Source of the DNA: Gemmatimonadales bacterium
Lineage (GTDB): Bacteria > Gemmatimonadota > Gemmatimonadetes > Gemmatimonadales > GWC2-71-9
DNA: 32,597 nucleotides
NCBI GenBank assembly: GCA_013140635.1
Contig: JABFSM010000261.1
Span: forward strand, 1 to 32,597
Reading direction: 5' to 3'
Position 1 is the first letter of the stretch; each line of letters opens with the position of its first letter. Made by a program: the position numbers and the translations under genes. Below are positions 1 through 32,597 of the stretch, one piece after another. The notes beneath the pieces were generated by a model. The model searched no databases, was not told the DNA's origin, and saw only the letters and a list, made by a program, of their open reading frames with translations.

Positions 1-2
1 AT

Positions 3-383
3 CCGACCACCGACGTGATCGCCGCGGCCCACATCACGGCGGTGGTCGGATCGGCCTATACGTCGGTGTCGTTCATCCGGACGCTCCGAGCGGGCTGGGA
101 GCGGCACACCACGCCGCTCATTATCGGTTTCATCGTAGCGTCGACGACCGTCTTCCTTGTCGTGGGGCGTCCGGTGGCCATCTTGATCGTGGTCGGCGCG
201 CTCAACGCCCTGGTGCTCCCGATCGGGCTCGCCGCGATGCTCCTGGCCTCACGGCGCGCGGATTTGATGGGAGGCTATCGGCACCCACTGTCGCTTACCG
301 TCGCCGGCACGGTGGTAGCCGTGGCGATGGCGGGGCTCGGGGCGTACACGCTGGTGACGCAGGTGCCGGGGTTATTCAAGTAG
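3..383 (+). CDS. C-terminal fragment of a multi-pass membrane protein, probably NRAMP-family divalent metal transporter (5' end outside window)
   Basis: Frame open from base 3; hydrophobic segments and 'AAHITAVVGSAYTSVSFIRTL...ALNALVLPIGLAAMLLASRR' resemble NRAMP C-termini; stop TAG at 381-383. Confidence 0.6.
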   Translation, partial: PTTDVIAAAHITAVVGSAYTSVSFIRTLRAGWERHTTPLIIGFIVASTTVFLVVGRPVAILIVVGALNALVLPIGLAAMLLASRRADLMGGYRHPLSLTVAGTVVAVAMAGLGAYTLVTQVPGLFK

Positions 384-439
384 CCGATAGCTCTTCCCCC
401 CTGAAACGGGTACTTTCGTCAGACTCTGGCCCCCAACGC

Positions 440-1762
440 ATGGACATGATGCAGGTCGCCGGCAAGTACGAGGTGATTCGGTCGTTGGGCCGCGGGTCCT
501 TCGCCGAAACGCTCCTGGCGAAGGATCTGCGGCTCGGGCGCCAAGTCGCGATCAAGGTTCTGCATCCCCGGACGGCCCAAGATTGGAAGTCGTTCGAGCT
601 CTTCGAGCGGGAAGCGATGGTGCTTCGGGACCTGCGGCACCCGGCGATTCCCACCGTGCACGACACCTTTCGCGCCGAATGGCAAGGCGCGGAGGCCCAG
701 TTCCTCGTCATGGAGTACGTCGAGGGTGTCTCCCTCGCCCAGCTGATTACCGAACGGCGGCACCTCGACCCCTCCGATGTGCTGCACCTCTTCGTAGAAA
801 TGCTCGGTGTGCTCGACTACCTCCACACCCGGGTGCCGCCGGTGCTGCATCGCGATATCAAGCCCGCGAACATTCTCGTGCGCCCCGACGGTTCGCCGGC
901 GCTGGTCGATTTCGGGGCGGTCCGCAGCATCTATCGCCCATCCGAGGAAACCGGGTCCACGATCGTCGGCACTTACGGCTACATGCCGTATGAGCAAACG
1001 ATGGGGCAGGCGAGCCCCGCCAGCGATCTCTACGCCCTCGCCGCCACTTTCCTCCATCTTCTGACCCGCCGTGCGCCTCCCGACTTCATGCGGGAGGGCC
1101 GCATCGAAGTGCCGGAGGCGCTCGGCAACAACGAGGTGCTGCGCACCGTCCTGGCGAAGTCTCTCATGGCGGCTCCGTCGGAGCGCTACCAATCCGCGCG
1201 CGACGCGCGAAGGGCGCTTTTCGGCAGCGCCCCGGCCGTTGGAGAGTCCGCCGCTCCGGACAAGATCCAGCTTCCCGCCTTGCGGTCACTTCCTCCTATC
1301 GTCCTCGCCACGGTGTTGCCGCGGCCGTTCGATGAGGAGACGCGCACCGCCTATCGGCGGATCGCCTTCCGGGCCTGGGACTTGATGTCCCCGACCGAGA
1401 AGCCCTTCACGCCCCCATCGGTCATCGATCTGCTCGTGGTGGGACTCGTGTCGTTGGTGACCGCCGGCATCTTCCCGGCCATTTTCTGGAGTGCGGCGTG
1501 GAACCGAAAGCGAAAGACGCGGCATTTCCTTCGGAACGGCATGCTGACGACCGCGCGCGTCTTGGAGAAGACGCTCGAAGACCTGGCGTTTGGAGCGAAG
1601 CTTGCGCGCGTGCGCTACGAATTCGAGGCCGATGGCCAGCGGCATCGCGACTCCGATTCCACGCTTCCGTCGATCGCCGAGCGGTGGGACATCGGCGCGC
1701 CGATCCAGGTGCTCTACCTTCCCGACGAGGACTATGACAGCATCATCATCAGTGCCTCGTGA
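440..1762 (+). CDS. Serine/threonine protein kinase with C-terminal TM segment and DUF3592-like tail
   Basis: Gly loop 'LGRGSFAETLLAKD', 'VAIKVL', catalytic 'HRDIKPANIL', 'DFGAV'; hydrophobic segment 'VIDLLVVGLVSLVTAGIFPAIFW'. Confidence 0.9.
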   Translation: MDMMQVAGKYEVIRSLGRGSFAETLLAKDLRLGRQVAIKVLHPRTAQDWKSFELFEREAMVLRDLRHPAIPTVHDTFRAEWQGAEAQFLVMEYVEGVSLAQLITERRHLDPSDVLHLFVEMLGVLDYLHTRVPPVLHRDIKPANILVRPDGSPALVDFGAVRSIYRPSEETGSTIVGTYGYMPYEQTMGQASPASDLYALAATFLHLLTRRAPPDFMREGRIEVPEALGNNEVLRTVLAKSLMAAPSERYQSARDARRALFGSAPAVGESAAPDKIQLPALRSLPPIVLATVLPRPFDEETRTAYRRIAFRAWDLMSPTEKPFTPPSVIDLLVVGLVSLVTAGIFPAIFWSAAWNRKRKTRHFLRNGMLTTARVLEKTLEDLAFGAKLARVRYEFEADGQRHRDSDSTLPSIAERWDIGAPIQVLYLPDEDYDSIIISAS

Positions 1763-3095
1763 GGCGGTGAACGTCTCACCCCCGGTCACGAAAAAAGAGA
1801 TCTTCGGCTGGGCGATGTTCGACTTCGCCAATTCGAGCTACACCACCGTCGTCATTACGGTGGTGTATTCGGCCTTTTTCGTCGGGCACATCGTTCCGCC
1901 CGGTTCCGGCATGCGCGACTCGTACTGGTCGATCGCGATTCTCCTGTCGACCGTCGTCGCGCTCGTGCTGTCCCCCTTGGCGGGCGCCATTTGCGATTAC
2001 AGCGGCAAGAAGAAGCGCTACCTCTTCTATTCGACGGCGGTCTGCGCGCTGGCCACCGCGTCGCTCGCCTTCGTCGGGCCCGGGGGCATCTGGCCGGCCA
2101 TCGCCCTCATCGTGGTGAGCAACGCCGCTTTCATGCTGAGCGAGTCGTTTTGCGGGAGCTTCCTCCCCGATATCTCGACGCCGAAGAACATGGGCAAGAT
2201 CTCCGGTATCGGATGGGGAATCGGCTACCTCGGTGGGCTCGCCAGTGTGATCGTGGCGACGAGAGTCATCATCCGCACCGACCCTCCGGAATCGGCGCCG
2301 TTCAAGTACATCGCCGAGAACCAAATGGCCATGGTGGCGATCGGGCTCTTCTTCTTCGTGGCGGCGCTACCGACCTTTCTGCTGGTGAAGAATCGAAGCC
2401 GTCCGGCGCCCGGATTCGAGCGGGCCGGATTCGGGAAACTGCTCGCGGCGGGATTCCGGGAATTCGCCCAAGGGGCGGCCACCGCGCGGAAGAACCGGAT
2501 TCTCTTCCAGTTCTTGGGCGCCTTCATGGTCTATATGGCCGGCCTCGACGCCATCGTGAAGTTCGTGGGTATCTACGCGCGGGAGGAGGTCCGCCTGAGC
2601 GCGGGAGAGCTGGGGATGCTGTTTCTGGTTCTGCAACTCTCGGCCGCCGCCGGTGCCCTTGTCTTCGGATGGCTCGAGGGGAAGATCGGACCCAAGCGTA
2701 CGGTGCTCCTGACCCTGGCGTGGTGGATCGTCGGGGTGTTAGGCATCTACTTTCTCGAGCAACTCGCCGCCCTGGGCGGCAGCGATCCCAAGCGGGTCTT
2801 CTACGGACTGGCGTTGATGGCCGGCGCCGGCATCGGGGCCACCCAAGCATCGAGCCGCACGGTGGTCGGGCTCCTCTCTCCACCCGACAAGACCGCCCAA
2901 ATGTTCGGCTTCTGGGGCATGTTTTCCCGCCTCGGCACCGTTCTGGGAACTTCGTTCGGTTTCGTGGCCGACGGATTCCAGTCGCGCCGGGCCGCGGTCC
3001 TCGTGGTGGTGGCCTTCTTCGTGCTGGGGGCGATTCTCCTCTCTCGGGTCGACATCGATAAGGGCATTCGCGACGCGCATGGTGCCCGCGCATGA
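1734..3095 (+). CDS. MFS transporter, UMF1 (Atg22-like) family
   Basis: 'KKEIFGWAMFDFANSSYTTVVITVVYSAFF' is the UMF1-family N-terminus; about 12 hydrophobic segments; ATG at 1734 overlaps the kinase 3' end. Confidence 0.85.
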   Translation: MTASSSVPREAVNVSPPVTKKEIFGWAMFDFANSSYTTVVITVVYSAFFVGHIVPPGSGMRDSYWSIAILLSTVVALVLSPLAGAICDYSGKKKRYLFYSTAVCALATASLAFVGPGGIWPAIALIVVSNAAFMLSESFCGSFLPDISTPKNMGKISGIGWGIGYLGGLASVIVATRVIIRTDPPESAPFKYIAENQMAMVAIGLFFFVAALPTFLLVKNRSRPAPGFERAGFGKLLAAGFREFAQGAATARKNRILFQFLGAFMVYMAGLDAIVKFVGIYAREEVRLSAGELGMLFLVLQLSAAAGALVFGWLEGKIGPKRTVLLTLAWWIVGVLGIYFLEQLAALGGSDPKRVFYGLALMAGAGIGATQASSRTVVGLLSPPDKTAQMFGFWGMFSRLGTVLGTSFGFVADGFQSRRAAVLVVVAFFVLGAILLSRVDIDKGIRDAHGARA

Positions 3096-4015
3096 TCGCG
3101 GCCAAGGGACTCTCCAAGAATTTCGGGGAGCACCGGGCGGTCGAAGCGCTCGATTTTCACGTGCCCGCGGGCGCACTCTGCGCGCTGCTCGGCCCCAATG
3201 GGGCCGGCAAGACCACGACCGTTCGCCTGCTGCTCGGGCTCCTTACGCCGACGGAAGGCAGGGCCGAAGTGGCGGGGGTCTCCCTCCCCGCAGCCGACGC
3301 GGCGGCGGCCAGGCTTCGGGCTCGTGCCGGCTTTCTGACCGAGTCGCCAGGGTTCTACGACAAGGTGAATGGCCGAGAGAATCTGGAGATCTTCGCGCGG
3401 CTCTACGGCCTGACGGGCGTCGATCTCAGTCGCCGGGTCGAGCATTGGCTCCGGCGGATGGACCTCTGGGAGGCGCGGGATCGGCCCTTTGCCACCTGGT
3501 CGAAGGGGATGAAGCAGCGACTGGCGCTCATTCGGGCGGTGATCCACGAACCCGAGGTGATCTTCCTCGACGAACCGACCGCGGGGCTCGATCCGGCGGC
3601 TTCCCGCGAAGTGCGCGATCTCATCGCCGGATTTCGGCGTGAAGGACGGACGATCCTCCTCTGCACCCATAACCTTGCCGAGGCGGCGGAGCTCGCCGAT
3701 CTAGTGGGCATCCTACGCAGGCGAATGCTCGCCTTCGGGGCGCCCGGTACGCTTTCCTCCGTGCGCCCGGAAGTCGAGATCACCCTCTCGGTGGATGCGG
3801 CCCCGATGGCCCGCCTCCTCGGAGGAATGGCCGGCGTCGACGAGTGCCGGGCGGAGGGCTCGATCCTGCGGTGCACCCTCGTCGATATCGTTCGGGATAC
3901 GCCTCACGTTGTGCGAACACTGGTAGGGCTGGGGGCCGACCTACTGAGCGTGCGGCCTCGCGTCCCCTCGTTGGAGGAAATCTATCTTCGGGCGGTGAGG
4001 GAGGATCATTCGTGA
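3092..4015 (+). CDS. ABC transporter ATP-binding protein
   Basis: Walker A 'GPNGAGKTTT', signature-like 'WSKGMKQRLALIRA', Walker B 'VIFLDEPTAGLDP'; ATGA overlap with upstream CDS. Confidence 0.93.
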   Translation: MIAAKGLSKNFGEHRAVEALDFHVPAGALCALLGPNGAGKTTTVRLLLGLLTPTEGRAEVAGVSLPAADAAAARLRARAGFLTESPGFYDKVNGRENLEIFARLYGLTGVDLSRRVEHWLRRMDLWEARDRPFATWSKGMKQRLALIRAVIHEPEVIFLDEPTAGLDPAASREVRDLIAGFRREGRTILLCTHNLAEAAELADLVGILRRRMLAFGAPGTLSSVRPEVEITLSVDAAPMARLLGGMAGVDECRAEGSILRCTLVDIVRDTPHVVRTLVGLGADLLSVRPRVPSLEEIYLRAVREDHS

Positions 4016-4827
4016 ATCGGGAGATTCTCTTCCTCTTCCTCAGGAAAGAGCTCCGTGACTTGCGTGGCAATCGCCAGGTGTGGCCGGCCTATCTCATCCT
4101 GTCGGTGGTTGCCGCCGGCCTGCCGGTCTTGATGATGGCGCTTCTTCCCGTTCTCCTCGACCCGGCGCGCTCCGGGAACGACCCGGCCCTCGCGTTGCTG
4201 CACGACACGGTGGCCGCCGATCCCAGCCTTGTGGGCGCCACACCGGCCGAACGGGTAGCACGCCTTCTGCTCCGCGATCTGGGCATCTTCTATCTGTTTA
4301 TCGCGGTGATTCTCGCCAGCACCAGCGCGGCGCTTGCTCTGGTTCGCGAGAAAGAACAACGCACCCTCGAGCCGATTCTCGCCACCCCGATTCGCGACCG
4401 CGACCTCTTGCTGGCCAAACTTCTCGCCTCGCTGGGGCCGGCGATGCTCGCCACCTGGGCGGCGGCACTGGCCGGGACGGTGGCGGGCATGCTCGGCTCT
4501 TGGTGGCGTATCGGAGTGGTCATTCTTCCGACCGGTGGCAATCTTCTCGGCCTTCTCTTCCTCGCGCCCGCGCTCGCGGCCCTTGCCGCGCTTCTCGCGC
4601 TACGGGTCTCGGCGCGGTTTACCGATGTGCCCTCGGCCACCCAGTTCACGGGCCTGGTCGTGGTCCCAACGGCGCTCGTCATGGTTGCCATCGTTGGGCG
4701 GCCCGCCATGGCCGATCCGCTCGTGACCCTCACTTCCGCCGCCGTCGTGGCGGCGATCGCCGCGTGGTTCTTTTTCCGAAGCGTTCGCCGCTTCCGCCGC
4801 GAGGAGATTCTTACCCGCTGGCGCTAG
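4012..4827 (+). CDS. ABC transporter permease (ABC-2 type)
   Basis: GTG start in a GTGA overlap with the ATPase; 'LREKEQRTLEPILATPIRDRDLLLAKLLASLGPAMLATW' typical ABC-2 permease. Confidence 0.85.
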   Translation: MNREILFLFLRKELRDLRGNRQVWPAYLILSVVAAGLPVLMMALLPVLLDPARSGNDPALALLHDTVAADPSLVGATPAERVARLLLRDLGIFYLFIAVILASTSAALALVREKEQRTLEPILATPIRDRDLLLAKLLASLGPAMLATWAAALAGTVAGMLGSWWRIGVVILPTGGNLLGLLFLAPALAALAALLALRVSARFTDVPSATQFTGLVVVPTALVMVAIVGRPAMADPLVTLTSAAVVAAIAAWFFFRSVRRFRREEILTRWR

Positions 4828-4837
4828 TCGCGCCGCC

Positions 4838-4896
4838 GTCATTGCGTTAGCCACGCTGCCGTCATTGCGAGGCCCCGAAGGGGCCGAAGCAATCTC
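4838..4896. repeat. REP-like palindromic repeat unit A (full unit 4861-4896) preceded by a truncated GTCATTGCG copy at 4838-4846
   Basis: gtcattgcga|ggcccc|gaa|ggggcc|gaagcaatctc; same architecture as units near 10.95 kb and 20.9 kb. Confidence 0.85.
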
Positions 4897-7318
4897 ACTC
4901 CCCCCTGAGCACCCGCATCGGCTGAATGCGGCTGGCACGAAGCGCCGGCGCCCACGCCGCCCCGAGCGCGACGAGGAAGACCAATCCTCCCACCAGCCCG
5001 AAGCTCACGGGATCGACCGGCGACACGCCATACAAGAACGGTTTGACCAGGCGAGTAGCGGCGGCCGCGGCGGCGGCGCCGGCAAGGACCCCCGCTCCGG
5101 CCACGCCGAGGATGCCGCCCATCACCAGACGGAGGATACCGTGAGGCGTCGCGCCTACCGCCATCCGAATGCCGAGCTCACGGAGGCGCCGCACGACCGT
5201 TCCCGTCGCCACCCCGTACACCCCCACTGCCGCGAGCAGTGCCGCCGCGATGGCGAAGAAGGTGATGAGGATCATCCGGAACCGCTCGGCGACCAGCGTG
5301 AGCTCGATGCGGTCGCTGAGCCGATCGATCCGGCTCACCACCACCGACGGGTCGATACCCCGGACGACGCCGCGAATCGGCCCAGTCAGTGCCGCGGGAT
5401 CTCCGCTGAAGCGCACCACGACGGCATCCGACCAGCGATCGGTCTGCGCAAGGGGGAGATAGAACGTCGCGGTCGGCTCCTCATCGAGGGAGCTATGGCG
5501 CACGTCGCCGACCACCCCCACGATGGTGAGCCAGGTCTTATCCACTCTGATCTTCATCCCGAGGGCTGGGCGGTCAGGCCAGAAACGGCGGGCCATCGCC
5601 TCATTCACGATCACCGCGTCGCCCGGACCGGCATCCTCCCGTCCGAAAAGACGGCCCACGCGGAGCGGAATCCCCGCCGTTTCGAAAAATCCGGGGCTCG
5701 CAACCCGCCACGCCGCATCGGTCTGCTCACCCGGCGGCACCGCCCGGCTCTCTGCGGCCTCGATGGTCGTCGAGCTTCGGCTCCCTTGAAACGGCACGCC
5801 CGAAGCCACCGCCACGGCGCGGACACCGGGGACCCCCGAAACCCGCTCGGCCACCTGGGTAAAGAACTGCCGGCGCGCCGCGGCGTTGCCGTACGCCGCG
5901 GACGGGGGATTCAACCGCACGCTCAAGATCTCGCTGCCGGCAAACCCGGGATCGACGGCGCGGAGTCGCTGATGGGTGCGCACCAAGAGGGCTGCGCCAA
6001 CCAACAGCACTACGACCAGGGCGCACTGTGCCAGCACGCCGAAGCGCTGCACCGCGCCGCGCTGGCGGGAAAGCCGGGTCGAGCCGGCTTGCAGGATTGC
6101 CGCCGGCGAGGTGCGGGCCAGCGCCATGATCGGGGCGAGAGAAAAAAGCATAGCGGTAAAGCCGGTGACGACCAGCGCCACCGCCGCGGCGCGACCGTCG
6201 ACCCGCGCAAACTCGAGCCGCGGAATGCCTTGCGGCGCGAGTGCGGTGAGCACCCGGACCGCGAGCATCGCCACCAGAATCCCAACCGCCGCGCCGAGGC
6301 CGGCCAGGATCGCGTTTTCGGTAAGGAGCTGCCGCACCAGGCGGTGGCGGCTTGCGCCCAGGGCAATGCGCGCGGCGATCTCGCCGTCACGCCCCCCCGC
6401 TTCGCCCAGTAGCAGTGTCGCGACATTGGCCGACGCGATGACGAGCAAGAGCACGGAGGCCCAAAGCAGCAGCAGAAGGGGCGCGCGAACGGCTCGGGTC
6501 GTGTCGAGCTTGAGGTCGCTGAGCCGGATCGCGACGGTATCGTTCGCCTCGCGGCTTCCGGTGGCCAGCGTCTGGGCCGCCTCGGCCACCGCGGTCTCGG
6601 GCGATACGCCGGGTTTGAGGAGGCCCAGCGCGTTGTAGTTCCAGTTATTGCGTTCCAGGTCGTACGAAGCGCTGCCCGCGGCGGTCCACACTTCCGAAGG
6701 CTCCGGCTCGCCCGCCATTCGGAACGTTTCGGGAAGAACGCCGACGACGAGATGTGGCTCGCCGCGGAGGGTAAGGCTCCGGCCCACCACCGATGAGTCG
6801 CCGCCGAAGCGGGTTCGCCACGCCTCGAACGAGAGCACGATGAGGCGTGCCGCGCCTACGCCGTCATCGCCGGGGAGAAACCACCGCCCCAGCGCGGGGC
6901 GCACGCCGAGCAGCGGCATCAGCGAGGCCGTGGCGCGACCGACCCGCACCTCCTCCGCGCCGCCGGGACCGGTGAGCACCCCGGTGCCCGACACCCACGC
7001 CGCGGTGGCCTCGAACGAGCGTTGCGAGGCCGCCCAGTCGAAATAATCCGGGAGCGCGACCGGTAACGCATCCCATTTGAGCGAACTTCTCGAGAGCACC
7101 GGGCTGTGGCGCCAGAACTGGCTCGTGCGCCAAACCGAAACGAGCCGGTCCTGGTCGCGGTACGGGAGCGGCTTGAGGAGCACACCGTCCACCAGGGAGA
7201 ACATCGAGGTGGCGGAGCCGATGCCGAGGGCAATTGTCGCGATGAGGAGCAGGGAGAAACGGGGACGGCGGGCCAGGATACGAAGGCCGAAACGGAGGTC
7301 GTCGCGGAACGATTGCAT
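4895..7318 (-). CDS. ADOP-type ABC transporter permease (FtsX/MacB-like)
   Basis: N-terminus 'MQSFRDDLRFGLRILARRPRFSLLLIATIALGIGSATSMFSLVDGVLLKPLPY' typical of ADOP permeases; 807 aa with duplicated FtsX-like regions. Confidence 0.92.
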   Translation of the reverse strand: MQSFRDDLRFGLRILARRPRFSLLLIATIALGIGSATSMFSLVDGVLLKPLPYRDQDRLVSVWRTSQFWRHSPVLSRSSLKWDALPVALPDYFDWAASQRSFEATAAWVSGTGVLTGPGGAEEVRVGRATASLMPLLGVRPALGRWFLPGDDGVGAARLIVLSFEAWRTRFGGDSSVVGRSLTLRGEPHLVVGVLPETFRMAGEPEPSEVWTAAGSASYDLERNNWNYNALGLLKPGVSPETAVAEAAQTLATGSREANDTVAIRLSDLKLDTTRAVRAPLLLLLWASVLLLVIASANVATLLLGEAGGRDGEIAARIALGASRHRLVRQLLTENAILAGLGAAVGILVAMLAVRVLTALAPQGIPRLEFARVDGRAAAVALVVTGFTAMLFSLAPIMALARTSPAAILQAGSTRLSRQRGAVQRFGVLAQCALVVVLLVGAALLVRTHQRLRAVDPGFAGSEILSVRLNPPSAAYGNAAARRQFFTQVAERVSGVPGVRAVAVASGVPFQGSRSSTTIEAAESRAVPPGEQTDAAWRVASPGFFETAGIPLRVGRLFGREDAGPGDAVIVNEAMARRFWPDRPALGMKIRVDKTWLTIVGVVGDVRHSSLDEEPTATFYLPLAQTDRWSDAVVVRFSGDPAALTGPIRGVVRGIDPSVVVSRIDRLSDRIELTLVAERFRMILITFFAIAAALLAAVGVYGVATGTVVRRLRELGIRMAVGATPHGILRLVMGGILGVAGAGVLAGAAAAAAATRLVKPFLYGVSPVDPVSFGLVGGLVFLVALGAAWAPALRASRIQPMRVLRGE

Positions 7319-7388
7319 CGGTCCCTTTGGCGGAGGAGCTTCTGGTGAGAGCGCGCACCCCGCCGAAGGGTTGCGTGCCGGCTACCGT

Positions 7389-7832
7389 CTACCGCTTGGC
7401 GTAGACCGCGGTCTTACCCGTCTTGTCGAACGTCAGGACGTCGTACGGGTCCTTCCGCCCGCCCGCTTCCATGCCGGGCGAACCGGCCGGCATCCCCGGT
7501 ACCGCGAGTCCGGTGACTTTGGGCTTCTCGCGAAGGAGCCGCTGTACCAGATCGGCGGGTACATGGCCCTCGACGACGTAGCCGCCGACCAGCGCCGTGT
7601 GGCACGACGCAAGCGCGTCACCCACGCCGTAGCGCTTCTTGATCGCACTCATGTCAGGTGTGTCGATAGCGGAAACCTCGAATCCCGACTTCTGCATGAT
7701 CGCCACCCACGCCTTGCAGCACCCGCAGCCCGCATCTTTGTAGACCACCATCGGCGTCGCGGCGAGGCTCCGGCGGGGAAGGAATGGAATCGCCAGGGCG
7801 GCGGCAAGAAGCTGTCGGCGAGAGATGAGCAT
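7389..7832 (-). CDS. DUF411 family metal-binding protein, secreted
   Basis: 'VVYKDAGCGCCKAWVAIMQKSGFEV...MSAIKKRYGVGDALASCHTALVGGYVVEGHVPADLVQRLL'; signal-like 'MLISRRQLLAAALAIPFL'. Confidence 0.88.
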   Translation of the reverse strand: MLISRRQLLAAALAIPFLPRRSLAATPMVVYKDAGCGCCKAWVAIMQKSGFEVSAIDTPDMSAIKKRYGVGDALASCHTALVGGYVVEGHVPADLVQRLLREKPKVTGLAVPGMPAGSPGMEAGGRKDPYDVLTFDKTGKTAVYAKR

Positions 7833-7834
7833 CG

Positions 7835-9553
7835 TCACGGTCGGCTCGGTGTCGGTGTTCCCCGAAAGATAGCAGAACTGTCCCGCCACACCTGCCGGCC
7901 CTCCAGCAAGGTCAGCACGACCTTGGCCACATGGATCTCGGCCGCCGGAATCCGGTAGAGATCCCGATCGAGGACGATAAGGTCCGCGGCCTTCCCGATT
8001 TCGAGGGTGCCGTTGGTCCCTTCCGCGAAAGCGGCGTAGGCCCCACCCTGGGTATAGGCGCGAAGCATGGCGTCAAGGCCGACCGCCTCGTCGGGAAGCC
8101 AGGCAGGCCCCGACGGTGCGCCCGGTGCCCTCCGAGTGATGGCCACTTCGATTGCCTCCAACGGGTTCATCGAAGACACCGGCCAGTCGCTTCCCGCTGC
8201 CAAGCGCGCGCCGGTTCGCGCCACCGAACCGATCGGGTAGAGATGCCGCGACCGTGCCGGACCGAGCACCGGCACCGTGAGCTTGGTGATGTAGTCGTCT
8301 TCCCAGGCCCAGAGCGGTTGGAAGCTCGGGATCACGCCGAGCTTGGCGAAGCGGGGAATGTCCATGGAGTCGATCAACTGCAGGTGGGCAATGATCGGAC
8401 GCGCATCGCGCGGACCATTGTGCATGCGCGCGTTAGCCAGGGCGTCCAGCGCCATCCGCATCGCCCGGTCGCCGATGGCATGGAGGTGGACCTGGAATCC
8501 CGCCGCATCGAGCGCCGCGACCAACGAGTCGATTCCACCCGGCGAAAGCCTCGCCTCCCCTCGGGAGGAGCCGCCGACGTACGGCTCGAGCAGCGCCGCG
8601 GTCTTGGCCTCGATTACCCCGTCGACGAAGATCTTGGCGGCGCGGGGCTGAAAATAGGCCCGCCCCGTATGGCCGGCCCGGAGAATACGGAGCGAATCGA
8701 CCTGTCCCGGGCCGGCCCGTGTGTCGACGGCGAGCGCCGCCACTACGCGGGCGTTGAGCTGCCCCGCGCTGTCGAGGGCCGCATATGCCGCGAGGACTTC
8801 GACCTCGGCCTCGGCGTCGTAGAGACTGGTGATGCCGTAGCGGTTCGCCATCTCGATGGCGAGGGTGAGTCCCGCACGGATCTCCTCCTGCGTGTACGCC
8901 GGAAGGTGCATCTCCACGAGCCGGGAGGCCGATTCTCGAAGAGTGCCGGTCGCCTCGCCGGTGGCCGGATCCCGTTCGATTCGTCCGTCGACGGGATCCT
9001 TCGTGGTCTTGGTAATCCCGGCGACCGCGAGCGCTTTCGAGTTGACCCAGACCGAATGCCCGTCCGCCGCCGTCAGGTAGACCGGCCGGTCGGGAACAAT
9101 CGTGTCGAGCCACTCCTTTCGCGGGTTGGCGTCGGGAAAGAGCGGCAGGGCCCAGCCGCGTCCGCGGACCCACGGGAGGTCCGGCCGAGCCTCCGCATAG
9201 CGCCGAACCAGCTCGAGGACCGCCTCGCGCGACTCCGCTTCGTCGAGCACCACCTCGCGGAGCCCGATGCCGCCCCGTGGATGCACATGGGTGTCGTGAA
9301 ACCCCGGCAGGACCATTCTGCCGCCGAGGTCGATCACCCGCGTTCGAGACCCGATGTAGGCCTTCGCCTCGCCGTCAGAGCCGACGTAGATGATGTGACC
9401 GTCGCGAATCGCCACCGCCTCGGCCGCGGCGGAGTCGATCCCGAACGGGTAGATCACCCCTTGCCGCAGCACCAGGTCGGCCGGCTCACTGCGCGCGCAG
9501 GCCGCCGTGGCAAGGAGGAGCACCGAGAAACGAAGGGAGGCGCGCATTGGCAT
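7835..9553 (-). CDS. Amidohydrolase family 3 (YtcJ-like), lipoprotein signal
   Basis: 'DGHIIYVGSDGEAKAYIGSRTRVIDLGGRMVLPGFHDTHVHP', 'GADSWP'-like 'AAGSDWPVSSMNPLEAIEVA'; lipobox-like 'LLLATAAC'; start 9553 or 9547. Confidence 0.9.
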   Translation of the reverse strand: MPMRASLRFSVLLLATAACARSEPADLVLRQGVIYPFGIDSAAAEAVAIRDGHIIYVGSDGEAKAYIGSRTRVIDLGGRMVLPGFHDTHVHPRGGIGLREVVLDEAESREAVLELVRRYAEARPDLPWVRGRGWALPLFPDANPRKEWLDTIVPDRPVYLTAADGHSVWVNSKALAVAGITKTTKDPVDGRIERDPATGEATGTLRESASRLVEMHLPAYTQEEIRAGLTLAIEMANRYGITSLYDAEAEVEVLAAYAALDSAGQLNARVVAALAVDTRAGPGQVDSLRILRAGHTGRAYFQPRAAKIFVDGVIEAKTAALLEPYVGGSSRGEARLSPGGIDSLVAALDAAGFQVHLHAIGDRAMRMALDALANARMHNGPRDARPIIAHLQLIDSMDIPRFAKLGVIPSFQPLWAWEDDYITKLTVPVLGPARSRHLYPIGSVARTGARLAAGSDWPVSSMNPLEAIEVAITRRAPGAPSGPAWLPDEAVGLDAMLRAYTQGGAYAAFAEGTNGTLEIGKAADLIVLDRDLYRIPAAEIHVAKVVLTLLEGRQVWRDSSAIFRGTPTPSRP

Positions 9554-9575
9554 GGCTGGAAGGTAACTTTCCTCC

Positions 9576-10916
9576 ATGTCTCCCCGTTACCCTGAGACAC
9601 ACGTCCTCTACCGAAACCTGGCCCGCGACTACCCCCTCATTGTCCGGGGGGAAGGGTGCTGGCTCTTTGACGCCTCGGGCCGGGCCTGGCTCGACGCCTG
9701 CGGCGGCGCCTACGTCGCCTGTCTGGGCCACGGCGTTCCCGATGTGGTGGACGCGGTGACCGAGCAGATTCGGCGGGTCAGTTACGTGAACGGATTGAGC
9801 TTCACGAACGAGGCGGCGGAGTCGCTTGCCGACGAGCTCGGTCGGTTCGCCGTCGGCGATCTCACCCAATTCTATTTTCTCTCGAGCGGTTCCGATGCCG
9901 TCGAAGCGGCGCTCAAACTGGCGCGGCAGTACTGGGTGGAGCGCGGCAAGCCCGAAAAGGATAGGTTGGTGGCCCTGACGCCGGGGTACCACGGGAACAC
10001 CCTGCTCACCCTCTCCGCCGGCGCGCGGGAGCACTATCGCACCTACTTCGAGCCGTGGCTGCTGCCGGTCGAGCGGGTGCCGGCGCCGTATGCCTATCGC
10101 TGCTCCTGCCGCGGCGAAGACTCCGCATGCCGCCGTTGCGGTGGCGGCGCGCTGGAGGATCTGCTCGACCAGGTCGGTGCGCACCGGGTCGCCGCTTTCC
10201 TGGCGGAGCCGATCGGCGGCTCCTCCACCGGCGCCTCGGTGCCCCGAGCGGATTATTGGCGGACGATTCGCGACATTTGCGACCGGCGCGAGGTCCTCTG
10301 GATTGCCGACGAAGTACTCACCGGCGCCGGACGGACCGGCACTTGGTCGGCGCTCGAGCCGTACGGCGCCATTCCCGACATCCAGGTGATGGGGAAAGGG
10401 ATCAGTGCCGGATATGCTCCGCTCGCCGCGGTGGCGGCGCCGCGGCGGATCGTGGATGTGCTCGCCCATGCCGGGAAGTCCCTGCTGCACGCCCAGACCT
10501 TTTCGCATACGCCGATGATGTGCGCCGCCGGCGTCGCGACGGTGCGCTACATCCGCGACCATGGCCTCGTGGCCCGGGCGGAGACGGTGGGTCGGGTGTT
10601 GCAGTCGCGGATGCGCTCGCTGCTCGATCACCCTCTGGTGGGAGATGTCCGCGGCCGAGGGATGCTCTGTGGCGTGGAGTTCGTGGCGGACCGAACGACC
10701 CGCGCCCCATTTCCGCGAGCGGCGCGCTTCGCGGAGCGGTTCATCGCCGCTGCGGAGGAGGAGGGGCTCATGGTCTGGCCCAATACGGGACATGCCGACG
10801 GTACCAACGGCGATCTGGTGATGGTGGCTCCGCCGTACATCATCACCGAGGCGGAAATCGACCAGATTGTGACGCGCTTTCGGAAGGCGCTGGAGCGAAT
10901 AGCGAATAGCGAGTAG
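9576..10916 (+). CDS. Class-III PLP-dependent aminotransferase
   Basis: 'SSGSDAVEAALKLARQYW', 'YHGNTLLTLSAG', 'IADEVLTGAGRTG', PLP-lysine region 'VMGKGISAGYAPLAAV'; last codons lie in the heptamer repeat. Confidence 0.92.
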   Translation: MSPRYPETHVLYRNLARDYPLIVRGEGCWLFDASGRAWLDACGGAYVACLGHGVPDVVDAVTEQIRRVSYVNGLSFTNEAAESLADELGRFAVGDLTQFYFLSSGSDAVEAALKLARQYWVERGKPEKDRLVALTPGYHGNTLLTLSAGAREHYRTYFEPWLLPVERVPAPYAYRCSCRGEDSACRRCGGGALEDLLDQVGAHRVAAFLAEPIGGSSTGASVPRADYWRTIRDICDRREVLWIADEVLTGAGRTGTWSALEPYGAIPDIQVMGKGISAGYAPLAAVAAPRRIVDVLAHAGKSLLHAQTFSHTPMMCAAGVATVRYIRDHGLVARAETVGRVLQSRMRSLLDHPLVGDVRGRGMLCGVEFVADRTTRAPFPRAARFAERFIAAAEEEGLMVWPNTGHADGTNGDLVMVAPPYIITEAEIDQIVTRFRKALERIANSE

Positions 10917-11035
10917 CGAACAGCGAACGGTCATTGCGAATAGCCAACGGTCATTGCGAGCGAAGCGAAGCAATCTCCCGAGATTGCTTCGGCCGCTTCG
11001 CGGCCTCGCAATGACGTAGCCAGTCTCGCAATGAC
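10895..11035. repeat. Composite repeat: degenerate GCGAATA heptamers (10895-10929), hybrid GTCATTGCGAATAGC (10930-10944), REP-like unit B1 (10950-10977), inverted unit B2 (10980-11015), truncated inverted copy (11024-11035)
   Basis: Direct reading; B1 and B2 form an inverted BIME-like pair. Confidence 0.85.
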
Positions 11036-11055
11036 GTATCCATGAGAGAGGTGCC

Positions 11056-12384
11056 ATGCCGAAATCCTATCCTAGAATCGTCACGCCGCTCCCAGGTCCT
11101 AACGCGCGTGCCATCGTCGACCGTGACAAGGCGGTCACGGCGCCGTGCTACATCAAGGAGTACCCGCTGGTCATCGCGCGCGGCGAGGGGCCGATGGTCG
11201 AAGATGTCGACGGCAACCGGTTTCTCGACTTCATGGCGGGGATCGCGGTGTCTGCCACCGGCTACGGCCACCCCGCGGTCGTCAAGGCGGTGAAAGACGC
11301 GGCCGACCGCTTTCTCCATATCTGCGGCAGCGACTTCTACTTCGAGGGTATGGCCGCCCTCTGCGAACGGCTCGCGCGCATCATGCCGGGTGACGGGAAG
11401 AAGCGCGTCTTCCTCACGAATTCGGGAACCGAAGCCATCGAAGGGGCGATGAAGCTCGCGCGCCATGCCACCGGCCGCACCGATTTCATCGCCTTCAAGG
11501 GAGCCTTTCACGGGCGGACGTACGGCGCACTCTCGATGACCTCGAGCAAAGCCCGGCAGCATGGCGGATTCGGGCCCTTCCTTCCAGGCGTGCATCACGT
11601 GGCCTTCGGTTCCTGCTACCGCTGCGAATTCGACAAGACCTTTCCCTCCTGCGGCCTCTTTTGCGTGAGCCACATCGAACGCGATCTCTTCGCCCGGCAT
11701 CTTGACCCGCGGGATGTGGCGGCCGTCTTCGTCGAGCCGATCCAGGGTGAGGGGGGCTACGTGGTGCCACCCCCGGGATGGCTCAAAGCCATCCGAGATC
11801 TCTGCGACAAGTACGGCATCGTCCTGGTCTTGGACGAGGTGCAGTCGGGCATCGGCCGCACCGGGAAGATGTTCGCCTGCGAGCACGAGGATGTCGTTCC
11901 CGATATTCTCGTGACCGCCAAAGGGCTGGGTTCGGGCATGCCGATCGGGGCCATCGTGGCGCGCGACGCGGTGAGTACCTGGGAGACCGGCTCCCACGGC
12001 TCGACCTTCGGGGGCAACCCCGTTTGCTGCGCTGCAGCGCTCGCCACACTCGATCTGGTGGAGGGGGGGCTCATGGCCAACGCCCGCGTCCGGGGCGAGC
12101 AACTCACCCGCGGGCTCCAGACGCTGGCTCAGCGGCACGGCGTGATCGGGGACATCCGCGGCCGCGGTCTCATGCAGGGAGTCGAGTTCGTTACCGATCG
12201 TACGACCCGCGCGCCGGCCGTCGATCTGGTTCACCGGCTGGAACAGGCCGCATTTCACAAGGGCCTCCTCCTCCTTGCCGCCGGAAAGAATGCGCTCCGT
12301 TTCGCGCCGCCCCTCGTCGTTGACGCGGAAGATGTGGAGATTGCCCTCGGCATACTTGGCGAATGCTTGGATGAACTGGACTGA
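11056..12384 (+). CDS. Class-III aminotransferase (acetylornithine/4-aminobutyrate aminotransferase-like)
   Basis: 'LTNSGTEAIEGAMKLARHATGR', 'FHGRTYGALSMTSSK', 'LVLDEVQSGIGRTGKMFA', 'VTAKGLGSGMPIGAI', 'STFGGNPVCCAAALATL'. Confidence 0.93.
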   Translation: MPKSYPRIVTPLPGPNARAIVDRDKAVTAPCYIKEYPLVIARGEGPMVEDVDGNRFLDFMAGIAVSATGYGHPAVVKAVKDAADRFLHICGSDFYFEGMAALCERLARIMPGDGKKRVFLTNSGTEAIEGAMKLARHATGRTDFIAFKGAFHGRTYGALSMTSSKARQHGGFGPFLPGVHHVAFGSCYRCEFDKTFPSCGLFCVSHIERDLFARHLDPRDVAAVFVEPIQGEGGYVVPPPGWLKAIRDLCDKYGIVLVLDEVQSGIGRTGKMFACEHEDVVPDILVTAKGLGSGMPIGAIVARDAVSTWETGSHGSTFGGNPVCCAAALATLDLVEGGLMANARVRGEQLTRGLQTLAQRHGVIGDIRGRGLMQGVEFVTDRTTRAPAVDLVHRLEQAAFHKGLLLLAAGKNALRFAPPLVVDAEDVEIALGILGECLDELD

Positions 12385-14902
12385 TCTACGCGCCACCGCG
12401 GCGCTCCTCCTCGCGGCCGCCCTGCCGGCCGCGGCGCAGCGCGAGCCGGTGCTCAAGCAGATCCAGGTTCCCCATCCCTACTACTATCGCGAGATGTATC
12501 TCCCGCAGGTAACCAGCGGCCCCAATTCGATGACCTGGTCTCCCGATGGCGCGGAGCTTATCTACGCCATGCAGGGGTCGTTGTGGCGCCAGAAGCTCGG
12601 CTCCCGGGAGGCGGTCCAGTTGACGGATGGTCCCGGATACGACGCCGAGCCTGATTGGTCGCCGGACGGGCGCCTTGTGGTGTACACCTCTTATCGGAAT
12701 GACGCGCTCGAGCTCTGGCTTCTCGATCTGACGACCGGGTCTACTCGCGCACTGGTTGCCAACGGCGCGGCAAATCTCGACGCGCGTTGGTCTCCCGATG
12801 GAACCCGGATCGCCTACGTCTCGAGCGTCTATCAGGGGCGCTGGCACATTTTCGTGGCTACGGTTTCCACTGTCCTCACCGTCCGTCTGACCGACGACCG
12901 CGACAGCCGACTTCCGCGCTACTACTACTCCCGCTTCGACCAGTACCTCTCGCCGAGCTGGTCGCCTGACGGTCGCGAGCTCGTCGTGGTGTCGAATCGG
13001 GGCCAGATCTGGGGGTCGGGTGGCCTCTGGCGCATGGAAGCGACGGCCGGCGCGCCAATGCTGGAGCTCCGGCGTGAGGAGACCAATTGGAAAGCGCGGC
13101 CCGACTGGGCTCGGGACGGCAAGCGGGTGGTCTATAGCTCCTACCTCGGCCGACAGCGCAATCAACTCTGGCTCGCCACGGCGGATGGAGGCGATCCGTT
13201 CCAGCTCACCTACTGCGACTGCGATCACACCTGGCCCCGCTGGTCCCCCGATGGGCGGCGCGTCGCCTTCGTGAGCAACGAGGGCGGGAACCCATCGCTT
13301 CGCGTCGTGACGATCCCGGGCGGCGCGGTTGAGACGGTCACGGCGGCAACGAGGCGCTACCGTGGGCCCACCGGCGTTCTCCGAATCGATCCGATCGATG
13401 GTGCGGGGCATCCGCTGGCCGTGCGGCTATCGGTCACCGGGGCCGACGGCCGAGGCTGGGCTCCCGATACGGCGTGGCGGCATGCCGATGACGCCTTCGA
13501 CCGGCGGAGCCGCGCCTTCGAGATGACGTACTTCCACACCGGCGGGCCTGCCACCCTTACGGTGCCTGCGGGGACATACGCCATCCAGGCCACCAAGGGC
13601 CTCGAGTACGCGCCGGTCACCCGTACGGTGACCGTGGCCGCCGGTAAAACCACGACGGCCGCCGTGAGGCTCGGCCGGCTCCTCGACCTTCCGGCGCGTG
13701 GGTGGTGGAGCGGCGATCTCCATGTCCATATGAACTACGGTGGCTCCTACAAGAACGAACCGGCCCATCTCCGCGCTCAAGCCGAGGCGGAAGACCTGCA
13801 CGTCGTGGAAAACCTGATCGTCAACAAGGAGCAGCGGATTCCGGACGTGGCCTTCTTCCGGGGCCGGCCCGACCCGGTCTCCACGCCGCGCACGATCATC
13901 GCTCACGACGAGGAGTTCCATACCAGTTGGTGGGGGCACACCGGCCACTTGGGCCTGACCAAGAATCTGATCCTGCCGAACTACGCCGGGTACGCGAACA
14001 CCGCCGCGGCAAGCCTCTTCCCCGACAATGCGGCGATCATCGGTCTGAGCCGCACCCAGGGCGGCATCGCGGGGTACGTGCATCCCTTCGATCCGCCGGC
14101 GCCCGATCCGTCGAAGGATCCGCTCACCTACGCGCTCCCTGTTGATGTGGCGTTAGGTAACGTCGATTACCTCGAAGTCCTCGGTTTCAGCGACCACCGA
14201 ACCACCGCCGACGTGTGGTACCGGCTTCTCAACACCGGCTTCCGGATCCCGGCCGGCGCCGGAACCGACGCGATGGCCAACTTCGCCTCGCTCCGGGGCC
14301 CCGTCGGCATGAACCGGGTCTTCGCTCGTTCCGGACCACGGCTGGATTACCGAGCCTGGCTCGGCGCCATCAAGGCGGGAAAGACCTTCGTGTCGAATGG
14401 TCCGCTCCTCTCCTTTACGTTGAACGGACGGGAGGTGGGAGACGAGATCTCGCTTGGCGCCGGAGTGCACCGGCTCAACGCGCGGGTGAGTCTCCGTTCG
14501 CTCGTTCCGGTTGAGCGCCTCGAGATCGTGGCCAACGGTGTCGTGGTGGCGCCGATTCCGCTCTCCGCCGGCGGGACTCGTGCCGACGCCGTCATTCCGT
14601 TGCCGATTGCCCGGAGCGGTTGGTTCACTCTGCGCGCGTGGTCCGCCGCAGCTGTCGAGCCGGTGCTCGACCTCTATCCGTTCGCCACCACGAGCCCGAT
14701 CTACGTCACCGTCGGCGGCCAGCCGATCCGGAGCGCCGAAGATGCCGAATACTTCGTGCGGTGGATCGACCGGGTAACGGCCGCCGCGGAGGCTCACGCG
14801 GGGTGGAACGACTCGGCCGAGAAGGCGGAGGTGCTGGCGCGCCTAGCGGCGGCTAAAGCGGTCTACTTGCGGAGGGCGGCGAAGCAACCCAGCCTTCCCT
14901 AG
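12371..14902 (+). CDS. CehA/McbA-type metallohydrolase with N-terminal TolB/WD40-like propeller, secreted
   Basis: Signal 'MNWTDLRATAALLLAAALPAAAQ', repeated 'WSPDG' blades, then 'GWWSGDLHVHMNYGGSYKNEPAHLRAQAEAEDLHVVENLIVNKEQR'; ATG at 12371 overlaps the upstream gene. Confidence 0.87.
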   Translation: MNWTDLRATAALLLAAALPAAAQREPVLKQIQVPHPYYYREMYLPQVTSGPNSMTWSPDGAELIYAMQGSLWRQKLGSREAVQLTDGPGYDAEPDWSPDGRLVVYTSYRNDALELWLLDLTTGSTRALVANGAANLDARWSPDGTRIAYVSSVYQGRWHIFVATVSTVLTVRLTDDRDSRLPRYYYSRFDQYLSPSWSPDGRELVVVSNRGQIWGSGGLWRMEATAGAPMLELRREETNWKARPDWARDGKRVVYSSYLGRQRNQLWLATADGGDPFQLTYCDCDHTWPRWSPDGRRVAFVSNEGGNPSLRVVTIPGGAVETVTAATRRYRGPTGVLRIDPIDGAGHPLAVRLSVTGADGRGWAPDTAWRHADDAFDRRSRAFEMTYFHTGGPATLTVPAGTYAIQATKGLEYAPVTRTVTVAAGKTTTAAVRLGRLLDLPARGWWSGDLHVHMNYGGSYKNEPAHLRAQAEAEDLHVVENLIVNKEQRIPDVAFFRGRPDPVSTPRTIIAHDEEFHTSWWGHTGHLGLTKNLILPNYAGYANTAAASLFPDNAAIIGLSRTQGGIAGYVHPFDPPAPDPSKDPLTYALPVDVALGNVDYLEVLGFSDHRTTADVWYRLLNTGFRIPAGAGTDAMANFASLRGPVGMNRVFARSGPRLDYRAWLGAIKAGKTFVSNGPLLSFTLNGREVGDEISLGAGVHRLNARVSLRSLVPVERLEIVANGVVVAPIPLSAGGTRADAVIPLPIARSGWFTLRAWSAAAVEPVLDLYPFATTSPIYVTVGGQPIRSAEDAEYFVRWIDRVTAAAEAHAGWNDSAEKAEVLARLAAAKAVYLRRAAKQPSLP

Positions 14903-16005
14903 GCACCGAGCGCCAGGACGATACCCGCGGCGCGAAGTTCCAGCTCGAGCAGGAACTGCTTCCGCCAGAGGCCGCCGCCGTAGCCACGGAGCTGGCCGTT
15001 CTTCTGGATCACACGGTGGCATGGGATCACGATCGGAATCCGGTTTCGGCCGTTGGCCAGCCCCACCGCCCGTTGCGCCGTGGGCTTGCCGATCCGGATC
15101 GCCAGCGCTTCGTAGGAAATGGTCTCGCCGAACGGAATCCGGAGCAGCTCCCGCCAGACCCGTTCCTGGAACTCCGTTCCCCGAATATCGAGCGGTACGT
15201 CGAACGATCGCCGATTGCCGGCAAAGTACTCGTCCAGCTCCCGGATGACCTGCTCGATGTACTGGTTCGTTCCCGGCACTGGGGGCCGATCGTAGAATCG
15301 CGTCAGATCCTCCGCCTGGCGGGGGAGCTTTTCGCGATCCGCGAATTCGAGCATGCAGAGCCCCTTTTCGGTCGCCGCGGCGAGCAGCGGTCCGAGCGGC
15401 GAGGGGATCATCTTCGCCACAATAGGCGGCGTCCCGCGCGCCGCTGCGGGAGTTATCCCGAAGAGCTTCTTGAATGCGTCGCGAAAACCGCTGTCCGACT
15501 CGAACCCACTGTCGAAGCCGGTTGGCGTGACCGGCGTTCCCTCGTGCAGTCTGTCGAGAGCAAAACCGAGGCGGCGAGCCCGGGCGTAAGCGTGCAGCGT
15601 CATACCGAATCTCCCAAGGAAATAGCGACGCGCGGTCGCAGGCTGAATGTCCATTCGCCGAAGCGCCGCATCGGTCAGCCGCCGCGTCGGATTGGCCTCG
15701 AGGGTCTCGATGACCCGCCTGGCCCACTCTGGGTGGCCGCCGGGTCGCTCGAGCGGTTTGCAGCGCCGACAGGGCCGGAACCCCGCCTTGGCCGCTTCGC
15801 CCGTGGTCAGGAAAAACCGCCGATTCTCTCGCCGAGCCTGTTTGGACGGGCAAGTCGGGCGGCAGAAGATCCCGGTGGTTCGCACCCCCACCACGAAGAT
15901 CCCCTCATAGGAGGGATCCCGATCATCCACCGCTCGATGGAGTTCTTCGGGCCGGGGCATCCGCAGAGTGGCGGTGGCGGCGGCGGTGGCAGTGTCGACT
16001 GGCAT
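14899..16005 (-). CDS. ada: Bifunctional transcriptional activator / O6-methylguanine-DNA methyltransferase Ada
   Basis: Ada zinc site 'FCRPTCPSKQARRENRRFF...GFRPCRRC', AraC-type HTH region, MGMT active site 'IPCHRVI'. Confidence 0.93.
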   Translation of the reverse strand: MPVDTATAAATATLRMPRPEELHRAVDDRDPSYEGIFVVGVRTTGIFCRPTCPSKQARRENRRFFLTTGEAAKAGFRPCRRCKPLERPGGHPEWARRVIETLEANPTRRLTDAALRRMDIQPATARRYFLGRFGMTLHAYARARRLGFALDRLHEGTPVTPTGFDSGFESDSGFRDAFKKLFGITPAAARGTPPIVAKMIPSPLGPLLAAATEKGLCMLEFADREKLPRQAEDLTRFYDRPPVPGTNQYIEQVIRELDEYFAGNRRSFDVPLDIRGTEFQERVWRELLRIPFGETISYEALAIRIGKPTAQRAVGLANGRNRIPIVIPCHRVIQKNGQLRGYGGGLWRKQFLLELELRAAGIVLALGA

Positions 16006-16096
16006 GGGGGGAATCTAGGGCCGTCGCTCCGGGCCGCCACCGATTCTTGAACACTATATTCCCGAGCCCCTCCACCCCCGGACTCTCGGAGCGCGC

Positions 16097-17869
16097 ATGA
16101 GGCTCACCTCTCTCGACCTCGCCATCATCGCTGCCAGTATCGTCATCTCCTTCCTGCCGGCGCTCTTCTTTGCCAAGCGGGCGGGGGAGAGCACGACCGA
16201 GTTTTTCACATCGGGCCGCGCCGCGCCCTGGTGGCTCGTGGGCATATCGATGGTCGCCACCACCTTCAGTACCGACACCCCGAATTTGGTGACCAACCTG
16301 GTCCGGGAGAGCGGGGTGGCGGAGAACTGGGTTTGGTGGGCCTTTCTCCTGACTGGAATGGCCACGGTCTTCTTCTACGCCAGGCTCTGGCGGCGGTCGG
16401 GGGTGCTCACCGATCTCGAGTTCTACGAGGTCCGTTACAGCGGTAAGGCCGCCACTTTCTTGCGCGGCTTCCGTGCCGTCTACCTCGGCCTCTTCTTCAA
16501 TTGCGTCATCATGGGGACGGTGAATCTCGCCGCGGCCAAGATCGCCAACGTCGTGCTCGGCTGGCCGATGGGGCAGACGCTGCTGGTCTGCTCGGTCATG
16601 ACGATCTTCTTCGCGTCGGTCTCCGGGCTCTGGGGTGTGCTGGTGACCGACTCGATTCAATTCGGCATCACCATGACGGGCACCTTCGCGGTCGCCTATT
16701 TCGCGGTCCAGCAGCCGGAGGTGGGCGGGCTCGTCGGGCTCTTCCAGAAGATCGACCCCGCCAAGCTCAACCTGCTCCCCGATTTCGGCGATTGGTCGGT
16801 GGCGCTCTCCGCGTTTGTCATTCCGCTCACCATTCAGTGGTGGTCGGTTTGGTATCCGGGCGCCGAGCCCGGCGGCGGGAGCTATATCGCCCAGCGGATG
16901 CTCGCCTCGAAGACCGAGAAGGACGCCGTCATCGGCACCCTGCTGTTCAACGTAATGCACTACGCGCTGCGCCCCTGGCCCTGGATCATCGTGGCCTTGA
17001 GTTCGATGCTCATCTACCCGGAGCTGGCGGATATCGCGCGCGCGTATCCGCATGTGGATCCGGCGCTGATCGGGCACGACATCGCCTATCCCGCCATGCT
17101 CCGCTTCCTTCCAGCCGGGTTCCTCGGTTTCGTCATCGCGGGCATGCTGGCCGCCTATCGGTCGACGATCGAGACGCATCTCAATTGGGGCACCTCGTAT
17201 CTCACGCACGATTTCTACCGCCGCTTTCTCAACAAGAACGGCACCGAGAAACACTATGTGCTCGTGGGCCGCCTTACGACGGCGGGGCTGATGGCGGCGG
17301 CGGTGGCGTTCACCTACGCGCTCGACACCGCCAAGGAAGCCTTCGATCTCATTCTCTCCGTCGGCGCCGGGACCGGCTTGATCTACTTGCTCCGCTGGTT
17401 CTGGTGGCGGATCAACGCCTGGAGCGAAATCGCCGCGATGGTGAGCTCCTTCGCGATCGCGGTCGTCTTCTTCCTGCTCGGCAAGTCCGGCACCGTCGTT
17501 CCTTCGCACCTTTCCCTCATCATCACCGTGGCGCTCACCACCGTGGTGTGGGTGACCGTGACGCTCATGACCAAACCGACCGACCGCGAGACCCTGCTCA
17601 AGTTCTATCGTCTGGTGCGTCCGGCCGGCAGCGGATGGAGGCCGATCGCCGAGGTGGCGGGGGTGGGGCCGAGCCCGGACAACCTGGCGCAATCGCTGCT
17701 CGGCTGGGTGCTCGGCTGTTTGTTCATCTACGCCGCCCTCTTCGGCACCGGGAGCTTCATCTACGGGCACACGGCGCAGGGTGTGGTGTGGGCGGCGCTC
17801 TTCATCGTGAGCGGGCTCTGGCTCCTCCGGCTCGTGCCCAGGCTCTGGACCCGGGAGCGAGCGGCCTGA
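16097..17869 (+). CDS. Sodium:solute symporter (SSS family)
   Basis: About 590 aa, multiple TM segments; 'KRAGESTTEFFTSGRAAPWWLVGISMVATTFSTDTPNLVTNLV' typical SSS N-terminus. Confidence 0.9.
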   Translation: MRLTSLDLAIIAASIVISFLPALFFAKRAGESTTEFFTSGRAAPWWLVGISMVATTFSTDTPNLVTNLVRESGVAENWVWWAFLLTGMATVFFYARLWRRSGVLTDLEFYEVRYSGKAATFLRGFRAVYLGLFFNCVIMGTVNLAAAKIANVVLGWPMGQTLLVCSVMTIFFASVSGLWGVLVTDSIQFGITMTGTFAVAYFAVQQPEVGGLVGLFQKIDPAKLNLLPDFGDWSVALSAFVIPLTIQWWSVWYPGAEPGGGSYIAQRMLASKTEKDAVIGTLLFNVMHYALRPWPWIIVALSSMLIYPELADIARAYPHVDPALIGHDIAYPAMLRFLPAGFLGFVIAGMLAAYRSTIETHLNWGTSYLTHDFYRRFLNKNGTEKHYVLVGRLTTAGLMAAAVAFTYALDTAKEAFDLILSVGAGTGLIYLLRWFWWRINAWSEIAAMVSSFAIAVVFFLLGKSGTVVPSHLSLIITVALTTVVWVTVTLMTKPTDRETLLKFYRLVRPAGSGWRPIAEVAGVGPSPDNLAQSLLGWVLGCLFIYAALFGTGSFIYGHTAQGVVWAALFIVSGLWLLRLVPRLWTRERAA

Positions 17870-18678
17870 CCGACCGCGCCGTTATCCTCGCGCGCGGGCT
17901 CGGTACCCGTATGCGCCGGACGGACTCGGCTACGGTACTCGATACGGCGCAAGACGAAGCGGCGGGGAAGGGAATGAAGGGGATGATTCCCTTCGGTCGC
18001 CCCTTTTTGGATTACGTCTTGAGCGGGCTCGCCGATGCGGGATATGCTCGCGTCTGTCTTGTCATCGGCCCCGAGCATGGAGCCGTTCGGGAGTATTACG
18101 AAGGGGCCGGCCGCCCGACCCGCCTCGAGTTGTCCTTCGCCATACAGCTCGAGCCTCGCGGCACCGCCGACGCTGTTCTCGCCGCCGAAACGTTTGCGGG
18201 TGAGCAGCCGTTCGCGGTGATCAATGCCGACAACTACTACCCCGTTGGAGCACTCGCCGCGCTCCGTCATCTCCCCCGCGCCGGGTTGATCGGCTTTCGG
18301 CGCGACGGGCTCCTTGCTCACGGCAACATTCCTTCGGAGCGGATCGCCGCGTTCGCGCTGATCGAAGCGGACGAGCTAGGCGGCCTGAAGCGGATTGCCG
18401 AGAAACCGAGTCCGGCGGAAGCCGCCACGTTCGGTCCTGATCCGCTCGTCAGTATGAATGCCTGGCTACTTCCCCCCGCGATTTTCGCCGCCTGTCGCAC
18501 CGTCACCCCGTCGCCAAGGGGTGAGCTCGAGCTTCAGGATGCCGTCCGCTACGCTATCCTGCACCTCGGCGAGCTCTTTCTTGTCGTGGAGAGTCGCGAG
18601 GGGGTGCTCGACCTCTCGAATCGAGATGATATTCCCGCGGTGGGGGAGCGGCTTCGCCACTTCGTCGTGCGGCCATGA
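17866..18678 (+). CDS. Sugar nucleotidyltransferase (NTP_transferase-like); probable CTG start
   Basis: 'AVILARGLGTRMRR...MKGMIPFGRPFLDYVLSGL', 'PRGTADAVLAAETF...VINADNYYP'; motif begins immediately after the symporter stop and there is no canonical start between them. Confidence 0.75.
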   Translation: MTDRAVILARGLGTRMRRTDSATVLDTAQDEAAGKGMKGMIPFGRPFLDYVLSGLADAGYARVCLVIGPEHGAVREYYEGAGRPTRLELSFAIQLEPRGTADAVLAAETFAGEQPFAVINADNYYPVGALAALRHLPRAGLIGFRRDGLLAHGNIPSERIAAFALIEADELGGLKRIAEKPSPAEAATFGPDPLVSMNAWLLPPAIFAACRTVTPSPRGELELQDAVRYAILHLGELFLVVESREGVLDLSNRDDIPAVGERLRHFVVRP

Positions 18679-19988
18679 AGGAGTTCTACGCGCCAGAGCT
18701 CGAAGCCCGGGGGATGTCGATACCGGAGGCCGGCCGCAAGGAGATTCTGTTCGTGAACGCGCGTAAGGCGCTGGAGCGCCTCGCGCCTATCGATGGCCCG
18801 CTCGGTGCCTGGTTCGTACCTGGCCGGGTCGAGTTCCTCGGCAAACACACCGACTACGCTGGCGGCCGGAGCCTCGTCTGTGCGATCGAGCGGGGCATCT
18901 GTGCGCTGGCCCGTCCACGAACCGACGGTGTGGTCCGGATCGTCGAAGCCGCCGCCGGGTCCCGCGCCGAGTTCGATATCCGACCCGATCTTCCGGTTCC
19001 GGAGGGGAGCTGGGCCACCTATCCCGCGACGGTCCTGCGCCGCGTCTGCCGCGACTTTCCCGCCGTCGTGCGTGGCTTCGATATCGCATTTGCGAGCGAC
19101 CTGCCCCAGGCAGCCGGGCTGTCGAGCTCGAGCGCGCTCGTCGTCGCGGTCTATCTCGCCCTCGTGGAGGTCAATCGACTCCGCCCCTTCCCATCCGACG
19201 AGGAGGTGGCCGGCTACCTCGGCGCGGTCGAGAATGGGCGGGCGTTCGGCTTATTGCCTGCTCATCTTGGCGTAGGGACCCATGGAGGGAGCCAGGATCA
19301 GACCGCCATCCTCTGTTCGCAACCCGGCCAGCTTGCGCAATTCTCCTGGGATCCGGTTCGCCTCGAGCGATGGATCAAGTTGCCGGACGGATATCGTCTT
19401 GCCATCGCGGTGAGCGGTGTCGTGGCCGAGAAGACCGGCAAGGCCCGCGATGCCTACAACGCCGCCTCCGGCGCGGCATCGGAGCTTCTTCGACGGTGGC
19501 GTCTCGGCACCGGCCGCGACGACGCGACCCTCGCGGCGGCCATGTCGAGCGGGCCTGGCGCTCGCGCGCATCTCGAATCGCTCCTCGCCGACTCTGAGGC
19601 GCTGCGGGCTCGGTTGGAGCAGTTTGTGGTCGAGTCGTTCCACTTGATTCTCGAGGCGGGCAATGCGCTCGAACGTGGCGATCTCGCGGCGCTCGGGCCG
19701 TTGGTCGACCGGTCGCAGGCGGCGGCGGAGCGAGGGCTGGGCAATCAACGCGCCGAGACCATTCACTTGGCCCGGAGCGGGCGGCAACTCGGCGCCGTCG
19801 CGGCATCGGCCTTCGGCGCCGGCTTCGGCGGGAGCGTCTGGGCTCTGGTCGAGGAAGAGAGGCTGGAGGAGTTCTTGGTCCAATGGGCGCGCGATTACCG
19901 GGCAGCCTTTCCCGAACTTGAACGGCGTTCGGAGTTCTTCACCACGGGCGCGGGGCCGGCGGCATGTCGGCTGATGGGTTTGGGGTGA
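18675..19988 (+). CDS. GHMP-family sugar kinase, galactokinase-like
   Basis: 'VPGRVEFLGKHTDYAGGRSLVCAIERG', 'LPQAAGLSSSSALVVAV', 'GGSQDQTAILC', 'FGAGFGGSVWALV'; ATGA overlap with upstream gene. Confidence 0.85.
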   Translation: MKEFYAPELEARGMSIPEAGRKEILFVNARKALERLAPIDGPLGAWFVPGRVEFLGKHTDYAGGRSLVCAIERGICALARPRTDGVVRIVEAAAGSRAEFDIRPDLPVPEGSWATYPATVLRRVCRDFPAVVRGFDIAFASDLPQAAGLSSSSALVVAVYLALVEVNRLRPFPSDEEVAGYLGAVENGRAFGLLPAHLGVGTHGGSQDQTAILCSQPGQLAQFSWDPVRLERWIKLPDGYRLAIAVSGVVAEKTGKARDAYNAASGAASELLRRWRLGTGRDDATLAAAMSSGPGARAHLESLLADSEALRARLEQFVVESFHLILEAGNALERGDLAALGPLVDRSQAAAERGLGNQRAETIHLARSGRQLGAVAASAFGAGFGGSVWALVEEERLEEFLVQWARDYRAAFPELERRSEFFTTGAGPAACRLMGLG

Positions 19989-20006
19989 GGTAGTTGTTTG
20001 CTGCGC

Positions 20007-20073
20007 GCTATTCGCTATACGCTTGTACTTCCCTCTTCCCTCTTCCCTCTTCCCTCTTCCCTCTTCCCTCTTC
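20007..20073. repeat. Composite heptanucleotide element: GCTATTCGCTATACGC (20007-20022) + (TTCCCTC)6 (20029-20070)
   Basis: Six perfect 7-bp copies counted directly; abuts minus-strand stop at 20072-20074. Confidence 0.95.
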
Positions 20074-20998
20074 ACGCTTCACAAATCTTCACCGCCTCCG
20101 CCAGCGACGCCAACGGGTCTCGAGACGGCATGAACTCGTGTGCGACATATCCCTGGAACCCGGCGTCGGCGATCGCCTTACAGACTGCTGTGTAGTTGAG
20201 CTCCTGGCCCCCGTCGATTTCGTGGCGCCCCGGCACTCCTCCGGTATGGAAGTGGCCGATATGAACGAGATTGTCGCGGATCGTCCGGATCACGTCGCCT
20301 TCCATGATCTGCATGTGGTAGATGTCGTAGAGCAGCTTCACCCGAGAGGAGTTGACGGCGGACACCACCTTCACCCCGAAAGCGGTGTGATCGCCCATGT
20401 AGTCTTTGTGATCGACCCTGCTGTTGAGCAGCTCGACGCACACGGTAACCCCATGCCGCTCCGCCGAGGCCTTGACGCGATTGAGGCCGGTGATGCAGTT
20501 GGCGGCGCCCTCCTCATCGCTCCGGCCTTTCCGGTTCCCGAACATCGCGATGATGTTGGGCACGCCCGCCGCGGCCGCGAGAGGGAGCGTCTTGTCGATT
20601 TCGTCGACCAGCATGTCGTGGAGCGAAGGATCGTTGAAGCCGGCGGAAAGGAAGTCCCGACGCTTGGATGGATATCCCATCGAACAAACCAGCCCCGCCC
20701 CCTTCACGACCGGCCACTCCTCCGGCTGGAGCAGGTCGACGGCCACGACACCCGCCGCCTTCGCCTTCGGCGCGAATTCCGCCAGCGGCATCCGTCCATA
20801 TGGCCAGTAGGACACCGACTGCTTGAGCCGTCCGGCGCGCCGATAGGCATTGCGAGGCGCCGGATGTGGCGCAGTCATCGCGAGGGGCGAAGCTGACCCT
20901 GTCATCGCGAGGGGCGAAGCCCCGTGGCGATCTCTCTCCCCGCCCACCACCGCGGCCCCTACCACGCCGAGCATTTCCCGCCGAGTCATCTCACGCAT
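20072..20998 (-). CDS. Sugar phosphate isomerase/epimerase (hydroxypyruvate isomerase-like TIM barrel), Tat-type signal
   Basis: 'MREMTRREMLGVVGAAVVGG' Tat-like; 'GVVAVDLLQPEEWPVVKGAGL', 'CVELLNSRVDHKDYMGDHTAFGVKVV', 'LLYDIYHMQIMEGDVIRTIRDN', 'IGHFHTGGVPGRHEIDGGQELNY'. Confidence 0.87.
   Translation of the reverse strand: MREMTRREMLGVVGAAVVGGERDRHGASPLAMTGSASPLAMTAPHPAPRNAYRRAGRLKQSVSYWPYGRMPLAEFAPKAKAAGVVAVDLLQPEEWPVVKGAGLVCSMGYPSKRRDFLSAGFNDPSLHDMLVDEIDKTLPLAAAAGVPNIIAMFGNRKGRSDEEGAANCITGLNRVKASAERHGVTVCVELLNSRVDHKDYMGDHTAFGVKVVSAVNSSRVKLLYDIYHMQIMEGDVIRTIRDNLVHIGHFHTGGVPGRHEIDGGQELNYTAVCKAIADAGFQGYVAHEFMPSRDPLASLAEAVKICEA
20874..20934. repeat. REP-like palindromic unit C (20901-20934) plus a truncated tandem copy (20874-20893), inside the CDS 20072..20998
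   Basis: gtcatcgcga|ggggc|gaa|gcccc|gtggcgatctc; tandem offset 27 bp; encodes duplicated ASPLAMT on the minus strand. Confidence 0.85.
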
Positions 20999-21005
20999 GC
21001 CGTCC

Positions 21006-21848
21006 TCACCAGGTGAGTTTGCGGAGGAATTCGTACGCGACCTTCGCGCTGTCGAACGGCGAGCCGGGGGTCGAGTCCTGCTCGTAGAAATAGTGCCGGA
21101 CACCGCCCTGACCGGCGCGGCGAAAGACTCGAGCAAAGTCGATCGTGCCCGTTCCGATATCGGCAAAGAACTTCCGCGCGGTGGCGTCCATGTCCTTCAC
21201 GTGCAGCAGCGGAAAGCGGCCCGGCCGACTCGTGAACCATCGGAGCGGATCGTGCCCCGCCTTGATCATCCAATAGAGGTCCAGCTCGAATTGCACCAAG
21301 CCGGAGTCGACTCCGGCGTGCAGCAGTTCGTAGGGAATCGTCCCGTCGATCGGCACGAATTCAAAGTCGTGGTTGTGATAGGCAAACTGGATCTTTCGCT
21401 TCTTCGCCTCCTCGCCCGCCTTATTGAAGAGCGCCGCGACGCGCTTCCAACCATCCACGGTCTGGCGCTCCTCCGCCGGGACCCACGCGACGACGACGTA
21501 CCGCTGTCCCAGCATTGCCGCCTGGTCGAGCGTCTGCTCCCAAGCGGAGCGGATCGATTGGAAAGGCACATGCCCCGACGGCGCGGTGAGTCGCAGGCGG
21601 TCGAGGATGGCACGGAGCGAAGCGGCGGTGCCATCGGGGTACCCGGCGAACTCGACTTCCTGGTACCCGATCTCGGCGATTTTCGCGAGCGTTCCCTCCA
21701 CATCCCGTGCCAGGTCACGACGGACGGTGTATAGCTGAATCCCGATCGCACCGAGCTTGGGCGTCCGTTCGATTCGATGCCACGGCAGCGTCGCGGCCAT
21801 CCCCGCGGCACCGAGCCGATGCAGGAAGTCGCGCCGGCGTATCGTCAT
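21006..21848 (-). CDS. Sugar phosphate isomerase/epimerase family TIM barrel, Tat signal
   Basis: 'MTIRRRDFLHRLGAAGMAA' Tat; 'LGAIGIQLYTVRRDLARDVEGTLAKIAEIGYQEVEFAGY', 'FELDLYWMIKAGHDPLRW'. Confidence 0.87.
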   Translation of the reverse strand: MTIRRRDFLHRLGAAGMAATLPWHRIERTPKLGAIGIQLYTVRRDLARDVEGTLAKIAEIGYQEVEFAGYPDGTAASLRAILDRLRLTAPSGHVPFQSIRSAWEQTLDQAAMLGQRYVVVAWVPAEERQTVDGWKRVAALFNKAGEEAKKRKIQFAYHNHDFEFVPIDGTIPYELLHAGVDSGLVQFELDLYWMIKAGHDPLRWFTSRPGRFPLLHVKDMDATARKFFADIGTGTIDFARVFRRAGQGGVRHYFYEQDSTPGSPFDSAKVAYEFLRKLTW

Positions 21849-23536
21849 AGCTCGTGTCGCTTCATCGCCTCGACCGCGAATGCCGCGGCGCGCGCGGTGA
21901 TCGCCATGTACGTGATCGAGGGGTTCTGGCACGCCGACGAGGCCATGCAGGCTCCGTCGGTCACGAAGACATTCTTCGCGTCCCACACCTGGTTGTTCCC
22001 GTTGAGCACCGACGTCTTGGGATCCCGTCCCATCCGCGCGGTGCCCATCTCGTGAATGCAATGGCCCGGCGGGTTGTTTGAATTGTGGGTCCGAATATCA
22101 GTGGCACCCGCGGCCTCGAGCATCTCCGCCATGCTCACTTGCATGTCCTTGAGCAGCGCGAGCTCGTTCGGCCCCCAGGTGCACTGCACTTTGAGGGCGG
22201 GGACTCCCCACTTGTCGGTGAGGGTCGGATGCAGCTCGATTCGATTGTCCGGGCGGGGCAGGCACTCCGCCCACCCGCTGGCCGAAAAGCGCCAGGGACC
22301 GAGCTGCCGGGCAAAGAGTGCCTTCTTGAAATCGGGGCCGAATCCCGACTGGGGCCGCCCGAGGTAGGAGCGCCCCGCTCCGCCTTGCATGCCGTACCCC
22401 CGGAGGAAGTCGGGGTGCTTGTCTTTCACATTGCGGAAGCGCGCGATGTAGACGCCGTTCGGACGACGGCCGTATGAGGTCTGGTCCTCCATGCCCGGGA
22501 CCGTGCCGCTCGCTCCGGCGCCGTAGATGTGATCCATGAGGTTGCGCCCCACCTGGTCACTCGAGTTGCCGAGCCCGGTCGAAAACCGCGGCGTCTTCGA
22601 ATGGAGGAGCAGCCGAGCCGATTCCATCGTCGACGCGCAGAGAAAGATGACCCGCGCACGGAACTCGAGGGGCTGCAGGGTCACGGCATCGATGACCCGC
22701 ACGCCGGCGGCCCGGTCGCGCGTCTCGTCATAGATGACGCTATGCACGACGCTGTTCGGGCGCAGCGTAAGGCGCCCCGTCCTCCGGGCGGCGGGAAGGG
22801 TGCTCCCGTTACTGGTGAAGTAGGAATGGGTGATGCACCCGCGTTCGCAGGGACCGCAATAGTGGCAAGCGGAGCGGCCGTTGTGGTTCCGGGTGAGAAT
22901 GGCCACCCGTCCGATGGTGAGCATCCGGTCGCCGCCCCAGGCGGCCAGCACCTTCTCCCGCATATGCCGCTCGGCGCAGCGCATCTCCATCGGGGGGAGA
23001 AACTGCCCATCCGGCAGCTGCGCCAGCCCCTCCTTGGCCCCGCTCACCCCGATGAAGCGCTCGACGTGGTCGTACCAGGGGGCGATATCGGCGTAGCGGA
23101 TCGGCCAGTCGACGCCGATCCCTTCCTTGGCATTGGCCTCGAAGTCGAGATCGCTCCAGCGATACACCTGCCGGCCCCACGTAATCGAGCGCCCGCCGAC
23201 CTGACGGCCGCGAAACCAGGTGAATGGCTTGTCGGCATCCGTTTCGTAGGGATTCTCCCGGTCGTTCACGAAGAACTTGGAGCCCCACTCGTCGCAGGCG
23301 TAGCAGCGCCGTTGCACCGGCTGGTCGCGTTCCAGGGCCTGGCGGTCCCCTCGGCCCCGAAAGGGCAGTTCCCATGCCTGCACATGTTCGGCGTAATCCA
23401 CCGAGGGATCGATATCCCGTCCTGCTTCGAGCACCAACGTCCGGAGCCCGCGCTCGCACAGCTCCTTGGCCGCCCAGCCTCCGCTGATCCCGCTGCCGAC
23501 CACGATAGCGTCGAAGCTCGTAGCCTGTCTCGACAT
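21845..23536 (-). CDS. GMC family oxidoreductase
   Basis: FAD motif 'DAIVVGSGISGGWAAKELCERGLRTLVLEAG'; 'GGRSITWGRQVYRWSDLDFEAN'; C-terminal 'HCIHEMGTARMGRDPKTSVLNGNNQVWDAKNVFVTDGACMASSACQNPSITYMAITARAA'. Confidence 0.93.
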   Translation of the reverse strand: MSRQATSFDAIVVGSGISGGWAAKELCERGLRTLVLEAGRDIDPSVDYAEHVQAWELPFRGRGDRQALERDQPVQRRCYACDEWGSKFFVNDRENPYETDADKPFTWFRGRQVGGRSITWGRQVYRWSDLDFEANAKEGIGVDWPIRYADIAPWYDHVERFIGVSGAKEGLAQLPDGQFLPPMEMRCAERHMREKVLAAWGGDRMLTIGRVAILTRNHNGRSACHYCGPCERGCITHSYFTSNGSTLPAARRTGRLTLRPNSVVHSVIYDETRDRAAGVRVIDAVTLQPLEFRARVIFLCASTMESARLLLHSKTPRFSTGLGNSSDQVGRNLMDHIYGAGASGTVPGMEDQTSYGRRPNGVYIARFRNVKDKHPDFLRGYGMQGGAGRSYLGRPQSGFGPDFKKALFARQLGPWRFSASGWAECLPRPDNRIELHPTLTDKWGVPALKVQCTWGPNELALLKDMQVSMAEMLEAAGATDIRTHNSNNPPGHCIHEMGTARMGRDPKTSVLNGNNQVWDAKNVFVTDGACMASSACQNPSITYMAITARAAAFAVEAMKRHEL

Positions 23537-23546
23537 GATCGCCCCC

Positions 23547-24083
23547 CTAGACCGGCACGCAACCGTCGAAACGGCCGGGAATGACCGGCATGTCTCGGAG
23601 CAACTCCGCGACCGGCTTCGACGTCGTGTATCCGAAGACCACGAGCTCGTGCACGCGGCGGTATCCCCATGCCGGACTCCGCGGGGGCCCCTCTTTTCCA
23701 TCGACCGTCCCGAGAAAGGCCCCCCGTTCGGCCGCATCGAGCTGCGCGAAGGGGCGCCCATGACTCCGCCGGCACTCTTCCTCCAAGGCGTCGATGCCGG
23801 CCAGGAGATTCGTCCGGTCGGCCGGCGCGTACCATCCCGCGAGGAAACGGTCGATAAACGCCGGTACCTCGACATCCAGCGCGCCGGGGGTGTCGGTGCG
23901 GGGCAGTATCGAGTCGGACAATGCTGAGACGAACGCGACTTGAGCGGGAGAGAGCGCGCCGCCGGCTTGCGACGTCAGTTGGTGGACGCGCCGGCCGAGG
24001 GCGAGGCGGTCTCGTGCGGAGAGCGGTGTCAGCGGAGCGAGAGCGGCGCCGCCGAGCCACCTGAGGACTTCGCGTCGGTTCAT
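23547..24083 (-). CDS. Gluconate 2-dehydrogenase subunit 3 family protein
   Basis: 'MNRREVLRWLGGAALAPL', 'LSDSILPRTDTPGALDVEVPAFIDRFLAGW', position directly upstream of the GMC gene. Confidence 0.82.
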   Translation of the reverse strand: MNRREVLRWLGGAALAPLTPLSARDRLALGRRVHQLTSQAGGALSPAQVAFVSALSDSILPRTDTPGALDVEVPAFIDRFLAGWYAPADRTNLLAGIDALEEECRRSHGRPFAQLDAAERGAFLGTVDGKEGPPRSPAWGYRRVHELVVFGYTTSKPVAELLRDMPVIPGRFDGCVPV

Positions 24084-24142
24084 GATCGAAGCTACGCTGC
24101 GGCCCTTACCACCGCCACCCGCGCGACCTAGCTTTCTGCAAC

Positions 24143-25240
24143 GTGCCGATCGTCGAATTTTCCCGGGTCGCCAAGAGCTTCGGATCCACCCGCGCCGTGG
24201 ACGACCTATCGTTCGCGATCGAGCGCGGTGAGTTCTTTTCCCTGCTCGGCCCTTCCGGGTGCGGCAAGACCACCACCCTTCGCCTCTTGGCCGGCCTGGA
24301 GGCCGCCGACACCGGCGACATTCGCATCCATGGCGAGCGCGCCAACCAGATCCCACCCTATGAGCGGAAACTGGGGATGGTCTTCCAGAGTTATGCGCTC
24401 TTTCCTCATCTCACCGTGGCTCGCAACGTGGCCTTCGGCCTCGAGCGCCGCCAGGTTCCTGGCCGCGAAATCCCCGGCCGCGTGGCCCGCGCGCTCGAAA
24501 CGGTACGTCTCGAGCCGGCCGAGTTCGGTCCGCGGCGTCCCATCGAACTTTCCGGCGGCCAGCGACAGCGGGTGGCGTTGGCGCGCGCCCTCGTGCTGGA
24601 GCCCGACATCCTCCTCCTCGACGAACCCCTCGGCGCCATCGACCTCAAGCTCCGCCGGGCGATGCAACTCGAGCTCAAACAGCTCAACCGCTCCCTGGGC
24701 GTCACCTTCGTCTACGTCACCCACGACCAGGACGAGGCGCTCGCCATGTCCGATCGGATCGCGGTCATGCACGGGGGACGGATCGTGCAGATTGGCTCCC
24801 CGGCCGAGACCTACGAAAACCCGCGCACCGAATTCGTCGCCACCTTCATCGGGGAATCGAACCTCTTTTCCGGACATGCCATTCAGCGGGTGGGCAGCGA
24901 GTGGGAAGTGGCTTCCACTCTGGGGACATCGTTCAAGGTCCCGCACCGCGCCGGCCTCCTGCCGGGAACGCGGGTGCGGATCGCCGTCCGCCCTGAATGG
25001 ATGAATCTCTTCCCCGCGGACCAGGTGCCGGCGGGAGAGAATGCGTTGACCGGGATCGTCGAACAAGTTGTGTATCAAGGAGAGATGATGCGGGTGATCG
25101 TCATGCCCGCCGCCGGCCGGCCGATAACGGTGGCCGTCCGCAATGAGGGCCAGCTCACCCGCCCCCTCGGCTGGTCGGTGGGCGATACCGTCGCGGCCTG
25201 CTGGCGTCCCGAAGATGCCGAACTGCTGGAGGAGGAGTGA
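24143..25240 (+). CDS. potA: Polyamine ABC transporter ATP-binding protein (PotA-like)
   Basis: GTG start; 'LLGPSGCGKTTTLRLLAG', 'LSGGQRQRVALARAL', 'LLDEPLGAIDLKLRRAMQLELKQLNRSLGVTFVYVTHDQDEA'; C-terminal TOBE-like region. Confidence 0.9.
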   Translation: MPIVEFSRVAKSFGSTRAVDDLSFAIERGEFFSLLGPSGCGKTTTLRLLAGLEAADTGDIRIHGERANQIPPYERKLGMVFQSYALFPHLTVARNVAFGLERRQVPGREIPGRVARALETVRLEPAEFGPRRPIELSGGQRQRVALARALVLEPDILLLDEPLGAIDLKLRRAMQLELKQLNRSLGVTFVYVTHDQDEALAMSDRIAVMHGGRIVQIGSPAETYENPRTEFVATFIGESNLFSGHAIQRVGSEWEVASTLGTSFKVPHRAGLLPGTRVRIAVRPEWMNLFPADQVPAGENALTGIVEQVVYQGEMMRVIVMPAAGRPITVAVRNEGQLTRPLGWSVGDTVAACWRPEDAELLEEE

Positions 25241-26109
25241 GTCTCGTAAGGCGGCGGTTCCTTCGGTGGCTCGGCCGGCGCCCGGCGCTGGCCTCGGCGA
25301 CCCTGGTGGCCCCCGGCACCCTTTGGCTGGCCTTCTTCTTTGTTGTGCCGATGTCGATCATGCTCGGGATGAGTCTCATGCCCCGCGGCGTCTACGGCGG
25401 CGTCGAGCCTGGATTCACCCTCGAACACTATCGTCGTTTCTTCGAGCCGCTCTACCTCCAGGTGCTTCTGCGCACGGCGTTCTGGGCTGCGCTCGCGACC
25501 GCGCTCTGCCTGCTGCTCGGCTATCCCGTTGCCTGGGCCATGGCCCAAAGTCGGCGGCGGGGCTTGCTGCTCTTTCTCGTCGTCCTCCCGTTCTGGACCA
25601 GCTTTCTCGTCCGGACCTTCGCCATGATCTTTCTCCTGCGCGATACCGGCCTCATCAACGGCGCCCTGCTCGGCCTAGGGATCGTCGATCGCCCGATCGC
25701 CCTCCTCTACACCCCCTTTGCCGTGCTCCTCGGCCTCGTGTACGGTTTCTTACCCTTCATGATTCTGCCGATCTACGCGTCGCTCGAAAAACTCGACCCT
25801 TCGCTCCTCGAAGCCGCCGAAATGCTGGGAGCGCGTCCGCGGGATCGCTTCTTCCAGGTCATCCTTCCCCTCTCGATGCCCGGCGTCGTCGCCGGCTCGT
25901 TGCTGGTCTTCATTCCGGCTCTCGGCTCCTTCGTCACCTCCGATCTCTTGGGCGGGGCCAAGCAGGCAATGATCGGCAACCTGGTGCAGAATCAATTCAC
26001 CATTGCGCGCAACTGGCCCTTCGGATCGGCCGCCTCCTTCATTCTCATGTTCCTCGTCTTGGTCGTCGTGCTCGTTGCCCGGCGGCGCGGAGAGGAATCT
26101 TGGCGATGA
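25237..26109 (+). CDS. potB: Polyamine ABC transporter permease (PotB-like)
   Basis: GTG start in GTGA overlap; 'PFWTSFLVRTFAMIFLLRDTGLIN', 'EAAEMLGARPRDRFFQVILPLSMPGVVAGSLLVFIPALGSFVTSDLLGG'. Confidence 0.88.
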   Translation: MSLVRRRFLRWLGRRPALASATLVAPGTLWLAFFFVVPMSIMLGMSLMPRGVYGGVEPGFTLEHYRRFFEPLYLQVLLRTAFWAALATALCLLLGYPVAWAMAQSRRRGLLLFLVVLPFWTSFLVRTFAMIFLLRDTGLINGALLGLGIVDRPIALLYTPFAVLLGLVYGFLPFMILPIYASLEKLDPSLLEAAEMLGARPRDRFFQVILPLSMPGVVAGSLLVFIPALGSFVTSDLLGGAKQAMIGNLVQNQFTIARNWPFGSAASFILMFLVLVVVLVARRRGEESWR

Positions 26110-26945
26110 AACGACGCAATTCCCTCTGGCTGACCGCGGTGGTCTGGGCAGTCTATCTCTTCCTCCATCTGCCGATCCTCGTCCTGGTGGCGTTCAGCTT
26201 CAATCAGAGCAAGTACTCGGTGACATGGACCGGGTTCACCCTTGATTGGTATCGACAGCTGGCCGAACGCACCGATATCCTTCGTGGCCTCCGAGCCAGC
26301 CTGATCGTCGGCGGAGCCTCTACCGTTATTGCGGCCGTTTTCGGAACCATGCTCGCTCTTGCGCTCGCGCGCCGGCGCTTCCCGGGCCGCCGGGCGCTCG
26401 ATGGGCTCCTGTATCTTCCGATCATGACCCCGGAGATCATCGCCGGTATTTCGCTCCTCTCGCTCTTCGTCACCCTCAAGATCCCGCTCGGTCTGACGAC
26501 GATCGCCATTGCCCACGTAGCATTCAACATCGGATTTGTGGCCATTGTGGTGCGAGCCCGGCTGGAGGGAATGGACCGAAGCCTGGAGGAGGCGTCCCTG
26601 ATGCTCGGTGCCGACGAGCTGACCACTTTCCGCCGAGTTACCGTTCCCCAGCTTTGGCCCGGTATCCTGGCCGGCGCGTTACTGGCGTTCACCATGTCAT
26701 TCGACGACTACGTGATCACCTCTCTCGTGTCGGGGACCGGCTCGTCGACCTTGCCGGTGGTCGTCTATTCGATGGTGCGCCGTAACGTGGAGCCAACGGT
26801 GAACGCCATCAGTACACTGATTCTCGTGGCAACTTCGCTGCTCATCTGGGCCGCCGACCGGCTCTCCCGGGAGCGGCCGCCCGCGGGGGAACGAAGCGGT
26901 GATCGGCGCCTTTCGCACCCCGCGCCGATGGCGCGAGTAAAATAG
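26106..26945 (+). CDS. potC: Polyamine ABC transporter permease (PotC-like)
   Basis: ATGA overlap; 'SFNQSKYSVTWTGFTLDWY', 'EEASLMLGADELTTFRRVTVPQLWPGILAGALLAFTMSFDDYVITSLVSGTGSSTLPVVVYSMVRRNVEPTVNAISTL'; stop TAG at 26943-26945 lies in direct repeat 1. Confidence 0.9.
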   Translation: MKRRNSLWLTAVVWAVYLFLHLPILVLVAFSFNQSKYSVTWTGFTLDWYRQLAERTDILRGLRASLIVGGASTVIAAVFGTMLALALARRRFPGRRALDGLLYLPIMTPEIIAGISLLSLFVTLKIPLGLTTIAIAHVAFNIGFVAIVVRARLEGMDRSLEEASLMLGADELTTFRRVTVPQLWPGILAGALLAFTMSFDDYVITSLVSGTGSSTLPVVVYSMVRRNVEPTVNAISTLILVATSLLIWAADRLSRERPPAGERSGDRRLSHPAPMARVK

Positions 26946-27002
26946 CAATATAGACGGCTTGACAATAGTAAAATAGACGCTATTGTAATAGCAATATGGA
27001 CG
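26941..27002 (+). repeat. Three 16-bp iteron-like direct repeats, period exactly 23 bp (26941-26956, 26964-26979, 26987-27002)
   Basis: aatagcaatatagacg / aatagtaaaatagacg / aatagcaatatggacg; copies 1 and 3 differ at 1/16, copies 1 and 2 at 2/16. Confidence 0.9.
26959..26992 (+). promoter_or_regulatory. Candidate promoter (TTGACA 26959-26964; weak TATTGT 26981-26986) with overlapping palindrome GCTATT-GT-AATAGC (26979-26992)
   Basis: Exact -35 consensus, 16-bp spacer, perfect 6-bp inverted repeat; -10 match only 4/6. Confidence 0.45.
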
Positions 27003-28243
27003 TTTCCCATGGCTGGCACCCCCGGCACGCCACAGCCCCCCTCAAAACCGCCCTGGCGGATACCCCGGTGGTCTGCCTGCTCGGGCCCCGGCAGAGCGGC
27101 AAGTCGTCGCTGGTCCGGCGCGCCTTTCCGGGGCGCGCCTATCTGAGCTTCGACGATGCCAACGTCCTGGCCGCCGCCACCGCCGACCCGGCCGGTTTCG
27201 TGGCGCAGCTTTCCGCGACAGTCACCCTCGACGAAGTACAACGGGCACCCGCCATCCTGCCGGCCATCAAGTTGAGCGTGGATCGGGACCGCCGCCCTGG
27301 TCGCTTCCTACTCACCGGGTCGGCCAATCTGCTGCTCCTGCCGACGGTCGGTGAATCGCTGGCTGGGCGGATGGAAGTGGTGAGCCTCCACCCCCTCACC
27401 GAGGCTGAGAAGGAAGGCAAACCGGGACGGCTGTTGGCAGCCCTGCTTCAGGGAAGCGTCAAGCCCCGGCTAGGCGGAACCTCCGCCGACCCCGGAAATC
27501 TCCGCGACCGGATATTGCGCGGAGGATATCCCGAAGCTGTACGCCGTCCTCAACAGGCGCGGGTCCGGCAGTGGCACCGTAGCTACGTCGACGCACTGAT
27601 GGAGCGAGACGCCAGGGAGGTGGCCAATCTCCGTAATCTCGACCACCTGGCCCGCCTGCTGACGCTGCTCGCCCTGCAAACGGCTCAGTTGCTCAACGTC
27701 GAGACGCTGGCCCGGCAGCTCGCCATCAGACGCGAAACGGTGCAGCACAATTTTGCGGCCCTCGAACGGCTCTTCTTGGTTCGGACCCTCCCCGCCTGGC
27801 ATAGCAACGAGTCCAGGCGCCTGATCAAGGCCCCCAAAGTCCACCTAGTGGACAGCGGACTCGCTGCCACCCTGACGGGCGTTCGTGCCGAGGACTGGAT
27901 TACCCACCGCGAACGCCTTGGCCATCTGCTCGAGTCGTTCGTGGTGCAGCAACTTGTGGCGCAGGCCGGTTGGACCGACCCGGATCTCCATTTTTGGCAC
28001 TACCGTGACAAGGACCAGGTCGAGGTGGACCTGGTCATCACCCGCGGGCGGGAGACCTGGGGCATCGAAGTGAAGGCCGGCGCCACGGTAACCGGCGGAG
28101 CGGGCGCGGGCCTCAAGCGCTTGGCCGAGCGGTGCGGCAAGGCGTTCCGTGGTGGGGCACTACTTCACGGGGGAACCAATAGCTTTCTCTTGGCGGATCC
28201 TCGCGTGCTCGCCATCCCCATGATGGATCTCTGGACTAGGTAG
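26996..28243 (+). CDS. AAA ATPase with C-terminal DUF4143 (PD-(D/E)XK-like) domain
   Basis: Walker A 'LLGPRQSGKSSLV', Walker B 'TVTLDEVQRAP', 'FLLTGSANLLLLPTVGESLAGRMEVVSLHPLTEAE', C-terminal 'KDQVEVDLVITRGRETWGIEVKAG'. Confidence 0.92.
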   Translation: MDVSHGWHPRHATAPLKTALADTPVVCLLGPRQSGKSSLVRRAFPGRAYLSFDDANVLAAATADPAGFVAQLSATVTLDEVQRAPAILPAIKLSVDRDRRPGRFLLTGSANLLLLPTVGESLAGRMEVVSLHPLTEAEKEGKPGRLLAALLQGSVKPRLGGTSADPGNLRDRILRGGYPEAVRRPQQARVRQWHRSYVDALMERDAREVANLRNLDHLARLLTLLALQTAQLLNVETLARQLAIRRETVQHNFAALERLFLVRTLPAWHSNESRRLIKAPKVHLVDSGLAATLTGVRAEDWITHRERLGHLLESFVVQQLVAQAGWTDPDLHFWHYRDKDQVEVDLVITRGRETWGIEVKAGATVTGGAGAGLKRLAERCGKAFRGGALLHGGTNSFLLADPRVLAIPMMDLWTR

Positions 28244-28249
28244 CCTCCG

Positions 28250-29344
28250 ATGAGCAGAGTAATGAACCTCAGCCGCCGTGAGCTCGTGCGGAGTCTGGCC
28301 GGCGCGCTAACGGTTCTTCCGGGTGCCGGGCTCCTTGAGGCGTGCGGAAGGCGCTCCACCGCACCCCCAGCCGGAAGCGAGGAACTCGGTCCCTTGGAGG
28401 GCGAGCTCAACATCTACAACTGGTCGGACTACATCGCGCCGAGCGTGCTCTCCGGATTCGAGCGGGAGTTCCAGGTCAAGGTGACGTACGACACCTTCGA
28501 GAGCAGCGAGGAAATGGTAGCGAAGCTGCAAGCCGGCGCGCGTGGTTACGATCTTGTGGTTCCGACCACCTATGCGGTCACCGCGTTGTTGGCCACCGGC
28601 CTCCTTGCCCCGTTAAGCAAGCGTTATCTCTCGAACCTCGGCCATCTGTCACCCCTATTCCGCGGCCTCGCGCACGATCCGGCCGATCGCTTCACCGTGC
28701 CTTGGCAATGGGGGATCACCGGCCTTGCCTGGCGCACCGATCTCATCGCCAAGGCTCCCGGCAGCTGGGCGGTCTTTCTCGACGCGGCGCTCTCGGGCAA
28801 GATGACGATGCTCGATGATGTTCGGGATGTCCTTGGAGCCTTTCTTCGCTATCGCGGCCAGTCGATCAACACGACCGATCCCTCCCTGATCGCCGCCGCC
28901 GGCCGAGACGCGATCGCCGCCAAGGCCAATCTCAAGGCCTATCTCTCGGCGCCGGTAAAGGCCCAGTTGATTGCGGGAGACGTCTGGCTAGCCCAGCTCT
29001 GGAATGGAGATGCGGCGCAGGCGGCTCGGGAGCAGCCCGCAATCGCGTGGGCGTTGCCCTCCGAGGGGAGCACGCTCTGGATCGATTCGCTTGTCGTGCC
29101 GGCGGCGGCACCTCACCCCCGCGCCGCGCACGAGTTTATCAACTACGTCCTCCGGTCCGAGGTGGGCGCCGCTATTTCGACCGCCACCGGTTACGGAACG
29201 CCGAACCACTCGGCCATGCCCCTCATTGCGGCGCCGGTGCCCTATCCCTCTCAGGAAGCACTCACCCGGCTCGAAGTCCAGAAGGATCTCGGCCGGGCGA
29301 GTGAGACATGGGATAGAGTTTGGACGGAAGTGAAGTCGGCATGA
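28250..29344 (+). CDS. potD: Spermidine/putrescine-binding lipoprotein (PotD-like)
   Basis: Lipobox-like 'GAGLLEACG', 'GELNIYNWSDYIAPSVLSGFEREFQVKVTYDTFESSEEMVAKLQAGARGYDLVVPTTYAV', 'QWGITGLAWRTD'. Confidence 0.9.
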   Translation: MSRVMNLSRRELVRSLAGALTVLPGAGLLEACGRRSTAPPAGSEELGPLEGELNIYNWSDYIAPSVLSGFEREFQVKVTYDTFESSEEMVAKLQAGARGYDLVVPTTYAVTALLATGLLAPLSKRYLSNLGHLSPLFRGLAHDPADRFTVPWQWGITGLAWRTDLIAKAPGSWAVFLDAALSGKMTMLDDVRDVLGAFLRYRGQSINTTDPSLIAAAGRDAIAAKANLKAYLSAPVKAQLIAGDVWLAQLWNGDAAQAAREQPAIAWALPSEGSTLWIDSLVVPAAAPHPRAAHEFINYVLRSEVGAAISTATGYGTPNHSAMPLIAAPVPYPSQEALTRLEVQKDLGRASETWDRVWTEVKSA

Positions 29345-29354
29345 AACGCTACTT

Positions 29355-29437
29355 GCTATTCGCTATCCGCTAAGGTCTCTTGGCGAATAGCGAATAGCGA
29401 ATAGCGAATAGCGAATAGCGAATAGCGAATAGCGAAC
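29355..29437. repeat. Composite heptanucleotide element: GCTATTCGCTATCCGC (29355-29370), 12-nt loop, (GCGAATA)7 + GCGAAC (29383-29437)
   Basis: Seven perfect 7-bp copies; the left arm pairs with the first 16 nt of the array at 15/16 positions; abuts minus-strand stop at 29437-29439. Confidence 0.95.
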
Positions 29438-30120
29438 TACAGCTTATGCACCGCGAAGTCCTGCACATGCACGTCGAGGTGGTGGTTTACCCGAAGGCCG
29501 ACGATTCCACCGACATTCCCGCCCGGCGCATCGATCTCAGCAATTTGCTTTCCATTCACCGTAAAGGTGAGCTTCTTGGTGGTGGCGTTTCCCGTGACCT
29601 CGATCACGTTCTTCGACTGACCGTTACCATCTTGTTTGACCACAGCGTCGCTCGGCAGCCAGCCGTTGACGTCTCCGCCGGTCGTGAGATTCTTCGACCG
29701 GGCGCCGACCGCGCCGCCCTGACGGATCGTGTACATCCCATCACCCCGCACGATCAGGTAGACGTACGCCGCCGTAGACTTGTCGAGGTCCTTTCCAGCC
29801 ACGAAGAGTCCGAAGGCCTCGGGATGCGCGGGAGCCTTCGTCTGATGGATCGTGGCGATCGTGTGGAACGAGCCGGTCGCGGCGTCCGCCGCACGGTAGA
29901 AGATGCCCGAAGGACCGGTGGTGATATGCCAGCCGGGGGGCATACTTACGAGTTTGAGCGTGGCCAGAGAGGCGGTGGCCAGGTCGAGCCGAGCCGACCA
30001 ACCTGCCGGAAGCGTTCCAGTCCCTGCAACGTTCTTGTCGGGGTCCGACGGCTTGCCCCCCTGCGCCGCCAGGGGCGATACGACAAGGGCGGCCAGGGTC
30101 AACAACGACATGGTGCGCAT
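29437..30120 (-). CDS. Secreted protein of unknown function, possibly concanavalin/LamG-like fold
   Basis: Signal 'MRTMSLLTLAALVVSPLAAQG'; 'FTVNGKQIAEIDAPGGNVGGIVGLRVNHHLDVHVQDFAVHKL' resembles laminin-G/DUF1080-like C-termini. Confidence 0.65.
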   Translation of the reverse strand: MRTMSLLTLAALVVSPLAAQGGKPSDPDKNVAGTGTLPAGWSARLDLATASLATLKLVSMPPGWHITTGPSGIFYRAADAATGSFHTIATIHQTKAPAHPEAFGLFVAGKDLDKSTAAYVYLIVRGDGMYTIRQGGAVGARSKNLTTGGDVNGWLPSDAVVKQDGNGQSKNVIEVTGNATTKKLTFTVNGKQIAEIDAPGGNVGGIVGLRVNHHLDVHVQDFAVHKL

Positions 30121-30200
30121 GCCAAACTCCTTACAAGTGCCGCATCGTTGCGGCGGTGGTGGGGGGACAGGTAAAATACCGGTTCACCGCTGAGGGAACC

Positions 30201-30356
30201 ATGGAGCTTTTTGGACGCATCTTCGCTGGTTTGGGCGCCGGGATGATTCTCTTCGCGCTCACGTATGTGACGCTTCTCGTCGGGGCAATTGTACACGCAA
30301 TGGCTATCCTGATGGCCGGTCCCCTCGTCGACAAGATGCTGGCCAAGAAACGCTAG
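30201..30356 (+). CDS. Small (about 51 aa) putative membrane protein
   Basis: ATG at 30201, 'MELFGRIFAGLGAGMILFALTYVTLLVGAIVHAMAILMAGPLVDKMLAKKR'. Confidence 0.5.
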   Translation: MELFGRIFAGLGAGMILFALTYVTLLVGAIVHAMAILMAGPLVDKMLAKKR

Positions 30357-30721
30357 CTTTTCGTCCCCAATTCCTCGGGGGGGCGACTCTCTGGGGTCTT
30401 CGCCGACCGAAGTGCGCCCTCGTAGTTGATCTTTAGCCCAGCCAAACCCTCCCGGAGCCCCCGGACTTTCATTTGGATACCGGCTCCGCGTCGGGCCAAC
30501 ATGCCCATGACGCCCAGTTGCTCCGAAAGCGGCGTCAAACCGACCGAGTTCATTGATGCCCGGCTCTCGTCCAGAATCCGGCAGAGGCGGCGAGTCGTCG
30601 CGTCATCCGCCCGAAGGCCGGCGATTTCCTCCACCAGCCGATGGATCTGCGCAAACCGCTGCGGCAGCGGCTCCAAGGCGGCCAGTTGGGCCAGTTGTCG
30701 GGAGGTTAGCTTGTCGGCCAT
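30353..30721 (-). CDS. Hypothetical protein (122 aa)
   Basis: ORF with plausible composition 'MADKLTSRQLAQLAALEPLPQRFAQIHRLVEEIAGLR'; tail overlaps convergent small ORF stop. Confidence 0.55.
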   Translation of the reverse strand: MADKLTSRQLAQLAALEPLPQRFAQIHRLVEEIAGLRADDATTRRLCRILDESRASMNSVGLTPLSEQLGVMGMLARRGAGIQMKVRGLREGLAGLKINYEGALRSAKTPESRPPEELGTKS

Positions 30722-30829
30722 TACGGAATGCGGTAAGTCTCAACGGGAAGGGGAGTTGGCCCGTACTTCATCAGCGGCGCCCCGCCCCTGGGACGCCGCT
30801 CCGCACTTTGGTCGAGGCCAGTCTGGCGC

Positions 30830-32597
30830 ATGAATCTTTCCGATATCTCCATTAAGCGACCGGTGTTCGCGAGCATGACGAGCGCGGCATTGGTCCTCTT
30901 CGGCGTGCTGGGCTATACCCAGCTTTCGGTTCGTGAATTCCCCGACGTCGACCCGCCTATCGTCTCCGTCTCGGTCACCCTCCGCGGCGCCAATCCCGCC
31001 GTCATGGAATCGGCGGTCACCGACGTCTTGGAGGAGCAGCTCGCCTCGCTCGAGGGGCTGCGCACGATGACCAGCAGCAGCTCGGAGCAGTCGTCCAACA
31101 TCAACCTCGAATTTAACCTCGATCGGCCGATCGAAGACGCGGCGCAGGATGTCCGCGACATCGTCTCCCGCGTCCGCGGGCGGCTGCCGCAGGAAATCGA
31201 AGATCCCGTGGTGAACAAGCAGGACGCCGATGCGCGCCCCATGATGTTCATCGGCGTCGAGTCCTCCCAGCACGACCTCTTGCAGCTTTCCGAGATTGCC
31301 GACCGGATCTTGAAGCCGCGGTTGCAGACGGTGCCCGGCTTGGCCCGCGCGGATGTTCGGGGCGAGCGCCGCTATGCCATGCGCGTCTGGCTCTCGGTCA
31401 GCGCGCTCGCGGCCCATGACATCACCGTCCAAGACGTGGTCCGCGCTATCCAGGCTCGGAACGTGGAAATTCCCGCCGGCCGCATCGAGTCGGAACGGCG
31501 GGAATTCTCGGTTCGGTCGCTCGGGGAACTCAAGAACGCCGAAGAGTTTGCCAACATGGTCGTCGCGACGACCGGCAACCAGGTCGTCAAGCTCGCGGAC
31601 ATCGCGAAGGTCGAACTCGGAGCTGAAGACGAACGGAGCTACTTCCGCTTCAATGGCCGCCCCGCGGTCGGACTCTCTCTGGTTCGCCAGTCGAAGTCGA
31701 ATCTCGTCGAGGTCTCCGACGCGGTCCGCGAGGCCCTTCCCGATCTCCAGGCCGCGCTTCCCCCGGGCGTCACCGCCACCATCGGCTTCGACCAGTCGAT
31801 GTACGTCAAGCGGTCGATCAAAGAGGCCGAGGAAACCCTCGTCATCGCCGCGGGCCTCGTGGTCCTGATCATCTTCATGTTCCTCCGAAATGTCCGGGCC
31901 ACGATCATTCCCGGGCTCGCCATTCCCGCGTCGATCGTCGCGACCTTCGCGGTCATGAACGCGCTGGACTTCTCGATCAATAACCTCACGCTGCTGGCGC
32001 TCACACTCGCCATCGGCATCGTCGTCGACGATGCGATCATCGTGCTCGAGAACGCCTACCGGCACCAGGAGGAATTGCGCGAGCCGCCCGAGAAGGCGGC
32101 CATGGAGGGCACCCGGGAAATCGCCTTCGCCGTCATCGCCACCACGGTGTCGCTCGTGGCGGTATTCACGCCGCTCGCCTTCTTGAAGGGGAGCACCGGG
32201 CGGCTCTTCAACGAGTTCGGCATTGCCGTGGCCGCCTCGGTGGCCATTTCTGGCTTCGTCGCCCTCACGCTCACGCCCATGCTGTGCGCGAAGATCCTGC
32301 GGGTCCCTCCGCGCCACGGTGCCTTATACAAGGTGCTCGAGCGCGGATTCACCGGGCTGGCCACCGGCTACCAATGGTTGCTTGGCGCCGCCTTGCGGCA
32401 CCGGATGGTCGTCTTGGGGGGCACCGCCGCCCTCCTCGCCGGTGCGGTCGCCGCCTTCTTCACATTGAAGCGGGAGTTCGTCCCCCCAGAAGATCGGGGC
32501 CAGATCCAAATCCAGATCACCGCCCCGGAAGGGTCGACGCTCGCGTTCACCGATGAGTATCAGCGGCAAGTCGAGGCTATTCTGGCGGGTATTCCCG
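30830..32597 (+). CDS. RND efflux transporter permease (AcrB/MexF-like), 3' end outside window
   Basis: My translation from ATG 30830: 'MNLSDISIKRPVFASMTSAALVLFGVLGYTQLSVREFPDVDPPIVSVSVTLRGANP...LALTLAIGIVVDDAIIVLENAYRHQEE'; not in ORF track because no stop occurs in the window. Confidence 0.95.
   Translation, partial: MNLSDISIKRPVFASMTSAALVLFGVLGYTQLSVREFPDVDPPIVSVSVTLRGANPAVMESAVTDVLEEQLASLEGLRTMTSSSSEQSSNINLEFNLDRPIEDAAQDVRDIVSRVRGRLPQEIEDPVVNKQDADARPMMFIGVESSQHDLLQLSEIADRILKPRLQTVPGLARADVRGERRYAMRVWLSVSALAAHDITVQDVVRAIQARNVEIPAGRIESERREFSVRSLGELKNAEEFANMVVATTGNQVVKLADIAKVELGAEDERSYFRFNGRPAVGLSLVRQSKSNLVEVSDAVREALPDLQAALPPGVTATIGFDQSMYVKRSIKEAEETLVIAAGLVVLIIFMFLRNVRATIIPGLAIPASIVATFAVMNALDFSINNLTLLALTLAIGIVVDDAIIVLENAYRHQEELREPPEKAAMEGTREIAFAVIATTVSLVAVFTPLAFLKGSTGRLFNEFGIAVAASVAISGFVALTLTPMLCAKILRVPPRHGALYKVLERGFTGLATGYQWLLGAALRHRMVVLGGTAALLAGAVAAFFTLKREFVPPEDRGQIQIQITAPEGSTLAFTDEYQRQVEAILAGIP

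Follow-up and report, generated by a model that had tools for sequence, protein, structure and literature searches.

For decades bacterial heptamer repeats have been described but not traced to an origin, and genes annotated as "four helix bundle" or "S23" are present in many genomes without a function. Intervening sequences (IVSs) of the 23S rRNA with the S23p gene have been described as selfish elements, and the 23S IVS of Coxiella has a stem formed by a 28-bp inverted repeat and, beside the S23p gene, two to three tandem GACAGAT heptamers that vary between strains (PMC4990558). Regarding intergenic heptamers, GGGAATC in Xanthomonas and GGGGATT in Nostoc form arrays in dozens of copies, with 70-75 inverted heptamer pairs in Xanthomonas that are located mostly near the 5' neighbouring gene; as a rule, no association of these heptamers with mobile elements was observed (PMC4692102). 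Proteins of the family PF05635, the intervening-sequence proteins (IVPs), resemble the Avd protein of diversity-generating retroelements (DGRs) (PMC10053308), and, going by the title of Lin et al. (2006) as cited in PMC10053308, the IVP four-helix bundle forms pentamers in Xanthomonas. Avd-dependent homing of DGRs requires a hairpin/cruciform near the stop codon of the target gene (PMC3240598). A literature search, outside of which most subscription journals lay, returned no report that connects PF05635 genes with dispersed hairpins made of heptamers, beyond the heptamers of the Coxiella IVS.

The locus considered here lies in a stretch of 32,597 nucleotides from a Gemmatimonadales genome (assembly GCA_013140635.1, contig JABFSM010000261.1), referred to below as the window. 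It contains a heptamer array which is probably one arm of a gene-less, MITE-like member of a hairpin family, the full-length members of which carry a PF05635 gene between the same inverted heptamer arms. Like the 23S rRNA IVSs of Coxiella and Leptospira, the elements that carry an IVP gene have an inverted-repeat stem with the PF05635 gene in the loop; unlike these IVSs, the elements described here are located between protein genes, their arms are long heptamer arrays and most copies are gene-less. The window copy is situated between two protein-coding genes, outside any 23S rRNA helix, and its 12-nt apex holds no PF05635 gene, which among copies with the GCGAATA unit was found only on contig C204. 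As with the STRR heptamers, the family in the window is tandem, intergenic and dispersed in many copies; what is added here is the link to PF05635, and IVP genes on cyanobacterial plasmids bear such arms. The first-pass annotation had pointed to the presence of STRR-type heptamers in a genome seemingly unrelated to the cyanobacteria; the likeness to the cyanobacterial repeats holds, but the puzzle is better answered by the PF05635 link, PF05635 genes being flanked by heptamer arms both in this genome and its relatives and, further afield, in other phyla and on plasmids of cyanobacteria. The TAACTGA repeats of Beggiatoaceae are also dispersed, intergenic and patchy in their phylogenetic spread, however, they are located mainly 5' of start codons, are almost all direct and are without hairpins (PMC4679880).

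The hairpin between two convergent genes

The gene-less element at positions 29345-29436 occupies the whole convergent intergenic gap, from the TGA of an upstream gene encoding an extracellular solute-binding protein (PF13416; 28250-29344, plus strand), which closely precedes the left arm, to the TAG of a convergent gene (29437-30120, minus strand), which abuts the right arm and encodes a product of 227 aa without a Pfam match. The hairpin thus spans the gap between both stop codons, and its placement between convergent genes had been correctly annotated. The (GCGAATA)7 array of the first-pass annotation is real, TRF reporting 7.7 copies of GCGAATA with 100% matches at 29383-29436. This right arm (plus strand) comprises seven perfect copies followed by GCGAA, and the minus-strand stop codon (CTA, 29437-29439) begins with the C which turns this end into GCGAAC, a unit of the type that is enriched at the ends of arms. 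The segment at 29355-29370 (GCTATTCGCTATCCGC) is complementary to 29383-29398 at 15 of 16 positions across a 12-nt loop, as had been noted, but the left arm is longer than the start at 29355 implied; it begins at 29347 and runs to 29370 (minus strand) as degenerate inverted heptamers of TATTCGC (TACTTGC, TATTCGC, TATCCGC), and the inverted repeat I8 of the window has its arms at 29347-29374 and 29379-29406. The 12-nt apex at 29371-29382 (TAAGGTCTCTTG) has related, near-palindromic counterparts in other copies (TAAAGGCCTTTG, TCAAAAGCCTTG, TAACAGCCTTTG). The predicted RNA fold of the hairpin has 26 pairs in the main stem and a free energy of -43.5 kcal/mol compared to -24.3 kcal/mol for shuffles (z = -6.2), and the minus-strand fold has z = -5.9. 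A search of the window against Rfam detected no rRNA, and no known RNA family was matched by the hairpin.

Regarding other repeats, the doubled GCGAATA unit has 13 matches with up to two mismatches in the window, against 0.17 expected. The second array of GCGAATA type, at 10895-10922 (plus strand), provides the stop codon of a class-III aminotransferase gene (9576-10916), which terminates within the array. At 20009-20073 a TATTCGC/TATACGC pair is followed by (CTTCCCT)6.6 at 20028-20073, and the CTTCCCT unit also flanks a PF05635 gene on contig C296 of the same genome. The window further contains a second dispersed intergenic palindromic repeat (CGTCATTGCGAGG...CCGAAGCAATCTC) at 4860-4896, 10980-11016 and 20867-20920, the sequence of which is unlike the heptamers; two of its copies are 95% complementary and located 6 kb apart.

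A dispersed family of gene-less hairpins

Counting of GCGAATA loci across the genome, as had been suggested from the window, gave 267 exact matches of the doubled unit (183+84), and the hairpin pattern had 62 matches, some of them overlapping, while the reversed controls of both had none. At least 40 hairpins of the plan found in the window, (TATTCGC)n, a 12-nt apex and (GCGAATA)m, are dispersed in the genome. In 864 kb of contigs, a set enriched for GCGAATA matches, 44 two-armed clusters were found, two of which (C24 and C63) are one sequence at overlapping contig ends, and the order was always TATTCGC-type, apex, GCGAATA-type. The usual size in 31 clean cases is four to five units, an apex of ~12 nt and again four to five units. 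Units of GCGAMC type were detected at 26 of 78 terminal compared to 7 of 326 internal positions, and this enrichment, scored by a rule which favours variants at ends, suggests that the elements have defined ends. Unit variants do not covary between the two arms (13 shared vs 15.2 expected), which gives no sign of compensatory evolution, so that the arms pair because their units are identical and not through selection acting on variant positions. The genome is a fragmented MAG, 93% complete, in which some contigs end in arrays, and exact copy numbers are therefore unsafe; an assembly artefact was rejected on the grounds that the flanks of many copies are unique and that closed plasmids have the same architecture.

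The longer arms consist of uninterrupted perfect units, which is the expected outcome of slippage, and in many bacteria a period of seven is over-represented (PMC4692102, PMC4679880). Both would fit ordinary simple-sequence heptamers of STRR type which arose from slippage of the polymerase and do not derive from any element; slippage alone, however, yields neither a pair of inverted arms around a conserved apex nor ~40 unlinked copies, nor the coupling to PF05635 genes with matching units, and this explanation is considered very unlikely.

Most of the hairpins start a few nt 3' of the stop codon of the upstream gene, in tandem as well as in convergent gaps, the gene starts near the hairpins being approximate as they were taken from a simple codon-usage caller. 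This placement, together with the location of the window element between two stops and its strong fold (z ~ -6 on both strands), would also suit a bidirectional terminator or a protector of mRNA 3' ends, the stem of which was enlarged by slippage and retained as an insulator of convergent genes. Two hairpins (L143:2673-2815 and L144:1600-1745) have long, terminator-like loops enclosing a further hairpin and then TTTT, and in Rhizobiales the sequence enclosed by a copy can include a hairpin and a T-run, which would be in keeping with such a role. However, neither arm of the window element is followed by a T-run and terminator-like sites were not called there, which makes the terminator reading weak; furthermore, the same elements are also present between co-directional genes, the copies are far fewer than gene ends, and the occurrence of IVP-gene units in all heptamer arrays and of IVP genes between such arms is left unexplained. 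Of the termination role emphasised in the first-pass annotation only the location fits, and an origin of the arrays as terminators or end protectors is regarded as unlikely.

Inverted arrays at PF05635 genes and matching units

The cluster G000:C204:5352-5955 has the arms (TATTCGC)5 and (GCGAATA)15 at a distance of 458 bp, and the insert encodes a PF05635 protein, a 23S rRNA intervening-sequence protein (TIGR02436, four helix bundle) with 2gsc (XCC0516) as the nearest solved structure. The window copy, with its inverted heptamer arms and 12-nt apex, shares unit and orientation with this IVP copy, TATTCGC standing first both in the gene-less hairpins and in the IVP element of this genome. All four PF05635 genes of the genome are bracketed by short tandem arrays in inverted orientation, and the unit differs from gene to gene (GTAGGTCG/CGACCTAC; TATTCGC/GCGAATA; GGGAAGA/TCTTCCC; ATTCAGG/CCTGAAT); the unit in the arms of the third recurs in the window's other heptamer array (20028-20073). 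Regarding the comparison with MITEs, the arms are common to the gene-less copies and the IVP element, but the IVP partner encodes no known transposase.

Inverted arrays of 7-8-nt units flank PF05635 genes beyond this genome. Complementarity between the 350-bp flanks was scored with a threshold of 33 and with mispaired flanks as the control. In this genome and its relatives 29 of 33 PF05635 loci scored at least 33 (mispaired control median 19, 99th percentile 32), while among size-matched genes of this genome only 3 of 212 reached 33, of which two are IVP genes. In 14 genomes of other groups (Elusimicrobia, Bacillota, Rhizobiales, Bacteroidota, Chloroflexota and Kaiserbacteria), 18 of 30 loci scored at least 33, mostly with a period of 7 (control 99th percentile 28), and at the other 12 the arms were weak or absent by flank score. 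Sixteen plasmid loci, 15 cyanobacterial and one from Gemmatirosa, all in circular complete records, included 13 with scores of at least 38 and 15 with a visible arm pair, the units including AGGGAAC, AGGGAGT and AGGAGTC; since several of these plasmids share related units, the mispaired control was inflated (99th percentile 55), and the visible tandem arms were therefore taken as the evidence there. In several plasmids the arm begins within ~10 nt of the upstream stop codon. PF05635 genes with inverted arms were also detected inside CRISPR-Cas operons, in Anabaena pANA02 (L300), Pseudanabaena pPg_01 (L304) and a Picosynechococcus plasmid (L309), the placement being cas6-cas4 twice and cas10-cmr3 once.

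The gene-less arrays match the units of resident IVP genes. All perfect arrays (three or more copies) located away from IVP genes in the 864 kb of contigs, which were selected for GCGAATA only so that other units are unselected, have the unit of an IVP arm or a one-base variant of it (30/30 heptamer and 5/5 octamer arrays), and the match also holds in 394 kb of contigs not picked by matches. One gene-less octamer hairpin (L180:4982-5035; GGTAAGTC.../CCGACCTA...) shares its unit with the IVP gene at C204:3342, which has octamer arms. Predictions from the IVP arms of two further genomes held. The unit TATTGGC, from the arms of relative G007, had 90 matches in G007 with close inverted pairs, while 15 of 18 other relatives had none and three had 1, 4 and 12; this genome, the unit of which is one base different, had 46. 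The unit TAGGTGT, from the IVP arms of G050, had 31 matches in G050 and none in its two congeners. Reversed control patterns match often in some IVP-rich relatives (G014, G018, G024 and G009), with ~50 matches per strand in G014 and G024 and with GGTTATC-type matches in G009, which has similar IVP arms, and this suggests additional families of heptamers. Across 50 loci the similarity of IVP proteins and that of their arms were modestly correlated (Mantel r = 0.20, p = 0.0005), and the relation between period sharing and IVP similarity was borderline (p = 0.047). GCGAATA arrays are also present in genomes without a detected PF05635 gene (10 of 24), which counts against the proposed family.

In having dispersed extragenic palindromes at gene 3' ends and a presumed partner gene, the family is reminiscent of the REPIN-RAYT duo, in which REP/REPIN-type palindromes are moved by a RAYT (Y1 tyrosine) transposase, and both REPINs and MITEs likewise include gene-less palindromes that share ends with a gene-carrying copy. 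Unlike in those systems, no known transposase belongs to the elements here; a four-helix-bundle protein is their partner, and they end in tandem arrays with a locus-specific unit. As the gene beside the repeats is PF05635 and a Y1 transposase (PF01797, Y1_Tnp) was not found in the 93%-complete genome, a RAYT/REPIN origin was rejected as highly improbable.

Gain or loss of the elements and a proposed role of the IVP

Regarding the spread of the unit, a GCGAATA pair was detected in only 1 of 36 genomes of the same family and a triple in 1 of 394 further genomes of the phylum, and inheritance of the unit within the clade was rejected on these counts; the unit is nearly absent in relatives and has therefore expanded recently in this genome. 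GCGAATA is also used in Rhizobiales, where it stands first in the gene-less hairpins (54 downstream partners, 0 upstream) and likewise in the IVP elements L255 and L258. Horizontal transfer from Rhizobiales is disfavoured, because the arm order is opposite and the IVP with GCGAATA arms in this genome is closest to that of G007, the arm unit of which (TATTGGC) differs by one base.

In genus g40 the arms of the IVP element L238 are repeated in several species with 30-72 matches per genome, and the 18 copies examined are gene-less palindromes of ~200 bp made of the L238 arms. At the L238 site of G039 the IVP element occupies the gap between the stop codons of two convergent genes, and in G122 the two genes abut and the element is absent; the element is inverted in G304 and partial in G387, and G159 has unrelated DNA there. 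The site shows gain or loss and rearrangement between related genomes and indicates no mechanism, the single empty site (G122) being too diverged to define a target-site duplication.

For the gene-less, MITE-like family with PF05635-carrying members, the proposed mechanism would start with the IVP protein (four-helix bundle, Avd-like), which may recognise or bind hairpins of its own unit and, together with a host nuclease or polymerase, could promote copying of the hairpin to sites just 3' of stop codons. The gene-less copies would use the IVP in trans, slippage would lengthen and shorten the arms, and effects on termination or on mRNA ends, if any, would be secondary. The hairpin near the stop codon in DGR homing is a suggestive parallel to the elements of the window; unlike in the case of DGR Avd, no match to a reverse transcriptase (PF00078) was found in the 93%-complete genome, and retro-mobility via a resident reverse transcriptase was set aside accordingly. 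By analogy with the IVSs of rRNA (PMC4990558), processing of the hairpin RNA by RNase III is likely.

In a wider and more tentative reading, PF05635 proteins may be trans-acting mobilisers of an unrecognised, widespread class of hairpin elements, of which the heptamer repeats of cyanobacteria, Xanthomonas, Rhizobiales and this genome would be gene-less copies and the 23S IVSs would be landings in rRNA.

Thus, because paired arrays flank the PF05635 family across many phyla, the heptamer repeats appear to be copies, devoid of the gene, of an element that has been little studied and is probably mobile. The data link heptamer repeats to S23/IVP genes, with predictions that held in two further genomes, and both the origin of the repeats and the function of the genes are now testable. 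If the IVP mobilises or maintains the hairpins, this would be a selfish system which does without a transposase, is related to Avd, the accessory protein of DGRs, and acts at the 3' ends of genes.
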